The notes beneath the pieces are model-generated. The model was not told the origin of the DNA. It saw only the letters and a list, made by a program, of their open reading frames with translations, and made no database searches. A stretch of 64,000 bases of DNA from Vibrio sp. 05-20-BW147 (GTDB lineage: Bacteria; Pseudomonadota; Gammaproteobacteria; Enterobacterales; Vibrionaceae), in the NCBI RefSeq assembly GCF_013369385.1, contig NZ_SZTO01000001.1, positions 62,001 to 126,000 of the forward strand, in the 5' to 3' direction. The translations under genes were made by a program, and so were the position numbers. Each line of letters opens with the position of its first letter. Position 1 is the first letter of the stretch. Positions 1 to 64,000 of the stretch are shown here, in pieces.

Positions 1-81
1 GTGCTCCCCATTGCTGATAGCTAGTACATCCAGTGCACAGCGATCAGCAGCGTAGTCCTGGTTAAGGTAACACCGCAAAAG
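1..81. other. no supported gene at the left edge
   Basis: One plus-strand frame is open from the window edge to a TAG at 53-55, so this could be the last 17 codons of a gene running in from the left. That is too short to recognise, and I see no domain, RNA structure or repeat here. The terminator that follows would fit a plus-strand gene ending here. Confidence 0.3.
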
Positions 82-113
82 AAAACCCCAGATGGGAAAC
101 CATCTGGGGTTTT
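82..113. terminator. bidirectional intrinsic terminator
   Basis: A 14-bp perfect stem (AAAACCCCAGATGG at 82-95, complement at 100-113) encloses a 4-nt loop, with A and T runs at the ends. It can terminate both the nap operon from the right and any gene coming from the left. Confidence 0.85.
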
Positions 114-149
114 GTCATCAACAAAATAGGCAAAAGAGTTGACGAATTC

Positions 150-284
150 TTAGATGTCTTTGTCTTTACTCAAAGACAATAACCAAAGTGAGATGGCAGC
201 AACGCCAGCAAACCCAGATAGAATAATGACAGGCATAGCGCTATAGCCAAGAACATGCCAAATAACCGATTCCAGTGTACTCAT
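150..284 (-). CDS. 44-aa single-span membrane protein at the end of the nap operon (TIGR02808 type)
   Basis: This short gene encodes 44 residues with one hydrophobic segment (about residues 17-37) and a charged tail ending KDKDI. It starts 16 bp after the napC stop, with a GAGGAG ribosome-binding site 6-10 bp before its ATG, so it reads as the last gene of the nap operon. Very small one-span proteins of this kind are known next to nap genes in Vibrio and Photobacterium (TIGR02808). Its job is unknown. From its position, a role in assembling or anchoring the NapC/NapAB electron-transfer chain is possible, but this is inference. Confidence 0.8.
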   Translation of the reverse strand: MSTLESVIWHVLGYSAMPVIILSGFAGVAAISLWLLSLSKDKDI

Positions 285-299
285 GCTTGTTCTCCTCTA

Positions 300-872
300 T
301 TACCAGCCTTCAACGCCGTGCATGTCAGGCAGTTTGTGGGCGATACCTTTGTGGCAGTCTACACAGGTTTTTTCACCAGTAGCTAAGGCCGTTGAGTGCT
401 GTTTGGCACTACGCGAACCTTGCTCAGAAAAGTCCATGTATTCAAACTCGTGACAGTTACGACATTCCAATGAGTCGTTCTTTTTCAAGCGAGCCCATTC
501 ACGCTCAGCAAGGTGAGCACGACGCTCTTGGAACTTTTCAGGTGTATCGATGGTACCGATAAAGTGAGCATAAAGCTCTTTTGACGCCTGTACTTTACGA
601 ATAATTTTGTCTGTCCATTCATGAGGTACGTGACAATCGGAACAAATTGCGCGTACACCTGAGCGGTTCGAGTAGTGAATCGTTTCCTGGATTTCCGCAA
701 CAATTGGAGCGTGACAGCCTGAACAAAACTCCTCGGAGTTTGTTGCTTCCATTCCCGTGTTGAACGCGCCCCAGAATAGAAGACCACCAGCAAATCCCAT
801 GAACAGCAAAATACCCGCTGCTGCTTTACTAGGAGTGCTTAGTCGCTTCCAAAACGCTTTAAGTAATTTCAT
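300..872 (-). CDS. napC: NapC, membrane tetrahaem cytochrome c quinol dehydrogenase
   Basis: NapC takes electrons from menaquinol or ubiquinol in the inner membrane and passes them to periplasmic NapB-NapA. The 190-aa product has one N-terminal membrane anchor (about residues 17-37) and four CxxCH haem motifs (CSGCH, CSDCH, CRNCH, CVDCH), as expected for the NapC/NirT family. It lies 30 bp downstream of napB on the same strand and is the last large gene of the operon. No napGH is present, so NapC should be the only quinol oxidase feeding this Nap enzyme. Confidence 0.97.
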   Translation of the reverse strand: MKLLKAFWKRLSTPSKAAAGILLFMGFAGGLLFWGAFNTGMEATNSEEFCSGCHAPIVAEIQETIHYSNRSGVRAICSDCHVPHEWTDKIIRKVQASKELYAHFIGTIDTPEKFQERRAHLAEREWARLKKNDSLECRNCHEFEYMDFSEQGSRSAKQHSTALATGEKTCVDCHKGIAHKLPDMHGVEGW

Positions 873-902
873 AGATAGCCTCTTTGATTCTGTTGTTGGC
901 TA

Positions 903-1379
903 TTACTTGCGCAGTGAGTCAACGCGTTCAAAATCGTTTTCTACAAGCGGTTTTGCGTTCGCTTGAGGAACATGACACTGTAGGCAGAAGTAGCGACGAG
1001 GTGATACGTCAGCCAAAACAGCGTCTTCACGGTTTACAAAGTGAGTTACGCTTATTTTTGTTGCACCCATTTCTTTCGCGTTTTTCCAACTATGGCAAGC
1101 GAGACATTTATTAGCGTTGAGTGACACCTCGTAGCCACGAATGTTGTGTGGAATCAGAGGTGGCTGATAGATGTAATCGCTCTCTAGTACTTGCTCACGA
1201 GGGAACTTTTTAAAATCATCTGCAGGACGAGTGTCTTCTAGGTTGGTTGCACCACGTAGTGACTCTAAACCACCGATACCACCTGGGTTATCCAGCTCAG
1301 CCTGTGCAACGCCAGCAACCAAGGTTGCCAATGAAATTGCGCTGATAGATAGCAGTGCCATTAATCGTTTTTTCATCAT
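903..1379 (-). CDS. napB: NapB, dihaem cytochrome c subunit of periplasmic nitrate reductase
   Basis: NapB is the small electron-transfer subunit that docks with NapA in the periplasm. The 158-aa product has an N-terminal signal peptide (hydrophobic to about residue 27, cleaved near AQA) and two CxxCH haem motifs (CLACH and CLQCH) in the second half. Length and haem number are normal for NapB. It lies between napA and napC in the usual order, 74 bp after the napA stop. Confidence 0.97.
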   Translation of the reverse strand: MMKKRLMALLSISAISLATLVAGVAQAELDNPGGIGGLESLRGATNLEDTRPADDFKKFPREQVLESDYIYQPPLIPHNIRGYEVSLNANKCLACHSWKNAKEMGATKISVTHFVNREDAVLADVSPRRYFCLQCHVPQANAKPLVENDFERVDSLRK

Positions 1380-1453
1380 GTAATCTCCGCCTGATGGCTT
1401 AATTCTTTTAAGCTGCTCTATTAGATGAAGAGCAGCTTATGCATGTCGGTCTG

Positions 1454-3943
1454 TTAGGCAATCTTAGTGATCTTGACAGGACACTTCTTAAAGTCTGTTT
1501 GTTTAGACAAAGGGTCTGTTGCGTCTAGGATCAGCTTGTTGATCAGAATTCGTGCATCAAAGAATGGGACAAATACCAAGCCTTGAGGTGGACGGTTACG
1601 ACCACGAGTTTCAACACGAACACGTACTTCGCCACGTTTGTTTGAGATAAGAACCTCATCACCACGGCGCAGATCACGTGCCTTTGCATCTTCTGGGTGG
1701 ATGTAACACACTGCATCGGGTACCGCTTTGTAAAGCTCTGGAACGCGGCGTGTCATAGTACCTGTGTGCCAATGCTCTAAAACACGGCCTGTACATAGCC
1801 ACATGTCGTATTCAGCATCTGGTGCTTCTGGAGGCGCTTCGTAAGGGGCTGAGATAATCCACGCTTTTCCATCTGGCTTGCCATAAAAGTCCCAGCCAGA
1901 GCCTTTCTTCGCATAGGGATCGGTGCCTTCTTTGTAACGCCAAAGCGTTTCTTTGCCATCAACGACAGGCCAACGAAGGCCTCGAACCGCGTGATAGGTG
2001 TCGTATGGTGCCAAATCGTGTGCTTTACCACGACCAAAGGTTGCATACTCTTCAAACAACCCTTTTTGCACGTAGTAACCAAAGTGATGAGAATCGTCGT
2101 TAAGTTGGCGAGCTTCTGCCAGAGGGAATTTGTCCACTTGGCCGTTTGCGAACAACATGTCGTACATCGTTTTGCCACGGTACTGAGGCGCTTTCGCAAG
2201 CAGTTCTTCTGGCCACACTTCTTCCATCTTGAAGCGTTTAGAAAACTCCATCACTTGCCACAAGTCAGATTTCGCTTCGCCAACCGTTTCTACTTGTTGA
2301 TACCAAGCTTGAGTACGACGCTCTGCGTTACCGTAAGCGCCTTCTTTTTCGATCCACATTGCTGTAGGAAGGATTAGATCAGCCGCTTGAGCTGTCGCCG
2401 TTGGGTATGGGTCAGACACCACGATGAAGTTTTCTGGGTTGCGGTAACCCGGCAGACGCTCACCATTGATGTTCGGGCCAGCTTGCATGTTGTTGTTACA
2501 CTGAACCCAGTAACAGTTCAAAACACCGTCATGCAGCATGCGGTCTTGAAGAACCGCGTGGAAACCTGGTTTAGGTGGAATGGTGCCTTCTGGAAGCTGC
2601 CAAATTTTCTCGGCAAAAGCACGATGTTTTGGATTTGCCACGACCATATCTGCAGGAAGACGGTGTGCAAAGGTACCCACTTCACGAGCCGTACCGCAAG
2701 CTGATGGCTGACCAGTCAACGAGAATGGACTATTACCCGGAGTTGCGATTTTACCTGTTAGTAGGTGGATGTTGTAAACAAGGCTGTTCATCCACACACC
2801 GCGAGTATGTTGGTTCATACCCATTGTCCAAAGTGACATCACTTTGGTGTTCGGATCAGCATACTGTTTTGCTAGCTCAATCAGTTTGTCTTGCGCAACG
2901 CCAGACATCTCTGATGCTTTTTCAAGCGTGTATGGTGCAACGGATTTTTTGTACTCTTCAAATGAGATTGATGTCATCTCGCCAGAGTTCGGGTTTTTCG
3001 CTTGTTTCTGTAGTGGATCATCATCACGCAAACCGTAACCGATATCTGTTGTTGCTTGCTTGAAGTTAGTGTGCTTGTTAACGAAATCCCAATTTACCGC
3101 ATTGTTCTGGATGATGTAGTTGGCGATATAGTTTGCAATGACAAGGTCAGTTTGAGGTTTGAAAATGTAACCGCTGTCTGCCAGTTCAAAAGAACGATGG
3201 TAGTAAGTAGAAAGTACGTTTACTTTAACGTGTGGGTGGCTTAGTCGGCGGTCAGTGATGCGAGTCCAAAGAACTGGGTGCATTTCTGCCATGTTTGAAC
3301 CCCAAAGCACGAAAGAATCTGCATGTTCAAAATCATCGTAACAACCCATAGGCTCATCCATGCCGAATGTGCGCATGAAACCCACTACCGCAGAAGCCAT
3401 ACAGTGGCGTGCGTTCGGGTCAATATTGTTAGAGCGGAAACCCGCTTTCATCATTTTCGCCGCAGCGTACCCTTCCATTACCGTCCACTGGCCAGAACCA
3501 AACATACCGATACTGGTTGGGCCCTTTTTAGCGAGAGAAGCTTTCCACTTCTCAGCCATAGTATCAAAAGCAATATCCCAAGACACTGGCGTGAAGTCAC
3601 CATCTTTATGGTACTTACCATCTTTCATACGTAGAAGTGGTTGAGTCAGACGGTCCTGACCGTACATGATCTTCGATAGGAAGTAACCTTTGACACAGTT
3701 CAAGCCTTTGTTTACAGGTGCTTCAGGGTCACCCTGTGTTGCAACGACTTTACCGTTCTGAGTACCTACAAGTACAGAACAGCCTGTACCACAGAAACGA
3801 CAAGGAGCCTTGTCCCATGTGATTTTGGTTTGGTCTGAGCTTGCGATCAGGTTTGCTGCTGAAGCAGGCAGGGTAATGCCAGCTACCGCCGCCGCTGATG
3901 CAGCTGCGTTTGCTTTCACAAACGCACGTCTTGTCATTTTCAT
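1454..3943 (-). CDS. napA: NapA, catalytic subunit of periplasmic nitrate reductase
   Basis: NapA reduces nitrate to nitrite in the periplasm using a molybdenum bis-MGD cofactor and one [4Fe-4S] cluster. The 829-aa protein starts with a twin-arginine signal (TRRAFVK, then a hydrophobic stretch ending near ASA). The cluster ligands C48, C51, C55 and C83 have the NapA spacing CX2CX3CX27C, and C181 in the motif RHCMAS is the expected Mo ligand. The C-terminal molybdopterin dinucleotide-binding domain is intact. The start overlaps the napD stop by 4 bp, so the two are translationally coupled. NapD binds this Tat signal. Confidence 0.98.
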
Positions 3944-4245
3944 ACTTCACCCTCGATTTGGGAATGTTGTGTTCCAGTGTCTTCGTCCATGTCTTCCAGA
4001 TCGGTTTCAATTTGGTGGTAAACCAGAACTGTGCTCAGAACGTTCGGTAAATTACTGATAAGTTCGATAGTGTCGGTAACGAAACCTTGGTTTTCGGTTT
4101 CCAGAACCACGACGATTTTGCCTTCTGGGCTATCACCATAAATTTCTGCGTTCTCGATGGCTTCGATCTGCGTCTTTATCGTGCCTAGATGCTCAGGGGC
4201 TACGTGTACCACTAAACTTGAAATATGCACTTCATTTAGTGCCAT
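3940..4245 (-). CDS. napD: NapD, Tat-signal-binding chaperone for NapA
   Basis: NapD is the cytoplasmic chaperone that holds the twin-arginine leader of NapA while its cofactors are inserted. The 101-aa product has the ferredoxin-like NapD fold pattern, including the conserved start with HISSLVVHV and the stretch EGKIVVVLE. It overlaps napA by 4 bp and starts 20 bp downstream of napF, so it is the second gene of the operon. The C-terminal acidic tail (about residue 87 on) is longer than in enteric NapD and not obviously conserved. Confidence 0.95.
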
Positions 4246-4265
4246 AATTCTCTCTCATTATTCTT

Positions 4266-4748
4266 TTATTCGTTTATGCTCACATTGATGGATGAAGAGG
4301 GGCAAACCGAAACACAAGCGCCACATCCACTACATTCATCAAGGTTTATCTGAGGTTGTGCGACCTTGCCGATTTCCAATTTGAATTGGATAGCCATGGG
4401 TTCACACATCTCGCCACAACTGCGGCATTCCACGTTGTGGTACGACAAACAGGACTCATTGATTATTGCCCTCGCTTGCCAAGGTTGCGCATCTTTCGCT
4501 AAAAAAAGTGACTCGGGACAGACTTCTGCGCAACGGTAACAAAACGTACATTCATCAATAGAGAAATCGACGGTAGGAAAGCCCCCGTCGCCTTTAACAA
4601 TGATTTGAGTTTCACATTGCTCAACGCATTTACCACATCGTGTGCATTGTTCGGTAAACTGGGTACGATCAGCCAACCAAGGAAGACGAATTAAGCCGTC
4701 GTCGACTTTTTTTCTGGAAAATAATCGTCTTCTTGAAAGGTCTACCAC
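4266..4748 (-). CDS. napF: NapF, ferredoxin-type protein of the nap operon
   Basis: NapF is a cytoplasmic iron-sulphur protein that helps mature NapA. The 160-aa product has a basic, arginine-rich N terminus (DLSRRRLFSRK) and four cysteine clusters, CTRCGKC, CTFCYRC, CRSCGEMC and CSGCGAC, each followed by further cysteines as in [4Fe-4S] ferredoxin domains. It is the first gene of the nap operon and faces narQ across a 250-bp regulatory gap. Confidence 0.95.
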   Translation of the reverse strand: MVDLSRRRLFSRKKVDDGLIRLPWLADRTQFTEQCTRCGKCVEQCETQIIVKGDGGFPTVDFSIDECTFCYRCAEVCPESLFLAKDAQPWQARAIINESCLSYHNVECRSCGEMCEPMAIQFKLEIGKVAQPQINLDECSGCGACVSVCPSSSINVSINE

Positions 4749-4829
4749 GGTACTATCCTGAGTTTAAGAAACATGACTTAATGTTAGTTCACATTTCTTA
4801 TTAATAAACTGTCATTTAAGCGCACATTA

Positions 4830-4835
4830 ATTGTA
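4830..4835 (-). promoter_or_regulatory. possible -10 box of the nap promoter
   Basis: On the minus strand this reads TACAAT. With transcription starting near 4823, the NarP site would be centred at about -42 and the FNR-like site at about -71. This resembles the E. coli nap layout, in which FNR lies upstream of NarP. The start point is inferred only. Confidence 0.4.
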
Positions 4836-4857
4836 GTTTTTGACATATTTGTATAAA

Positions 4858-4873
4858 TACCCCTTAGGGGGTA
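4858..4873. promoter_or_regulatory. NarP/NarL 7-2-7 binding site in the napF-narQ gap
   Basis: TACCCCT-TA-GGGGGTA is a perfect inverted pair of heptamers of the TACYNMT type separated by 2 bp, the arrangement bound by nitrate response regulators. It lies about 110 bp upstream of napF and 126 bp upstream of narQ. It is probably bound by the NarP encoded next door. Confidence 0.85.
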
Positions 4874-4887
4874 ATTGAGAGGCAATG

Positions 4888-4901
4888 TTGTTTTAGATCA
4901 A
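4888..4901. promoter_or_regulatory. FNR-like site upstream of nap
   Basis: TTGTT-TTAG-ATCAA differs from the FNR consensus TTGAT-N4-ATCAA at one position. Its centre is 29 bp from the NarP site on the side away from napF. This suggests anaerobic activation of nap, possibly of narQ too. Confidence 0.55.
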
Positions 4902-4998
4902 TAAATTCCGGCGAGAGTGATCACATATTGATATTGTTAACAGAAAAACGTGAAACGGAGAGGCTTCGCTGCCGTTTTGTTAGTGAAGAGGTTATAAA

Positions 4999-6714
4999 TT
5001 GCTAAAAACGGTGAAAAAGTCAGTAACAAGCACGATTGCGAAGGCAATGGGCTTGATCTTGCTGCTATCTATTGCAACGACCAGTTTTGCAATTATCAAC
5101 CTAGCTTCTAGCTTGAATGATGCCGAGGCGGTCAACGTGGCGGGCTCGATGCGCATGCAAAGTTACCGTTTAGCCCATGATATTCAAATCAATGCGCAGG
5201 ATTATTCCTCTCACATCTATTTGTTTGAGCGTTCGATATACTCGCCTTCCATGAAAGCACTGCAAAATTGGACAGTGCCTGATGACATTACCCACGACTA
5301 CTATCGTTTGATCATGCGTTGGCACGAATTAAAAGAAGTGCTGCAAAGTAAAGATAGAGAACGCTACTTGGTTTTGGTCGCTGGTTTTGTTTCACAAATT
5401 GACGCTTTTGTTTTTAAGCTGCAATATTTTTCCGAGCAGAAGCTTATCAAGCTCGCTTGGGTCGGTGGTTTAGGCTTGGGTGGGATTTTATTGGTGAGCA
5501 TTTTTGTTGTTCACTTTGTGCGTCGTGAAGTGGTTACGCCACTCAAGGCGATGGTCACCGCCAGTGAGCAAATTCAATCGCGCTCGTTTGATGTTTCCCT
5601 TAATGTCACCAGCGATAATGAAATGGGTATCCTCACCAGAACCTTCAACAATATGGCGGCTGACCTGGGTAAACTCTACCGAGGGCTGGAACAAGCGGTG
5701 AATGAGAAGACGCACAAACTGCAACACGCCAATCAGTCTCTTCAGGTGCTGTACCATTCCTCTCAAGAGCTGACGGCATCACGCATCAGCCAAGAGAATT
5801 TCCAAGCGATTTTGAGACACATTGTGAGTATCGAAGGCATTGTTTCTGCCAAATTAGAGATTGAAGAGATCGGCGAGCGTAACTTGGTGCTTACTGAAGG
5901 TCCTAAATGCGTCGGGCGTTGTAATCAAAAAGCGTTAACGCTCGACGGGCAACACCTAGGGTATTTGCATTGGTGCAGCGGTTTGCCGTGCCCAGATCAA
6001 GCGCTGATCGACAACTTCGTACAAATCCTATCGCGCGCGGTCTACTACAATCAGGCGCAAAGACAAGCGGAACAACTACTTTTGATGGAAGAACGAGCAA
6101 CGATTGCGCGTGAGTTACATGATTCGTTGGCACAATCTCTTTCTTACCTCAAGATTCAGGTATCATTGCTCAAGCGCAGTGTCGCGAAGTTGAACGATGA
6201 GCCTCAGTTAGCGCGCACCAATCAAGTGATTGCGGAATTAGATACCGGGCTGTCCTCGGCATATACCCAATTACGCGAACTGCTGACAACTTTCCGACTC
6301 ACGATTAAAGAAGGCACCTTTGGTCAAGCGCTACAAGAAATGGTGGTGCAACTAGGGGATCAAACGGAAGCGGAGATTCATTTAACCAATGATCTTTCGT
6401 CGGTAGAACTGGACGCTCACCAACAAGTGCATTTGTTGCAATTGATTCGTGAAGCCACCATCAACGCCATTAAACACTCTAAAGCTGCCAACATTCGGAT
6501 CGAATGTTGTGAAGAAGGGGAGTGGGTCACGGTATCCGTGAGTGATGATGGGGTAGGGTTTGATCAGTGTAACCAGAAATTGAATCACTACGGCATGTCC
6601 ATCATGCAAGAGCGAGCGGCGCGTTTGAACGGATCGTTATCGGTCACCGCATCGCCACAGAATGGTTGTGCGGTAGTGCTAAAATATCAACGTATTAAGG
6701 AAACACGAATTTGA
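4999..6714 (+). CDS. narQ: NarQ, nitrate/nitrite sensor histidine kinase
   Basis: NarQ is an inner-membrane sensor that binds nitrate or nitrite in the periplasm and phosphorylates NarP. The 571-aa protein has TM1 (about 14-34), a periplasmic domain with the P-box sequence GSMRMQSYR that binds nitrate, TM2 (about 153-173), a HAMP domain, a central module with four cysteines (CVGRC, then C and C within HWCSGLPC), and a HisKA_3 kinase core with ARELHDSLAQSL and a C-terminal ATPase domain. The TTG start is chosen because GAAGAGG lies 8 bp upstream. It overlaps narP. One sensor and one regulator, without narX/narL, suits an organism that has only Nap. Confidence 0.95.
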   Translation: MLKTVKKSVTSTIAKAMGLILLLSIATTSFAIINLASSLNDAEAVNVAGSMRMQSYRLAHDIQINAQDYSSHIYLFERSIYSPSMKALQNWTVPDDITHDYYRLIMRWHELKEVLQSKDRERYLVLVAGFVSQIDAFVFKLQYFSEQKLIKLAWVGGLGLGGILLVSIFVVHFVRREVVTPLKAMVTASEQIQSRSFDVSLNVTSDNEMGILTRTFNNMAADLGKLYRGLEQAVNEKTHKLQHANQSLQVLYHSSQELTASRISQENFQAILRHIVSIEGIVSAKLEIEEIGERNLVLTEGPKCVGRCNQKALTLDGQHLGYLHWCSGLPCPDQALIDNFVQILSRAVYYNQAQRQAEQLLLMEERATIARELHDSLAQSLSYLKIQVSLLKRSVAKLNDEPQLARTNQVIAELDTGLSSAYTQLRELLTTFRLTIKEGTFGQALQEMVVQLGDQTEAEIHLTNDLSSVELDAHQQVHLLQLIREATINAIKHSKAANIRIECCEEGEWVTVSVSDDGVGFDQCNQKLNHYGMSIMQERAARLNGSLSVTASPQNGCAVVLKYQRIKETRI

Positions 6715-7343
6715 CGGTGTGTAGAGTAATGTTGGTGGACGATCATCCCTTGATGCGTCGCGGTATTAACCAACTATTGAGCTTCGAAGAGCAATTTGAA
6801 GTAGTCGCAGAAGCCAGCAATGGCACAGAGGCCGTTGCCAAAGCGCATGAAAACGAACTAGACCTCATCTTGTTGGATCTCAACATGAAAGGCATGTCTG
6901 GTTTGGATACCTTAAAAGCATTGCGAGCTGATGGCTGTGAAGCCAGTATCGTTATCTTAACCGTATCAGATAGCCCCGCTGACATCGAAGCCATCGTAAA
7001 AGCAGGTGCGGATGGTTACCTTTTGAAAGATACCGAACCCGATGAGCTGGTGGAGTTGCTTGAGAAAGCGCACTTGGGCGACAAAGCATACAGCAGCGTT
7101 GTCGCGAAATATCTGCTTCAGCGTGAAGAAAATACAGATGTCTTCGATGAGCTGACCGATCGTGAACGTCAGATCTTGCAAGAAGTGGCGCGTGGCTTTC
7201 GCAACAAGCAGATCGCAGACCGATTGTTTATCTCTGAATCGACGGTCAAAGTGCACATGAAGAGCTTGTTGAAAAAACTCAAGGTGCCTTCGCGCACCGC
7301 GGCGACAGTGCTGTTTCTTGAACGCTATGGTGAACTAAAGTAA
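6711..7343 (+). CDS. narP: NarP, nitrate/nitrite response regulator
   Basis: NarP is a DNA-binding response regulator that binds paired TACYNMT heptamers. The 210-aa product has an N-terminal receiver domain (acid pair DD near residue 10, phospho-acceptor D in LILLDLNMKG, conserved K in LLKD) and a C-terminal LuxR-type helix-turn-helix (LTDRERQILQEVARG through STVKVHMKS). The TTG start overlaps the narQ stop. A later ATG at 6729 would delete the first beta strand, so TTG is preferred. The likely target is the 7-2-7 site upstream of napF. Confidence 0.94.
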   Translation: MTVCRVMLVDDHPLMRRGINQLLSFEEQFEVVAEASNGTEAVAKAHENELDLILLDLNMKGMSGLDTLKALRADGCEASIVILTVSDSPADIEAIVKAGADGYLLKDTEPDELVELLEKAHLGDKAYSSVVAKYLLQREENTDVFDELTDRERQILQEVARGFRNKQIADRLFISESTVKVHMKSLLKKLKVPSRTAATVLFLERYGELK

Positions 7344-7488
7344 CGCAACATGCATGGTCGATGTTGACGTTTATTGGGCTTCTTCTTGCTAATCAGGTTA
7401 ACTAAGACTTAAGTCCAAGAGATCTCTTTGCCTCATACCGCTACTATGATACCAAGCAGTAACAAGAGCGGTAGATGAGAGGGATCAC

Positions 7489-7734
7489 ATGGAAGCGGGT
7501 TTATACATGCTTGAAAAAGCCATACTGTTGCTAGGCATACTTTTCGTGCTAACAGGCGTTATTCAGTATGGAAAACGTAGCCAAGATTGGCGAGGAATTG
7601 CAACGATGTTCTACAAACGCATTCCGATGTCGATCAGTGAGTTTAAATGGTATCGCCTTGGCATTGGTTTGTGTCTGTTTGCGGTGGTAATGCGTTTCGG
7701 TTTAATGATCATTTTCCCTGTCTACACTCTTTAA
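7489..7734 (+). CDS. 81-aa membrane protein of unknown function
   Basis: I do not recognise this family. The product has two hydrophobic segments (about residues 8-25 and 57-77) separated by a basic stretch (KRSQDWRG, FYKRIP), so both termini are probably on the same side of the inner membrane. GAGAGGG lies 7 bp before the ATG, and a strong terminator follows, so it is a single-gene unit. It sits downstream of narP with a 145-bp gap, and no functional link is evident. Confidence 0.65.
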   Translation: MEAGLYMLEKAILLLGILFVLTGVIQYGKRSQDWRGIATMFYKRIPMSISEFKWYRLGIGLCLFAVVMRFGLMIIFPVYTL

Positions 7735-7747
7735 TACATTCCCAATC

Positions 7748-7775
7748 AAAAGCGCCTAATTCATTAGGCGTTTTC
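7748..7775 (+). terminator. intrinsic terminator
   Basis: The stem GCGCCTAAT/ATTAGGCG is followed by TTTTCTCCTTTT, 14 bp after the preceding stop codon. Confidence 0.8.
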
Positions 7776-8016
7776 TCCTTTTAGATAGCAAACGAACAAA
7801 AGTTAAACGTTTCTATGTAACTAATTCTTATTTAAAATGTTTTTGTTGGCTAGGCCATAGAAAATCGTTCCCACTCTAGAAGTTATTTCGTATTCTCGTT
7901 AAATAACGTTCATACTTACAGCGAACAACAATAATAAGTACGTCAGTTTCCGTACGTCATTTAGTATCTATCTGTTAAACTTGTGGCAGTGGAATACCTG
8001 TTAAAAGGGTGGTTGA

Positions 8017-9021
8017 ATGTCTTTTCCTGTACTCATCTGTGATGACTCAGCGCTTGCTCGAAAGCAAATGGCTCGCTCACTACCTGCTTCTTTGAATGCG
8101 GATATTACCTTCGCAGTGCATGGTCTTAACGCGTTAGAAGAACTGAGCCAAAAACAATTTAAATTAATGTTCCTTGATCTCACCATGCCGGAGCTGGATG
8201 GCTTTGGAACATTAGAAGAAATGCGAAAACGTGGTGACAATACGCCCGTTATCGTTGTCTCCGGCGATATTCAACCCAAAGCGAAAGAACGCGTTTTCGC
8301 GCTGGGAGCTAAGTCATTTATTCAAAAGCCGATTGGCCAAGATGAACTGAAAGCGGCACTGAGAGAATTAGTTGAACCAGCATCGGTGCCGCAAGTTGTC
8401 ACGCCAAGAACCATCGAACTGCCAATTTTGCGCCGCCGTGACATCTACATGGAAGTGGCGAACGTTTCCATTGGTCGCGCTGCAGATGCGTTGGCAAGGC
8501 ATTTTGATGTGTTTGTCAACCTGCCGCTACCGAACGTGAATATCTTTGAGCTTAGCGAGCTGCACATGGCACTGCGCGATTTGGCGGAAAGTGACAACGT
8601 TTCCGGCGTATGCCAAGGTTTCAGTGGCGAAGGGATTGCGGGAGAGGCACTCGTCTTGCTCAGCGATTCCAGTGTTGCCGACCTGAAAAAACTGATGAAA
8701 GTACCGGCAGACAGCGAAGAATTGGAAGAGCTCGAGCTTCTTATGGACGTTTCCAATATCTTAGTTGGCTCCTTCCTGAATGGCTTGGGGCAGCAAGCGG
8801 AAGTCCGTTTTTTCCAAAGCTCTCCTGTCTTGTTAGGTCAGCATATCTCAATTGATTCTGTGATTGAAAATACTACCGGTTCGTTTACCAAAACCATGAC
8901 GTTTGAAGTGAGTTATACCATTGAAAATACGTCGATTCGTTGTGACTTGCTGTTTATGTTCGTTGATGAGTCACTGCCGTTGTTAGACAACAAACTTGCC
9001 TATCTGATGGAGGACTTCTAA
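8017..9021 (+). CDS. REC-CheC fusion: response regulator with CheC-type phosphatase domain
   Basis: The N-terminal receiver domain (about 1-125) has the acid pair D9-D10, phospho-acceptor D54 (FLDLTMPE) and a conserved K in FIQKP. The C-terminal part (about 140-334) is CheC-like. It holds the phosphatase signature D-x3-E-x2-N (RDIYMEVAN), with a proline 23 residues after the N. A second, swapped copy E-x3-D-x2-N occurs in ELLMDVSN. CheC proteins dephosphorylate CheY-P, so this protein could act on a partner regulator under control of its own phosphorylation. Its stop overlaps the start of a PAS protein by 1 bp. The signalling pathway it belongs to is not shown by the sequence. Confidence 0.85.
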   Translation: MSFPVLICDDSALARKQMARSLPASLNADITFAVHGLNALEELSQKQFKLMFLDLTMPELDGFGTLEEMRKRGDNTPVIVVSGDIQPKAKERVFALGAKSFIQKPIGQDELKAALRELVEPASVPQVVTPRTIELPILRRRDIYMEVANVSIGRAADALARHFDVFVNLPLPNVNIFELSELHMALRDLAESDNVSGVCQGFSGEGIAGEALVLLSDSSVADLKKLMKVPADSEELEELELLMDVSNILVGSFLNGLGQQAEVRFFQSSPVLLGQHISIDSVIENTTGSFTKTMTFEVSYTIENTSIRCDLLFMFVDESLPLLDNKLAYLMEDF

Positions 9022-9461
9022 TGCTTAATCTTCCTGCAGAATTTGAACAGTTCCACTGGATGGTGGACATGGTACAAAACGTCGACATGGGTTTGATCGT
9101 GTTGGATACCGATTACAATGTGCAAGTGTGGAATGGATTTATGACGCACCACAGTGGCAAACAAGCGCACGACGCCATTGGCAAATCGATCTTTGAACTC
9201 TTTCCAGAGATCCCCCAAGAGTGGTTTAAATTAAAAACCAAGCCAGTGTACAACTTGGGTTGTCGTAGCTTTATCACCTGGCGTCAGCGTCCGTATCTGT
9301 TCCGCTGCCGCAACGTGCGCCCAGTGACACAGCAAGCGGAGTTCATGTATCAAAACGTGACCCTTAACCCGATGCGCACACCCACAGGACAAGTGAAATC
9401 ACTGTTTCTCTCCATACAAGATGCAACCGCAGAAGCGATCATGGCGCAGCAACATCAATAG
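9021..9461 (+). CDS. stand-alone PAS domain protein coupled to the REC-CheC gene
   Basis: The 146-aa product is essentially one PAS domain (about residues 10-130), recognisable from the pattern MVDMVQNVDMGLIVLDTDYNVQVWN and a GKSIFELFPEI helix. Two basic, Trp-rich strands around residues 75-95 (TWRQRPYLFRCRNVR) are unusual. It has no output domain, so it must signal through another protein. Its ATG shares one base with the stop of the REC-CheC gene, which implies translational coupling and a working pair. The ligand is unknown. Confidence 0.8.
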   Translation: MLNLPAEFEQFHWMVDMVQNVDMGLIVLDTDYNVQVWNGFMTHHSGKQAHDAIGKSIFELFPEIPQEWFKLKTKPVYNLGCRSFITWRQRPYLFRCRNVRPVTQQAEFMYQNVTLNPMRTPTGQVKSLFLSIQDATAEAIMAQQHQ

Positions 9462-9495
9462 CATTTTGTCGCGTAATTTGTGCAAACTCTCTTTT

Positions 9496-9520
9496 AAGCC
9501 AAGGTTTTCCTTGGCTTTTT
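9496..9520 (+). terminator. intrinsic terminator
   Basis: AAGCCAAGG, a TTTT loop and CCTTGGC are followed by five Ts, downstream of the PAS gene. Confidence 0.85.
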
Positions 9521-9572
9521 CGTCTATAGTCATCGTAGAGCTTTCAGTAACGCGCAAAATAAGGTGACTGCC

Positions 9573-11066
9573 ATGGATTTACGCAAAGCACTGTATACCG
9601 CAAAGCAAGTAAGAGAAGGGGAAGTGGGCGCTGCCGCCAATGCGGGCGTGACACTCTATGAGCTGATGGAAAGAGCAGGGCGCGCCACATTCGCTGTGAT
9701 TCTTAACTATTACCCAGCGGTATCACGCTTATGTGTGGTGTGTGGCAAAGGAAACAATGGCGGTGATGGCTATGTGGTTGCGCGATTAGCTCGTCAGCAA
9801 GGTTTACATGTGATGCTCATTCAAAGCGGCGATGCAGAGAGTTTAAGCGGAGATGCCAAACAAGCGCAGCAAGCATGGCAAGACGCTGGAGGAGAAATAT
9901 CTGACACCGCCAGCCTCAACGTGGCACTTTCGGACTGCGATTTGGTGGTTGACGCTCTACTGGGTACAGGACTAGCTGGCGCTGTTCGTGATGAGATGGC
10001 TAAGGTGATGGATGCGGTCAACCTCGCGGGTAAACCGATTGTGTCCGTGGATATTCCGTCCGGACTTTGTGCTGATACCGGCCAAGCGCTTCCTGACGCC
10101 ATTCATGCCGATCACACCATCACCTTCATTGGCACCAAACAAGGACTCGTCACGGGAAAAGCGAGAGCGTTTTGTGGAGCGATACATTTTGCTGATCTTG
10201 GCGTCGGTGCTGAATTTGCCAAATTGGTTCCGAGTTTCAAGATGACGATTGAGCGCGATGAGATTGCTCAATGGCGATTTACCAGAGACCGCTGCGCTCA
10301 TAAAGGTGACCATGGACGTGTTGTGTTGATCGGGGGTAACCGCGGCATGTCTGGGGCAATCTCATTAGCGGCAACCGCTTGCGCGCGCAGTGGCGCAGGT
10401 TTGGTGGCCGCACTGACGCATCCAGAATCCGCCTTGCCGCTGCAAATCCATTGCCCTGAAGTGATGACGCTGGGCTATAACGAAGACAAGAAAGAACTCG
10501 AAAAGAAACTCGACTGGGCTGATCTACTCGTGGTGGGACCGGGTTTAGGAACCGATGAATGGGCAAAAAAACGTTGGAACGACATTGCCAATTTCCAAGG
10601 CCCAATGGTGTTAGATGCCGATGGTTTGAACTGGCTTGCGCGCTACCCAAACCACAATGATCGGCGCATTATTACCCCGCATCCGGGAGAAGCCGCAAGG
10701 TTGCTCGGCTGTAGCGTTAATGAAGTCGAAGCCGATCGATTTGCCGCGATTTCGGTATTGCAAAGCCAATACGGAGGCGTCGTGGTCCTTAAGGGGGCAG
10801 GAACCCTGATTTGCGATGGTACACAGACTTTCGTGTGTAACGCTGGCAACCCTGGCATGGCTTCTGGGGGAATGGGCGATGTGCTTTCCGGTGTGATCGG
10901 TGCGTTATTAGCACAGAAGCTGCCATTATTGAGAGCCGCATCGCTAGGCGTGCTTTTACACAGTTGTGCGGCGGATATTTGCGCGGAACAAGATGGGGAG
11001 ATAGGCTTGCTTGCTTCCGATCTGCTGCTGAAGATACGCCAGCTAAACAACACAAACCCACATTGA
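9573..11066 (+). CDS. nnr: bifunctional NAD(P)HX epimerase / ADP-dependent dehydratase (Nnr)
   Basis: This is a metabolite-repair enzyme that epimerises hydrated NAD(P)H and then dehydrates it back to NAD(P)H. The N-terminal YjeF_N domain (about 5-215) carries GKGNNGGDGYVVAR and VDALLGTGL; the C-terminal ribokinase-like domain (about 225-495) carries VVGPGLG, VLDADGLN and the GMASGGMGDVLSG ATP/ADP-binding motif. In many bacteria it precedes tsaE, but here it is followed by an opposite-strand gene. I prefer the ATG at 9573 because AAGG lies 8 bp before it; a GTG at 9564 is also possible. Confidence 0.93.
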   Translation: MDLRKALYTAKQVREGEVGAAANAGVTLYELMERAGRATFAVILNYYPAVSRLCVVCGKGNNGGDGYVVARLARQQGLHVMLIQSGDAESLSGDAKQAQQAWQDAGGEISDTASLNVALSDCDLVVDALLGTGLAGAVRDEMAKVMDAVNLAGKPIVSVDIPSGLCADTGQALPDAIHADHTITFIGTKQGLVTGKARAFCGAIHFADLGVGAEFAKLVPSFKMTIERDEIAQWRFTRDRCAHKGDHGRVVLIGGNRGMSGAISLAATACARSGAGLVAALTHPESALPLQIHCPEVMTLGYNEDKKELEKKLDWADLLVVGPGLGTDEWAKKRWNDIANFQGPMVLDADGLNWLARYPNHNDRRIITPHPGEAARLLGCSVNEVEADRFAAISVLQSQYGGVVVLKGAGTLICDGTQTFVCNAGNPGMASGGMGDVLSGVIGALLAQKLPLLRAASLGVLLHSCAADICAEQDGEIGLLASDLLLKIRQLNNTNPH

Positions 11067-11152
11067 ATAACACATACCAATATAGGTTTATTGGGCAAGG
11101 GTGTTGGTCACTTGCTATTTATGTGGGCGGGATGTTTAGCGTGATGAGATAA

Positions 11153-11752
11153 CTATCTGGCTACTGCTCCGCCTAAGTTTAAATCGGTTGGCCATTTGGT
11201 GATGCGATTACCACCAAGAAAAATATGCCCTTTGACCGTCATTTTGTTGGGAAACTCGGTGATAGCAGAACCGCCGATGTACAGATTTCCTTCGATGATG
11301 ATGTTCTCTGGAAGTGCTGTGAGGGGGGTTCGTATAACGCTCAAATCACCTTTGACTCTAAGTCCGTTTGGTAGTTTTTCAAGTGGTGTGTCCGTGAGAT
11401 TCAAATAGCCACCGAGCTTTACGCCGCCAGGCCAGTTCTTTATCTTTGAACCCAGTAAATTGGCGTAGCCTGTGATCGAAGTTCCAGCGTAGATTGTGGC
11501 AAGCTCGCTGTTGCTTGCTTCGAGGCTGCCCTCAATCTTGAGCTCTTTGGGCAGTGCTTTTATGCTGGTGCTGCCAATGTTTAAGTTCCCCTTAACGGTT
11601 AAGCTTTCTGGCAGAGAGGTGTATGGCTTATTGCGCAAATCAAGATTGCCATAATTATCAAGGTGATTGAGAATTTGGTAATAGTCGAGTGGAGTGGCGA
11701 CAGTGAGAGCAGTAAAGAGTGATGTCAATAAAGTGGCGAGAAATCGTTTCAT
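11153..11752 (-). CDS. exported leucine-rich-repeat-like protein
   Basis: From the ATG at 11752 the product has 199 residues: a signal peptide (MKRFLATLLTSLF... to about residue 19) followed by about eight repeats of roughly 20 residues of the form LPxxLxVxGxLxLxxTxI. These include LPESLTVKGNLNIGSTSI, LPNGLRVKGDLSVIRTPL and FPNKMTVKGHIFLGGNRI. Such repeats should form a right-handed beta-solenoid. An upstream ATG (11806) would place the signal peptide internally and is rejected. There is no lipobox or membrane anchor, so a periplasmic or secreted location is likely. Function is unknown. Confidence 0.7.
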   Translation of the reverse strand: MKRFLATLLTSLFTALTVATPLDYYQILNHLDNYGNLDLRNKPYTSLPESLTVKGNLNIGSTSIKALPKELKIEGSLEASNSELATIYAGTSITGYANLLGSKIKNWPGGVKLGGYLNLTDTPLEKLPNGLRVKGDLSVIRTPLTALPENIIIEGNLYIGGSAITEFPNKMTVKGHIFLGGNRITKWPTDLNLGGAVAR

Positions 11753-11839
11753 AGCGGTATGGCTACTTCCAGTCGCAGAGTGAAATACATCGGGGTATGT
11801 TGGCATTGTAGCTTACAAAGCTTGATTGGAGAGAAAGAG

Positions 11840-12169
11840 ATGAGTAAAAAATTGATCGCTGTACAAAGCTTTAGAGCCTCCGCTTGGAAGAGTCTAGTGG
11901 GATATGGGTGCTTGCTGCTAATAATGGCAACACACAGCTCATTAGTGGTGGCGAAAACGAGTTCAACGGGAGATAAGGTAGTGGCAGTGGTCGCTGCTGG
12001 AGAGGCATCCCGTTTACGCGTCTGTTACTACCAAGACCAAGCGTATTCATTGGGCGCCGTTTTAAGCGTTGAAGGGGTAATTATTGAATGTGTAGCAGAG
12101 AAGAGTTTTGAAACTAATGGGGCGCTACGTTGGCAAAAGCTGCAAAGAAAAGACGAGCCAAAACAATAA
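11840..12169 (+). CDS. small exported protein with a DUF1496-like CYY motif
   Basis: The start at 11840 is chosen because GGAGAGAAAGAG directly precedes it; the longer frame from 11759 lacks a ribosome-binding site and overlaps the divergent gene's leader. The 109-aa product has a signal peptide (hydrophobic 21-39, cleaved near VVA) and a C-terminal segment RVCYYQDQAYSLGAVLSVEG with a later Cys. This matches my recollection of the DUF1496 family found in Vibrio and enterics. The two Cys could form a disulphide. Function is unknown. Confidence 0.65.
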   Translation: MSKKLIAVQSFRASAWKSLVGYGCLLLIMATHSSLVVAKTSSTGDKVVAVVAAGEASRLRVCYYQDQAYSLGAVLSVEGVIIECVAEKSFETNGALRWQKLQRKDEPKQ

Positions 12170-12202
12170 GGCTCGTCATCCAATCATGGTGAGATCGCAT
12201 CA

Positions 12203-12502
12203 CTAACGAGATAGAGAGCGACTCTTCAGTTCAAAAATCAGTTTTTCTGCGCTGACTTCAAATTTAAAGCGTGCTTTCAGTTCAGTGGCGTTATCGGCTA
12301 GTTCGCTGGTGTTGTATTCCACGTTTTCGTTGACCGCTTTGGCAAGCTCAACATACTTAGCAAACTCGGCTTCTAGCAATTCTTTCGAGCTGGCGTAGAT
12401 AGTGACATCAGCAACGTCGTCGCCTTCTTTGATGATAAAGCCAATCTCACCCGCGCAGCCACAGGCTTCGCATACTTGGGTTTCTTCGTGTTCAATGCTC
12501 AT
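12203..12502 (-). CDS. YfcZ/YiiS-family protein (DUF406)
   Basis: This is a 99-aa soluble protein with an N-terminal CEACGCAGEIGF segment (three cysteines) and a following alpha/beta region with VADVTIYASSKELLEAEFAKY, typical of the DUF406 family (YfcZ, YiiS). Proteins of this family are conserved in gamma-proteobacteria without a proven function. The cysteine cluster could bind a metal, which is inference. It faces away from luxT across a 526-bp gap. Confidence 0.8.
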   Translation of the reverse strand: MSIEHEETQVCEACGCAGEIGFIIKEGDDVADVTIYASSKELLEAEFAKYVELAKAVNENVEYNTSELADNATELKARFKFEVSAEKLIFELKSRSLSR

Positions 12503-13028
12503 AACGAATCCTCACTTAAAAAAGGGATTATACTCAAGACGCTTTTATTCTACATAAATAATTGGAACATCTTGGATAAAAAAATATCGGTATGCTATGT
12601 TGTAATGTGAGCGGTTTGATAAGAGATAAGATTAGTTCTTGTTAATGTAGGATGTGATCGGAATCAATTATTTGCTGGATTTCACATTTTAACAACTGAG
12701 GAATCTCTCCCAGTGAGTTGCACGTAGCAGGATTTTATAAGAGTATCTCGTGATAAATTATTTTTACATAATCTATCGCTATCAATTGAGTAAAAACGCA
12801 GAGCTTAATATTAAACTGTCTGCATTAATTGCTATTACTTAAGTTTCATATTCTGTGCGTTTGGTTCGATCAAAGACATACGTCTGCAAACTTGTTTTAC
12901 AGTATCCCGTGATAAAAAAGTAGGTTTATTTATTTTGGGAGTATTGTTTTTGATTATTGGTTGATAACGATTTTCATTCTGACCTCAGACTTTGAGTCAG
13001 ATGGATTTACAAAGAGAAGAGCTAAAAT
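12503..13028. promoter_or_regulatory. long AT-rich regulatory gap upstream of luxT
   Basis: No ORF or stable hairpin is evident in these 526 bp. A 16-bp near-perfect direct repeat, AGTATCTCGTGATAAA (12742-12757) and AGTATCCCGTGATAAA (12901-12916), is 159 bp apart. A LuxR/HapR-like stretch, TTATTGGTTGATAA, lies about 65 bp before the luxT start. I looked for a sigma-54 -24/-12 element and found none. The length suggests complex control of luxT. Confidence 0.45.
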
Positions 13029-13490
13029 ATGCCAAAGCGTAGCAAAGAAGATACCGAAATCACTATTCAAAAAATCATGGATGCCGTTGTTGATCAGTTG
13101 CTGAGACTGGGTTATGACAAAATGTCATACACGACCCTAAGTCAGCAAACAGGTGTTTCACGCACAGGTATAAGTCACCATTTCCCTAAGAAAACGGACT
13201 TTACCGCTGCACTAGACGGCCGAATTTTCAAACTGTTTGTTGAGCACCTAGAGTTCAACAAAGGTTTGGATGAATTTTCAAACAGCTGGATTATCGCACT
13301 GGAAGATGAGCAGTTCCGTGCCATCCTGCGTCTACTATTCCATCATATTGTGATTGCAGAGCGAGCTCATGAGTTCGCGGCAAACGGTATTGATCGCCTT
13401 TACAAAATGGCAGAAAGTCAATTTGGCGAAGGCAGCGAAAAAGAGCTGGAATGGCTCTTTGGTAAGTCGCTTGTTCGTATTAGCCAATAA
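13029..13490 (+). CDS. luxT: LuxT/SwrT, TetR-family regulator of quorum sensing and swarming
   Basis: The product has 153 residues, the length reported for V. harveyi LuxT (SwrT in V. parahaemolyticus). It has an N-terminal TetR helix-turn-helix (YTTLSQQTGVSRTGISHHFPKKTDF) and a short C-terminal ligand-type domain. LuxT influences luminescence, qrr1 expression and lateral flagella in Vibrio. The position beside hutD matches the gene order I recall for the V. cholerae orthologue next to the hut genes. It has its own terminator and a long upstream control region. The name is from recognition, not alignment. Confidence 0.85.
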   Translation: MPKRSKEDTEITIQKIMDAVVDQLLRLGYDKMSYTTLSQQTGVSRTGISHHFPKKTDFTAALDGRIFKLFVEHLEFNKGLDEFSNSWIIALEDEQFRAILRLLFHHIVIAERAHEFAANGIDRLYKMAESQFGEGSEKELEWLFGKSLVRISQ

Positions 13491-13504
13491 GCACAAAGAA
13501 ATAT

Positions 13505-13531
13505 AAAAAAGCTCCAAACGGAGCTTTTTTT
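13505..13531. terminator. bidirectional intrinsic terminator
   Basis: A-run, GCTCC, AAAC loop, GGAGC, T-run: it serves luxT and can also end the hut operon coming from the right. Confidence 0.85.
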
Positions 13532-13566
13532 ATGTCTTATGATGGCGTTGATTGCCGGCTCTCTGC

Positions 13567-14352
13567 TTAAGCGGCAGGATGAACCAAAGGAAAGCCTAAG
13601 GTCGGATGGCGGCCTATAAGCGCCTTATAGCCGTATACAGAGGCAATAACGTCAGGTGTTAATGCTTGTTCTGGCGCGTTGTCAGTAACGATCTTACCGT
13701 CGTTGAGGATAACTAACCGATCTGAGTACTGGGCGGCGAGGTTGAGATCGTGGAGTACAATAATGACAGCTGCGTTATGATCTTTTGCAAGTGTTCGGGC
13801 GATACTCAAAGTATTGTGCTGGTGAGCAAGATCGAGGGCAGAAGTAGGCTCATCAAGCATCAGTATCTTTTGCTCACCTGCTTGGTCAAGTTGGGTCAAC
13901 ACCCTTGCGAGATGTAACCGCTGCTTTTCCCCACCGGATAACGCTGGATAAAGGCTCTCGGATAGGTGCCAGACATCAGTCAACTGCATATATTTTTTCG
14001 CCACTTCTTGCACTTCATCATGGGAGAGCGAAAGCGGTATTGCCCCTAGTTCAACCACTTCTTTCGCTAAAAATGGAAAAGTGAGTGAGCTGCTTTGCGG
14101 CAGCAAACCAAGGTGTCGTGATAACTTTGCTGGGTTCCAGCGAGAGGTTGCTTTGCCAAAGTACTCTATGGCGTGTGACGATGGTATTTCCCCACTGAGC
14201 AGCTTCAGTAACGTACTTTTCCCAGCTCCATTTGGACCAAGTAATGCGACAACTTCTCCTGCACGGAACTCAATGTTAACTTGGTCTAAAACACGACGTT
14301 GTCCGTATTGAAGCGTCAGGTTTTTTCCACGAAGAACCACAGAATTGTTCAC
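13567..14352 (-). CDS. hutD: HutD/HmuV, haem ABC transporter ATP-binding protein
   Basis: This is the ATPase that powers haem transfer from the periplasm to the cytoplasm. The 261-aa product has Walker A GPNGAGKST, the Q-loop, the ABC signature LSGGEKQRLHLARVL, Walker B ILMLDEPTSALD and the H-loop IVLHDLN. It is the last gene of the tonB-exbBD-hutBCD operon and overlaps hutC by 4 bp. Confidence 0.95.
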   Translation of the reverse strand: MNNSVVLRGKNLTLQYGQRRVLDQVNIEFRAGEVVALLGPNGAGKSTLLKLLSGEIPSSHAIEYFGKATSRWNPAKLSRHLGLLPQSSSLTFPFLAKEVVELGAIPLSLSHDEVQEVAKKYMQLTDVWHLSESLYPALSGGEKQRLHLARVLTQLDQAGEQKILMLDEPTSALDLAHQHNTLSIARTLAKDHNAAVIIVLHDLNLAAQYSDRLVILNDGKIVTDNAPEQALTPDVIASVYGYKALIGRHPTLGFPLVHPAA

Positions 14353-15380
14353 AGTATTCTCCCTTTCTGTTTAAACAGCAGGTAAATAAAGAAAGGTGCA
14401 CCAATGGCGGCGGTGACGATGCCAACAGGCAGTTCTGCAGGCGCGACAGCGATGCGCGCGACCATGTCGGCTAGGGTTAACAGCAGAGCGCCAAGTAAAG
14501 CCGAAAGTGGGATCAGCTTACGATGGTCTGGCCCTGCCAGCATGCGTCCAAGGTGAGGGATAACAAGGCCTATAAAACCGATGGCCCCACAAATGCTCAC
14601 TGTGATGCCAACCCCCACCGCGGAGAAAATGATCAATCCACGTTTTAACGTTTGAACCTCTATCCCTAAGTGTCGAGCTTCGGATTCACCAAGAAGCAAG
14701 GCATTGAGTGGCATCGCTTTGCCAAAGAAGTAACTATAAAGGATGGCAAACGTCACCGCTGCGAGAGTGATCGAGCTCCAATTAGCGGCCGCAAGAGAGC
14801 CCATCGACCATAGAGAAAGATCGCGTAGCGTTTGGTCGTCAGCGAGGAAGTTCAAATAACCAATTGCAGCCCCCGAAATGGCGCTAATGGCGACACCCGC
14901 AAGAAGCATGATGGTGACGGAAGTGCCAAACTGATTAGACCCCATTTTGTAAACAAGAGCCGTTGCCAACGCGCCACCAATAAAACTGGCGACAGGTAGC
15001 ACGGCAAGGTTCATCACGGACGTGCTAAACAGAGCGACTTGAGACAGCGCGACAATAGCGATGGCGCCACCGAGCGCAGCACCTGCTGAAACGCCAATGA
15101 TTCCAGGTTCTGCAAGAGGGTTACGAAAAAGTCCCTGCATAACTACGCCACACAGCGCGAGGATAGCGCCAATAAACATGCACAGTAACGTGCGGGGCAA
15201 GCGAATTTCTCGGATCACCACATCGATATGTGGTGCGAGTTCCCCAAACTGGAACAAACTCGCGAGTGTATCAGTAGCACTGATGTTCATAGGGCCAACC
15301 GTCACGGAGACAATGGCGGTCAGAGCAAGCGCCGACATCAGTGCAGCGACGCAAGTAGTAAGTGAAATATGACGTAGCAT
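14349..15380 (-). CDS. hutC: HutC/HmuU, haem ABC transporter permease
   Basis: This FecCD-family permease forms the inner-membrane haem channel with HutD. The 343-aa product is highly hydrophobic with about 9-10 membrane segments and the family motif RLPRTLLCMFIGAILALCGVVMQG near residue 60. The conserved coupling loop GFIGLVIPHLGR lies near residue 270. It is 9 bp downstream of hutB and overlaps hutD. Confidence 0.95.
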   Translation of the reverse strand: MLRHISLTTCVAALMSALALTAIVSVTVGPMNISATDTLASLFQFGELAPHIDVVIREIRLPRTLLCMFIGAILALCGVVMQGLFRNPLAEPGIIGVSAGAALGGAIAIVALSQVALFSTSVMNLAVLPVASFIGGALATALVYKMGSNQFGTSVTIMLLAGVAISAISGAAIGYLNFLADDQTLRDLSLWSMGSLAAANWSSITLAAVTFAILYSYFFGKAMPLNALLLGESEARHLGIEVQTLKRGLIIFSAVGVGITVSICGAIGFIGLVIPHLGRMLAGPDHRKLIPLSALLGALLLTLADMVARIAVAPAELPVGIVTAAIGAPFFIYLLFKQKGRIL

Positions 15381-15389
15381 CTTTTGTGA

Positions 15390-16244
15390 TTATTGGGTGT
15401 AAAGTAGTTGGTTAAGGCGTTTGGCTTCCGCTAGGCTTTTTAGACCAAGCCCACCCACCAGAGCAGAACCATCGATAGTGATGATCTGTTTGTTTTTACC
15501 CGCTGGAGTCGCAGCGAGTAGCGGCATCATTTTAATGATCGCCTCTGGTCCGCCCAACTTCTCATAGCTACGGCCACTCACCAAAATAACATCAGGTTGC
15601 ATCTCTACCATTGCTTCGGCAGACAGAGGCTTATAGGAAGTAATTTTATCGGCGGCGGGATTAATGGCGCCTGCTAAATCGATGATGGCGTTTGGAGTGG
15701 TTTCATTGCCAGCCACGTTGGCGGCGCGCCCTTCATGGATGAGCAGGAACAGGACTTTCTTCTTGGTTTGTCGGGCCGGTTGGTTACCCTCTAAACTGAC
15801 GATTTGGCGATCCACCATCGCTTTGAGCTCTTTTGCTTCATCGGTTTTGTTCAAAATGGTGGCTATTTGATCGATGCGAGCTTTAAGCCCTTCAACATTC
15901 GCGTCTGTGTTAACGACCTCGATTTGTACACCGGTTGATTTTAGCTGTTGCAGTACAGGGGCTGGGCCCATTTCGTCTGAGCCAATCAGCTTGGTTGGAG
16001 ACAAAGCGAGTAGACCTTCTGCAGAGAGACGACGGTGGTAGCCGATTTTGGGTAACACATGCCCATCAGGGAGTTGGCTCGTGACATCGATAGCGACCAG
16101 CAATTGCTCGGCTTTTAGTGCCAAAATCAGCTCAGTAACTGCGCTGCCAGCACTGATAACTCGTTCCTGAGCGGCCTGAAGTGGTGTAGCGATAGTGGCT
16201 GTGAGCAAAATCATGCTTAGGCAAAATGGTGTTAATTTCTTCAT
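15390..16244 (-). CDS. hutB: HutB/HmuT, periplasmic haem-binding protein
   Basis: HutB captures haem released by the TonB-dependent receptor and delivers it to HutCD. The 284-aa product has a signal peptide (cleaved near LQA, residue 24) and the class III binding-protein fold (TroA-like) with RVISAGSAVTELILAL and the YHRRLSAEGLLAL loop, which contains a Tyr-His pair that may ligate haem iron. It lies between exbD and hutC in the operon. Confidence 0.94.
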   Translation of the reverse strand: MKKLTPFCLSMILLTATIATPLQAAQERVISAGSAVTELILALKAEQLLVAIDVTSQLPDGHVLPKIGYHRRLSAEGLLALSPTKLIGSDEMGPAPVLQQLKSTGVQIEVVNTDANVEGLKARIDQIATILNKTDEAKELKAMVDRQIVSLEGNQPARQTKKKVLFLLIHEGRAANVAGNETTPNAIIDLAGAINPAADKITSYKPLSAEAMVEMQPDVILVSGRSYEKLGGPEAIIKMMPLLAATPAGKNKQIITIDGSALVGGLGLKSLAEAKRLNQLLYTQ

Positions 16245-16257
16245 TCCTGAAATCTCT

Positions 16258-16680
16258 TTACTGGGGTTGTTCTGTCAGTAACTGCGTTGCTTTTATGCCT
16301 TTTTCCTGTAAGAAGGCCAATAGCGTCACTAGGTGTTGAATGTCTGCGGTTTTTTCTGCGCCAATAATCACGGGTTTATCCGTCTGTTTTGTTTCTTCGG
16401 TCAGCGCTAAGGTAAAGTTTTGCCAATCGATGTAGCGTTTACCGTTGATGGCCCAATGTGGCTCATCTTGCAATATGTTGATGGTGATCGATTGTTTATC
16501 CACTGCGGCGACGGCTTGTGAATCGCTGCTCGGCAAATCGACCTCAATGGACTCAAGCTTGACCGCTGCCGTCAACATCAGAAACACCATGACGATAAAA
16601 ATAATGTCGAGTAAAGGTGTGAGATCCGGCGTTAGACCAAAATGTTCATTTGAACGTGGCGCTTTAATCATGAATCGCAA
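16258..16680 (-). CDS. exbD: ExbD1, proton-driven TonB energiser subunit
   Basis: ExbD forms the proton-motive complex with ExbB that energises TonB. The 140-aa product has one membrane helix (about 21-41) with the conserved proton-path Asp in LTPLLDIIFIVMVFLML and a periplasmic C-terminal domain. It overlaps exbB by 17 bp and is followed by hutB 13 bp later. Confidence 0.94.
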   Translation of the reverse strand: MRFMIKAPRSNEHFGLTPDLTPLLDIIFIVMVFLMLTAAVKLESIEVDLPSSDSQAVAAVDKQSITINILQDEPHWAINGKRYIDWQNFTLALTEETKQTDKPVIIGAEKTADIQHLVTLLAFLQEKGIKATQLLTEQPQ

Positions 16681-17368
16681 CCTGTTTTTGAGTGTTCAAC
16701 GTTTGCTGCTGTGCAATGTGTTTACCGGGTGCGATATGCTGCAGTGAAACGCCTTCCAACCATAAGTTGACGTAGTTAAGGCTATGCTCAAGTTTAGACA
16801 TGACGCGATCCGCCCATAGCCCTAGAAGTTGCGCACTGGCGATAGCTGGAAGTGCAATCAATAGCCCCGCTGCGGTGGTTCTCATCGCTAACCCTAAGCC
16901 CTCGGCCAAGTCATTAGGTGTGATATTGCCGGTTGAAGCAGCAACGCCTTTAAACATCTCGATTAGGCCTAAAACCGTACCCAACAATCCGAGTAGTGGG
17001 CTGATCACACCAATTAGGGTGAGCAAGCGAAGTCCTGAGTGGAGTTGGTGACGTTTCTCTTGTAGCCACATGCCAGCGGCATCTTCGCGCAGTGATTTCG
17101 CGAAATCATGGTGAGCCAGCAACATGGCGACACCACGGTAAAGTAATGGTTTTTTGTTTGCCAACGTTTCGGCTAGCTGTTCAATTTCTCGGCTGTTCGT
17201 TGGCGAAATTTGATTCAACTGTTGGCGAATGGCACGTTTACCAACGCCAATACTAAGTGCGACTTGAATCAAACGTTCTAGTACGATCATGACCGTCAGT
17301 GCTGAGCAAAAAATAAGGGGCCAAGCCATAAGGCCAAGTTGGTTTTGAAGTTGTATTAGTTGTTGCAT
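16664..17368 (-). CDS. exbB: ExbB1, TonB-complex proton channel subunit
   Basis: This is a MotA/TolQ/ExbB-family channel protein of 234 residues with three membrane helices (about 14-34, 112-132, 160-180) and the conserved GLLGTVLGLIEMF and AMRTTAAGLLIALPAI motifs. It starts 2 bp after the tonB stop and overlaps exbD by 17 bp, so the three subunits are made together. Confidence 0.94.
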   Translation of the reverse strand: MQQLIQLQNQLGLMAWPLIFCSALTVMIVLERLIQVALSIGVGKRAIRQQLNQISPTNSREIEQLAETLANKKPLLYRGVAMLLAHHDFAKSLREDAAGMWLQEKRHQLHSGLRLLTLIGVISPLLGLLGTVLGLIEMFKGVAASTGNITPNDLAEGLGLAMRTTAAGLLIALPAIASAQLLGLWADRVMSKLEHSLNYVNLWLEGVSLQHIAPGKHIAQQQTLNTQKQVAIHD

Positions 17369-17370
17369 GT

Positions 17371-18117
17371 TTATTCCAAAGAAAAACGAACGGGAACTTT
17401 AACGCGTGACGGCATTTTTATGCCATTCTCGCTGTGCGGCGAAAATCGCCACTGTTTAATTGCCTTTTGTGCTGCGTCATCAAGCACTTGAGCACCGCTA
17501 GAATTAATCAGCAGTAGCTTAACTAGGTGGCCTTGCTCATCTAACCAGATTTCAAACAATGCGGTGCCTTCAATCCCTCGTTTTTGGGCAACTCGCGGGT
17601 ATTTGGGCTGCACAGGTTTTTGCATGAAGCTTGGTTTTTCAATCAATACAGGTTTGCTCGTTGCGCCTTGTGCAATTGGTGTTGGAGGTGGCGTTTCCAA
17701 TTGTTTTTGTTCTTTATCCGGTGTTTTTTTAACTTCTTTTTCAACGGATTTTGAAGTCATGTTTTCCGTTGTCTCGGTCTTCTTTTTCGGTGTTGTGATA
17801 GGTTGTTTGGGCTCTGTTTTCACCGCTCTTTTTTCCACCGGAACCACTTTTTTCACCGGTGAAGGTTTCTCTTCGGCTTTTTTTTCTTGCAATGGTTTTT
17901 GCTCTGTCGGCTTTTCTTGTTGAGGCGTCTTTTTTGGGGGTGACTGTTTCTCAACAGGTTTGACTGGGGTTGGGCGAGAAACCAAATTGACAGCCACTGT
18001 GGGAGATTCACTACCAGTGTTCGTTTGCAATTGAATTTGAGGCTCTTCAGCAGAGAGAAGAGCAGCGTGCAACATCAGAGAGAGCGAACCCGCAAAAACG
18101 TATCTGGGCAAATTCAT
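17371..18117 (-). CDS. tonB: TonB1, energy transducer for haem uptake
   Basis: TonB links the ExbBD motor to outer-membrane receptors. From the ATG at 18117 the protein has 248 residues: an N-terminal anchor (LPRYVFAGSLSLMLHAALL), a long Pro/Lys/Glu-rich periplasmic spacer (about 50-165) and the C-terminal TonB domain with YPRVAQKRGIEGTALFEIWL. A longer frame from 18201 is rejected because it would start within the Fur box and hide the anchor. It is the first gene of the six-gene haem transport operon. Confidence 0.94.
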   Translation of the reverse strand: MNLPRYVFAGSLSLMLHAALLSAEEPQIQLQTNTGSESPTVAVNLVSRPTPVKPVEKQSPPKKTPQQEKPTEQKPLQEKKAEEKPSPVKKVVPVEKRAVKTEPKQPITTPKKKTETTENMTSKSVEKEVKKTPDKEQKQLETPPPTPIAQGATSKPVLIEKPSFMQKPVQPKYPRVAQKRGIEGTALFEIWLDEQGHLVKLLLINSSGAQVLDDAAQKAIKQWRFSPHSENGIKMPSRVKVPVRFSLE

Positions 18118-18171
18118 GATGTCGTGTTTCCGAAAATCTAAAATCTGGGCGAGATTATTACTCACATTGCA

Positions 18172-18203
18172 AATAATATCAATTATCAATTGCATTATCA
18201 TTT
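18172..18203. promoter_or_regulatory. Fur box between tonB and hutW
   Basis: On the minus strand three NATWAT-type hexamers occur: GATAAT (18194-18199), GATAAT (18182-18187) and GATATT (18175-18180). This resembles an extended Fur site. It lies between the divergent starts of tonB (18117) and hutW (18279), so iron-loaded Fur could repress both haem operons. Confidence 0.8.
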
Positions 18204-18278
18204 AACTAATTTTATGATCCAAACAGTTTTAGATATCTGCCTGCTAAGCCTTATTCTGCGGGCAATAAGCGAGTGAGT

Positions 18279-19652
18279 ATGACGCTTAAATTAAATAAGT
18301 ATGATCAATCTATTCTGGGTGTTGATAGTCCAGATCCACTGAGGTTTGCTTTTGCTCAAAAACATTCAGCACATGCTGGTGGAATGAGTAGACCAATCGC
18401 CCAGACACAAATGGGTGAACGGTTTCGGATGCTTACATCTAATGATGAAGTGTCGAGAAATAAACGCTGCCTCTACATCCACATTCCATTTTGTCGCGTG
18501 CGTTGTACCTTCTGTAACTTTTTCCAAAATGCAGCAAGTCGCCAACTGGTTGATGGGTACTTCAATACTTTGTTGAAGGAAATAGAGCAGAAAGCAGCGC
18601 TTCCTTGGACGCAAAGCGGTGTTTTTCATGCGGTGTATATTGGGGGAGGGACGCCGACTGATCTTTCTCCCAAACAAGTAAAACAGCTAGGTGAAGCGAT
18701 ACGTTCTCGATTTCCCCTTTCTGCGGATTGTGAAATTACATTGGAAGGTCGCATTAATCGCTTCAAGGACGAGATGTATGACAGTGCGATTCAGGGAGGC
18801 TTTAACCGCTTTTCTTTTGGTGTGCAGAGCTTTAATACTGTGGTTCGCCGCAGTGCAAAGCGTCTAGATGATAGAGAACAAGTGCTTGCCAGGCTAAGCG
18901 AACTGGCGAGTTACGATCAAGCACCAGTGATCGTTGATCTACTCTACGGACTGCCGCACCAAACGCGCGAAATACTTGAGCAAGATTTGCAAGATTTTCT
19001 CTCCACTGGCGCACATGGTTTAGACCTCTATCAATTGGTGATAGGTGGTACTGCACCGATGCTCAATCTCGTGGAAAAAGGGAAATTACCTCCGCCAGCA
19101 ACTACGCCACAGAAAGCGAGTATGTATGAGCTTGGGGTGAACTTTATGCAGAAACACCACCTCAAACAGTTAAGTGTGAATCACTGGGCAACGGACAATC
19201 GAGAACGAAGCTTGTATAACAGTTTGGCGAAAACGTATGCAGAAGTACTCCCTATTGGTTGTGGTGCTGGTGGTTCCATCGGCGGATTTGGCATGATGCA
19301 ACATCGAAGCCTAGAGGCGTATATGGCGATGGTTGAGCAAGGGCAAACGCCATTAATGATGATGACTCAGCAACATCCATTGGAAGCGATTTTCGCCGCG
19401 CTCAAATCTGGATTTGATCGTGGCGTTGTGATGGCTGATAAGTTGCCTGAGTTCATGGGCGACAACGTCTTTGATTTTCTTCAACCTCTATTCCGACTTT
19501 GGCAAGAGAGAGGGTTGGTTGAGCTGAATGAGCGTAGTGCCACATTGACGTTGGCGGGCAGTTTTTGGTCCGTTTCCTTGGCACAAGCGTGTATTCAAAT
19601 ACTAAGCTCAGAATACCAAAACGCTGAACAAACACACGCGATTGCTTTGTAA
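18279..19652 (+). CDS. hutW: HutW, radical-SAM haem-utilisation enzyme (ChuW family)
   Basis: HutW belongs to the radical SAM ChuW/HutW family, whose E. coli member opens haem anaerobically by a methyl-transfer mechanism to free iron. The CxxxCxxC cluster motif reads IPFCRVRCTFC, followed by GGGTPT and a HemN-like body of normal length (about 457 aa). The ATG at 18279 is preferred over a GTG two codons upstream; neither has a strong ribosome-binding site. It heads the hutWXZ operon and is controlled from the Fur region. Confidence 0.93.
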   Translation: MTLKLNKYDQSILGVDSPDPLRFAFAQKHSAHAGGMSRPIAQTQMGERFRMLTSNDEVSRNKRCLYIHIPFCRVRCTFCNFFQNAASRQLVDGYFNTLLKEIEQKAALPWTQSGVFHAVYIGGGTPTDLSPKQVKQLGEAIRSRFPLSADCEITLEGRINRFKDEMYDSAIQGGFNRFSFGVQSFNTVVRRSAKRLDDREQVLARLSELASYDQAPVIVDLLYGLPHQTREILEQDLQDFLSTGAHGLDLYQLVIGGTAPMLNLVEKGKLPPPATTPQKASMYELGVNFMQKHHLKQLSVNHWATDNRERSLYNSLAKTYAEVLPIGCGAGGSIGGFGMMQHRSLEAYMAMVEQGQTPLMMMTQQHPLEAIFAALKSGFDRGVVMADKLPEFMGDNVFDFLQPLFRLWQERGLVELNERSATLTLAGSFWSVSLAQACIQILSSEYQNAEQTHAIAL

Positions 19653-19691
19653 CCCAACGCCTAGCGCAAAAATAAAAACATAGGAATATCA

Positions 19692-20195
19692 ATGAACTCT
19701 TTACACACTCAAGTCGCTGAACTTCTTCAGCAAGAGCCGACATTATTACCTGCAGCGATGGCAGAGCGTCTAGCAACATCAGAGCTGGAGATTGTACGTG
19801 CTCTACCGAACGATATGGCCACCATGGTCGATGGTGGTTTAGCGCAATCCATCTTAGAAAACTTAGTCGATTTCGGTCCTGTGACGACGATTGTTCACGC
19901 CTTTGGTTCGATTTTTGAAGTGAAAGCGCCATTTCCAAAAGGAAAAGAGGCAAGAGGCTACTACAACCTGATGGGCAAACAAGGTGAGTTACATGGTCAC
20001 TTAAAGTTGGACAATGTCGCGGCGATCGCACTCGTGAGCAAACCGTTTATGGGCAAAGAAAGCCACTACTTTGGTTTTTTCTCTGAGAGTGGCGAAAATA
20101 TTTTCAAGATTTATCTTGGTCGTGATGAAAAGCGTGAGTTGCTTCCTGAGCAAGTGAGACGCTTTCACGCAATGAAAACCGAGTTCGCGCAATAA
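19692..20195 (+). CDS. hutX: HutX, cytoplasmic haem carrier
   Basis: HutX binds haem in the cytoplasm and hands it to HutZ. The 167-aa product has the HutX/HugX family fold with VDFGPVTTIVHAFGSIFEVK and GYYNLMGKQGELHGHLKL. It is 39 bp downstream of hutW and 38 bp before hutZ in the same operon. Confidence 0.92.
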   Translation: MNSLHTQVAELLQQEPTLLPAAMAERLATSELEIVRALPNDMATMVDGGLAQSILENLVDFGPVTTIVHAFGSIFEVKAPFPKGKEARGYYNLMGKQGELHGHLKLDNVAAIALVSKPFMGKESHYFGFFSESGENIFKIYLGRDEKRELLPEQVRRFHAMKTEFAQ

Positions 20196-20233
20196 GTTCG
20201 CAGTTATAAAAATAATTAATAGAGGAGAGAGTC

Positions 20234-20764
20234 ATGGATCAGCAGGTAAAGCAAGAACGGTTACAAGGTCGCTTAGAGCCGGAAATCAAAGAGTTTCGTC
20301 ACGAGCGTCAAACGTTGCAACTTGCGACGGTAGATTCGGATGGTCGTCCAAACGTGAGTTATGCGCCTTTTGTACAGAATCAAGAAGGGTACTTTGTTTT
20401 GATCTCGAAAATTGCGCGTCATGCACGTAACCTGCTTGAAAACCCGCAAGTGTCTTTGATGATGATTGAAGATGAAGAATCGGCAAAACAGCTGTTTGCT
20501 CGCAAGCGTCTTACATTTGATGCAATTGCCTGTGTCGTTGAGCGTGATAGTGAACTTTGGCATCAAGTGATTGCGCAAATGGAAGCTCGATTCGGTGAGA
20601 TTGTCTCAGGGCTTAGCCAGCTAGAGGACTTTGTGTTGTTCAACCTGAAAGCTGAGCGTGGCCTGTTTGTAAAAGGCTTTGGTCAGGCGTATCAAGTTTC
20701 GGGAGATGATCTGGTTGATTTTGTCCACCTTCAAGAAGGGCATCGTCAGATCTCCAACGGATAA
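20234..20764 (+). CDS. hutZ: HutZ, haem-degrading/haem-utilisation protein
   Basis: HutZ degrades haem with a split-barrel FMN-binding-like fold. The 176-aa length matches V. cholerae HutZ, and its proximal haem ligand H170 and partner D132 are both present at the same numbers (EDFVLF and EGHRQ). AGAGGAGAGAG precedes the start by a few bases. It is the last gene of the hutWXZ unit, followed by a terminator hairpin. Confidence 0.94.
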   Translation: MDQQVKQERLQGRLEPEIKEFRHERQTLQLATVDSDGRPNVSYAPFVQNQEGYFVLISKIARHARNLLENPQVSLMMIEDEESAKQLFARKRLTFDAIACVVERDSELWHQVIAQMEARFGEIVSGLSQLEDFVLFNLKAERGLFVKGFGQAYQVSGDDLVDFVHLQEGHRQISNG

Positions 20765-20818
20765 CTGAAGCAAGTTTGAACGCGTCAGATTCTCCAACTT
20801 AGATTCTCCAACAAAAAC

Positions 20819-20850
20819 AAGGGAGCTCAGTTATACTGACTCCCTTTTTC
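20819..20850 (+). terminator. terminator of the hutWXZ operon
   Basis: GGGAGCTCAG pairs with CTGACTCCC around a TTATA loop with one bulge, then TTTTT. The next gene starts 1-2 bp after the T run. Confidence 0.7.
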
Positions 20851-20851
20851 A

Positions 20852-21421
20852 ATGGCGAACAAACGAATAATGAAACCTGTAACCAAGCAGCTTGATGAAC
20901 TTTGCTACCCATTTATTTATGAAGACAGTCCTGTCTGTGATTTTGAGATCAGTGCCGATGAGCTTTGTAGTCGAGTTGGCTTGTTGCTGACCATGGAACT
21001 GCCGGATCTTGTTCGTGATGTGCTGACGCGAGTTCAACCGAACATTTATCACCTAAATGGTTCCGTGCGAGGAAAGTTGGCCATTGATGAGGCGATGATT
21101 GCTGAACTTAAAGAGGACTATCAAACACTACGCAAAGAGTTAAGTGGTGGCTTTGCTGGCTTTGTTCTACCGGGCGGCCATGCGGTGTCTGCCCAGTTAC
21201 ATCTATGCCGATGCCAAGCAAAGAAAGTGGTGAGAGCATTGGTGATGATTGAACATTCGGCGAAAAAATCACCGGAGGCGATTTTGTTTCGCTATGGCAA
21301 CCTATTGGCAAACGTCATGTATGCCTTGGCTTCTTACACCAATCAATATTATCAGGTGCAAGAAACCGAGTTTGTCAGTAAAAGCTATTCAATGCCATCG
21401 CCCGACAAGTCGCAACGTTAA
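20852..21421 (+). CDS. divergent PduO-type cobalamin adenosyltransferase-like protein
   Basis: The 189-aa product resembles the helical-bundle domain of PduO-type ATP:cob(I)alamin adenosyltransferases, most clearly at GFVLPGGHAVSAQLHLCRC. The usual catalytic stretch RxxRRAER is altered to RCQAKKVVRAL, and the N-terminal ATP-binding TRTGDxG motif is missing, so activity is doubtful. It starts directly after the hutZ terminator without a clear ribosome-binding site; ATG 20870 is an alternative. A TATACT box at 20832-20837 could give an almost leaderless mRNA. Its stop overlaps that of cheV on the other strand by 4 bp. Confidence 0.65.
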   Translation: MANKRIMKPVTKQLDELCYPFIYEDSPVCDFEISADELCSRVGLLLTMELPDLVRDVLTRVQPNIYHLNGSVRGKLAIDEAMIAELKEDYQTLRKELSGGFAGFVLPGGHAVSAQLHLCRCQAKKVVRALVMIEHSAKKSPEAILFRYGNLLANVMYALASYTNQYYQVQETEFVSKSYSMPSPDKSQR

Positions 21422-22341
21422 ACTGCGGCCGTTTTCTTCTTATTCTGCTCAATCGATTTAGCGCCGCGAAGCATAGCTTCTATTAGCTCACCAGCATTGA
21501 ACTTTGACAGAGCTTCATGTGCGCCGACTTGGTGAGCTCTATCAACACAAATCTCACTCGAAAGAGAAGTGTGTAAAATGCGGTAAGAGCGATTCAACTG
21601 CGGATCGTTCTGTACTTCGAAGGCAAGCTCATAGCCGTCTAAGCCTGGCATTTCAATATCGCTCACTAAAAGATCAATTGGTTTACCTCGGCCTGCCTCA
21701 GATCGCATTAACTGCAGGGCATCTAGGCCGTTTTTGCAGATCTGATAGCCGATGTTAATACCGTCGAGCGCATCACTGAGTTGTTTACGTGCGATGGAAG
21801 AGTCATCCACTAGCAGGATATTTAACGCCTTGAGTCTTTCGCGCTCAACATCCGTCAGCATCGGAATATTAGCATTCTCGAATTGCGGGTAGATCTTTGA
21901 GAGGAGCAACTCCACATCGAGCATCTGAACAATTTCGTTATTATAACGAGTGATACCAGTAACGAAGATATTGTGGCCTGCACTTGCTGGAGGTGTTTCG
22001 ATAGAGCGCCAGTCACAATCAATAATCTTCTCAATCGAACGCACCATAAATGCCACCACAGTACGCAAGCAGTCTGTTACGATCAGATAGCTATTTTTGT
22101 ACTCTGATTTGTCGATGGGGCGAAAGCCAATCGCTGCTGACATGTCGATGACAGGAACCGTCAGGTTGCGAATCGTAACGGTGCCGATGACATGACGATG
22201 AGAATAGGGCAATTGTGTCATGGGTAGGTATGGCACGATTTCCCTAACTTTGAGCGTACCAATGGCAAAGTTCTGCTTTAGGCTCAGTTTGAACACCAGC
22301 ATTCCTTGCGACTGATTTGCTTTACTTGGGGTTTTAGCCAT
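21418..22341 (-). CDS. cheV: CheV, chemotaxis coupling protein with receiver domain
   Basis: CheV couples chemoreceptors to CheA and carries a receiver domain that tunes adaptation. The 307-aa product has an N-terminal CheW-like domain (about 10-160, with YSHRHVIGTVTIRNLTVPVI) and a C-terminal receiver domain (about 173-300) with DDSS, phospho-acceptor D in LLVSDIEMPGLDG and conserved K in ALSKF. This may be one of several CheV paralogues, as is common in Vibrio. Its stop overlaps the convergent gene by 4 bp. Confidence 0.92.
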   Translation of the reverse strand: MAKTPSKANQSQGMLVFKLSLKQNFAIGTLKVREIVPYLPMTQLPYSHRHVIGTVTIRNLTVPVIDMSAAIGFRPIDKSEYKNSYLIVTDCLRTVVAFMVRSIEKIIDCDWRSIETPPASAGHNIFVTGITRYNNEIVQMLDVELLLSKIYPQFENANIPMLTDVERERLKALNILLVDDSSIARKQLSDALDGINIGYQICKNGLDALQLMRSEAGRGKPIDLLVSDIEMPGLDGYELAFEVQNDPQLNRSYRILHTSLSSEICVDRAHQVGAHEALSKFNAGELIEAMLRGAKSIEQNKKKTAAV

Positions 22342-22507
22342 GGTGATACCTTGTTATCTATTTCTACGCTTCAATCTTACTTTATAATTCTAGTCCAGCA
22401 AGGGCTAAAGCAAAGTTAAAGCGTATGGTCGTGTGTTTAGATCAAATTAATGACCGATTCCTGCCTTTAGGTTACACTTGCGCGTTTTTTATTTTAGGGG
22501 GTGTTTG

Positions 22508-22786
22508 ATGGCCAACACAGCAGCAGCGATTCACATTTTGGTGAAGCATAAAGAGCAAGCGGAAGATATTATCGCTCAGTTGAAGAAAGGAGCGAAATTT
22601 CATGTGCTTGCGAAGAAGCATTCACTTTGCCCTTCGGGTAAACGTGGGGGTGACCTTGGTGAGTTCAAACGTGGCCAGATGGTACCTCAGTTCGATAAAG
22701 TTTGCTTTACTGGTGAAGTTTTGACGCCACACTTAGTTAAAACCAAGTTCGGTTGGCACGTGTTGAAAGTGCTGTACAGAACCTAA
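22508..22786 (+). CDS. ppiC: PpiC, parvulin-type peptidyl-prolyl isomerase
   Basis: This is a cytoplasmic single-domain parvulin. The ATG at 22508 gives 92 residues, close to E. coli PpiC (93), and AGGGGG lies 7 bp upstream; the longer frame from 22478 adds an unconserved leader. Typical motifs are AAIHILVKH, the [20 protein letters not shown] loop and FGWHVLKV. Confidence 0.93.
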
Positions 22787-22868
22787 TGCCCTACCTTGCT
22801 ATTGATTGAATGCTGTATTCGCGGCCGGTAACAATAAGTGGTTGGGTATCGCAAATAATCAAGTTAAG

Positions 22869-22888
22869 ACGCAGCCAGATGGCTGCGT
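22869..22888 (+). terminator. possible terminator downstream of ppiC
   Basis: ACGCAGCC-AGAT-GGCTGCGT is a perfect 8-bp stem followed by a short TTTCTG, 82 bp after the ppiC stop. Confidence 0.5.
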
Positions 22889-23021
22889 TTCTGCGTTTAT
22901 AGCTTTTGGAAATTGCCTCTCATCCCTCGATAAAAAATGAGCTATTTCGGGATCTTATCGACACTTTTTTCGTTAGAGATCGCTATGCTAAAGATAACGC
23001 ATTGCGCAAAAGGGTGAGGCT

Positions 23022-23447
23022 ATGAAATACAAACATATCTTGGTTGCCTTGGAGATTTCAGACGACAGCACCGTGCTGATTGACCGAGCCGTTGAAATGG
23101 CGAGCTACTTTGGTTCAGAGATTTCCTTTATTCACATTGATGGGACTCATGGGGAGATTTATCGTGAACTCGTCGACTTGAATGTCGATCCGACGCAAAG
23201 GCCGCTCACAGAACATTCAATGGAGTGTTTAAGAAGCTTTAGCGATTATATGGAACACCCATTGAAGCACTTTTTTGTCGGGACTGGCGATCTAGGCGAC
23301 AAACTTGAAGTCACCATCAAAGAGCACGAAGTTGACCTACTTATCTGCGGTCATCACCATAACTTCTGGAGCAAGATCATCTCGTATTCAAGAACGTTGG
23401 TGAACAAATCTCCCGTAGATATTTTGGTGGTGCCAATCTTCGATTAG
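23022..23447 (+). CDS. universal stress protein (UspA family)
   Basis: This is a single Usp domain of 141 residues: KHILVALEISDDS at the N terminus, the IHID strand and a C-terminal GHHHNFWSKIIS...VNKSPVDILVVPI segment. The C-terminal loop differs from the ATP-binding GxGx9GS motif (GHHHNFWSKIISYS), so it probably belongs to the non-ATP-binding UspA type. It is a single-gene unit with its own terminator. Confidence 0.9.
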   Translation: MKYKHILVALEISDDSTVLIDRAVEMASYFGSEISFIHIDGTHGEIYRELVDLNVDPTQRPLTEHSMECLRSFSDYMEHPLKHFFVGTGDLGDKLEVTIKEHEVDLLICGHHHNFWSKIISYSRTLVNKSPVDILVVPIFD

Positions 23448-23465
23448 CCAAGCCATGATCCTAAG

Positions 23466-23493
23466 AGCCGCCTGCTAAACAGGCGGCTTTTTT
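23466..23493 (+). terminator. intrinsic terminator
   Basis: AGCCGCCTG, a 5-nt loop, CAGGCGGCT and then TTTTT follow the Usp gene. Confidence 0.88.
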
Positions 23494-23885
23494 GTTGTGG
23501 TGAGTGGCTAGCAAAGCATCATCCAGTCGAAAATCGATTTTTGTATTCTCACCGAGTGTGACTTGTGCAGCATTTCTGGTTGATGGACAGGAAAAGAGAA
23601 AATGCAGCAAGGGGAGAAAGTTTGGTTAGTTTTGGCATAAAGGCGTATGGAAAGAGGTGGTAAACATAGAGATGAGTTTGGTTTTTTAATATTTAAAACA
23701 GTACGTTAACTAAGTTGTTATTCCTGTCTCCATTAAATGGCTCATGACTTTTCCACCATACGCTGATGAAAAGGAGTCACTACGCCTTTCCATTCACCCT
23801 TACAACTTGTTTGCAAAGGGGGAGGGCGGCGAGCAGACTCCTTTTATAATTTCAGTCATTGAATTCACTCGTACAGAAAAGAACG
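23494..23885 (+). promoter_or_regulatory. upstream region of the amylase gene with a MalT-like box
   Basis: No gene is seen in this stretch. GGGGAGGGCG (23819-23828) matches 8 of 10 positions of the MalT box GGGGAKGAGG. It lies 16 bp before TATAAT (23845-23850), where the -35 element would be, as at known MalT-dependent promoters. Maltodextrin control of the amylase is therefore plausible. Only one good box was found. Confidence 0.4.
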
Positions 23886-25265
23886 ATGACTAAAGGTGAC
23901 GTGAAGAAAATGAATCAAGCAGAACACGCTTTGCCGACCAGCAAAGCCAACGTAATTTTGCATGCATTTGATTGGAAATATGCCGATATCGCTAAACAGG
24001 CACAAAAAATTCAAGAGCTAGGTTATGGCTCAGTGCTTGTTTCACCGCCGTTACGCAGCGCCAAATCACCCAAGTGGTGGCAGCGTTACCAGCCACAAGA
24101 TTACCGCGTGATTGATAACGCACTTGGCAACACCACTGATTTTCAGAACATGGTGACTGAGCTTCAGCGTTGTGGTGTTTGGGTCTATGCGGATGTGGTG
24201 TTTAATCATATGGCGAATGAAGCAAAACAGAGAGCGGATTTAAACTACCCAAGCAAAACCGTGCTCGAAGAGTACATGTGCGATCCTGAGTATTATGAAA
24301 GCCAGCGATTGTTTGGTGATCTCTCTGAGCCTCTATTTACCGAAGAAGATTTTGTTGAAGCATTCGGCATTCAAGATTGGAAAGATAAGTGGCAAGTGCA
24401 GAATGGTCGAATCAGCGGTGGCCCGACTGATCCCGGTTTACCGACCTTACGTGTTCATGAGCATGTGATCACCCAGCAGCGTCATTACTTAATGGCGTTG
24501 AAGGCGATGGGTGTCAAAGGGTTTCGCATTGATGCAGCAAAGCACATGACGCTAGAGCATATCAAGCAAGTGTGGACAGAAGACATTACGCAGGGCATGC
24601 ATATCTTCGGTGAAATTATTACCGATGGGGGAGCCACGGAAGAGGAGTATGAACTCTTTCTGCAACCTTACTTACAAGAGACTCGTCTCGGCGCGTACGA
24701 TTTCCCTCTTTTTAGCACCTTATTTAAAGCCTTTGCCGCGAAAGGCAGCTTTAAAAGCTTGATAGACCCTTACTGTTTTGGTCAGGCGTTGTCGAATCGG
24801 CGCGCAATTACGTTTGTCACCACGCATGACATTCCCAACAATGATGTGTTTGCCAACTTAGTGTTGGAGGAAGAGAACGAGTGGCTAGCTTACGCCTATG
24901 TATTGGGGCGTGATGGTGGAACACCTCTGATTTACACCGATCTCGATACGAGTGGCATACTTAACCAGAATGGGCAGCCACGTTGGAAAGACGCTTGGCA
25001 TGATCCGCGAATGGTACAGATGATTGCATTCCACAACCGCTTTCATGGCGAGCCAATGAAGGTGCTGGAAGGGAATGATGATATGTTGGTGTTCAGCCGT
25101 GGTGAGCGTGGTTTTGTGGTGATCAACAAGTCGGCGCGGAAACAAACGATCTCCTTACCACTAGCGCGTCCTCTTCAAGATATGTTGACGGGCAAGCATT
25201 TCTTACCAATGAACGGCAAGATTGACATTGTCGTTGCGGCAAAAACGGCATTGATGATGTGTTGA
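23886..25265 (+). CDS. cytoplasmic GH13 alpha-amylase family protein
   Basis: This glycoside hydrolase family 13 enzyme should cut alpha-1,4-glucans or maltodextrins. The (beta/alpha)8 barrel carries VYADVVFNHM, the nucleophile Asp in GVKGFRIDAAKH, the acid Glu in HIFGEII and the third Asp in FVTTHDIPNND. There is no signal peptide, so it acts in the cytoplasm. The TTG at 23859 would leave almost no leader after the TATAAT box, so ATG 23886 (or 23910) is more likely. It ends at a bidirectional terminator shared with the chemoreceptor gene. Confidence 0.9.
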   Translation: MTKGDVKKMNQAEHALPTSKANVILHAFDWKYADIAKQAQKIQELGYGSVLVSPPLRSAKSPKWWQRYQPQDYRVIDNALGNTTDFQNMVTELQRCGVWVYADVVFNHMANEAKQRADLNYPSKTVLEEYMCDPEYYESQRLFGDLSEPLFTEEDFVEAFGIQDWKDKWQVQNGRISGGPTDPGLPTLRVHEHVITQQRHYLMALKAMGVKGFRIDAAKHMTLEHIKQVWTEDITQGMHIFGEIITDGGATEEEYELFLQPYLQETRLGAYDFPLFSTLFKAFAAKGSFKSLIDPYCFGQALSNRRAITFVTTHDIPNNDVFANLVLEEENEWLAYAYVLGRDGGTPLIYTDLDTSGILNQNGQPRWKDAWHDPRMVQMIAFHNRFHGEPMKVLEGNDDMLVFSRGERGFVVINKSARKQTISLPLARPLQDMLTGKHFLPMNGKIDIVVAAKTALMMC

Positions 25266-25311
25266 GATGACGTCAAGGCTGGTAGATAGCGAAACAAAAG
25301 AGCGAAAACAA

Positions 25312-25338
25312 AAAAGGCGAAGTCCCACTTCGCCTTTT
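25312..25338. terminator. bidirectional intrinsic terminator
   Basis: AAAAGGCGAAGT-CCC-ACTTCGCCTTTT is a perfect 12-bp stem between the convergent amylase and chemoreceptor genes. Confidence 0.9.
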
Positions 25339-25359
25339 CTATTGCAGTTCAAACCGAAC

Positions 25360-27228
25360 TTACACAATAAATTTATTAAGAATGGCGTCCTGCTCTCGAA
25401 CGTTCTCTACCTGAACTTGCATCGCGATGTTGGCATTTTCTGCCAAATCCGCGACTTGAACAGAGAGGTCTTTAATTTTCACGGTGTTGTTATTGATCTC
25501 TTCAGCCACCAAGCTTTGCTCTTCCGCAGCCGAAGCAATTTGAACATTCATGTCACTGATCTGTTGAATTGCGTTGCGGATCCGATCAAGCGCATTGTTT
25601 GCCTCTTTCGCACGCGCGACGGCATTGCTTGCAGTATTTTTGCTTTGATTCATCGCACCAGCTACCGAAGTTGCACTGCTTTGCAATTTTTCAATCATAG
25701 TGCGTATTTCTGTCGTGGACTGTTGTGTGCGTTGAGCCAGCGTACGAACTTCGTCTGCCACCACAGCAAATCCTCGACCAGATTCACCGGCTCTCGCAGC
25801 CTCGATAGCGGCATTAAGTGCCAGCAAGTTGGTTTGATCGGCAATGTCGTTGATGACTTTTAATATCGTCTCAATGTTTGCAGTCGCAGATTCAAGGACC
25901 TGTACTTCTTCGACGGCTTCATCAATTCGAGCGGATAGATCATCAATCGCTTGAGTGGTGTCACTAACAATATCGGTTCCATCAACGGTAGCGTCGTCCG
26001 CTACTTTCGCTGCAGAGGCAGCGCCTTGCGCGTTTGAAGCCACATCCGATGCTGTCGTGGCCATTTCATGCATCGCCGTCGCTAACTGTTCCAGCTCTCT
26101 GAGCTGCTCTTGCATCGCTGAGGCAGACTCTTGTAAACCGACAGAGGTTGTCTCCGAACCTCGTAGAATTTCTTCACCAATCGCTTTCGATTGCTTAATC
26201 AACTGCTGCAATGTGCCAGTAAACGTGTTGAAACCGGTTGCAAGAAGAGAGAACTCGGTATCTGTGTTGGTCTCCAGCCGTTGGGTTAGGTCACCCTCAC
26301 CGGACGCAACATCTTGAATAGCATCGTTCAGAACGTCAAGAGGACGCATGAGGGTACGAATCAACACTAGGAGAATGGCGATACTAAAGATCAATGCGAT
26401 GATGGTGTACACAACAGAACTGTTGCGTAGGTCATTAATCGACTGATACGCGATGCTTTCATCAAGGACGACACCAACATACCAGTTTTCACCGGGCACA
26501 GAAGCAAAATCCAATGTGTAGGCAACGCCATCGAGTATGACTTGCTGAGGTTCGCTTTTAATCTGAATGTTAGGCATGTAGTCAGACATTGGTGTGCCGT
26601 TCAATTTTGTGTTTGGGTGGGCGATGGTCGTGCCATCCTTTGAGACAATAAATACGTAACCCGCATCAAACAGTTTCACTTGGTTAACCAAATCAGCGAG
26701 ACCTGCGAGACTGACGTCATAGAAGATCGCACCGATGAAAGTGCCATTGTCTCGAACTGGAGTCGCGATAGAAACCAGAATTTCATTTGTCGCTGAGTCT
26801 GCGTACGGAGCGGTAATGATGAGTTGGCCCGCATTTTTTGCATCTTTATACCAAGGACGAACACGAGGATCCCACGTTGGACCGGGGTTCCAGCTGGGGT
26901 CGTTGTTGATATTGGAACCATCCTTTTCAAATCCTAAACCCGCTAATAAAAACGTTTTTTTAACAATAGGGCGGGTGATGACATCGGAAATATGCTTGGG
27001 TGAGAGATCGGTTTCCATCATGCTGGTTGCGTACGCAGCAATCGCTTTGCGACCATTGATTTCAGCCGCGACAGTGTTTCTCACACCATCAACGATTTCT
27101 GTGACACTCGCTTCGACCTGTTCGGTTAATTCGTCTTGCATCGTAAAATACTGCTTAGCGGTAAGCAAAGAGACGGTGACTAGCAGCAACATAGATGAGG
27201 CGGCTACAATTTTGTGACTAAATTTCAT
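25360..27228 (-). CDS. methyl-accepting chemotaxis protein with dCache domain (paralogue A)
   Basis: This is a 622-aa chemoreceptor: TM1 (about 8-24), periplasmic double-Cache domain (about 30-270), TM2 (about 275-295), HAMP and a C-terminal MCP signalling domain with the hairpin tip [19 protein letters not shown]. In the dCache pocket it has R124-x-W126-Y127 (DPRVRPWY), but the expected first Tyr of the amino-acid-binding motif is W119. It lies downstream of a close paralogue on the same strand, separated by a terminator, so the two are probably separate units. Confidence 0.93.
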
Positions 27229-27323
27229 CCCAATTCCCCCGAATGTGGTTGATTTGCCAACTATCTATATTTTTATAGTTAATAAAACGAACTTAATCCA
27301 ACAAAGAGATGGTTTTAAGTTTG

Positions 27324-27360
27324 AATAAAAAGAAAAAAGGCGAAGGGATAACCTTCGCCT
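27324..27360 (-). terminator. intrinsic terminator between the tandem chemoreceptors
   Basis: On the minus strand AGGCGAAGG, a 5-nt loop and CCTTCGCCT are followed by a T-rich run, just after the stop of the upstream chemoreceptor. Confidence 0.85.
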
Positions 27361-27367
27361 ATTCCAC

Positions 27368-29239
27368 CTACACAGTGAATCTGTTAAGTATTTCGTCCAG
27401 TTTTCGCACGTTTCCGGTTTGTACTTGCATTGCTTGGTTGGCATTAGAAGCTTCACCAGCAACTTGTGTCGACAAGTCTTTAATGTTGACCGTGTTGTTG
27501 TTAATTTCTTCTGCGACCAAACTCTGTTCTTCTGCCGCAGAGGCAATTTGCATGTTCATGTCTGTTATACGCTGAATCGCGTCACGGATACGTTGCAATG
27601 AATCATTGGCTTCACGCGCACGCTCAACGGCTTCAACCGCACTGCCTTTACTCTCTTTCATCGCACTGGCTACTGATGCCGCACCGGATTGCAGTTGTTC
27701 AATCATGCTACGGATCTCGGTTGTCGATTGCTGAGTGCGCTGAGCCAGTGTGCGGACCTCGTCGGCAACCACCGCAAAGCCACGACCAGATTCACCTGCA
27801 CGCGCCGCCTCAATCGCAGCATTCAAGGCCAATAGATTAGTTTGATCTGCGATGTCGTTGATAACCTTCAAGATGGTTTCTATGTTCGCTGTTGCGGATT
27901 CTAGTCCTTGCACTTCTTCAACCGCCATATCGATTCTTTCAGATAACATGTTGATTGAACGAGTCGATTCATTGACGACCAAGGAACCTTGTTGAGTCGC
28001 GTCGTCGGCTTCTTGCGCAGCGCCCGCTGCTCCTTGTGCGTTATTGGCTACTTCGGTGGCCGTCACTGCCATCTCATTCATTGCTGTTGCAAGTTGCTCT
28101 AGTTCTTGCAATTGCGTTCCCATGGCTTCAGCAGAGCCTTTTGCACCCCGTGCGGTCAATTCAGTGCCATGCATAATTTCACGGCCAATCTCTTTGGATT
28201 GAATGATCTGGTTTTGCAAATTGCTAGTAAAGGTATTGAATCCGGACGCTAGCTCGGAAAACTCCTGATCCGTATTGGTATCGAGGCGATGAGTTAAGTC
28301 ACCTTGGCCAGAAGCGATATCTTGAATCGCAGCGTTTAGTGCATCGAGTGGGCGCATTAAGAAGCGAATCAGCATGGTGAGTGCCACAATACTTAAGAGT
28401 AGCGCGACGACAGAATACAAAATGGAGCTGTCACGTAGGTTGTTGACAGCGGCAAAGGCGATATCTTCATCAATAATCGCACCGATATACCAGTTTTCAC
28501 TCGGTATTTTGGTAAACGTGACTTGATAACGAACACCGTCTCTTTCGAAATGTTGTTCGCCCTCTTTCAACTGAACTTCTGGAAGATACTTTGAAAATGT
28601 CTCGCCGTTGTTTTGTGAATCTGGGTGGGCAATGGTGGTGCCGTCGGAAGAAATTAAGAAAAGGTAACCTGCATCGAACAAACTGACTTGGTTAACCAAC
28701 TGAGCAAGGTTAGTCAATTGCATGTCGTAGAACATACCTGCGACAAATTTGCCATTTTGTTTAACCGGTGTGCCTACCGAAATGATGACAGCTTTACTAG
28801 ACACATCCACGTATGGTGCTGTGACAACCAGTCTGCCCTGTGCTTTGGCATCCATGTACCAAGGACGTTTGCGAGGATCGTAATCTGGACCGGCTTCCCA
28901 CCCATCATCATTTTCAATGACGAAGCCATTTTCTTCATAGCCAAAGCCGACAGCGAGAAAACTTGATTTGAGTTTTGGTTTCTCAAGAATGGTTTTGACG
29001 TAGTCTCGATCAAAGGGGTTAATCTCGATAACTTCAGTGGTGGTTTGCGCTAAATTTTTGCGCGCTTCCATTTCGGAGACGACGGTGTTGCGAACACTGC
29101 TGACCATCTCAGTCAAGCTGGTAGAAACATGTTCTTCAATCGTGCTACGAACCGTATAGATCTGCTTTAGCGACAGCAAAGAAATGGTCACTAATAGAAG
29201 CGCGGAGGAGGCGGCTACAACCTTGTGACTAAACTTCAT
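27368..29239 (-). CDS. methyl-accepting chemotaxis protein with dCache_1 amino-acid-type pocket (paralogue B)
   Basis: The start at 29239 is chosen because GAGGG precedes it and the product then begins [12 protein letters not shown], like its neighbour [12 protein letters not shown]. The 623-aa protein has TM1, dCache, TM2, HAMP and MCP signalling domains. Its ligand pocket carries the full YxxxxRxWY motif (Y120, R125, W127, Y128), followed by a Tyr in TAPYVD and an Asp in FYDMQL, the pattern known for amino-acid-binding dCache_1AA receptors. The signalling domain is nearly identical to that of the downstream paralogue, indicating tandem duplication. Confidence 0.93.
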
Positions 29240-29490
29240 AAAATCCCTCAGTTTAAAATACTTGTTTTTGTTAATACTAGGAGTTATATCGGCATTTGTA
29301 TTTATAACATGAATATAAATTAATGTTTTCTGTTCGCCATGAGCGTTTAGAGGGATGAAAAGTATCAATTTTGTGATGACGAGAGAATTTATATGCACAT
29401 GTGTGTTTATGTGTTGTTGTTCCTCATGCGCTTAACCGCGGCAGTAAAAATTTAGGCGTCTTTGCTTCGAATGGTATGGTTTTTCCCCAT

Positions 29491-29520
29491 AAAAAAGCTC
29501 CGCGAACGGAGCTTTTTTTT
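29491..29520. terminator. intrinsic terminator
   Basis: AAAAAAGCTCCG, a CGAA tetraloop and CGGAGCTTTTTTTT. It ends the YjiH-type gene on the minus strand. Confidence 0.9.
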
Positions 29521-29530
29521 CAAGATCGGG

Positions 29531-30907
29531 TCAAAAAATGAGGTGCGCAACACCTGCAATGATTGGCAGTGTAATCAGCGTACGTAGGATGAAGATGATA
29601 AACAGCTCTACAATGTTGACTGGAATTTTACTGCCAAGCAGCAGTGCGCCAACTTCAGACATGTAGATTAGCTGAGTAACTGACATGGCTGCAATGACAA
29701 AGCGTGTCATTTCATTGTCGATAGACGCTGCGAGAATCGCTGGGATAAACATATCCGCAAAGCCCACTACGATGGTTTCTGATGCCGCCACGGCTTCTGG
29801 CACACCGAGTAACTCCAAGAAAGGAATAAAAGGCTGACCAAGGATGGCAAAAACGGAAGTGTATTCTGCGATGATAAGGGCAATCGTTCCTAAACCCATC
29901 ACCACAGGCAGTACGCCGAATACCATATCGACTGCGTTGTGAACACCTTCAGTAAATACCGACTTAATCGATTTTACTTCGTCTGCACGTTTCAGAGCTA
30001 AGTCCATTCCCCAGCTAAAAGGGGTATGGCCAACTGGTACAGCGTTTTGATCCGCTTTTGGCTCGCTACCATCAATGTAGCAATCTTTCTTTAGGCTTAG
30101 TGGTGGTAAGCGAGGAATGATGATCGCTGCGACAACACCGGCTAAACAAATCGCGCCATAGAATGGAAGAAAAAGGTGCTCCAATTTCACTTGCGCAATC
30201 ACAACCAAACTAAAGGTAATGGAAACGGCAGAGAATGTCGTACCCACTACGGCTGCTTCGCGTTGAGTATAGAACTTGTTTTCGTACTGCTTACTGGTGA
30301 GCAGAATCCCGACACTGCCATCGCCGAGCCATGATGCCATACAGTCGATGGCGCTGCGGCCTGGTAAATTGAATACTGGGCGCATCACTTTACTGAGCAG
30401 CGCACCAAACAGTTCCAACAAGCCAAAGTTAAGTAGCAGAGGTAGCAACATGCCCGCAAAAATGAAAACTGCAAAAAGTGTTGGCAAAAGCCCTGTCAGC
30501 ACAAGACCACCCGTGTTTTCTTCCCAAATGGCTTTAGGACCCACTTGGAAAAACGTCATAACAACCGCGATACCACCAAACACACGCACCGCAAGCCAAA
30601 GAGAGCTTGGGTTGAACAATCCGTTGAGGAAGGCATTGTTCACGATCTTGGCTGGTTTAAAAAGCTTAGTTACCAGTGAAGCAACTGCCATGAAAGCGAT
30701 AATGGTTGTGACCATGGCAATCAAATGATCACCCAGTAGAGCTGGAATCAACTTAGCCATCACAGCAACTGGGATGGTGAGTTCACCGTTGTAGGTGATA
30801 GGTGCCATAAACAGAAGTAAGCCAATAACGGAAGGAATAAAAAACTTCCAAAAGTTGGCTTTCTTTGCCGTCTCTGGGACAGCAGCAGTTTCAGTGTTAT
30901 TGGTCAT
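29531..30907 (-). CDS. YjiH-family membrane protein (nucleoside-recognition/Gate domain)
   Basis: This 458-aa integral membrane protein with about 10-11 hydrophobic segments has a Gate-type domain around GRSAIDCMASWLGDGSVGILLTSKQYENKFYTQREAAVVGTTF. The family (YjiH, related to spore-maturation proteins and nucleoside transporters) has no settled substrate. The upstream gap holds four ATTCA motifs arranged as two pairs with 20-21 bp spacing, reminiscent of ArgR boxes, so an amino-acid link is possible but unproven. Confidence 0.82.
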   Translation of the reverse strand: MTNNTETAAVPETAKKANFWKFFIPSVIGLLLFMAPITYNGELTIPVAVMAKLIPALLGDHLIAMVTTIIAFMAVASLVTKLFKPAKIVNNAFLNGLFNPSSLWLAVRVFGGIAVVMTFFQVGPKAIWEENTGGLVLTGLLPTLFAVFIFAGMLLPLLLNFGLLELFGALLSKVMRPVFNLPGRSAIDCMASWLGDGSVGILLTSKQYENKFYTQREAAVVGTTFSAVSITFSLVVIAQVKLEHLFLPFYGAICLAGVVAAIIIPRLPPLSLKKDCYIDGSEPKADQNAVPVGHTPFSWGMDLALKRADEVKSIKSVFTEGVHNAVDMVFGVLPVVMGLGTIALIIAEYTSVFAILGQPFIPFLELLGVPEAVAASETIVVGFADMFIPAILAASIDNEMTRFVIAAMSVTQLIYMSEVGALLLGSKIPVNIVELFIIFILRTLITLPIIAGVAHLIF

Positions 30908-30928
30908 GCTTGTCTCTTGTTACTACTA

Positions 30929-31053
30929 GTCAATGTTATTCATTTTGAAGAATAGTTATTCACTAAACATCTGTTTTTAGTCAAAGTGGGCGTGAGATTA
31001 CTCTTAAAGTACTGCGATTGCAATACTATTCATTGAAATGCCCTAACTATTCA
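30929..31053 (-). promoter_or_regulatory. two pairs of ARG-box-like motifs upstream of the YjiH-type gene
   Basis: AGAATAGTTATTCA (30949-30962) is within one or two bases of the ArgR half-box pair TGAATWWWWATTCA. A weaker copy lies at 30929-30942, and another weak pair at 31019-31032 and 31040-31053. The spacing within each pair (20 and 21 bp) equals the usual distance of tandem ARG boxes. Binding is inference. Confidence 0.35.
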
Positions 31054-31203
31054 GACGTTAACTTTGAAATAGATAATGATAGTCGATTTTTGTTTTGTAA
31101 TTGTTTCATGTGTTGGATTTTTGTGATTTTGCCGGGTGTTAAACTGCAACTTAGGCATGTTTAGTGTGATCTAAGTTGCTTTATCGGTGGGCTTTACGGT
31201 GAA

Positions 31204-31872
31204 TTATGCTTGTCGAGAGGGAGAAAAGTAGAGCAGAGTCCAGTAAGCAATCGCGATCAAAACGGCAAAGGTGGCAGGCAAAATCAACGCATAAAGTTCA
31301 AATCGAATAAATGCGAATGCGCCAACCGAACCTCCTAGTAAAAAGCCAAAGAAGATGAAAACAAATAGTTTCGCTTTGCGCTTATCGAACTTTTGTCCTC
31401 GTAAGCTTTCTCCTATCATGATCCCGAGATCAGTAATGATGCCAGTCATATGAGTAGTACGAATGACAGCCCCGCTGAAGGTCGTGATCATGGCATTTTG
31501 TAAGCCGCATGCAGCGGAAGCGAGGTATTGGCCATAGATGTTGCCGTTGATGAGAAATCCCAACGACATCAGCAATAAGAAACCTTCAATGCATAGTGCA
31601 ACGCCGTAACGTCTGCCCAGCTTGAGTGCCGTGCTTTCGATGAAAAAACCACTGAAGGCCGAGCCAATTAAGAAACTGGCGACAATGAACATGAGGTGAA
31701 TGGTGCTGGAGGAGCCAGTAAGGAAACTGCTGCCCAACAGAGTGACCGTGCCAGATAAGTGAGAAATGGCTTGGTGTTGAAATCCCATCAGGCCGATGGC
31801 ATTCACACAACCCGCAAGCAGTGCAAGTACAAATGCACCAAATTCAACCCAACGAGGTAATCTAGATATCAC
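31204..31872 (-). CDS. DUF1275 (YoaK-type) membrane protein
   Basis: This is a 222-aa protein with six predicted membrane segments and the DUF1275 features GCVNAIGLMGFQHQAISHLSGT near the N terminus and AACGLQNAMITTFSGAVIRTTHMTG in the middle. The function of the family is unknown; transport has been proposed. The start is a GTG with AGAGACAAG upstream. Confidence 0.85.
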   Translation of the reverse strand: MISRLPRWVEFGAFVLALLAGCVNAIGLMGFQHQAISHLSGTVTLLGSSFLTGSSSTIHLMFIVASFLIGSAFSGFFIESTALKLGRRYGVALCIEGFLLLMSLGFLINGNIYGQYLASAACGLQNAMITTFSGAVIRTTHMTGIITDLGIMIGESLRGQKFDKRKAKLFVFIFFGFLLGGSVGAFAFIRFELYALILPATFAVLIAIAYWTLLYFSPSRQA

Positions 31873-32012
31873 GATTCTTGTCTCTTTATTGCTTAGGTCG
31901 AGATTATAGCGCTAGCGACCACAAGTTAAAGTGGTAAGATCTGTTTAGCTTTGATCCTTCTCAACAAAGGCGGCAATTTGTGTGTTACGGAAACATGCCT
32001 ATTGTTCGGCAA

Positions 32013-32411
32013 TTATGGTTTGTTGGGGGCTTTGTTTTGCAGTTGTTTCTTCTGTAGATCGAAATAGATGCCTGATAGTTGGTTAAAAAACGTTTCTTCT
32101 CTGAATCTTGCCATGGGAATAACCACCGCCGCAGGGGCCGAAGAGAACAACAACAGCATGGTTGTACTGCATGCGGGACAAAAGTGATAGCTGATTTCAT
32201 GGCCATTATTGGTGAGTCGATTAAATGAGGCAACATCCCCATCCACTCGAATCTGTTCAGTCATGAAACGTGCGTGTACACCAAAAAAACTGCCTAAACG
32301 ACGCTGGCATTCAAAAGAGTGGCAGATCGAGGTTTTGACTGGCTCTCCTTGGCAATGGATTTTCACCAATCCACACTCACATTCACACGTTCTTACGCTA
32401 TTTTTTACCAT
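32013..32411 (-). CDS. GFA-family (Mss4-like) zinc-binding protein
   Basis: The GFA/CENP-V fold is recognised from the cysteine pairs CECECG, CHSFECQRRLGSFFGVHA and CPACST, which bind structural zinc. Family members include a glutathione-dependent formaldehyde-activating enzyme, but most are uncharacterised, so a formaldehyde role should not be assumed. The ATG at 32411 is preferred over 32432 because GAGG lies 9 bp before it. The product has 132 residues. Confidence 0.85.
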   Translation of the reverse strand: MVKNSVRTCECECGLVKIHCQGEPVKTSICHSFECQRRLGSFFGVHARFMTEQIRVDGDVASFNRLTNNGHEISYHFCPACSTTMLLLFSSAPAAVVIPMARFREETFFNQLSGIYFDLQKKQLQNKAPNKP

Positions 32412-32482
32412 TGTGCTTATCCTCGGGTTCACCTCTATTGATAATTATAAGAAACGCATTTAAGGTCTGCACAACCCCAATT

Positions 32483-33124
32483 ATGAGTCGTGCATCGATG
32501 AGAAAGATAATTTTACCCATCCCACTTATTCTATTGATTCCCATAGTGATGCTCTTGGTTGTGATTGTCGCTGGCCTCTATCGTTTTAGCCTCAACGATC
32601 ACGAGATCATGGCAAAATTTCCATCGCAGCAAGTAAAAACCGATACGATCGTTGAATTGTTAACCGGAAAGAAAACGACTAACCCGATCACAATTATCGT
32701 GCCCGAAACTAAAGCGTTCGCTTTGATCTCAGAACTTGATGTGCAACAGCAAATAGCGACTGGAGGCTATGATTCTGGAGCAGAGCGAGGCATCGCAACA
32801 GTGTGGTTGGCACATTGGCATTCGCTTGAGGCGCGATCGTCGAGTTTGTACGTGGCCCCTGTGTCGGTGAGTAATCAAGGTAGCGGGCGTTTTTACTATC
32901 TCGGGCTGTTTAAATTTGATGCTCTGCCACAGCGACTGGTCATGGTAGATGCCATCTATTTGGGCGATCGAATTCATATCAAATCATTAGAAAAAGTTGA
33001 TGAAGATGGTATAGCGGTTGTTTTCAATACTCATGATTCTGGTCAATCCTTTGTAGAACAACCGGTTAAAAGAGTTGAACGTCATTTTACTGTTGATGAA
33101 AACAAACTAAAATCAGCTAAATAA
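32483..33124 (+). CDS. membrane-anchored protein of unknown function
   Basis: I do not recognise this 213-aa product. It has a single N-terminal membrane segment (about 10-33, LPIPLILLIPIVMLLVVIVAG) and a roughly 180-aa domain outside the membrane with mixed alpha/beta character (SGRFYYLGLFKF, LVMVDAIYLGDR). The start could also be the ATG at 32498; the frame opening at 32411 lacks a ribosome-binding site. It precedes the cell-wall endopeptidase gene by 103 bp on the same strand. No motif for catalysis is visible. Confidence 0.6.
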   Translation: MSRASMRKIILPIPLILLIPIVMLLVVIVAGLYRFSLNDHEIMAKFPSQQVKTDTIVELLTGKKTTNPITIIVPETKAFALISELDVQQQIATGGYDSGAERGIATVWLAHWHSLEARSSSLYVAPVSVSNQGSGRFYYLGLFKFDALPQRLVMVDAIYLGDRIHIKSLEKVDEDGIAVVFNTHDSGQSFVEQPVKRVERHFTVDENKLKSAK

Positions 33125-33227
33125 TCATTTTTGAGGCGGTTTTTGGCTTGAAAATAGCAATTATTTGATGATTTATTGTTGGGAAATGCATAAGCTTGTA
33201 ACCCTGTTCCGCAGGAGATTGTAAACC

Positions 33228-34517
33228 GTGTCCTCCCAAGTCATAAACAGTCGTTTTTCTCAGTTATCCAATGGTAAGAAATGGCTGCTATTGTCATTAC
33301 CATTGGTTGCTATTGTGGGCATTTCAGCCTCGTTACCCAAATCTACCTTGACTCGTACAGTTGAGTTGAATCTTAAAGACTATTACGCGCAAACGAATTC
33401 TAATCTTTCAACCTCTCTAGAAGAGTGGCAGAATCCGCCAAGTTTTGAATACCAAATCCAATCTGGCGATAACCTAAGCACCATCTTTACTCAGTTGGGC
33501 TTCGGTTACCAACAGATGATGAAGGTCATGGAAACGGATCTTGATTTTTTGGTGCTTGATACGTTGCGACCAGGCAATACGCTACGTTTCTGGAAAGATG
33601 AAGAAACGGGCACATTAGATAAGATGGAACTTGCTCTTGGCATTGCAGACAAAGCGGTGTTCACGCGCAATGATGACGGTAGCTTTGCTTTTGAACAAGT
33701 CAGTTTGCCGGGTGAATGGCGGCAGCAACCTTTGATTGGCACGATTGAAGGCAGCTTCTCAAGTTCGGCTTATCGACTTGGACTAAATAGCATCGAAATT
33801 GATCAGGTTGTCTCTCTGTTAAGAGAGAAAATCAACTTTTCTAAAGATCTGCGTGCAGGGGATAGCTTCGAAATCGTGCGTAGAAATCAGTTTATTGATG
33901 GCGTCGAAAGTGGTAAACGCCAAATCGAAGCGATAAAGATCTTTAATCGTGGCCGCGAGATTACTGCGTATCTTCATACCGATGGACAGTTCTACGATGC
34001 CAAAGGTCAAAGCTTACAACGCGCTTTTCAACGCTATCCGGTGACCACGAACTGGCGTTTAAGCTCGAATTTCAACCCACATCGTTTGCACCCTGTGACC
34101 GGACGTGTAATGCCCCATAACGGAACAGACTTTGCGACGCCAATTGGCACTCCGGTGATGTCAACGGGGGATGGAACGGTCATCTTGGTACGTAAAAACC
34201 ATCCGTTTGCCGGCAACTATGTGGTGGTTGAGCATGGCAGCAAGTATAAGACACGCTATCTTCATTTAAGCAAAGTTTTAGTAACCAAAGGACAAAAAGT
34301 GTCGCGTGGTCAACGCATTGGACTAAGTGGAAAAACTGGCCGTGTTACCGGTCCACATTTGCACTATGAATTACTTGAAAATAATCGCCCAGTTGATGCG
34401 ATGAAGGCGAACATTCCGATGGCAAGCTCGGTGCCTAAGAAAGAGATGGCTGGTTTCCTTGCGACGGTAAATGAACTCAACACTTTGTTGAGAGAACAAG
34501 AGCAACAAAATATTTAG
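33228..34517 (+). CDS. shyA: ShyA-type M23 D,D-endopeptidase (peptidoglycan hydrolase)
   Basis: This enzyme cuts cross-links in peptidoglycan to let the wall grow. The 429-aa protein has an N-terminal anchor (about 18-36), an OapA/LysM-like region (about 70-125, QIQSGDNLSTIFTQLG), a middle inhibitory domain and a C-terminal LytM domain with the zinc ligands in HNGTDFATP and GPHLHYEL. V. cholerae ShyA has nearly the same length, and I recall it sits beside a GGDEF-EAL gene as here, which favours ShyA over ShyB/ShyC. The start is a GTG with AGGAG upstream. Confidence 0.85.
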   Translation: MSSQVINSRFSQLSNGKKWLLLSLPLVAIVGISASLPKSTLTRTVELNLKDYYAQTNSNLSTSLEEWQNPPSFEYQIQSGDNLSTIFTQLGFGYQQMMKVMETDLDFLVLDTLRPGNTLRFWKDEETGTLDKMELALGIADKAVFTRNDDGSFAFEQVSLPGEWRQQPLIGTIEGSFSSSAYRLGLNSIEIDQVVSLLREKINFSKDLRAGDSFEIVRRNQFIDGVESGKRQIEAIKIFNRGREITAYLHTDGQFYDAKGQSLQRAFQRYPVTTNWRLSSNFNPHRLHPVTGRVMPHNGTDFATPIGTPVMSTGDGTVILVRKNHPFAGNYVVVEHGSKYKTRYLHLSKVLVTKGQKVSRGQRIGLSGKTGRVTGPHLHYELLENNRPVDAMKANIPMASSVPKKEMAGFLATVNELNTLLREQEQQNI

Positions 34518-34530
34518 TAGGCCCCAAAAG

Positions 34531-34564
34531 CAAAAAGCCTGTAAGTCCAACTTCAGGCTTTTTG
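34531..34564 (+). terminator. intrinsic terminator
   Basis: CAAAAAGCCTG and CAGGCTTTTTG flank a 12-nt loop, 13 bp after the endopeptidase stop. Confidence 0.8.
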
Positions 34565-34617
34565 CAGCCTCGCACTGTTCGGATGTGCCATAGCCGACGT
34601 CATATTATTGCCCCAGC

Positions 34618-36447
34618 TCAAATGGCACTTCTTAGTGATCGTCGTTGAATGGAGATAACGAGGTCTTTTGGTTTCATAGGACGAGAAAAGTAATAGCCTT
34701 GGATCTGCTGACAGCCCATTTCTGAGAGTTTATCTAATGCTTGCTTCTCTTCTACCCCCTCAGCCACCAAATTGACTCCTAATTGCAATGCTAACTGGGT
34801 AATCAGCCAAACCACTCTTTCGGCCGTATCGTTGTTGAGCATATTGTGGACAAAACTTGCGTCTATCTTGATGGTATCGATCGGGTAGCTGTGAATGTAG
34901 TTTAAGCTAGAATAACCGGTGCCAAAATCGTCCAACGCGACTTTAAATCCTTGTGCTCTCAAGGCATCTAGCACCATGTGTTCTTTTCCCGTCTGTGTCA
35001 GAAGAACGGTTTCAGTCAGCTCGATGACAAAATCTTGGGCGTCCAGCTGATATTTTTCCATCATGTGGTTAAGGTTAGCGACGTATCTTTGATCATCATT
35101 TAGTTCATAGGCAGAGCAGTTCAAACTCAGCTTCACTGGGTAGTTCAATTGTTCCTCTAGATACAACTTGCTGAGGCAAGCCAGTTCAATGATGCGCTCC
35201 CCAAGTTGAACAATAAGCCCGGATTGTTCTGCGGCATCAATAAACTCGGCGGGTGAGATTGAGCCATATTCTTCACTCTCCCAACGCGCAAGTACTTCGA
35301 AATAATCCCAGCGATCTTGGTGAACGTTGACTATCGGCTGGAGGGCTACGTAAATCTCATTGTTGTCCCCAATGGGTTTAGCGAGTTCTTCTCGAATCGC
35401 TTCAATCAGTTGGGTTCTTCTATGATAGAGAGCACTAAGGTGTGTATCGTAGCAACGAATACGATTATTAGGGTGTTTTTTACACTCTTTCATCGCAAGG
35501 CTGGCATTAAGAAATAACTCGTCACTGGTGATCAACCTCTGCGTGGCTTTAGCGATACCAATACTGATGTCAAACTGAACATGGTTGGCGTTGTCTTGAT
35601 AGCCAAAAGCAATTTTGTTGAGAATATGTTGGCATACCTCTTCTGGGTCATCGGTGTACGTGATGAAGGCGAACTCATCTCCGGCAACACGATACGCAAG
35701 CGCAGGGCTAGGAAGGGTGCTTTGTATGGCTTTGGCTGTGAACTTAATTATTTGATCACCAATATAGGTACCGTGAATGTCGTTAATCAGTTTAAAGTTA
35801 TCGATATCGATGCACACAAGGCTAAAGGAGCGATCCGATTGTTGTGTCAAGGTTTCAAGCGTATCAGATAAACAACTGCGATTAAGCAGTCCAGTTAAAT
35901 TGTCATGGGACACTTCATAGCTAAGTTGGTTGACGAGTTGTTCTGAACGGTCACTCAGCCATTTTTCTCTTAGCCCATGAATAATCATGTTTGCGTAGAT
36001 ACGATGGTACTTTATGAAGAGCGCCTCATCGTAAGGCTTGAATGAGAAAGTTGAGACCAATATGCCGAGAATATCACCATTGTGGCCTCGTAAAGGGATA
36101 CCAATGAGGGCATGGTTTTCCGCGTCTTGTAGTACGGCTTCTTGTTCACAGGCATAGTAGCTCTCTTGGTCGTAGCGGCAATGGTCTATGATTTTTAGAG
36201 CAATGTTTGCAAAAGGTGTATCTTCTAAACTGTGCCGAGGAGATCCTACAATTCCCCCATTCTTTGCATAAGACAAAGTATGTGTATGACTACTGTGGAG
36301 ATCGATCTCTACAATGCAGGTGCAGTTTGAGCTCAAAGTGGAATGCAGCTTGAGCGTTACTTGATTAAGAAGCTCGTTACCGTCGAGAGATAGAGTATGA
36401 ATAAGCTCATCTAAGTCGATACAAGCTTGGATCGTTGAATCATTCAT
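34618..36447 (-). CDS. GAF-GGDEF-EAL c-di-GMP enzyme with AGDEF and EVL variants
   Basis: Starting at 36447 (AGAGAAC upstream) the product has about 609 residues: an N-terminal GAF-like sensor region (about 15-170), GGDEF (about 190-340) and EAL (about 365-605). The cyclase signature is AGDEF, a variant that can still be active. The phosphodiesterase motif is EVL instead of EAL, with the other metal and catalytic residues kept (NCSAYE, ELTET, DDFGTGYSS, KIDASFV, AEGVEE). It is therefore probably a working c-di-GMP phosphodiesterase, perhaps bifunctional. There are no membrane segments. The convergent neighbour is the ShyA-type gene. Confidence 0.9.
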   Translation of the reverse strand: MNDSTIQACIDLDELIHTLSLDGNELLNQVTLKLHSTLSSNCTCIVEIDLHSSHTHTLSYAKNGGIVGSPRHSLEDTPFANIALKIIDHCRYDQESYYACEQEAVLQDAENHALIGIPLRGHNGDILGILVSTFSFKPYDEALFIKYHRIYANMIIHGLREKWLSDRSEQLVNQLSYEVSHDNLTGLLNRSCLSDTLETLTQQSDRSFSLVCIDIDNFKLINDIHGTYIGDQIIKFTAKAIQSTLPSPALAYRVAGDEFAFITYTDDPEEVCQHILNKIAFGYQDNANHVQFDISIGIAKATQRLITSDELFLNASLAMKECKKHPNNRIRCYDTHLSALYHRRTQLIEAIREELAKPIGDNNEIYVALQPIVNVHQDRWDYFEVLARWESEEYGSISPAEFIDAAEQSGLIVQLGERIIELACLSKLYLEEQLNYPVKLSLNCSAYELNDDQRYVANLNHMMEKYQLDAQDFVIELTETVLLTQTGKEHMVLDALRAQGFKVALDDFGTGYSSLNYIHSYPIDTIKIDASFVHNMLNNDTAERVVWLITQLALQLGVNLVAEGVEEKQALDKLSEMGCQQIQGYYFSRPMKPKDLVISIQRRSLRSAI

Positions 36448-36632
36448 CTGACGTTCTCTACCTGATTTTATATTGACATTTTTATTACATAGAGTTGTAC
36501 AAACAATCTCGATATGCATCACGTTAAATATCGCTCACCAGACCAAGCTTTGCAAAAGAAATTCGGAGATATGATCCTAATCCTTAGATTATTAACGGGT
36601 TAGAAATCAAAAACAGATAGCACTTTTTTGCT

Positions 36633-37520
36633 CTATACCGACTTTTCTTGCTGTAGCCGCTCTTTAAGGTAATCCAAAAACAGTTTTGTTCTTGTGTGCT
36701 GATAGTCCAGTTTGGGGTAGTAAGCGTAAACGGTGGCTTCGTCTGCATGCACGTTTGGCAGAACAGGAACCAAAGCGCCAGTGCGCAGCTCTTCTTTGAT
36801 CATCACGTTATTACTGAGCAGAATGCCCATGCCTCGTTTTGCGCCGTGGAAAAGCGCTTCTGGATTGGTTGTCGAGAAGTTGCCACGCAAAGTCATGCGT
36901 TTACCATTGTTGAGTTTCAGTTCTCGACTCGGCTTTTCTCCCCAGATCAAGATATTGTGATTCACCAACTGCTCTGCATTCTCCGGCATGCCATATTTTT
37001 CAATATAGCTGGGGGCCGCAAAAAACGTCGCTTTATGCTCAAACAACGCGGTTGCTTTAAAGCTCAGTGAGTTCAGCTGTTCCAACTCTCGGCTGATAAA
37101 AAGATCTAGGCTCAACTCAGGCAGTTGCCCTGGCAATGTGGTAAAGAGCTGAACTTTAATATCTGGGTATTTTTCCAGAAAATCATCCAGATAGTGAACT
37201 AAGAACTTGGATCCGACGGCAAGGGTTGCGCCAATTTTCAGTAATCCAGCTGGGCTTTGGTTGACGGATCGCGTCTCATCTAAAACCGATTGCCAGCCAT
37301 CGAGTTGCAACTTTGCGCGCTGATAAAACAGAGCGCCCGCTTCGGTTTGGCTGATGGAGCGTGTGGTGCGCTTAAGCAACTGAACACCAATTTTCTCCTC
37401 TAACCACTGTATCCGCTTGCTGATGGCGGAACTGGTGGTGTTCATTTTACGCGCTGCCGCGTTAAAACTGCCTTCTTCCACCACTCTGATGTAGCTGTTT
37501 ACGCTTTGAAACCAATCCAT
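36633..37520 (-). CDS. LysR-family transcriptional regulator
   Basis: This is a 295-aa LysR protein with an N-terminal winged helix-turn-helix (SFNAAARKMNTTSSAISKRIQWLEEKIGVQLL) and a periplasmic-binding-like effector domain. It is divergent from the EmrD-type exporter gene with a 103-bp shared gap, the usual arrangement for a LysR regulator that controls its neighbour. The effector is unknown. Confidence 0.92.
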   Translation of the reverse strand: MDWFQSVNSYIRVVEEGSFNAAARKMNTTSSAISKRIQWLEEKIGVQLLKRTTRSISQTEAGALFYQRAKLQLDGWQSVLDETRSVNQSPAGLLKIGATLAVGSKFLVHYLDDFLEKYPDIKVQLFTTLPGQLPELSLDLFISRELEQLNSLSFKATALFEHKATFFAAPSYIEKYGMPENAEQLVNHNILIWGEKPSRELKLNNGKRMTLRGNFSTTNPEALFHGAKRGMGILLSNNVMIKEELRTGALVPVLPNVHADEATVYAYYPKLDYQHTRTKLFLDYLKERLQQEKSV

Positions 37521-37623
37521 ATTCTTTCCTTTAGGGAATTAATCTCTTTCCGATTGGGGAGATTATCATCAATCAAAGGCCAATATAAACTGTAAATAAT
37601 TTGCTGTAAGAGAGGAGAGGGGA

Positions 37624-38817
37624 ATGCTGAAGTCGTTACAAAAAATGCCATTGCTTTTAGCGATGATGATCATCGCGACAGGGCAAGTGGGCGTGGCCAT
37701 TTATTTACCGTCTCTTCCTCTTATTAGTCACGACCTCGGATTGACACAAGCTGACGTACAAAATGTCGTGACTTTCTTTCTTGTTGGCTTTGGTGCATCA
37801 CAACTCTTTTATGGCCCTTTGTCTGATGCGATTGGTCGACGTCCAGTTTTCATCCTTGGCCAAGGGATCTACTTAGTCGGCACTGTCATCTGTATCGCGT
37901 TTTCATCCAGTATTGAAGCGTTAGAGTTAGGTCGATTGCTGCAAGGATTAGGAGCGGGCAGTGCATCGGTGTTGGGACGTTCTGTATTGCGAGACAGCTA
38001 CGAAGGGGCACAATTGACCAAAGCGCTCTCTTATATTTCGATTACCGCGTCGATCATGCCGATCATTGCCCCGGTTTTTGGCGGCTGGATCGCCTTTCAT
38101 GTCAGTTGGCAAGCGGTGTTCGTTTTTGTGTTGTGCTATTTATTGGCGATATTTACGTTGGGCTATTTTGTGTTGCCAGAAACCTTGCCTTACGCCAAGA
38201 AACGTTTTCGCCCTTTAACCGTGTTGGCGACTTATCGCACTTTGGCGACTAATCCACAAGTGATCGGCAGTGCCAGTTTTAACTGGATGAGCTACCTTGT
38301 TAGCCTTGTTTCGCTCTCGGTATTCCCTTTCATGATGCAAGGAGAGCTTGGATTTTCTGCTGCTGATTATGGCAGCATGATGATCATTCCATCTGCTGGT
38401 CTTTTGCTTGGTAGTGTGACAGTCAATGTCTTGTTGCGCTATTTCGAGGTGAAGAGGCTGCTTGCCGCCAGTTTTGTTCTTGTGGCTCTGTCAGGTTGTG
38501 GGCTCATTTGGGCGCCTTTTAGTAGCGCCAGTTTGATCGCTGCCTTTACCGTGATGAGTTTTGCTCAAGGGATGTCATTCCCTCTGTCGATCAGCTTGCT
38601 CCTTGCCCCTCACAAGCAAAATGCAGGATCTGTTTCTGCGTTGTCTGGCTCAGTGCAGATGGTAATGGCAGCTCTGCTCGGTGGATTTTTGGTTGAACAC
38701 TGCGTGCGAACTCAGGCTCAATTAGGATTGTTTTATATTCTAGTTGCGATGGGGTGTTTTGCGGTGTTGCTGCTCAAAGGTAAAGTGATGACGACGCCGG
38801 AGGTACAGAAAGTCTAA
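37624..38817 (+). CDS. EmrD/Bcr-type MFS multidrug exporter
   Basis: This is a 397-aa, 12-span major-facilitator protein of the DHA1 family. It shows the motif A region FYGPLSDAIGRRPVF, the RLLQGLGAGSASVLGRSVLRD segment in TM4 and the antiporter motif C region PIIAPVFGGWI in TM5. These are typical of EmrD/Bcr proton-drug antiporters. It is divergent from a LysR gene that probably regulates it. The substrate cannot be read from sequence. Confidence 0.9.
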   Translation: MLKSLQKMPLLLAMMIIATGQVGVAIYLPSLPLISHDLGLTQADVQNVVTFFLVGFGASQLFYGPLSDAIGRRPVFILGQGIYLVGTVICIAFSSSIEALELGRLLQGLGAGSASVLGRSVLRDSYEGAQLTKALSYISITASIMPIIAPVFGGWIAFHVSWQAVFVFVLCYLLAIFTLGYFVLPETLPYAKKRFRPLTVLATYRTLATNPQVIGSASFNWMSYLVSLVSLSVFPFMMQGELGFSAADYGSMMIIPSAGLLLGSVTVNVLLRYFEVKRLLAASFVLVALSGCGLIWAPFSSASLIAAFTVMSFAQGMSFPLSISLLLAPHKQNAGSVSALSGSVQMVMAALLGGFLVEHCVRTQAQLGLFYILVAMGCFAVLLLKGKVMTTPEVQKV

Positions 38818-38875
38818 CTTGATTATCTCACCCCCCGTCACTACAATGCCGCGCAGCAGTTAATGAGGGTTACCC

Positions 38876-39226
38876 ATGCAACAAAATGAATTTGAACAGT
38901 TGGTTAAGCAGATTTGCCAGCAAGAGAACTTACCTAAAGCACTTGAGCTTATAAAAGCGTGTGACGATGAGGAAGTTGCAGAAGCGGCAACATCGCTTTC
39001 AGGGCAATTTGCTTTGGCAGAAGTGGATGGCGAAAAGCGAATCTATCACGTGACTTTACAAGAAAACGAAGCAGGTGAAGAGACGGAATACGTTGAGCAT
39101 GTAATGAACGAAGGTGAGCACTTGGTGAAGTTTGCCGCTTGGTTCTTTGATGTCATGTTCGAGATCAAGGCCAAAGAGACCTACCAAGCTGCAGGTAAAA
39201 CCTATCAGCAACCGAAGCGTAGCTAA
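38876..39226 (+). CDS. 116-aa acidic conserved-type protein of unknown function
   Basis: I do not recognise the family. The product is soluble and acidic, with an N-terminal helical part (FEQLVKQICQQENLPKALELIKACDDEEVAEAA) and a C-terminal alpha/beta part with HVTLQENEAGEETEYVEHVM. GAGGG lies 8 bp upstream of the ATG, and a terminator follows, so it is a real single gene. Confidence 0.65.
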   Translation: MQQNEFEQLVKQICQQENLPKALELIKACDDEEVAEAATSLSGQFALAEVDGEKRIYHVTLQENEAGEETEYVEHVMNEGEHLVKFAAWFFDVMFEIKAKETYQAAGKTYQQPKRS

Positions 39227-39256
39227 CGCTGGCGGAATCGCTCTTTTAGAACGCTC

Positions 39257-39286
39257 AAAAAAACGGCAATGTTACTGCCGTTTTTT
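39257..39286 (+). terminator. intrinsic terminator
   Basis: AAAAAACGGCA, a 7-nt loop and TGCCGTTTTTT lie downstream of the 116-aa gene. Confidence 0.88.
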
Positions 39287-39419
39287 GTTTTCGTGATAAA
39301 TGTTTTTTATCTTTTCATGAAATAAAATTACCAAATAAATGTGATCTTCGTCTTGTTATCTGGTGGTTTTGTAGTAATATTACAAACGTAAACAGAAGAG
39401 AAAACATTGGAGAATCAAG

Positions 39420-39554
39420 ATGGGTTATGAATTAGGCGGTGCTTACATCGGTCAAATGATGGCAAAAGACGCAATGCACAAAGCTATGTATGGCAAGACA
39501 GCGAAGAAGAAAGCGTCATTTATCAGCCGCATGCTAAAGAAAATGGCAAAATAA
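39420..39554 (+). CDS. 44-aa basic small protein, unrecognised
   Basis: This short frame encodes 44 residues rich in Met (8) and Lys (9), with an N-terminal small-residue segment MGYELGGAYIGQMMAKDAMH and a basic C terminus SFISRMLKKMAK. TTGGAGA lies 6-12 bp before the ATG, and a strong terminator begins 38 bp after the stop, so it has the build of a real transcription unit. An amphipathic helix is likely. Function is unknown. Confidence 0.65.
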   Translation: MGYELGGAYIGQMMAKDAMHKAMYGKTAKKKASFISRMLKKMAK

Positions 39555-39591
39555 CAGCAAGCTTAAAGCGTTATTTTGTAGTAAAGTTTCA

Positions 39592-39618
39592 AAAAAACCT
39601 GGCATCGCCAGGTTTTTT
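39592..39618 (+). terminator. intrinsic terminator
   Basis: AAAAAACCTGGC-ATC-GCCAGGTTTTTT is a perfect stem. It serves the 44-aa gene and can also end the glutaredoxin gene on the other strand. Confidence 0.9.
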
Positions 39619-39646
39619 CTTATCTGCTTATCTATGGTCAACGTAA

Positions 39647-40252
39647 TCAGTTTGCCATCTCCACCACATTGTTCGGAACGACATCAAGCCCATGCTCTTT
39701 AAGGTAGACTTCCAGCTTATCGCAACCTCCAATGTACGAACCATCTAGCCAAATTTGTGGTACGGTGACGGGCGTTTTTTCGCCAATGATGGCTTTGACT
39801 TCTGGAATCATACGATACAGCGCGGCGCTTTCTTTGACGACATCGTGATATTGGTAGTGAATGCCCGCCGAATCCAACAGCTGCTTGGCTTTGACACAGT
39901 AAGGGCAGGTCGCTTTACCAAAAACAATATTCCCTTTGAGGGTGTCGCGCTTTGTCCACTCTTTGATCACAGATTGAATCAGTACGCCACGGTTAAGAGC
40001 TTCTCCTTGGCTAATCACTTTGCCTTCAACCACCAAAATAGGCGCATGCCAAGCGCCGAGCTTTAACGGCTCCCACCAATGAGAAAGCCAGTCTTTGACT
40101 TCCAATTCAACAGGAATACCGTTGAGTTCATTGGCAAACGTATCGGTTAAGATATCTTTGGTTAACGTACACTCACCACATGGGATGTTGACTTTAAATG
40201 GTCCCCAACTTCCCGCCCAACGGTACAGGGTGATTTTAATCGCTTCACTCAT
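39647..40252 (-). CDS. two-domain thioredoxin-fold protein with C-terminal glutaredoxin
   Basis: The 201-aa protein joins two thioredoxin-like domains. The N-terminal half has a CxxC at C25-C28 (IPCGECTL), and the C-terminal half is a clear glutaredoxin with CPYC (C116-C119), a TVPQIW cis-proline loop and GGCDKLEVYL, which should bind glutathione. It is cytoplasmic with no signal. It could reduce or carry an iron-sulphur cluster or mixed disulphides of an unknown partner. Confidence 0.85.
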   Translation of the reverse strand: MSEAIKITLYRWAGSWGPFKVNIPCGECTLTKDILTDTFANELNGIPVELEVKDWLSHWWEPLKLGAWHAPILVVEGKVISQGEALNRGVLIQSVIKEWTKRDTLKGNIVFGKATCPYCVKAKQLLDSAGIHYQYHDVVKESAALYRMIPEVKAIIGEKTPVTVPQIWLDGSYIGGCDKLEVYLKEHGLDVVPNNVVEMAN

Positions 40253-40316
40253 TAAATATTCCTCAAAATCGCTCTATTAGTGTAGTAGAACGCACTGGCG
40301 ATGTTTTCCTTTCACG

Positions 40317-41195
40317 CTATTTTGTTTTTTTGGTTTCCCAATGAGTAATAAAGGCCACAGAAGCAATAATGATGAAGGCGCCAAGCCAGAGTCTGCCCGG
40401 TGGCACCCAACCAAAGACAAGCCAACCGGCAAGTACGTTCAATGGTAGTTTAGCGTGATCAAAAGGCTGAACAAAGGAGGCATCGGCACTGGCATAAGCT
40501 TTGACGATGGCCCATTGCGCCAGTGCAGTCATGCAGCCCGCTGCAAAAAGGATCAGCCAAATGGTCGTGCTGCTCGGCATGGTGAAATCAGGAATCGCCA
40601 GCATGATGTTGAATGGCGTAATCAACAGCAGCAGATAAACCACCATGGTGGAGGGCGGATCGTTGACCGAAAGTTTTTTAACCATCAGTGAATAACATGC
40701 CCAAAAGAAGGCCGCGCCGACAGGCAGTAAGGTCGCAAGATGAAAATCATCCGCCCAAGGCTCAAGAATGATCATCGCACCAATGAAACCGAACAGCGTC
40801 GCGCCCCAGCGTGCCACACCCACTTTTTCTTTCAGAAGCAGCCCAGAGCCGATCGTCGCAAAGAGTGGGGAAGTCATTAATAGCGCGATGCCTTGCCAGA
40901 TCGGCACCGGATAAGCGAGTGCCCAAAGCCAAAGCTGAATACCGATAACCGACAAAAAGACTCGCAGTGCATGCCAGCCAAAATGAGAGGTGCGCAGCGA
41001 TTGGCGAATGCCCAGCGTTTTTAAGTACGGCAAAATCACAATTAAAGCGATGCCATATTGAATCAGCGCAACAGTGGTCGACGGAATGGCAAATTGAATA
41101 CTGGCAACTTGCGCTAGGCTGTTGACGATAGCGAAAGCTAAACCGGCGGTCAGCATCCACGACGCGCCAAGGATTGGGTGGTGTTGAGATTGCAT
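40317..41195 (-). CDS. EamA-family (DMT) transporter
   Basis: This 292-aa protein has ten membrane segments forming two EamA repeats (about 10-140 and 150-285), typical of drug/metabolite exporters such as those for amino acids or nucleotide bases. The start has no strong ribosome-binding site. A terminator-like hairpin lies 80 bp upstream on the same strand (41276-41301), so its expression could depend on read-through from the sigma-54 unit described there. The substrate is unknown. Confidence 0.88.
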   Translation of the reverse strand: MQSQHHPILGASWMLTAGLAFAIVNSLAQVASIQFAIPSTTVALIQYGIALIVILPYLKTLGIRQSLRTSHFGWHALRVFLSVIGIQLWLWALAYPVPIWQGIALLMTSPLFATIGSGLLLKEKVGVARWGATLFGFIGAMIILEPWADDFHLATLLPVGAAFFWACYSLMVKKLSVNDPPSTMVVYLLLLITPFNIMLAIPDFTMPSSTTIWLILFAAGCMTALAQWAIVKAYASADASFVQPFDHAKLPLNVLAGWLVFGWVPPGRLWLGAFIIIASVAFITHWETKKTK

Positions 41196-41275
41196 AGATA
41201 ATCGAATTCACAAAAAAGTCCGAGAATCATACGTTTTCTGCATGGCGAAGCCAAATGTTTTGCGGCGTACGGGGT

Positions 41276-41376
41276 AAAAAGAAGCCCCTGAGTTCAGGGG
41301 CGCAAATGCGGATTAAAGGACGTACCTCGGTGAGGAGGATAAGAACGAGAAGCACAAACGCTGCCATGCATTTGTT
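41276..41376 (-). ncRNA. candidate sigma-54-dependent small RNA (or attenuating leader of the EamA gene)
   Basis: Starting about 12 nt after the -12 element, the predicted transcript of about 101 nt opens with a 7-bp hairpin (CAAATGC/GCGTTTG, loop ATGGCA). It continues with a pyrimidine-rich single strand containing TTATCCTCCTCACC, complementary to Shine-Dalgarno sequences. It ends with GCCCCTGA-AC-TCAGGGGC followed by TTCTTTTT. This is the layout of an Hfq-type trans-acting RNA. It lacks the Qrr core. An overlapping short frame beginning MAAFVLLVLILL could instead be a leader peptide rich in branched-chain residues; its ribosome-binding site would lie upstream of the predicted start point. 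Confidence 0.55.
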
Positions 41377-41386
41377 CCTCTATCTT

Positions 41387-41402
41387 TGCAGAAGCTGTGC
41401 CA
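41387..41402 (-). promoter_or_regulatory. sigma-54 (-24/-12) promoter
   Basis: On the minus strand TGGCACAGCTTCTGCA matches TGGCACRNNNNTTGCW at all but one position and keeps both invariant GG and GC at the right spacing. It closely resembles the qrr promoter elsewhere in this window. Confidence 0.7.
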
Positions 41403-41454
41403 GTTTTTAAGTTGTTGATTTTGTTAGTTTTGGGTTGTTGAGTATCCCAGATCC

Positions 41455-41507
41455 GCACCATAACCATTCAAAAGGCGACAGTTATGGTGCAAAGGAATCA
41501 TGGTGCA
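41455..41507 (-). repeat. three ATGGTGC motifs upstream of the sigma-54 promoter
   Basis: GCACCATAAC (41455-41464) and GTTATGGTGC (41481-41490) form a perfect 10-bp inverted repeat. A further ATGGTGCA (41500-41507) repeats the one at 41484-41491 with a 16-bp step. These lie 50-105 bp upstream of the -24/-12 element, where enhancer-binding proteins act. The half-site TGCACCA is like that of NtrC, but no complete NtrC site is formed. Confidence 0.6.
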
Positions 41508-41515
41508 GGGGAGAG

Positions 41516-43291
41516 CTAAATTTGCAGTAACTGGCGGTTAAATTCTTCCACATCGAGGGGCTTGGAGTAGAGATAACCTTGGAACTCGTCGCATTGTTCG
41601 CTGACAAGCAACAAGCGCTGCTCTTCGGTTTCCACGCCTTCTGCGATGACTTTTTTGTCCATGTTGTGGCCGAGCTGAACGATGGTTCTGACTAGCATGT
41701 GATCGTGATGGTTCTCAACACAGTCATCGATAAAGGCTTTATCTATTTTTAACACATCAATAGGTAACTGCTTTAAGTAGTTGAGCGATGAGTAGGCAAC
41801 CCCAAAATCATCAATCGCAACCGTCACGCCAGATCGCCTCAAGTTGTGGCAAATTGCGATGAGCTTTTGCGGCTCTTTCATCAAGACAGTTTCGGTGATC
41901 TCTAATTGCAGATAACTGGCGGGAAGGTTTGATTCGAATAATGCGGAATTGACCTGTTGTTCAATATCATCATTGGCAAATTGAACGGTTGAGACATTGA
42001 CCGAAACAGGGATATCGTAGCCAAGATCTAACCACTTTTTAGCTTGTTTACACGCCTCGAGTATTACCCAGCGACCAATCGGAATAACCTGTTTGGTTTT
42101 CTCTGCAATAGTAATGAACTCAAGAGGACTGATGGTTCCGAGTTCCGGATGTTGCCAACGAATGAGCGCCTCTGCGCCAGTAATTTTTCCCGAAGTAAGG
42201 GAAACCTTAGGTTGGTAAACCAATGAAAATTGCTTTAGTTCAATGGCTTTGTCGAGTTCTCGTTCAATCTGATGTTGGCGTATCGTCTCGTCTAACAAAG
42301 TTTCGTCATACCAGCGAACTTTACCTCGACCTTTAAGCTTCGCTTTTTGAACGGCAATGTCTCCGTTTCTAAGCCAAATATCGAGGTTTGACATGGCTTC
42401 GTTAAAAAGTGCCACACCCGTAGCGTAAGAAAGCTGGTAAGACCCTCTTTCGAGTTCAAAAACGGCCATTAGCTTCGAGCGTAGTAGCGTATTTAATGCG
42501 TTGATTTCTTCTTTTAGGTCTTGGTTTTCAAAAACTAAAACGGCGAACTCATCCCCTTCCATGCGGTAGGCTTGACCATAACCAAGTACGGCTTTCTTCA
42601 ACCTCCTTGAAAAACGCTTTAATAACAGGTCGGCCTGCTCGTGGCCAAAGCTTTCATTGATCTCCTTGAAGGCATCGATGTCGATTTTAATTAGCGCACT
42701 GTTTTTTCCTTGCTGAGATAGTGCTTCCACTTGTTCGAGATCGGTGTAAAACGCTCGACGATTTGGTAACTGAGTGAGGTAATCTGTGCGGCTGTCTTCG
42801 CGAAATTTGGTTAATTGACGATAAAACTTCTGTTGGTAATAAACCATGACTGAGGCGAAAGCGGAGATCGCAAGAAGCTCGATGGCATCTTCAACGAGTT
42901 CATCGACATCTTCTGGCGCGACTGATAAGAAGTACGAAGTCGTGAGTAGTAACGCGATGACAAATGCCCAAGAAGTCCCAGGGAAAAGGACCAAATAACA
43001 TAACGGTAAGAGAATAAACGTCTCTTCAATCACGTCAATATCGAGCGGATCGACGATGCTGCCGACAAAAAGGTAGCTTGTGGCGACCAAAGCACACACA
43101 TTTTTGGTTTTGTGGGACGTAGAAAAGAGTGCCACAATCATGGCAATCGCAAACAACACGTAAGACCAAGGCAATAGGCTATGTTCTTCCACCAAGGTTT
43201 GCGTGATCAACAATACCGCCACAATATAAGCGGCCTTTAATAACAATACTATTTTTGAGTTTGTCACGATTTTACTTCTGCCATCTACCAT
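41516..43291 (-). CDS. membrane GGDEF-EAL protein, probable c-di-GMP phosphodiesterase
   Basis: The 591-aa protein has a membrane sensor region of about six hydrophobic segments (about 10-165), a GGDEF domain whose signature is EGDEF, and a full EAL domain (GAEALIRW, VNVSTVQF, LEITETVL, IDDFGVAYSSLNYL, KIDKAFI, AEGVETEEQ). The phosphodiesterase site looks intact; the cyclase site is altered at the first Gly and may be regulatory. CGAGG precedes the ATG. The signal for the membrane part is unknown. Confidence 0.9.
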   Translation of the reverse strand: MVDGRSKIVTNSKIVLLLKAAYIVAVLLITQTLVEEHSLLPWSYVLFAIAMIVALFSTSHKTKNVCALVATSYLFVGSIVDPLDIDVIEETFILLPLCYLVLFPGTSWAFVIALLLTTSYFLSVAPEDVDELVEDAIELLAISAFASVMVYYQQKFYRQLTKFREDSRTDYLTQLPNRRAFYTDLEQVEALSQQGKNSALIKIDIDAFKEINESFGHEQADLLLKRFSRRLKKAVLGYGQAYRMEGDEFAVLVFENQDLKEEINALNTLLRSKLMAVFELERGSYQLSYATGVALFNEAMSNLDIWLRNGDIAVQKAKLKGRGKVRWYDETLLDETIRQHQIERELDKAIELKQFSLVYQPKVSLTSGKITGAEALIRWQHPELGTISPLEFITIAEKTKQVIPIGRWVILEACKQAKKWLDLGYDIPVSVNVSTVQFANDDIEQQVNSALFESNLPASYLQLEITETVLMKEPQKLIAICHNLRRSGVTVAIDDFGVAYSSLNYLKQLPIDVLKIDKAFIDDCVENHHDHMLVRTIVQLGHNMDKKVIAEGVETEEQRLLLVSEQCDEFQGYLYSKPLDVEEFNRQLLQI

Positions 43292-43520
43292 AAATATCCT
43301 CGGTTTGGATTATATAGCATGGCGTTTTGTTGTTCTATGTCAAAACGCTTTTATCTCTATCTGGTCGGTTCTAAGACAAGATGATTGATAGATTTTCATT
43401 AAGTATATAAAAAAAAATGAAATTAACCTCTAAACTAGCACTGTTATTATCGCTATAAATATAATTAACGTCACAATTACAAATTAATTCGAGTTGATTC
43501 ACACAAGATAAGTCTAGGGA

Positions 43521-43549
43521 AGAAAAAAGCCGGTAGGGATACCGGCTTG
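43521..43549 (-). terminator. intrinsic terminator of the porin gene
   Basis: On the minus strand AAGCCGGTA, a 4-nt loop and TACCGGCTT are followed by TTTTCTTCC. Confidence 0.85.
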
Positions 43550-43573
43550 AAAAGGCTCGATGAAAACAAGCAT

Positions 43574-44551
43574 TTAGAAATCGTAGCGTACACCAAGTCG
43601 AAGTGTGTCTTCACCAGAAGTGACTTTGCCGTTTACGTCTTTTACATCATCAAGCTTGTTGAGGTAGTAAGACAAGTAAGTGCGGAAGTTGCTGTTTAGC
43701 TTGTAGTAACCCACCAACTCGAGACCTTTAGTTGCGTCCGATTTAGTGCCGTTATCGTCTTCTTCGGCGAAGGTGTACATCGCGGCAACGCTAAATGGTT
43801 TGCTGATTTTGTACTGAACCGCAAATTCGTAGGCGGTGAATTCTTGCTTCGCTTTGTCATCGAGATCACCCGTCGAGAAAGTCGCACCTAGATAAAGATC
43901 GTTTAAGGTATAGCCTGCGCCGACAAGGATCTGGTTTTGGCTACCGTTGCCAGCACCGTTATCACCTGTGGAGTAAGCCAAACCCAGATCCAGACCGATA
44001 GGAAGAGAGTAAAGGCCACTGATGCCCATCAGGTCGCTATTGTCAGCGTCGCTTGCTGAATAAGTGGCTTCAATTTGTAGAGCATCGAAGCTGCCGCGAT
44101 AGGCAAACGTGCTGTCTGTTTTGTCTGATGACGCATCAATGAACTGCTGCACGCCAGAAAACTCGGTAATATCCGTCAGGTCTGAAACGATGACAGAAGC
44201 CATATCTTGCTTACCAACAGAAAACGCACCTGCGTTTGTCTTCACACCGGCGTACATGTAACGGTTTTTGAAGCTGCTTTCACCTGTTTTCTGTTCAGCT
44301 TCGTAAAAACCAAAGGCTTGTAGATCGTTCCCAAGGTCAGTGGTGCCTTTTACGTTAAGACGGGCACGAGTGCTGTCTGCCATGGTGCCGTCGATCTCAA
44401 CACCTTTGTCGGTACCAATGAAATCACCACGGAACTCAACACGCCCACCAATTTTTAATTCAGTACCGTCTGTTTCATAAACGGTTGCTGCGAAAGATGA
44501 CCCGGTGACCACTGCGGATAGGATTGCGGTTGCTAAAGCTTCCTTTTTCAT
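43574..44551 (-). CDS. outer-membrane porin (Gram-negative porin family)
   Basis: The 325-aa protein has a signal peptide ending SSFA-A (about residue 21), alternating beta strands through the whole length and a terminal Phe (GVRYDF) needed for outer-membrane assembly. The N-terminal mature part TELKIGGRVEFRGDF is typical of Vibrio OmpU/OmpC-type porins. I cannot assign it to a named porin. Confidence 0.9.
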   Translation of the reverse strand: MKKEALATAILSAVVTGSSFAATVYETDGTELKIGGRVEFRGDFIGTDKGVEIDGTMADSTRARLNVKGTTDLGNDLQAFGFYEAEQKTGESSFKNRYMYAGVKTNAGAFSVGKQDMASVIVSDLTDITEFSGVQQFIDASSDKTDSTFAYRGSFDALQIEATYSASDADNSDLMGISGLYSLPIGLDLGLAYSTGDNGAGNGSQNQILVGAGYTLNDLYLGATFSTGDLDDKAKQEFTAYEFAVQYKISKPFSVAAMYTFAEEDDNGTKSDATKGLELVGYYKLNSNFRTYLSYYLNKLDDVKDVNGKVTSGEDTLRLGVRYDF

Positions 44552-44703
44552 TTTTCAATTACCTTTTTATATTCAATGGGCTTACATGCCCGATTCCTGA
44601 TGCAGCTAAGGTACTGATTAAAAATGAACAAACGATTTCTATTTCATGACGCTTTGGTTGTGCTTGTATTGCAGTTCAATGAATGATGAGGACGATAGAA
44701 TCG

Positions 44704-45195
44704 CTAGCTCAACCATAATCTGAGCCACAGGCCAATCGGAGAACTGACGCCTGAGGTAATAAACTCAATTTTTCCATTGCGCACAATCACAACGGTCGGG
44801 GTCACTTGTACCCCCCAATCACGGCTAATTTTGCCAGTTGGATCATTGATGGTGTCGTAATCATACAGTTGTGATTGCAAATACTGATTAACGCTTCCTT
44901 CGTCTCCCGATTGCATCGCCACACTGATAACGGGGTAGAACTCTGCGATCTGGTTGATCGTCGGGCTAACGAGTTTGCAAGGACCACACCAGGTTGCCCA
45001 AAAATAGACAACCACAGGGGAGTCTTCACTGGCGCTCAGTAAGTCAACTTGTGCTCCAAGTGTTGTCATAGCGGAGAGGGGGAGCGCGTTTTCTTTTGGC
45101 AGATTTCTCGAATAGTAGAAATCAAGAGCGATGGAGACAATCAATACCACCGCCAGCACGGGTAGCCACTCTTTTAGGATTTTGACGATTTTCAT
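44704..45195 (-). CDS. membrane-anchored periplasmic thioredoxin-like protein (ScsD/TlpA type)
   Basis: The 163-aa protein has an N-terminal signal anchor (about 10-27) and a TlpA/ScsD-type thioredoxin domain with WCGPC (C70-C73) and the cis-Pro loop VTPTVVIV. It should act in the periplasm as a thiol reductase or thioredoxin partner of a DsbD-type protein. No copper-resistance scsABC genes lie next to it. Confidence 0.88.
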   Translation of the reverse strand: MKIVKILKEWLPVLAVVLIVSIALDFYYSRNLPKENALPLSAMTTLGAQVDLLSASEDSPVVVYFWATWCGPCKLVSPTINQIAEFYPVISVAMQSGDEGSVNQYLQSQLYDYDTINDPTGKISRDWGVQVTPTVVIVRNGKIEFITSGVSSPIGLWLRLWLS

Positions 45196-45661
45196 AATGG
45201 GTTTCTCATTGAGCTGTTACATGCGCCTCATGGATTGCGTGCGCTTTACGATATGGATTCAATCTCTCTGAAACTTGCATCTCGAGGTTACTTGGGTATA
45301 AGACCAGCGTTTTCCAATTTCTCTTCATTAAAGAAGGGAGAAAGTATTTCTGTTTGTAACATCATTATTAACATTTCGGTTGTTTTTCTGATTTTGCCAA
45401 TCGTTTACTCGGTTTGCTTTTGGTGGGATGTAACTATTTGTAACATCAAAATAACTCATTTTGTTTTTGTGCTTTTAAATTTAACTAATTGAAAATTAGT
45501 GATTTATTATCTTTATGGTCAATTTATATTATTTCACTGGGTGGTTTGTTGTGCCATCGCATAAAGTTCTCGCCAGATGTTAACCAGAAGTAGCTGAATT
45601 CTAAGGTTCTCTACCTGGTTGGAATATGCATGTTATGTGTAATAACTAATGGAACTTAAAA
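45196..45661 (+). promoter_or_regulatory. upstream region of the second porin gene
   Basis: There is no convincing gene in these 466 bp; one 85-codon frame is AT-driven and lacks a ribosome-binding site. TTTGTAACATCA occurs twice (45353-45364 and 45437-45448); it resembles OmpR-type porin operator motifs. The stretch 45271-45297, ending TTACTTGGGTATA, looks like a sequence that recurs in Vibrio intergenic regions. Confidence 0.4.
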
Positions 45662-46681
45662 ATGAACAAAAACATTTTGGCTCTTGCTGTTGCTAGCGCA
45701 ACATTCGGCACTCAAGCAGTTGCAGTGGAAGTTTACAACAACGATGGTACGACTTTCTCTATTGGCGGCCACGTTTCAGTTGCGTTGGAAGACTCCAAGC
45801 AAGGTGACCTAGGTGTGACAGCGGTTTCTCCGCGTATCAACTTCAATGCGACTCAAGATCTCGGCAATGGATTTACGGCTGATGCAAAAGGTGAGTGGTC
45901 TATCAACTACCTAGATGGTGGTGAAAACGCACTTTCTACTCGCTTAGGTTACATTGGCCTGACGCATGAAAACCTTGGCCGCGGTGTTGTTGGTACTCAA
46001 TGGGCACCTTACTACAGCGTTGCAGGCGTGGCGGATATGCCAATCGCATTCGCGAACGATTTCATCTACCAAGATCACGGTAACCTAGGTACAGGTCGTG
46101 CAGAAGAGATGGTCAGCTACGCTAAGGCGTTTGAACTAGGCGAAGCGGGCAAGATTGGCTTAGGTCTTGGCTGGCAAGGTCGTAAAACAGACGACAAGAA
46201 CTCTTACGGCAACCGTGCACAAATCGCATTGAACTACAGCATTGCTAGCGTTACCGCAAACTACGCGTACAACACGGGTGACGTAAACTACACCGCTGGT
46301 GTTGGTGCGAAAACGTCTGAATCTCATGTTATCAGTGCAACTTATGGCGCTTACGGCAAAGGTCTGTACGTAGCGGGTGTGTACGCAATGAATGAGTACA
46401 TGAACTCGGGCAATGGTAACTTGCTAAAAGATACTTCAGCTTACGAAGCGCTAGCGGCTTACACGCTAAACAACGGCATCAACCTAAGCGTTAACTACGA
46501 ATCTGTGATTGATGAAGAGCTAAGCAAGCGTGTATACAGCACGTCAGCGGTTCAAGCTGAGTACAACTTCACGCCGAAGTTCGTTGGTTTTGCTGGCTAC
46601 CAGTTTGACCTACAAGGTTCTGGTGACTACAAAGAAAAAGCAGACGACAAATGGATGCTAGGTGCTCGTTACTACCTATAA
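45662..46681 (+). CDS. outer-membrane porin (Gram-negative porin family)
   Basis: The 339-aa protein has a signal peptide ending AVAVE (about 21), porin-type beta strands and a terminal RYYL instead of a C-terminal Phe; Leu there is less usual but still hydrophobic. Codon use is strongly biased (many CGT, GGT, AAC), suggesting high expression. The long upstream region with repeated TTTGTAACATCA suggests osmotic or OmpR-type control. Confidence 0.9.
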   Translation: MNKNILALAVASATFGTQAVAVEVYNNDGTTFSIGGHVSVALEDSKQGDLGVTAVSPRINFNATQDLGNGFTADAKGEWSINYLDGGENALSTRLGYIGLTHENLGRGVVGTQWAPYYSVAGVADMPIAFANDFIYQDHGNLGTGRAEEMVSYAKAFELGEAGKIGLGLGWQGRKTDDKNSYGNRAQIALNYSIASVTANYAYNTGDVNYTAGVGAKTSESHVISATYGAYGKGLYVAGVYAMNEYMNSGNGNLLKDTSAYEALAAYTLNNGINLSVNYESVIDEELSKRVYSTSAVQAEYNFTPKFVGFAGYQFDLQGSGDYKEKADDKWMLGARYYL

Positions 46682-46724
46682 GCGCTAACATGTTTTAGCC
46701 GTCCAATTGTCCACTCATGTGGAA

Positions 46725-46752
46725 AGCCAGCAGTGTCACTGCTGGCTTTTTT
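46725..46752 (+). terminator. intrinsic terminator of the second porin gene
   Basis: AGCCAGCAG and CTGCTGGCT surround a short loop, followed by TTTTTTG. Confidence 0.9.
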
Positions 46753-46787
46753 GTATGTTGAAGCGTGATTCGCTATGCGTGCCTTAC

Positions 46788-47210
46788 TTAAATCGCAACG
46801 CCATTGACTGACAACTGGACGTCAATATTGCCACGAACGGCATTAGAATAAGGACACACTTGGTGAGCTGTGGCGACTAATTTCACCGCCTGATCCGCAG
46901 GCAGGTCGATTTCTGCTGCCAGTGAGACCGTTAGGGCAAAACCACCTTGTTCATTCGGGCCAATGCCGACCGTCGCGGTGACAGGCGCTTGTTTAATCGC
47001 TATCTTTCCTTCGCGAGCGACATGCAAAATCGCGTTAGAAAAACAGGCGGCGTAACCTGCGGCAAAGAGCTGCTCTGGGTTGGTTGCCGCACCTGTTCCG
47101 CCCATTTCTTTTGGGTAGCTTAGGTTGAGTTCCAGCAGTTTGTCGTCAGTGCTGACAAGGCCGTTTCGTCCAGCAGAAGCCGTTGCGGAAGTTTGGTAAA
47201 GTGTTTTCAT
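46788..47210 (-). CDS. ohr: Ohr, organic hydroperoxide reductase
   Basis: Ohr is a thiol peroxidase that detoxifies organic hydroperoxides. The 140-aa OsmC/Ohr-family protein has both catalytic cysteines, in GYAACFSNAILHVA and ATAHQVCPYSNAVRGN, and the conserved Arg in SAGRNGLV near the N terminus. It is divergent from ohrR with operator palindromes between them. Confidence 0.95.
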   Translation of the reverse strand: MKTLYQTSATASAGRNGLVSTDDKLLELNLSYPKEMGGTGAATNPEQLFAAGYAACFSNAILHVAREGKIAIKQAPVTATVGIGPNEQGGFALTVSLAAEIDLPADQAVKLVATAHQVCPYSNAVRGNIDVQLSVNGVAI

Positions 47211-47232
47211 GGTCGATGTTCCTTTGTTATAT

Positions 47233-47305
47233 AGATTGTGTGCAATCTAATTGTTTGCAATCTTATATCGATCCTTTTGTTGTTTGCAAGTATATTGTGC
47301 ACAAT
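47233..47305. promoter_or_regulatory. OhrR-type operator palindromes between ohr and ohrR
   Basis: AGATTG-TGTG-CAATCT (47233-47248) and the perfect ATTGTGCACAAT (47294-47305), with TTTGCAA copies between them, share the element TTGnnCAA. They lie in the 114-bp divergent gap and probably bind OhrR. Confidence 0.65.
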
Positions 47306-47324
47306 TTATTTTGTGAGGTGAGTG

Positions 47325-47783
47325 ATGTCTGAACAAACTATCCGTTGCCAAGGGGATTCTGAAGCGCAACTTTTGCTGGAAAATCAAATATGTTACCCGT
47401 TATACAGTGCGGCTAATGCAGTGATCCGTGCCTATCGACCATTACTTGAAGCGTTGGATCTGACCTACTCACAATATCTGGTGTTGTTGGTCTTGTGGCA
47501 GCAAAACGGCATCAATGTGAAAGATTTAGGCGCTAAGCTTCATCTTGATTCTGGCACCTTAACCCCGCTATTGAAGCGCTTAGAAGCAAAAGGCATTGTT
47601 GAACGTCGCCGCGGTCAAACTGACGAGCGTGTGAGAGAGCTGTTTCTCACGGAAGCAGGCAGAGCTCTGAAACAGCAAGCTCAACAGGTGCCGCAAAACA
47701 TGCTTTGTCGTATCGATCTCAGCATTGACGAGTTGGTGACATTGAAAAGTTTGTGCGAAAAAGTGCTCGAAAAGCTCAATTGA
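47325..47783 (+). CDS. ohrR: OhrR, MarR-family organic peroxide sensor
   Basis: OhrR represses ohr until its reactive cysteine is oxidised by an organic hydroperoxide. The 152-aa MarR protein has the N-terminal sensing Cys in LENQICYPLYSAAN, the Tyr pair that contacts it (YRPLLEALDLTYSQY) and a winged helix (HLDSGTLTPLLKRLEAKGIVERRR). ATG 47325 is preferred over the GTG one codon upstream, with GAGG 7 bp before it. Confidence 0.94.
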   Translation: MSEQTIRCQGDSEAQLLLENQICYPLYSAANAVIRAYRPLLEALDLTYSQYLVLLVLWQQNGINVKDLGAKLHLDSGTLTPLLKRLEAKGIVERRRGQTDERVRELFLTEAGRALKQQAQQVPQNMLCRIDLSIDELVTLKSLCEKVLEKLN

Positions 47784-47885
47784 TGGATCGAGCTTCTCAT
47801 TTTGGATGATTCTGTGATTGGATTCTGAGCACTTTATCAGTGGCTAGTTTAGAATCGCGTTTTTGTGTTTGTTCAGGGAAGAGAA

Positions 47886-48500
47886 ATGAGCCATATCCAC
47901 TTCAGAAACAAAACCTTGCAACCGGGCAAAGTGCTCTGCGTTGGGCGTAATTATGTTGAGCATATTGAAGAGCTGCAAAACACAATTCCCGATCAAATGG
48001 TGCTGTTTCACAAGCCGGCGTCGGCAGTCACCAGCACATTGCATTCTTTCCATCAAGAGCCGCTTCATTATGAAGCCGAGATCTGCTTTGTGATTGAAAA
48101 CGGCCAGTATGCGGGGGTTGGCATCGGCTTAGATCTCACCAAACGACAGACACAAAGTTATCTCAAAGCAAAAGGCCTCCCATGGGAGCGAGCGAAAGCC
48201 TTTAACGGTGCTGCGGTACTCAGCCGCTTTATCGAATTGAAAGGCATCGCTAGCGACGATCTCAACCTCGAACTGTTTATTAATTGTGTCCGCGTACAAA
48301 AAGGGCATGTCAATCAAATGCTGTACTCACCGCAAACGGTACTGGAAGAGCTCAAAGGTTACGTGACATTGGATGATGGCGATGTCGTGATGACAGGCAC
48401 ACCTCAGGGGGTGGGCGAAGTGCATAAAGGCGACGTGTTTTTAGGTCGCCTTAAATGTGGTGACACCACCTTATTGGAAGTTGAGTGGGTGGCCTGTTAA
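47886..48500 (+). CDS. fumarylacetoacetate hydrolase (FAH) family protein
   Basis: The 204-aa protein (ATG at 47886, GGAAGAG upstream) has the FAH fold with GRNYVEHIEEL, the metal ligands HYEAEICFVIE and the end motif GDVVMTGTPQGVGEV. Related enzymes hydrolyse acylpyruvates or decarboxylate oxaloacetate. The exact substrate is not evident. Confidence 0.9.
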   Translation: MSHIHFRNKTLQPGKVLCVGRNYVEHIEELQNTIPDQMVLFHKPASAVTSTLHSFHQEPLHYEAEICFVIENGQYAGVGIGLDLTKRQTQSYLKAKGLPWERAKAFNGAAVLSRFIELKGIASDDLNLELFINCVRVQKGHVNQMLYSPQTVLEELKGYVTLDDGDVVMTGTPQGVGEVHKGDVFLGRLKCGDTTLLEVEWVAC

Positions 48501-48521
48501 CAACCATTGAGCAACGTCCAA

Positions 48522-48836
48522 CTAGAATACCCACAATTTTAAAAGCAAAAACAGGAACATACTTACAATGGTAGTGAGCAGTACGTTTTTGCTGCGCCAA
48601 GCGATCAACGCCGCGACAAACGCCGCCAGCAGATAGGGGTTTTGCAGTGAAAGCTGCAACTCGCCCTCTGGGATAAACACGATAGGTGCCCAAATGGCGG
48701 TTAATACCGCCGGGCTGGCGTAGCTTAAGAATCGCTGTGTTTTGTGGCTCAGCTTCAATGGCAAACTCGGCTCCAAAAACAGATAACGACTAGCGAAAAC
48801 CAACACGGTCAGCGCTAAAATGGTTAGCATGATCAT
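48522..48836 (-). CDS. azlD: AzlD, small subunit of branched-chain amino-acid exporter
   Basis: This is a 104-aa AzlD-family membrane protein with four hydrophobic segments and the conserved TRYLF-like start region (ASRYLFLEPSLPLKL) and LLTAIWAPIVF-type segment. It overlaps azlC by 4 bp and pairs with it as an exporter, generally of branched-chain amino acids. Confidence 0.9.
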   Translation of the reverse strand: MIMLTILALTVLVFASRYLFLEPSLPLKLSHKTQRFLSYASPAVLTAIWAPIVFIPEGELQLSLQNPYLLAAFVAALIAWRSKNVLLTTIVSMFLFLLLKLWVF

Positions 48837-49558
48837 AATTTGCGAGCTCCTAATTGTTCTGCCAAATAGCCAGCACTCATGGCTCCGATGCTGGCCATCA
48901 TTAATGCCCCTTCAATCTTCAAGAAGTGAAGCACCACCGAAAGAATGAGTGCCGTCACCACACTGACCAAGACAGCAACGCTCTTGATGCTGGGGACCAC
49001 AATGGCGATAAAGGTTGCGGCAACCGCGAATTCCAGCCCGAGATCGTTAAGTTGTGGGAGAAACTGGCCCGCCAAGATACCGCCAAACGTGGCGGCGTTC
49101 CAAAAGAGATAAAAGCTCAAACCGCCCCCAAGGGCATACCATCGGTCAAACTGCTTGTCTGGTTGATGACCGACCAGAGCAAACAACTCATCGGTTAAGA
49201 GAAAGCCCAACGACAAACGCCAGCGCAAGGGAAGGGGAGCGATTTTACTGCGCATGGAAACGCTGTAGAGAAAATGGCGCGAAGTGATAAAGAAGGTGGT
49301 AAGCAACATGGTGGCAACGCCAGCCCCTGCTTTGATCATCCCCATAGCGACAAGCTGAGCAGAGCCTGCAAACAAAATAGCCGAAAGGGCTTGCCCTTCC
49401 AAAGCCGTGAGACCGGAATCGATGGCGAAAGATCCCGCCAGCAGCCCCCAGGGAAGAACGGCAATACTCAGTGGCATCATCGCCATGGTGCCTCGTAGAA
49501 AACGCCGAGTTTTCGAGTTGTCGGCGTGAGAAAGTGTGGTATCCATTTTATGACTCAT
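48833..49558 (-). CDS. azlC: AzlC, large subunit of branched-chain amino-acid exporter
   Basis: This 241-aa protein with about seven membrane segments has the AzlC-family features PWGLLAGSFAIDSGLT, FAGSAQLVAMGMI and the R-H-x-LY pattern RHFLYSVSM. It is translated together with azlD (4-bp overlap). The AraC gene immediately upstream on the same strand probably controls it. Confidence 0.92.
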   Translation of the reverse strand: MSHKMDTTLSHADNSKTRRFLRGTMAMMPLSIAVLPWGLLAGSFAIDSGLTALEGQALSAILFAGSAQLVAMGMIKAGAGVATMLLTTFFITSRHFLYSVSMRSKIAPLPLRWRLSLGFLLTDELFALVGHQPDKQFDRWYALGGGLSFYLFWNAATFGGILAGQFLPQLNDLGLEFAVAATFIAIVVPSIKSVAVLVSVVTALILSVVLHFLKIEGALMMASIGAMSAGYLAEQLGARKL

Positions 49559-49615
49559 CGTGATGTTTTCTTCAGCCTAAAGTGATGGTGATGTGCAGGC
49601 TTGTACAAAATTGCC

Positions 49616-50446
49616 TCATGCTAAATTTTTCACATATTGCCCAGGCGTCACCCCCATCGCCTTTTTAAAATGGCGGTGGAAATGGCTTTGATCATGAAAA
49701 CCACACTCTTGAGCCACATCCAAAATACGTCGGCCTTGGCGCAGTAGTTGTTTGGCGAGCCTTAGCCTTTGCTGTATCTGATAGGCATGTGGCGGGAATC
49801 CATAGCGTTTTTGAAACTCGCGAACAAGATGAAAAGGGCTGATACCGCCCAGCCTTGCCAGCTCCTCTAAGGAAACGTCAGCTTGCGGAAAGTCATCAAG
49901 AAACTCTTTAACCAAGGTTAATTGACGTTGCGCTGCCGGATTGTTTTGAGGCGAAATCCGATGGGTACTGTGTTTCGCCGCGAGTTTAATCAAGGTGCCA
50001 TACACCAAGGTTTCTCGCAGTAAGCGATTGTCCGAATTGGCTAAGGTGTCAAAAACCAGCCGAAGCTGCATGGCTAATTCAGGGTCGTAGACCACAGGCT
50101 GCGGAAAATAGGGGATGGCGATATTCGGTGCATTCAATTCTTCACTGAGTCTTTGAAACTGCTCTGGCACTGGGTACATGGCTTTGTACTCCCAACCGCC
50201 TTCAGTGGCGGAATGCCCGTTGTGCACTTCGTCCGCGTTTACAAGAATGATGCTGTCTTGCGGCGCAATATGGTTCCCCCCGGTGCGGAAAAAACGTTGC
50301 GCGCCTTTTTCAATCACGCCGATGGTATAGCCTTCATGACTATGGCGAGAAAAATTTTGCTTCTCATATTTGGCATCAAGTAACTCCAATCCCCCCAGTT
50401 CTGAGGCAATTTGGAAATGTGCGACTTCCTTACTGTTCTTTTTCAT
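49616..50446 (-). CDS. AraC-family regulator next to azlCD
   Basis: Starting at 50446 (AAGG upstream) the 276-aa product has an N-terminal cupin-like sensing domain (NFSRHSHEGYTIGVIEKG) and a C-terminal AraC DNA-binding domain with two helix-turn-helices (LEELARLGGISPFHLVREFQKRYGFPPHAY and DVAQECGFHDQSHFHRHFKKAMGVTP). It lies 57 bp upstream of azlC on the same strand and has a divergent LysE gene on its other side. It may control export of amino acids. Confidence 0.9.
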   Translation of the reverse strand: MKKNSKEVAHFQIASELGGLELLDAKYEKQNFSRHSHEGYTIGVIEKGAQRFFRTGGNHIAPQDSIILVNADEVHNGHSATEGGWEYKAMYPVPEQFQRLSEELNAPNIAIPYFPQPVVYDPELAMQLRLVFDTLANSDNRLLRETLVYGTLIKLAAKHSTHRISPQNNPAAQRQLTLVKEFLDDFPQADVSLEELARLGGISPFHLVREFQKRYGFPPHAYQIQQRLRLAKQLLRQGRRILDVAQECGFHDQSHFHRHFKKAMGVTPGQYVKNLA

Positions 50447-50676
50447 TGCTTGCCTTGTCCGTTGAGATGAGTTGAGTGTACGCCAAACATTCCCCCCATT
50501 TTTGTACAAAATTGCTCTCAATCCTATCGCAAGGCACAATTTAGCGGAACACGCTGGTTGTTTTGGTATGGTTGGTTATTAAATCGGCAAATGATGTTTA
50601 TGATGGAGGTATATCTGGTTGTTATGGGGCTGTTTCGGTAAAATCCGCGCCCTTGTTCCAAAAGACCAAAATAAAA

Positions 50677-51309
50677 ATGATCGATATTACTATTTTGCCT
50701 GTTTATTTAACGGCAGTGATTGCATTGTTATTGTTGCCAGGCCCCGACATGCTGTTGATTGCCAGCTCTAGCATGAGTTACGGTAAGAAAGTTGGGCTAT
50801 TTGCCAGTTTGGGCAATGCCACGTCGGGGATCATCTTAACCTTGCTGGCCGCGATGGGCGTTTCAGCGTTGATAGCCATGAGCCCTTTGGCTTTGAAAGC
50901 CCTCCATTTACTGGGCGGCGCGTACTTGCTCAAAATGGGTTGGGACTGTTTGCGAACTTCTCCAGCGCAAGCGCCGCAATCTCAGCATGACAATGCCATG
51001 GCATTGACTTACTACCAACGCGCATTAATGAGCAATTTGCTCAATCCCAAGGCGTTGGTTTTCTTTGTGATGTTTTTGCCTCAGTTTGTGTCGAATAACA
51101 TCTCTGCCTCTTCTGGTGAACAGATGTTGGCGTTAGGTCTGCTTCTCAATGTTTTGGGTTTATTGTTCAATTTTGTGTTGGTTGCTTTGGCTGGCACGGT
51201 TGGTAAGAAGCTTTTGGACAATGCCACGTTCCGACTTTATCAGCACAAAGTGATGGGGGCGGTATTTGTTTTCTTATCTCTTTGGATGTTATTGAATTTT
51301 AACTCGTGA
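50677..51309 (+). CDS. LysE/RhtB-family amino-acid exporter
   Basis: The 210-aa product from ATG 50677 has six hydrophobic segments and the LysE signature LLLPGPDMLLIASSSMSYGKKVG. The longer frame from 50563 adds an unconserved polar leader. It is divergent from the AraC gene, so one regulator may govern both exporters. The substrate is unknown; homoserine, threonine or lysine are typical. Confidence 0.9.
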   Translation: MIDITILPVYLTAVIALLLLPGPDMLLIASSSMSYGKKVGLFASLGNATSGIILTLLAAMGVSALIAMSPLALKALHLLGGAYLLKMGWDCLRTSPAQAPQSQHDNAMALTYYQRALMSNLLNPKALVFFVMFLPQFVSNNISASSGEQMLALGLLLNVLGLLFNFVLVALAGTVGKKLLDNATFRLYQHKVMGAVFVFLSLWMLLNFNS

Positions 51310-51325
51310 TAGATTGTTTTGACGT

Positions 51326-51350
51326 AAAAGCCAGCGCCGCTGGCTTTTTT
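51326..51350 (+). terminator. intrinsic terminator
   Basis: AAAGCCAGCG and CGCTGGCTTT with almost no loop, then a T run, after the LysE gene. The next 75 bp hold imperfect GCAAAAACCAAA repeats. Confidence 0.75.
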
Positions 51351-51477
51351 CTTAACTAGGGCTCGCAATAACTAGAGCTCGTAAAAACCAAAGTTTGCAA
51401 AAACCAAAACATGCAAAAAACAAAGCAGTAATGCTTAAGCATAGAGTGGCGGGTAACGATCAGACGGGAGGAATGCA

Positions 51478-51900
51478 ATGGACTTGAAAACAGAATTTAC
51501 CTTTGACCTACAAAATGAAGAATTTGAAACCATTCGTCAGGGGATTCGTGCTTACAATGCTCAACATCTTCCTGATGGCGAAGTAAAAAAGATCGGCTGT
51601 TTTGTTCGTAATGAGGAGGGCAATTTGGTGGGCGGCCTAACGGGCGATTTGTTTACCAACAGCGTCTTTGTGGAATTTCTTTGGTTAGATGAACACTACC
51701 GTCAACATGGCTTAGGCAGTCAATTGATGCAGCGTTTGGAACACGAGGTAAAACCACAAGGGGTGACGGATATTTGTCTTGATACCTACAGTTTCCAAGC
51801 GTTGGATTTTTATCTCAAATTGGGTTTTGAGCAGGTTGGACAATATAGCGATTACCCAGCAAAAGGCATCAATAAGTACTTCTTGCAAAAAGTCATTTAA
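51478..51900 (+). CDS. GNAT-family N-acetyltransferase
   Basis: This 140-aa single GNAT domain has the acetyl-CoA-binding motif A in VEFLWLDEHYRQHGLGSQLMQRLE (R-x-x-G-x-G type) and a C-terminal strand in DFYLKLGFEQVGQY. GGGAGG lies 6-11 bp before the ATG. The acceptor substrate is unknown. Confidence 0.9.
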   Translation: MDLKTEFTFDLQNEEFETIRQGIRAYNAQHLPDGEVKKIGCFVRNEEGNLVGGLTGDLFTNSVFVEFLWLDEHYRQHGLGSQLMQRLEHEVKPQGVTDICLDTYSFQALDFYLKLGFEQVGQYSDYPAKGINKYFLQKVI

Positions 51901-51919
51901 TCATTAGACTGGTTTAGTC

Positions 51920-51952
51920 AAAGAGCACACTCATACGTCGAGTGTGCTCTTT
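51920..51952. terminator. bidirectional intrinsic terminator
   Basis: AAAGAGCACACTC and GAGTGTGCTCTTT form a 13-bp perfect stem between the convergent acetyltransferase and phosphomutase genes. Confidence 0.9.
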
Positions 51953-51959
51953 GTTTTTA

Positions 51960-53666
51960 TTACGATGACAAGCTTTGTTGATGGGCAGCAATAAGCGCGT
52001 TCATTTTGCTCTCGGCCTTAAACTGTGCGGTTTGGTAATCCAACTCAGCAGGGAAATCGCTAATCACCTCGTAGTAGCACTTCAGTTTCGGCTCAGTGCC
52101 TGAAGGGCGAACGATAACGCGTGAGCGATCTTCAAGGTGATAGATCAGAACATCGCTGGCCGGCAGGTTAATCGCTTCTGTCACGTCATTGGTCACGTAT
52201 CGCAACGACGCTTTGAGATCTTCAATCACCGTTACCTTCTGCCCTGCAATGGTTTTCGGCGGTTTGGCTCTCAGCTGGTCCCCGATGGGGGGCGAATCAG
52301 GCGATAAGGCAATACTGCGCTGCGCGTTAAAATAGAAGCCATGTTGGCGATAAAGCTGCTCTAATTTATCCCACAAGGTAAGGCCATTTTCTTTAAGATG
52401 TGCCGTGAGCTGGGCAAACGCGACCAGCGCTGACAAACCGTCTTTATCCCAAACTTTATTGCCCACGGTGTAGCCCAGTGCTTCCTCATACGCAAACAAG
52501 AACTGCTTGTCATCGTTTTGCTGAGCCATGGCTACATTGGTGAGCCACTTAAAGCCTGTGAGCGTTTGGTAGTAATGGGCACCGTGCTGTTTGGCGATGT
52601 CAGCCAACAAGCGAGAAGAGACAATGGTGTTGCCAACCAGTTGTTTGCTGGCATCCACGCTGCTGAGGAGATAGTCGGCGAACAACGCACCCACTTGATC
52701 CCCTGTGAGCATTTGGTAGTTACCATCCGGTTTGCGAACAGCAACGGCAAAGCGGTCGGCATCAGGGTCATTGGCACAGGCAATCTCTGCATCGACGGTT
52801 TTTGCCAGATCCATCACCATATCCATCGCCCCAGCTTCTTCTGGGTTCGGGAAGTTGACCGTCGGGAACGTGCCATCAGGCTCTCGTTGCTCAGGTACGC
52901 TCAGCACGTGAGTGAAACCGGCATCGGCCAGCAGTGTCTCGGCCATCTCAGCGCCGACACCATGCATAGCGGTGTACGCGATGGAGATATCAACCGCATG
53001 GCCAGATCTTAATAATGGATGCGTGTTCATCGCTTGGCGATACGTTTGGTAGTAGTCCTCTTTGAGCCAGACCAAAAGGCCGTGTTTTTCCGCATCACTC
53101 AACGACATCAGAGGGATAGGTTTGTGCGTCGCTTGCTCAATCTCGGCGGCAATACCCGCATCGTGAGGTGGTATGATTTGCGCACCATTTTCCCAATACA
53201 CTTTAAAACCGTTGTATTCTGGTGGGTTGTGGCTTGCGGTAACCACTACCGCTGCTGCGGCATTAAACTGTTTGACACCAAACGCAACCACTGGGGTTGG
53301 GGCCACTTTATGGGTGAGGTAAACCTTAATGCCCAAGGCGGTGAGTACAGCGGCTGTGTCGTGAGCAAATTGTTTCGAATCGGTTCGGCCATCATAGCCA
53401 ATCACCACGCCACGAGCAGCGGCATCACCAATCGTCTCGATGAGATAATGTCCGAGTCCTGTCGCGGTTTCTTGAATGACAAGTCGGTTCATGCGATTTG
53501 GTCCCGAACCGACTTTTCCACGTAATCCGGCGGTACCAAATTCAAGCCTGCCGCGAAAACGGTCTTGCAATTCTTCCGTCATCTTCTCATCAATGAGGTA
53601 CTGAAGTTCTTCACGGGTGCGTGGATCCGGATCTCTGGCCAACCAGTCAGTGACTTGTTTTAGCAT
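51960..53666 (-). CDS. alpha-D-phosphohexomutase (phosphoglucomutase/phosphomannomutase)
   Basis: This 568-aa enzyme interconverts hexose 1- and 6-phosphates. The four domains show the phosphoserine motif VTASHNPPEYNGFK, the Mg-binding CANDPDADRF, the sugar-binding EEALGY and the phosphate-binding RPSGTEPKLK. Length and the N-terminal TREELQYLIDEK region fit the long type (PgcA/ManB-like) of mutase, which is usually a phosphoglucomutase. It is a single gene with its own terminator. Confidence 0.93.
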   Translation of the reverse strand: MLKQVTDWLARDPDPRTREELQYLIDEKMTEELQDRFRGRLEFGTAGLRGKVGSGPNRMNRLVIQETATGLGHYLIETIGDAAARGVVIGYDGRTDSKQFAHDTAAVLTALGIKVYLTHKVAPTPVVAFGVKQFNAAAAVVVTASHNPPEYNGFKVYWENGAQIIPPHDAGIAAEIEQATHKPIPLMSLSDAEKHGLLVWLKEDYYQTYRQAMNTHPLLRSGHAVDISIAYTAMHGVGAEMAETLLADAGFTHVLSVPEQREPDGTFPTVNFPNPEEAGAMDMVMDLAKTVDAEIACANDPDADRFAVAVRKPDGNYQMLTGDQVGALFADYLLSSVDASKQLVGNTIVSSRLLADIAKQHGAHYYQTLTGFKWLTNVAMAQQNDDKQFLFAYEEALGYTVGNKVWDKDGLSALVAFAQLTAHLKENGLTLWDKLEQLYRQHGFYFNAQRSIALSPDSPPIGDQLRAKPPKTIAGQKVTVIEDLKASLRYVTNDVTEAINLPASDVLIYHLEDRSRVIVRPSGTEPKLKCYYEVISDFPAELDYQTAQFKAESKMNALIAAHQQSLSS

Positions 53667-53978
53667 ACATTTTTCCTTACTTTCTTTGTTCTCTCTAATC
53701 TAAATGGTAACTAATATCATTTCCGTGATGCCAATCGTTTACTAGAAGCATAAATAACTTATCGCCCTATAAAGATAGCCAATTTGCGCCATTTTGGTCT
53801 CGTGTTTGCTTCTTGGTGCTTCTTTGATTTCGCACCCACTTCGCATAGAGGGTCTTTGTTCTCATTGCTATTTCATTGTGACAGCTCAGATAAGTTGCTA
53901 GATGAGTGTTTGAACTACACCTACGTGGGAGAATCCTTTAAACTGCGAGCCCATTGAGTGGCTGTATAGGATTGGAAA
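53667..53978. promoter_or_regulatory. divergent gap between the phosphomutase and phosphatase genes
   Basis: This 312-bp AT-rich stretch has no ORF, hairpin or clear repeat. It must hold both divergent promoters; I could not place them with confidence. Confidence 0.4.
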
Positions 53979-54737
53979 ATGGATTTTCGGCATCAGTGGA
54001 TCAACGGAAGTCAATACCAGCGGATTTATGTCGTTGGTGATGTTCATGGCAAACTCGCGCTACTGAAAGACACGCTTCAACGTGTTGAGTTTGATCCTCA
54101 GTGTGACTTGCTGATTTCGGTAGGCGATCTTGTCGATCGCGGACCGGATTCTGCAGGGGTGTTACGCTATTACGCAGAACATGAATGGTTTCATGCGGTG
54201 ATGGGCAATCATGAATGGATGATGGTTAATGCAATGGATGCGCAGCAAAAAAAGACTCGTTCGGAAAAGGAAGAGTACTTCATCACTATTTGGAATCGCA
54301 ACGGAAACGAATGGGTGCAACACATGCCCAACGATGAAAAACGAGCGTTGCGAGATATCGCTGCTTCGATGCCTAGCGCGATCACTCTCACTCTGGAAGA
54401 CGACCGAAGGTTTGGCATTTCACATGCTCAGCCACACTCGTTGGATTGGAATGAAATGATTGATTGGCAAGGTAACATGTGGGATAACCCGCGCTGGATC
54501 TGGGGAAGAACCCGCATCACGGAAACGGCTCCAGAGCGAGTGAAAAACGTGGATCTGACCATACACGGCCATACACGCAGCGATGGTACAAAGCGAGTTT
54601 CCAACAGTGTGTTTATTGATACGGCTTCAAGCGAGGAATATCAAGGTGCCTTTACCCTTTATGAGCTGCGAACTGGGCAACTTTTTATTGGTATTAAGCA
54701 AAGCGAACTGGATGAAGTGAGTACAAGCGATTGTTAA
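53979..54737 (+). CDS. PrpA/PP1-type metallophosphoesterase
   Basis: This 252-aa calcineurin-like phosphatase has the three metal-binding motifs GDVHG, GDLVDRG and GNHE and a later HGHTR. It resembles bacterial serine/threonine protein phosphatases (PrpA/PrpB, lambda phosphatase). A region of Trp-rich sequence (WQGNMWDNPRWIWGRTR) precedes the last motif, as in PrpA-type enzymes. The protein substrate is unknown. Confidence 0.92.
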   Translation: MDFRHQWINGSQYQRIYVVGDVHGKLALLKDTLQRVEFDPQCDLLISVGDLVDRGPDSAGVLRYYAEHEWFHAVMGNHEWMMVNAMDAQQKKTRSEKEEYFITIWNRNGNEWVQHMPNDEKRALRDIAASMPSAITLTLEDDRRFGISHAQPHSLDWNEMIDWQGNMWDNPRWIWGRTRITETAPERVKNVDLTIHGHTRSDGTKRVSNSVFIDTASSEEYQGAFTLYELRTGQLFIGIKQSELDEVSTSDC

Positions 54738-54813
54738 CCGGAAGCAATATCGGTAAAGTGATCGCAAGCGATTTATATGCCAGTCAAGCTTAGCGGTAGA
54801 GGAAGATGTCAAG

Positions 54814-55527
54814 ATGTTTGATACGACGGTGTTGTTAGCGGTTTTACTGATCTTTCTTGGCTCATTTGTGCAAACTGCGATTGGCTTTGGTTTGGCGATT
54901 GTGTCTGCGCCTTTGCTGATTATGCTTGCTCCTGAGTATGTACCTGCCCCAATCTGTTTGGTGGCATTGTTTATCTCCATCCTTAATGCGTTTAAGCACA
55001 AAAGCAGCGTTGAAATTGGCGGCCTAAAGATGGCCTTAATTGGGCGCATTCCTGGTTCGATTGCGGGTGGAGTACTGCTTGTGATGGTGAGCACTCAAGC
55101 CTTGGCGTTATGGATTGGCATTTTAGTGCTTTTTGCTGTCGCGGTGAGTTTGTTGCCATTTCGGGTGGAACCCAATCCTACGCGCATGACGATAGCTGGA
55201 TTCTTTTCTGGTCTATTTGGCACCAGTTCGGGTATTGGTGGGCCACCGATGGCCTTGTTGCTTCAGCATCAGGAAGCCAATCAGTTGCGCGGTAATCTCT
55301 CCGCATTTTTTGTTTTCAGCTCTCTGATATCACTTGCGATCCAGATACCAGCGGGTTTCTTTACCCTCCATCACCTAAAAATCACCTTACCGTTGATTCC
55401 TGCTGCATGGTTGGGATACAAGTTGGCCCTCATGACCACAGCAAGTTTGCCAAAAGAGCAGATCCGCATTGGTGCCTTAACACTTTGCGGTTTGAGTGGC
55501 ATTGGTGCAGTTTGGCAGAGTTTTTAA
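54814..55527 (+). CDS. TauE/SafE-family (DUF81) membrane permease
   Basis: This 237-aa protein with about seven hydrophobic segments has the TauE/SafE features GFGLAIVSAPLLIMLAPE and FGTSSGIGGPPMALLLQHQ. Members export or import sulphite, sulphoacetate and other organic anions. It is 77 bp after the phosphatase gene, and no partner enzyme is seen. Confidence 0.88.
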   Translation: MFDTTVLLAVLLIFLGSFVQTAIGFGLAIVSAPLLIMLAPEYVPAPICLVALFISILNAFKHKSSVEIGGLKMALIGRIPGSIAGGVLLVMVSTQALALWIGILVLFAVAVSLLPFRVEPNPTRMTIAGFFSGLFGTSSGIGGPPMALLLQHQEANQLRGNLSAFFVFSSLISLAIQIPAGFFTLHHLKITLPLIPAAWLGYKLALMTTASLPKEQIRIGALTLCGLSGIGAVWQSF

Positions 55528-55721
55528 TGACTTAACTGTACTCCATAAAATAAACAAATAGTTTCATATAAAATTAGTTTTATATTCCTTCATACCCTAG
55601 CTATGTTTATAGAGTTGGCTGGGTGTGCTTTTGGTTCCATAACGGTGTTTGCCGAACATAAATTAAGAACTAGACGCTCCCAAAATAAACCGTCTTAACT
55701 ATCGGATAGATAGGGGGAGCT

Positions 55722-57629
55722 ATGAATCTAGGCTTTAAATCACGTATTTACTCCAGCGTGGCGTTATTGGTTGCCTTATCGTTAGGTATCTTGGGTACGC
55801 TCAATATCATTTCTCTAAAAGAAAAGATGGTCTCATCTTTGATCTCTGAAACTCAGAATAAACTCAATTATCACGTTGATGAACTGAAACACGCGGTCAC
55901 GACTCAACTCAAAGCGGTTGAGTTTGGGGCTCGTCATTTCAATAAACAACTCAGTGATGAGCAGAATGTCAATCTTGTACGCATGTTGGCTGAGAGTGCC
56001 GGTATCTCGAACATCATCATGGCGTATGACGATGGTCGCTCGTACATGTCGCTCCATAAATCTGGCATTACAACGTCGGAGCAAAACTTCAACCAAAGGG
56101 AGTGGTATCAAAGCGCCAAAGGCAGCAACAGCGCCAAACTCACGAACATCTATGTTGATAAAATTACGGGTGAGAAAGTCGTCAGTGCAACAATGCCAGT
56201 CTATTACCAAGGTCAGTTTCAAGGTGTTTTGTTAGGCGATATCTTACTGTCAGACATCATTAAAATGGTGAGTAACATGCGCTTTGCCGGAGGTGCGGCG
56301 ACCTTAACCGATAAAAATGCCGTGTTTTTCGCCAGCGACGATCCCAATGATATCGGGAAAACGCCTTCACAAGTCAGCGCTGTATTTAGTGACATGGAAC
56401 GTGCTTTCTTCAACCAACAGCAAGGCCATTTACAGTTTCCTTATCTTGGTATTGAGTTCGATGGCTACTTTCAGCGCGTCAACTTAACCCCAGACCAATA
56501 TTGGACCTTGATGGTGTTTGTCGATCAGGACACCGCATTGGCGGGGGTTCGAGAGGCACAAAATGAAGCAATCGTGACTGGGGTAATCTTACTTTTGGTC
56601 AGTGCGGTGGTGATGGTGCTGACTCTTGAGCACGCTTATCGTCCGCTACTCAAACTGAAAAAAGCGGTACTTGGATTGTCGAAAGGCTCCGGTGATTTAA
56701 CAGCGAGGCTAACGGTAGAAGGGGGTGATGATCTTGCGCAGATCAGTGAAGGTTTCAACCGTTTCGTGCAAAGTTTGCAAGGGATGATGTTGCAAGTTTC
56801 CGAAGCAAGCCAAAATATCTCGGCGAACATCGTGCAGCTCAATCAAACCGCTGTCGAAAATGAAAAGGTGTTGATTAACCATTCAGCAGAAACGGATCAG
56901 GTGGTGACCGCGATTACTGAAATGAGCGAAAGTGCTCGTTCGGTGGCGGAAAATGTGACGCAATCTAATCGCATTACTGAAAGTGCCAGCAAGGAAGCAA
57001 AGCAATCGTTGGCCATTGTTAATAATGCCGTGAGTACAGTGAGTGCACTGGTTAATGATGTGGAAGAAATGTCAGAGCGCATCGTGAGTATGAACAAAGA
57101 TGCCAATAAGATCAGTGAAGTATTGAATGTAATTGGTGAGATTTCCGAACAAACTAACTTACTCGCGCTAAATGCGGCTATCGAAGCGGCGAGAGCTGGT
57201 GAACAAGGGCGAGGATTTGCGGTGGTGGCTGATGAAGTCCGAGCTTTGGCGGCTCGCACACAAAACAGCACAACGGAGATTTCCGAAATGTTGTCGAAAC
57301 TGTTGGATGGAACCTCCAGCGTTGTCGCCTCAATGGAACGCACTAAGCAACAGTGTCAATCCACGGCGAGCAAAACGTCGGAAGTATCCAACAGCCTCAA
57401 TCTCATGAGCGGTTCGGTACGTGACATTGATGATGTCAGCACGCAAATTGCGGCGGCGACAGAAGAGCAAAGTACCGTAGCAGCAGAGTTGAGTCGCAAC
57501 ATGTTGTCCATCAGAGATATTGTGACCAATCTTGTTGCTAGCGGCCGTCAAACCGTCTCAGCCACAGAATCTTTGGCTGATTCTAATCATGAGTTGGATC
57601 AGTTAGTCTCCAACTTCAAGTTAAAGTAG
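55722..57629 (+). CDS. methyl-accepting chemotaxis protein with dCache domain
   Basis: The 635-aa receptor has TM1 (about 8-28), a double-Cache domain (about 35-275) with [11 protein letters not shown] and [13 protein letters not shown]2 (about 283-303), HAMP and the MCP signalling domain with [19 protein letters not shown]. The Cache pocket has R-x-W-Y but not the preceding Tyr of the amino-acid motif, so the ligand is open. It lies 62 bp upstream of a PLP decarboxylase gene, from which it is separated by a weak terminator. Confidence 0.93.
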
Positions 57630-57645
57630 ACGTTTTAACGACAGC

Positions 57646-57664
57646 GCGGGCCAGGATGGCCCGC
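57646..57664 (+). terminator. possible terminator between chemoreceptor and decarboxylase
   Basis: GCGGGCCA-GGA-TGGCCCGC, followed by an interrupted T run (TTTGGTTTCTTTT). Read-through is likely, since the next ATG is 27 bp away. Confidence 0.55.
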
Positions 57665-57691
57665 TTTGGTTTCTTTTGAAGGAGCGGCCTC

Positions 57692-59371
57692 ATGACGAAG
57701 CTAATGGTTCACTCTTGGCTAGATATCCAAAATAATCAGGTCTCCCAACACTTTCACTACTGCCACCAGAAGCTGTTGAAGCAATATTTTGCACGCAATC
57801 CCAATTTGTGGCCCATCTACAAGATAAAAGAAATCGCGGAGTTAATTGGGCACAAACGCAATCGAACCAAGCCTAACAACCCTATCTTGTCTAAACGACT
57901 CACAGCAGACAGCTACATCCCACGGCACTCTAGTGAGGTCATCCGCCCATTTGAAGCTCTGGCATTGTTTGCTGCGGGTAATACCAAAAATTGGGACGAC
58001 CCATGCTCGGTAGAAAACGTTATATCGACACCTTGTGATCCGGCAATTCACGGAGCACTTCTGGCGACCATTGCGAATCCCAATTTGGTTTACAGTGAAT
58101 ACGCGGGGAGAGCGACAGAGCTTGAGAAAGTGGTGGTAAGGCAAATGGCCAATTTAATTGGTTACGATGATCACAGGGCGACGGGGTTGTTCACCCAAGG
58201 TGGTACCTTTTGCAACTTATATGGCTACCTGTTGGGGCTAAGAAAATGTTTTCCTGATTCCGTTACCAAAGGATTTCGAGATAAAAAGCTGCTCTTTATT
58301 AACTCACAAGCGGGGCATTACTCCAACGTGACCAACCTGTCATTGTTGGGGGTGGATATTGAGCAGCAATTGAGAAGAATTAAAGTCAAAGAGAACAATC
58401 AAATTGATGTTGATGATCTCACTCGTCAGTTTGAGTATTGCATTCGCAATGAGATAAAAGTACCGACCATATTACTCACGTTTGGTACCACCGATACCTT
58501 TGCTATCGACGATATTGCCTCGGTCTATTTGGCGCGAGAGCGGCTTTGTCGGCAGTATGGTTTATCTTACCGACCGCATATCCATGTAGATGCCGCAGTT
58601 GGTTGGACGTTGTCGTTTTTTCGTGATTATGCGTTTGAGCGCAATGAGCTTTCGATTAACCCTGCGACTTTGGAAGGGTTAGAAGCCAATCACTCGTTGG
58701 TGAAAGGGTTACGTTACGCTGATTCCATCACGATTGATTTTCAAAAATGGGGTTATGTGCCATATACCTCGAGTATGATTCTTGTGAAAGAAGGCCATGA
58801 TCTGGACGCTCTGAAACAAGACGCTGACTACTTCTCCTATTTTGAACCGCAGCAAAAGAATCAGTCGCATCTCCAATCGACAATAGAATGTTCGCGTAGT
58901 GCCGTGGGCGTTTTTGCAGCGTACTCGGCACTGGAGAGTATAGGTATTGAAGGGTATCAGTCGCTCATTGCCCATGGCCTACAGAATGCGAACTACTTAC
59001 GTTGCTTACTTTCTCAGTTGCCAAACTGCAAAGTGGTGTCGGGCAGTAATCAAGGTCCTTGTGTCACCTTCCGTCTTTACCCTCCGGATGTCAAAGAAAG
59101 TCCTCAAGCGCTATTTTATCGTGAACGTCGGCTGATTCGGCAAAAGGCGTATATGGAAAGCATTGTCACCAGTGCCACTTATCATCGGAGTAATTTTCTA
59201 TCAAGGAGAGGGCGCTATCTCAAAACCAACTGGGTGGACTCTATTGCGAGAACCGACTACAACGAGGTTGGTCATTGTCTTTTTTTACCCGGAGAAAAGG
59301 CGGTGTTTTTAAACCCCAATACCCAACGGCAAAATATTGAGTCCTTTGTTTCTAATCTCAATAAACTCTAA
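57692..59371 (+). CDS. group II pyridoxal-phosphate-dependent decarboxylase
   Basis: This 559-aa fold-type I PLP enzyme has TQGGTFCNLYGYLLG, the PLP-contacting Asp in HVDAAVGW and the Schiff-base Lys in ITIDFQKWGYVPYTSS. This family decarboxylates glutamate, aspartate, cysteine sulphinate, aromatic acids or diaminobutyrate. It could be related to the Vibrio aspartate decarboxylase type, but I cannot read the substrate. It begins 62 bp after a chemoreceptor gene on the same strand. Confidence 0.88.
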   Translation: MTKLMVHSWLDIQNNQVSQHFHYCHQKLLKQYFARNPNLWPIYKIKEIAELIGHKRNRTKPNNPILSKRLTADSYIPRHSSEVIRPFEALALFAAGNTKNWDDPCSVENVISTPCDPAIHGALLATIANPNLVYSEYAGRATELEKVVVRQMANLIGYDDHRATGLFTQGGTFCNLYGYLLGLRKCFPDSVTKGFRDKKLLFINSQAGHYSNVTNLSLLGVDIEQQLRRIKVKENNQIDVDDLTRQFEYCIRNEIKVPTILLTFGTTDTFAIDDIASVYLARERLCRQYGLSYRPHIHVDAAVGWTLSFFRDYAFERNELSINPATLEGLEANHSLVKGLRYADSITIDFQKWGYVPYTSSMILVKEGHDLDALKQDADYFSYFEPQQKNQSHLQSTIECSRSAVGVFAAYSALESIGIEGYQSLIAHGLQNANYLRCLLSQLPNCKVVSGSNQGPCVTFRLYPPDVKESPQALFYRERRLIRQKAYMESIVTSATYHRSNFLSRRGRYLKTNWVDSIARTDYNEVGHCLFLPGEKAVFLNPNTQRQNIESFVSNLNKL

Positions 59372-59464
59372 CGCGCTGTTGGCTACAATCACCATTTGGC
59401 GATCAGCAATCCTCGAGCAACTGGCCGCCGTGCTAAAATCAAAGATGTTGTGGTCGACCCATCA

Positions 59465-59497
59465 TAAAAAAGAAGCGATGCCCAGGCATCGCTTCTT
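59465..59497. terminator. intrinsic terminator for gbpA
   Basis: AAGAAGCGATGCC-CA-GGCATCGCTTCTT is a 13-bp stem. On the minus strand it is followed by TTTTTTATG, 28 bp after the gbpA stop. Confidence 0.88.
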
Positions 59498-59525
59498 ACT
59501 TGTGACGTGAGCGAGCGTGAAGCGG

Positions 59526-60983
59526 TTAAAGCTTATCCCACGCCATTTGCCAGTGAGAACCAACCGCTGGCTCATAATGTGTTGCGCTTTGTGACCACTG
59601 AATGCAGTAACCAGAGTAAGGGAAGGGCTTACATTGGTAAACGTGGCCATCAGTGGCTAGCACTTTGGTGCCCGCGGTGTATGAACTTAAACTTTGTGGA
59701 AAAACAAAATCATAGTCGTTGCCTGGAGGCGGCGTTTGCTCTTCTTTCAGCATAAAATCGTAGCTTTGCTGCTTTTGTAAATTGCCATTGTGATCTTTGA
59801 CCTTTGACACCAACGTATGATGACCAGCTTCGGACTTACTGAGTGTTAGTGTTACCGCTTGTGTGTCACCATCTTTCATAGAAACGGTTTCGAACGCCAA
59901 TGGTTCTTTGTGGTGATTGTAAACGGTCAGCTCTGCTGAGATATCACCCACTGCGTCCAAGGTTAACTGCAAGGCAACGGATTCGTCCTCAACCAGATAC
60001 TCGTCCGCGAGGCCAGAGACAGTCACATCGTACTCCGGTACCGGCGTTTCAATTTTATAGCCGATTTCGACGCGTTCTAGAGAGCTACCTTGTTTGAGAT
60101 AAATCGGGTTACTACCATAAACGGGAACAAACTGGTTCTGCTCATTCAACTGGCCCGATGCGATATCACTTTGGGTTTGGTTAATCTTAGTGGCCAGTGC
60201 GTGAGACCAGTTGTTTGCGACCGTCAGCGCCTGACTGTCGATAGTGAGCGTCGTACGGTAGGCCACGTTCTCTCCGTTATGGTCAAACACCCGTGTAAAT
60301 ACAGTGTCGCCGACGTTCAGGTTCATGGTCGGGTTGATCTGACCGCCTTGGCTCCAATTTGGTAGCGAAGGGCCTTCTCCGTCAAATTTGACATCGATTA
60401 CATTGTAGAAAGAGGCAGCAGTATCACCCACATCCCAAACCGCAAGAATCACTTGATAACCTTGGCGCTCAGGAACGTTACAACTGTGACTGACACGTTT
60501 TGGTGGCTGCACCATACCGCCATCAATCACACAAAAAGGCGTGAGATCAAATGATGCGCGAGCTAATGGTTGATTTGGGTTCCAATCGGGTTTTGTGATG
60601 TAGTACTTCCAATCTTTGGTCACGTGGTTTGCGGTAAACGTCCACTCAAAGTTTTGTGGGCCGGCTTGAATCGGGCGTTTAACCCAGCGATCGCTGGTCT
60701 GTTCGTCCAGCGCACTGGCAAGGGCACTCTCTGCACTGGCAATTTTGCCATCGCGTGGGCCACTTTCCGGAAAACCATCAGGGCCTTCTACACTCTGTGG
60801 CTCATATTGAATGGCGCCACAATGGCTGTTTTTTTCTCCTGTAGAAGCGGCAAATTTACATAACGCAACACGACCTTCGGCCACGCCATTCTCTACTGCT
60901 GAAACATAGCCATGACTCATCGCACTACCGCTGATGACAGAGATAGCAATGGCAAGCATGGTGTAAGTGGGTTGTTTTTTCAT
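59526..60983 (-). CDS. gbpA: GbpA, secreted chitin-binding lytic polysaccharide monooxygenase
   Basis: GbpA is a secreted colonisation factor that binds chitin and mucin and oxidatively cleaves chitin. From ATG 60983 it has 485 residues, the length of V. cholerae GbpA. The signal peptide ends SGSAMS, leaving the copper-binding His as mature residue 1 ([10 protein letters not shown]). Domain 1 is an AA10 monooxygenase with [19 protein letters not shown] and [17 protein letters not shown]; domains 2 and 3 bind the cell surface; the C-terminal domain (about 415-485) is a chitin-binding module with [17 protein letters not shown] c-di-GMP riboswitch lies in its leader. Confidence 0.97.
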
Positions 60984-61114
60984 AACATACTCTTTTTTTG
61001 TGCTGACTTTATCCAGAGTGCTCTGGGTATCGACCACAGCATACGCATGTTATTGCCAAAGACGCCGGAGAGGGGGAAACTCCCTGAATCTTTAGCTCAA
61101 ACACTCTCTCTCGA

Positions 61115-61213
61115 GAGTGGCGGCCCCGCTATCTTAGGTGTTTTGTGTTGGATTTTACGCCGACAGACCGGAAGCTTTGCGTCCCATTCTTTCAAATGGT
61201 TTGCCTATGTGTG
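61115..61213 (-). promoter_or_regulatory. c-di-GMP-I (GEMM) riboswitch aptamer in the gbpA leader
   Basis: On the minus strand the conserved elements run in order: CATAGGCAAACC, the GAAA tetraloop arm, ATGGGACGCAAAGC (61174-61187) and, at the far side, AGCGGGG (61124-61130). These are the core of the GEMM-I aptamer, and its two helices can form. It sits about 130 nt before the gbpA start. Downstream of it a short CCAGAG/CTCTGG hairpin has no U run, so the mode of control (translation, mRNA stability or anti-termination) is not settled. Confidence 0.93.
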
Positions 61214-61479
61214 ATGTCGAACGTAATTTAGGAGGTTACATAAGAGAGTGCGAATTAATTAATTCGTTTTGGAATTAATTTCTCGAAAAATAACAAATAG
61301 GATCAATGGATAATTGATGGGAATTATTTGAGTTATTAAATGTATATTTAATCCCGATTTAATGGTGATTGATTTATATTCAAATGAAATGTCAATCACA
61401 AAGTACCCATGAAAAACAGTTTAACAATACGCATCACAGCGTTAGAATCGCTGCTTTCTACTTATGCGATAGAGCACTT

Positions 61480-62394
61480 ATGAAAACCAGCAGTTATGGC
61501 AACCTAATGGCTGCAATCTCCTTTTTGATTTGGGGGTTAACACCCATTTATTATCGCTTTTTGCCATCGGCTGCCACAGATGAGCTGCTCGCCTTACGCA
61601 TAATCGCGTCTGTTCCCGTGGGGGTTGTCTTAGTCTGGATCATGACCAAGCACTGGCCTAACTTTCATCAAGTGATGACGGATAAGCGCTCGTTGCTGTT
61701 TACCTTGATTGCTTCACTATTGATGTGCATTTCTTGGTCAACTTTCACCTGGGCACTGACCCATGATCGCGTAATTGATGCCAGCCTTGGTTTTTTTATC
61801 AGCCCATTAATGATGGTGGCTTTAGGGGTCATTATTCTGAAAGAGTCTCTTTCGCTCGGTAAAAAGTTGGCTATTGCTTTTGCAACGCTCGGTTTAACTT
61901 ACCAAGTGGTGGATTATGGTGAGGTTCCTTACATCGCGCTTACGATGGGGGTGTTTTTTACTTTCTACGGATTTTGCAAAAAGAAAGTAGCTTTCGATTG
62001 GAGTACTACGTTATTTTTAGAAGCACTGCTGCTAATGCCTTTTGCTTTAGTCTATATGATGTATAAACACTCGCTAGGTGATGCGGTGGCCTTATCTTCC
62101 GATATTGAAACCTTGCTGTTTTATTTAGGTAGTGGCCCAGTAACAATTGCTCCCCTTATTTTTTACTCCATTGCAATTCGTTGTACCGATATGAGCAATA
62201 TCGGTTTGATGCAATATATTGAACCCACTTTGCAGTTTATTTTAGCGGTCGTGATATTTGGTGAGCTGTTTGATCAAACGAAAATGATCAGCTTTGGTTT
62301 AATTTGGTTTGGCTTGATGTGTATCATCGCTGAAACATTAACCACTCGATCCAAAAGAGGTCTCGTGAGTTTAGGATCAGTGAGCAAGCCATAA
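61480..62394 (+). CDS. rarD: RarD, EamA-family transporter
   Basis: The 304-aa product from ATG 61480 has ten membrane segments and the RarD features FLIWGLTPIYYRFLP, WSTFTWALTHDRVIDASLGFFISPLMMVALG and YIEPTLQFILAVVIFGE. It should be an inner-membrane exporter; the original rarD phenotype was chloramphenicol resistance, and the substrate is unproven. The longer frame from 61369 adds a polar leader and is rejected. Confidence 0.9.
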   Translation: MKTSSYGNLMAAISFLIWGLTPIYYRFLPSAATDELLALRIIASVPVGVVLVWIMTKHWPNFHQVMTDKRSLLFTLIASLLMCISWSTFTWALTHDRVIDASLGFFISPLMMVALGVIILKESLSLGKKLAIAFATLGLTYQVVDYGEVPYIALTMGVFFTFYGFCKKKVAFDWSTTLFLEALLLMPFALVYMMYKHSLGDAVALSSDIETLLFYLGSGPVTIAPLIFYSIAIRCTDMSNIGLMQYIEPTLQFILAVVIFGELFDQTKMISFGLIWFGLMCIIAETLTTRSKRGLVSLGSVSKP

Positions 62395-62433
62395 ATTGAT
62401 ACGTATCGTAGAACAATGATGTATGAGGTAGCG

Positions 62434-62751
62434 ATGAGCATTCCAACCACTATGACGTTTTTTTCACGTTTTGAATCCGACATTTTAGCGGATAAAAAAA
62501 CCATCACCATTCGGGATGAATCAGAAAGCCATTATGTTGCTGGGACGACGGTTGAGGTATCCACGTTAGAAGAAGGGCGCGTTTTCTGCCGTCTCAAGAT
62601 ATTGAGTGTCGAACCAATTCAATTTTCAGCGTTGAACGCCTTTCATGCTGAGCAAGAAAACATGACATTAGAAGAGTTAAAGTCGGTGATACAGGCTATC
62701 TATCCAGGTATTGAGCAACTATTCGTGATTTCCTACCAAAGAATTGCTTAG
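62434..62751 (+). CDS. yqfB: YqfB, ASCH-domain N4-acetylcytidine amidohydrolase
   Basis: The 105-aa product has the YqfB hallmark KTITIRDESESH near residue 25 and HAEQENMTLEELKSVI in the second half. YqfB of E. coli hydrolyses N4-acetylcytidine, and its length (103 aa) is similar. ATG 62434 is chosen because GAGGT lies 6 bp before it. Confidence 0.92.
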   Translation: MSIPTTMTFFSRFESDILADKKTITIRDESESHYVAGTTVEVSTLEEGRVFCRLKILSVEPIQFSALNAFHAEQENMTLEELKSVIQAIYPGIEQLFVISYQRIA

Positions 62752-62756
62752 AGTCT

Positions 62757-62790
62757 TTGCATTTTGCGAAATGTAAATTGCAAAATGCAT
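62757..62790. promoter_or_regulatory. two LuxO-type binding sites upstream of qrr
   Basis: TTGCATTTTGCGA (62757-62769) and TTGCAAAATGCAT (62778-62790) match the LuxO site TTGCAWWWTGCAA with one or two mismatches. They lie about 100 bp upstream of the sigma-54 promoter of the qrr gene. The perfect pair TGCATTTTGC/GCAAAATGCA encloses 12 bp. Confidence 0.8.
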
Positions 62791-62885
62791 CACTTTTCGA
62801 TCTGTTTTGCTAGAATATGAATCGTGTTTGTCTGCATTTGGTTAATAATGCAGCAGATAAGGTGCTTGGCGCATGTTTTAAAAGT

Positions 62886-62901
62886 TGGCACGCTTTCTGC
62901 T
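62886..62901 (+). promoter_or_regulatory. sigma-54 promoter of qrr
   Basis: TGGCACGCTTTCTGCT matches the sigma-54 consensus with GG and GC at the required 12-bp distance; transcription should start near 62912, where the Qrr RNA begins. Confidence 0.9.
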
Positions 62902-62911
62902 TTATTAAGGT

Positions 62912-63018
62912 TGACCCTTTTTAAGCCGAGGGTCACCTAGCCAACTGACGTTGTTAGTGAACCTGATTGTTCACAAATATATACAGCCAATCACCTCTTA
63001 TTGTGATTGGCTTTTTTT
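62912..63018 (+). ncRNA. qrr: Qrr quorum-regulatory small RNA
   Basis: The RNA of about 107 nt starts TGACCC, forms stem 1 with GGGTCA, and contains the conserved Qrr core AGCCAACTGACGTTGTTAG (62939-62957), which pairs with luxR/hapR-type mRNA. It ends with the terminator stem CAGCCAATCAC...GTGATTGGCT and eight Ts. It is a classic Hfq-dependent Qrr, made when LuxO is phosphorylated at low cell density. The number (qrr1-5) cannot be decided from this window. Confidence 0.96.
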
Positions 63019-63091
63019 TATTCTCAATGTCACCCAAATGGTTTGGTGAACAGTTTGGCGCAAACATAGCTTGTTTGTGATGAGGTATTTC

Positions 63092-63631
63092 ATGAAACGT
63101 TGCTGTTTAACAACGCTTGCTGCAGGCGCATTATGTGCTGCGCCTGTTTACGCTCAAGGTTCTAAAGGGTGGGAGACGTTTAGTGACATCGGAGCGTACG
63201 GCTTGGTCGCCACCGCAGCGGCAGTGCCACTTTATAAAGAAGATTGGCAAGGCTTTTGGCAAGCGGGGTTGAGTATTGGCACTGCGTCTGCCGTCGGTCT
63301 ATTGGGAAAAGTGACCATTGAAGAAGAAAGGCCGGATAAATCGGGTTTTGATAGCTTTCCCTCCAATCATACCGCCAATGCATTTGCTTCCGCGACGACG
63401 CTGCAAATTCGCTACGGTTGGCAGGCGGGTTTGCCTGCCTACACGATTGCCACCTTGGTTGGCGTGGGGAGAGTGGAGGCGGAGAGACACTACTGGCGTG
63501 ATGTGATCGCAGGTGCCGCTTTAGGCACGCTGTCAGCGTGGATCTTTACTGACGCCTACGATGAAAATATCCAAGTGCTGCCATGGGTGAGCCATGATGG
63601 CGCAGGTATCCATGTTGCTTATCAGTTCTAA
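63092..63631 (+). CDS. exported PAP2-family phosphatase
   Basis: The 179-aa product from ATG 63092 (GAGG upstream) has a signal peptide ending APVYAQ (about 22) and the PAP2 motifs KVTIEEERPD, FPSNHTANAFA and RVEAERHYWRDVIAG. These are the three lipid-phosphatase motifs, with the PSGH His retained as PSNH. It should act in the periplasm or at the membrane on a phospholipid or polyprenyl phosphate. It begins about 70 bp after qrr. Confidence 0.85.
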   Translation: MKRCCLTTLAAGALCAAPVYAQGSKGWETFSDIGAYGLVATAAAVPLYKEDWQGFWQAGLSIGTASAVGLLGKVTIEEERPDKSGFDSFPSNHTANAFASATTLQIRYGWQAGLPAYTIATLVGVGRVEAERHYWRDVIAGAALGTLSAWIFTDAYDENIQVLPWVSHDGAGIHVAYQF

Positions 63632-63701
63632 AAGATGGTTTAACCTCAAGCTCTGAATTCGGCATCTTGAAGTCACTTGGGCATATCTACAAGAGATTGG
63701 T

Positions 63702-63736
63702 AAAAAGGGCGATTGGTGTTGCCAATCGCCCTTTTT
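63702..63736. terminator. bidirectional intrinsic terminator
   Basis: AAAAAGGGCGATTGG, a 5-nt loop and CCAATCGCCCTTTTT form a perfect stem between convergent genes. Confidence 0.92.
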
Positions 63737-63743
63737 GCGTGAT

Positions 63744-64000
63744 TTATGTGTGAATCAATCTCACCACAAGTGAGCCTGCCGCGCGCATGGATTCAATATT
63801 GTGACTGAGCACGATACCGGCTTTCGGCGCGTGATAACGCCAAACTTCATCACCAAAGCTGTCGTATTGAATCGCCAGCAGCGCTCCTTGTTCGACCGAT
63901 TGCATCATCGCCACTTGTGGAAGGATAAAGCCACCGAGTTCGGCGCGAATAGAGGTCACGCTTTGCCCTTCAAAAGCCGGTGTAGGTGCGATGCTATCGC
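63744..64000 (-). CDS. aspartoacylase/succinylglutamate desuccinylase family protein (5' end missing)
   Basis: The frame is open from the right edge of the window to a stop at 63744, giving the last 84 residues or so. The sequence RAELGGFILPQV, GALLAIQYDSFGDEV and HAPKAGIVLSHN is the C-terminal beta domain of the AstE/AspA zinc-hydrolase family. The catalytic part lies outside the window, so the substrate cannot be judged. GTG 63959 is not a likely start because the homology continues upstream. Confidence 0.8.
   Translation of the reverse strand, partial: DSIAPTPAFEGQSVTSIRAELGGFILPQVAMMQSVEQGALLAIQYDSFGDEVWRYHAPKAGIVLSHNIESMRAAGSLVVRLIHT

Follow-up and report, generated by a model that had tools for sequence, protein, structure and literature searches.

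The segment at 41454–41491 of the window (the whole stretch of 64,000 nt that was analysed) is, on its sequence, quite probably a two-site NtrC enhancer that switches on a regulatory RNA of ~100 nt under nitrogen limitation. The enhancer would be composed of a pair of neighbouring 17-bp NtrC-type sites at a step of two helical turns. When nitrogen is limiting, NtrC in its phosphorylated form would occupy both sites and oligomerise, the intervening DNA would be bent, probably by IHF at 41408–41420, and NtrC would contact sigma-54 RNA polymerase at 41402–41387 (minus strand), upon which the ~100-nt regulatory RNA at 41376–41276 would be switched on. Binding by NtrC, bending by IHF, the response to nitrogen, transcription and an action of the RNA on other genes are what we infer, set beside the observed sequence, site pair, conservation, RNA covariation and neighbouring genes. 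As the paired site ahead of the RNA gene is of NtrC type, the RNA is probably made when nitrogen is short.

At this place, an earlier note on the same DNA had described three half-sites and a perfect 10-bp inverted repeat, and its description proved exact: the left arm (GCACCATAAC, 41455–41464) and the right arm (GTTATGGTGC, 41481–41490) are separated by a 16-nt spacer, and a third copy of the half-site (ATGGTGCA, 41500–41507) follows at a 16-bp step, as the unit of a 16-bp tandem duplication. The half-sites lie 52–105 bp upstream of the −24 T (41402, minus strand), where 50–105 bp had been claimed, and are thus placed upstream of a −24/−12 element, as was said of them, in a position suited to a sigma-54 activator. 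The inverted repeat alone is not distinctive here, since 20 perfect inverted repeats of at least 10 bp with a spacer of 3–50 nt were found in the 64 kb (2–4 in each of ten first-order Markov sequences). Among the 17 copies of ATGGTGC/GCACCAT in the window, it is at this place only that three fall within 60 bp.

Candidate sites were scored with a symmetric NtrC matrix, whose 40 unique training sites came from sequences upstream of glnA and glnK-amtB in 24 genus genomes, with the amtB sites of <10 consensus matches dropped and a truncated glnA locus (L136) left out. The training sites were chosen by their match to what we take to be the NtrC consensus, and the matrix is thus not independent of the NtrC assumption. 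The site nearer the promoter (CGCACCATAACCATTCA on the plus strand, 41454–41470; 9.0 bits) holds the left repeat arm, and the site farther from it (GCGACAGTTATGGTGCA on the plus strand, 41475–41491; 4.6 bits) holds the right arm. Read on the minus strand, the pair is TGCACCATAACTGTCGC (4.6 bits) and TGAATGGTTATGGTGCG (9.0 bits) at a step of 21 bp; its summed score of 13.6 bits was never reached when the 140-bp region around it was dinucleotide-shuffled 2,000 times, and it is the sole pair of at least 10 bits at this step in the 64 kb. Other loci of the same genome (152,741 bases; steps of 20–21 bp) hold one pair of at least 13.5 bits, at 20 bp and ahead of an exact sigma-54 match. Both window sites score below all training sites (minimum, 9.8 bits).

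Each of the two dyads in the window seems to have lost most of one half while its other half stayed strong. The apparent perfect inverted repeat arises because it is the outer halves that survived and the neighbouring bases happen to agree. The third half-site has no second half (its 17-mer scores −5.1 bits), and its copy number varies among three close relatives, with none in L003, one in the window and, in L002, an intact extra copy and an imperfect one; this third ATGGTGCA appears to have arisen by tandem duplication of the distal half. The earlier note had held a different activator to be possible, full NtrC palindromes being missing. That such an activator is the better guess on this ground is not supported: the dyads of the window are half-decayed, and those of several relatives are nearer to full, for example TGCATCAAATTAGTGCA in L048 (18.2 bits) and TGCACCAAAACATTGCA plus TGCCCAATCATTATGCA in L094 (together 22.8 bits).

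Conservation was examined in 50 sRNA upstream regions from 48 loci (34 after clustering), which were chosen for a sigma-54-like element; loci without the exact RNA core (L025–L028, L094, L096 and L097), those with <200 upstream bases and identical regions were left out. The best pair under the NtrC matrix has a step of 21 bp in 31 regions, 20 in 14, 19 in 3 and another value in 2. Conservation upstream of orthologous sigma-54 elements, on which the earlier note had let its reading depend, was thus found for the paired sites, with two NtrC-type 17-mers 19–21 bp apart in 48 of the 50 regions, an agreement that does not amount to 50 independent events because the regions are related by descent. 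At a step of 21, the mean best pair scored 3.1 bits, versus −19.1 (s.d., 0.8) in 200 shuffles, with a shuffle maximum over all steps of −11.6; the single best site lay beyond 5% of shuffles in 39 of the 50 regions only. Two diverged loci outside the set, the two that were tried, pick steps of 20 (L094) and 19 (L096). The 21-bp step, unlike the matrix, is free of the assumption that the presumed consensus brings in. Relative to the −24 T, the pair stands at about −100/−79 or, one helical turn closer, at −89/−68. This one-turn shift agrees with the tolerance of the sigma-54 enhancers of Vibrio qrr genes for whole-helical-turn changes, as reported in PMC4740811.

The inverted repeat fared differently as a conserved unit, being perfect in one of the 50 regions. 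The arms are complementary at 10 of 10 positions in the window, at 8 in its two closest relatives and at 2 to 8 in the rest. What selection keeps is a pair of NtrC-type sites 19–21 bp apart, not the perfect repeat. The same counts bear on the reading of the repeat as RNA, that is, as a hairpin or terminator that ends the GGDEF-EAL transcript. Its location directly behind the GGDEF-EAL stop codon and the 10-bp stem that it could form would suit such a role; however, no T run follows the repeat on the minus strand, full complementarity occurs in one of 50 loci, the spacing is kept where the complementarity is not, and in most relatives the GGDEF-EAL gene is missing there, all of which makes this reading very improbable.

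Control of the GGDEF-EAL gene (41516–43291, minus strand) by the sites deserves still less credence, next to none: although the sites adjoin the gene, they lie downstream of its stop codon, a position that already contradicts such control, and the paired sites remain in loci without that gene. As the sites are behind its stop codon, the enhancer belongs to the RNA gene, and the GGDEF-EAL gene, with its 3′ end ahead of the enhancer, is a neighbour outside the proposed switch. The order in the window is porin gene (43574–44551, minus strand; PF13609, 104 bits), GGDEF-EAL gene and RNA gene. The porin gene is the usual upstream neighbour in relatives: among L001–L030, 26 loci bear the core, and in 20 of these it is the nearest large gene upstream. 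The GGDEF-EAL gene is nearest upstream only in L001–L003 (the window, with L002 and L003 as its closest relatives) and stands there in none of the other 23.

The half-site does resemble NtrC's TGCACCA, as already remarked upon before, and a matrix made from other promoters finds paired 17-mers here. Of 23 Vibrio glnA loci, 22 have a weak partner 21 bp (+21) from the main site, and at glnK-amtB partners lie at −22 in 14 and at −51 in 17 of the 22 loci (out of 28) that are over 9 bits. In its weak-partner spacing, the RNA enhancer is thus arranged like a textbook NtrC target of these genomes. The glnA and glnK-amtB enhancers share with it a 17-bp dyad (TGCACY-N5-RGTGCA), the combination of a stronger site with a weak one at two helical turns, and a sigma-54 promoter; they differ in that both sRNA sites are weaker and lie 52–89 bp from the −24 base, and in that a small RNA is driven rather than an enzyme or transporter. 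The NtrC consensus is enriched in the 50 regions (2.20 versus 3.81 mismatches).

It is conceivable, though unlikely, that the promoter is driven by another sigma-54 activator with an NtrC-like half-site, for example one that is LuxO-like or AtoC/DctD-like, the NtrC likeness then being partial. The weakness of the window sites would fit this, as would the inventory of activators: the genome has 19 matches to PF00158 and 14 full-size sigma-54 activators, several of them without an identity above cut-off. L174, located on the glnA contig, is the only one above the NtrC cut-offs (NF008176, 830 bits; TIGR01818, 790 bits); L178, L180, L182, L183 and others are below every model's cut-off, and an unlisted NtrC-like activator is thus possible. 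Against another activator stand the geometry of the pair and the half-sites, which match glnA in the same genomes, and the LuxO consensus, which is not enriched in the 50 regions (3.62 versus 3.57 mismatches; LuxO and NtrC were the motifs compared). NtrC is thus the likely activator of the sRNA promoter: a sigma-54 element lies downstream of NtrC-type dyads in helical phase (with weak halves in the window), and ntrC is present in the genome.

The sigma-54 −24/−12 element TGGCACAGCTTCTGCA (41402–41387, minus strand) differs from TGGCACNNNNNTTGCW by one mismatch, and its −24 part reads TGGCAC in 44 and TGGCAT in 6 of the 50 regions, which had been selected for a sigma-54-like element. With at most one mismatch, 229 sigma-54-like sites were found genome-wide, versus 152 for a reversed control pattern, and most genome-wide matches should thus be chance. 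Two more one-mismatch sites are in the window (TGGCACGCTTTCTGCT at 62886–62901, plus strand; TGGCACTCACCATGCT at 28371–28386, minus strand). Between enhancer and promoter lies AATCAACAACTTA (41408–41420, minus strand), a match to WATCARNNNNTTR, which we take to be the IHF consensus. In 28 of the 50 regions, the window included, such a match lies no more than 60 bp ahead of the −24 part (shuffles: mean 0.66, maximum 4), and the strict consensus is missing from 22. In L025, a near-identical stretch of IHF-like plus −24 sequence (AAATCAACAACTTAAAAACTGGCACG) is found without the RNA core, in a region (1400–1800) with a gene that by eye is hydroxylamine-reductase-like.

Past the promoter, the first coding gene is that of an EamA transporter (start, 41195), with the RNA stretch and its terminator in between. 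The predicted small RNA of ~100 nt (41276–41376, minus strand) scores 80.1 bits (E-value of 6.8e-14 within its own genome) with covariance model R1, which was built from 29 sequences including that of the window. Its 5′ hairpin (ACAAAUGC-AUGGCA-GCGUUUGU; 41354–41375, minus strand) has GGCAG in the loop and a near-invariant stem (alignments A1 and A3), and its terminator hairpin (GCCCCTGAACTCAGGGGC, then TTCTTTTT; 41284–41301, minus strand) has one stem pair that varies on both sides in A3. GGCAG is in the 5′ hairpin loop of all 50 RNAs, 25 of which carry a second copy.

BLASTN of the intergenic region returned matches in 41 of 148 genus genomes, some of which are not the RNA (promoter-like sequence only in L025–L028). 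The shared RNA core is ACAAATGC-N1-2-GGCAGCGTTTGTGCTTC, and an exact scan for it in named genomes returned 20 stretches, every one titled Vibrio. The V. harveyi type strain (L044) is one carrier of the RNA. Strong R1 matches (E below 1e-6) were found in 47 of 196 genus genomes and weak ones (E of 0.005–0.01) in 11 more; of the two weak ones inspected, L096 is a plausible diverged member adjoining a porin gene, and L097 is without a sigma-54 element. In a family sample of 247 genomes from 13 genera, R1 matches at E 0.01 were confined to Vibrio, and a class sample of 369 genomes, which is not known to include Pseudomonas, gave no strong match outside the genus, only matches of E 0.013–0.099 in 10 genomes. 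No Rfam family matches the RNA; the only match, a below-threshold chance match to a snoRNA, lies elsewhere, at 40337–40392.

The sequence is RNA-like. In the subfamily without the window (alignment A4; 18 rows, L093 left out), hairpin 2 pairs in 100% of cells, six of its seven pairs are changed on both sides and the covariation score was reached by none of 500 shuffles. In the window's own subfamily (A3, with 17 distinct rows), pairing holds in 90.8% of cells and two-sided changes occur at three pairs. This number of pairs does not exceed that in shuffles, 445 of 500 of which attain it; the number of cells with two-sided changes and the covariation score do exceed it (0 of 500 reach). The 5′ stem hardly varies and thus says little on structure, and the minimum-energy fold of the window RNA is a different one in which this conserved stem is not formed. 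That the transcript encodes a small peptide rather than an sRNA might be suggested by an ATG with a good ribosome site in the 5′ hairpin (AGAGGAACAAATG in the window). In 19 of 50 relatives, however, the loop after the ATG has one base fewer, so that the reading frame shifts in these, and the stems covary; we therefore hold a peptide to be most improbable. The predicted transcript, with its own promoter, a terminator, a conserved covarying structure and no conserved reading frame, bears the marks of a trans-acting sRNA.

The predicted RNA represents a new sRNA family of the genus Vibrio, and its proposed enhancer is of an ordinary kind. No description of this sRNA was found in the literature searched, which includes PMC9817140, PMC4591121 and PMC8871633 and leaves out most subscription papers. 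Among known systems, NrsZ of Pseudomonas aeruginosa is switched on under nitrogen limitation by NtrB/C together with RpoN and has its functional part in a 5′ stem-loop, according to the reviews PMC9308961 and PMC8395346, the former of which gives ACAGGCAG as its conserved motif. The likeness of this motif to the Vibrio GGCAG loop covers five or six letters, and the two are set side by side by description, not by homology. NrsZ is ~226 nt long, processed and located beside ntrC, whereas the Vibrio RNA is ~100 nt long and has a porin gene as its neighbour. Qrr sRNAs (LuxO, sigma-54) are likewise products of Vibrio sigma-54 sRNA genes with sites for an NtrC-family activator upstream, and can be multicopy, as the RNA is with three copies in G010. 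An identity with Qrr was rejected, since the RNA has no Rfam match and the LuxO consensus is not enriched upstream. The srvg23535 sRNA of V. alginolyticus, 107 nt long and linked to carbon and nitrogen use, is a different gene according to PMC6186989: it is encoded next to rctB, its predicted promoter is of the sigma-70 type, and its 5′ end differs.

As a tentative and rather less secure reading, the RNA would be a nitrogen-starvation sRNA of Vibrio's own, activated by NtrC via two close weak sites, with the GGCAG loop as its working part, a counterpart of NrsZ (convergent or ancient) that ties nitrogen status to envelope or other genes. The role of GGCAG is suggested by the invariant loop, its doubling in half of the family and the tripling of the gene in one genome. 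The porin mRNA did not stand out as a target: its start ranked 13th–53rd among 58 window genes in duplex energy, by a crude gapped method that ignores accessibility. If the reading is true, the sigma-54 sRNAs of Vibrio, known from Qrr, gain one that reads nitrogen instead of cell density, present in a quarter of the sampled species. A working enhancer could then pass for an unrelated inverted repeat once both of its dyads lose one half, and motif scans for full palindromes miss such enhancers because of that loss.

Two further loci were noted. In G010 (C1:1177423–1177964; L068/L095), three tandem sRNA genes ~222 bp apart each have a sigma-54 element and a site pair. At L195 (1384–1640; C25:13902–14158 of the window's own genome, minus strand), an exact sigma-54 match (TGGCACTTGCTTTGCT) is preceded by two NtrC-type sites at a step of 20 bp (16.2 bits) and followed shortly by a terminator-like hairpin ahead of an ATG. 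The stretch is present in 4 of 118 genus genomes, in one of them over 62 bp only, and might represent a second short RNA driven by NtrC, or else an attenuated leader.
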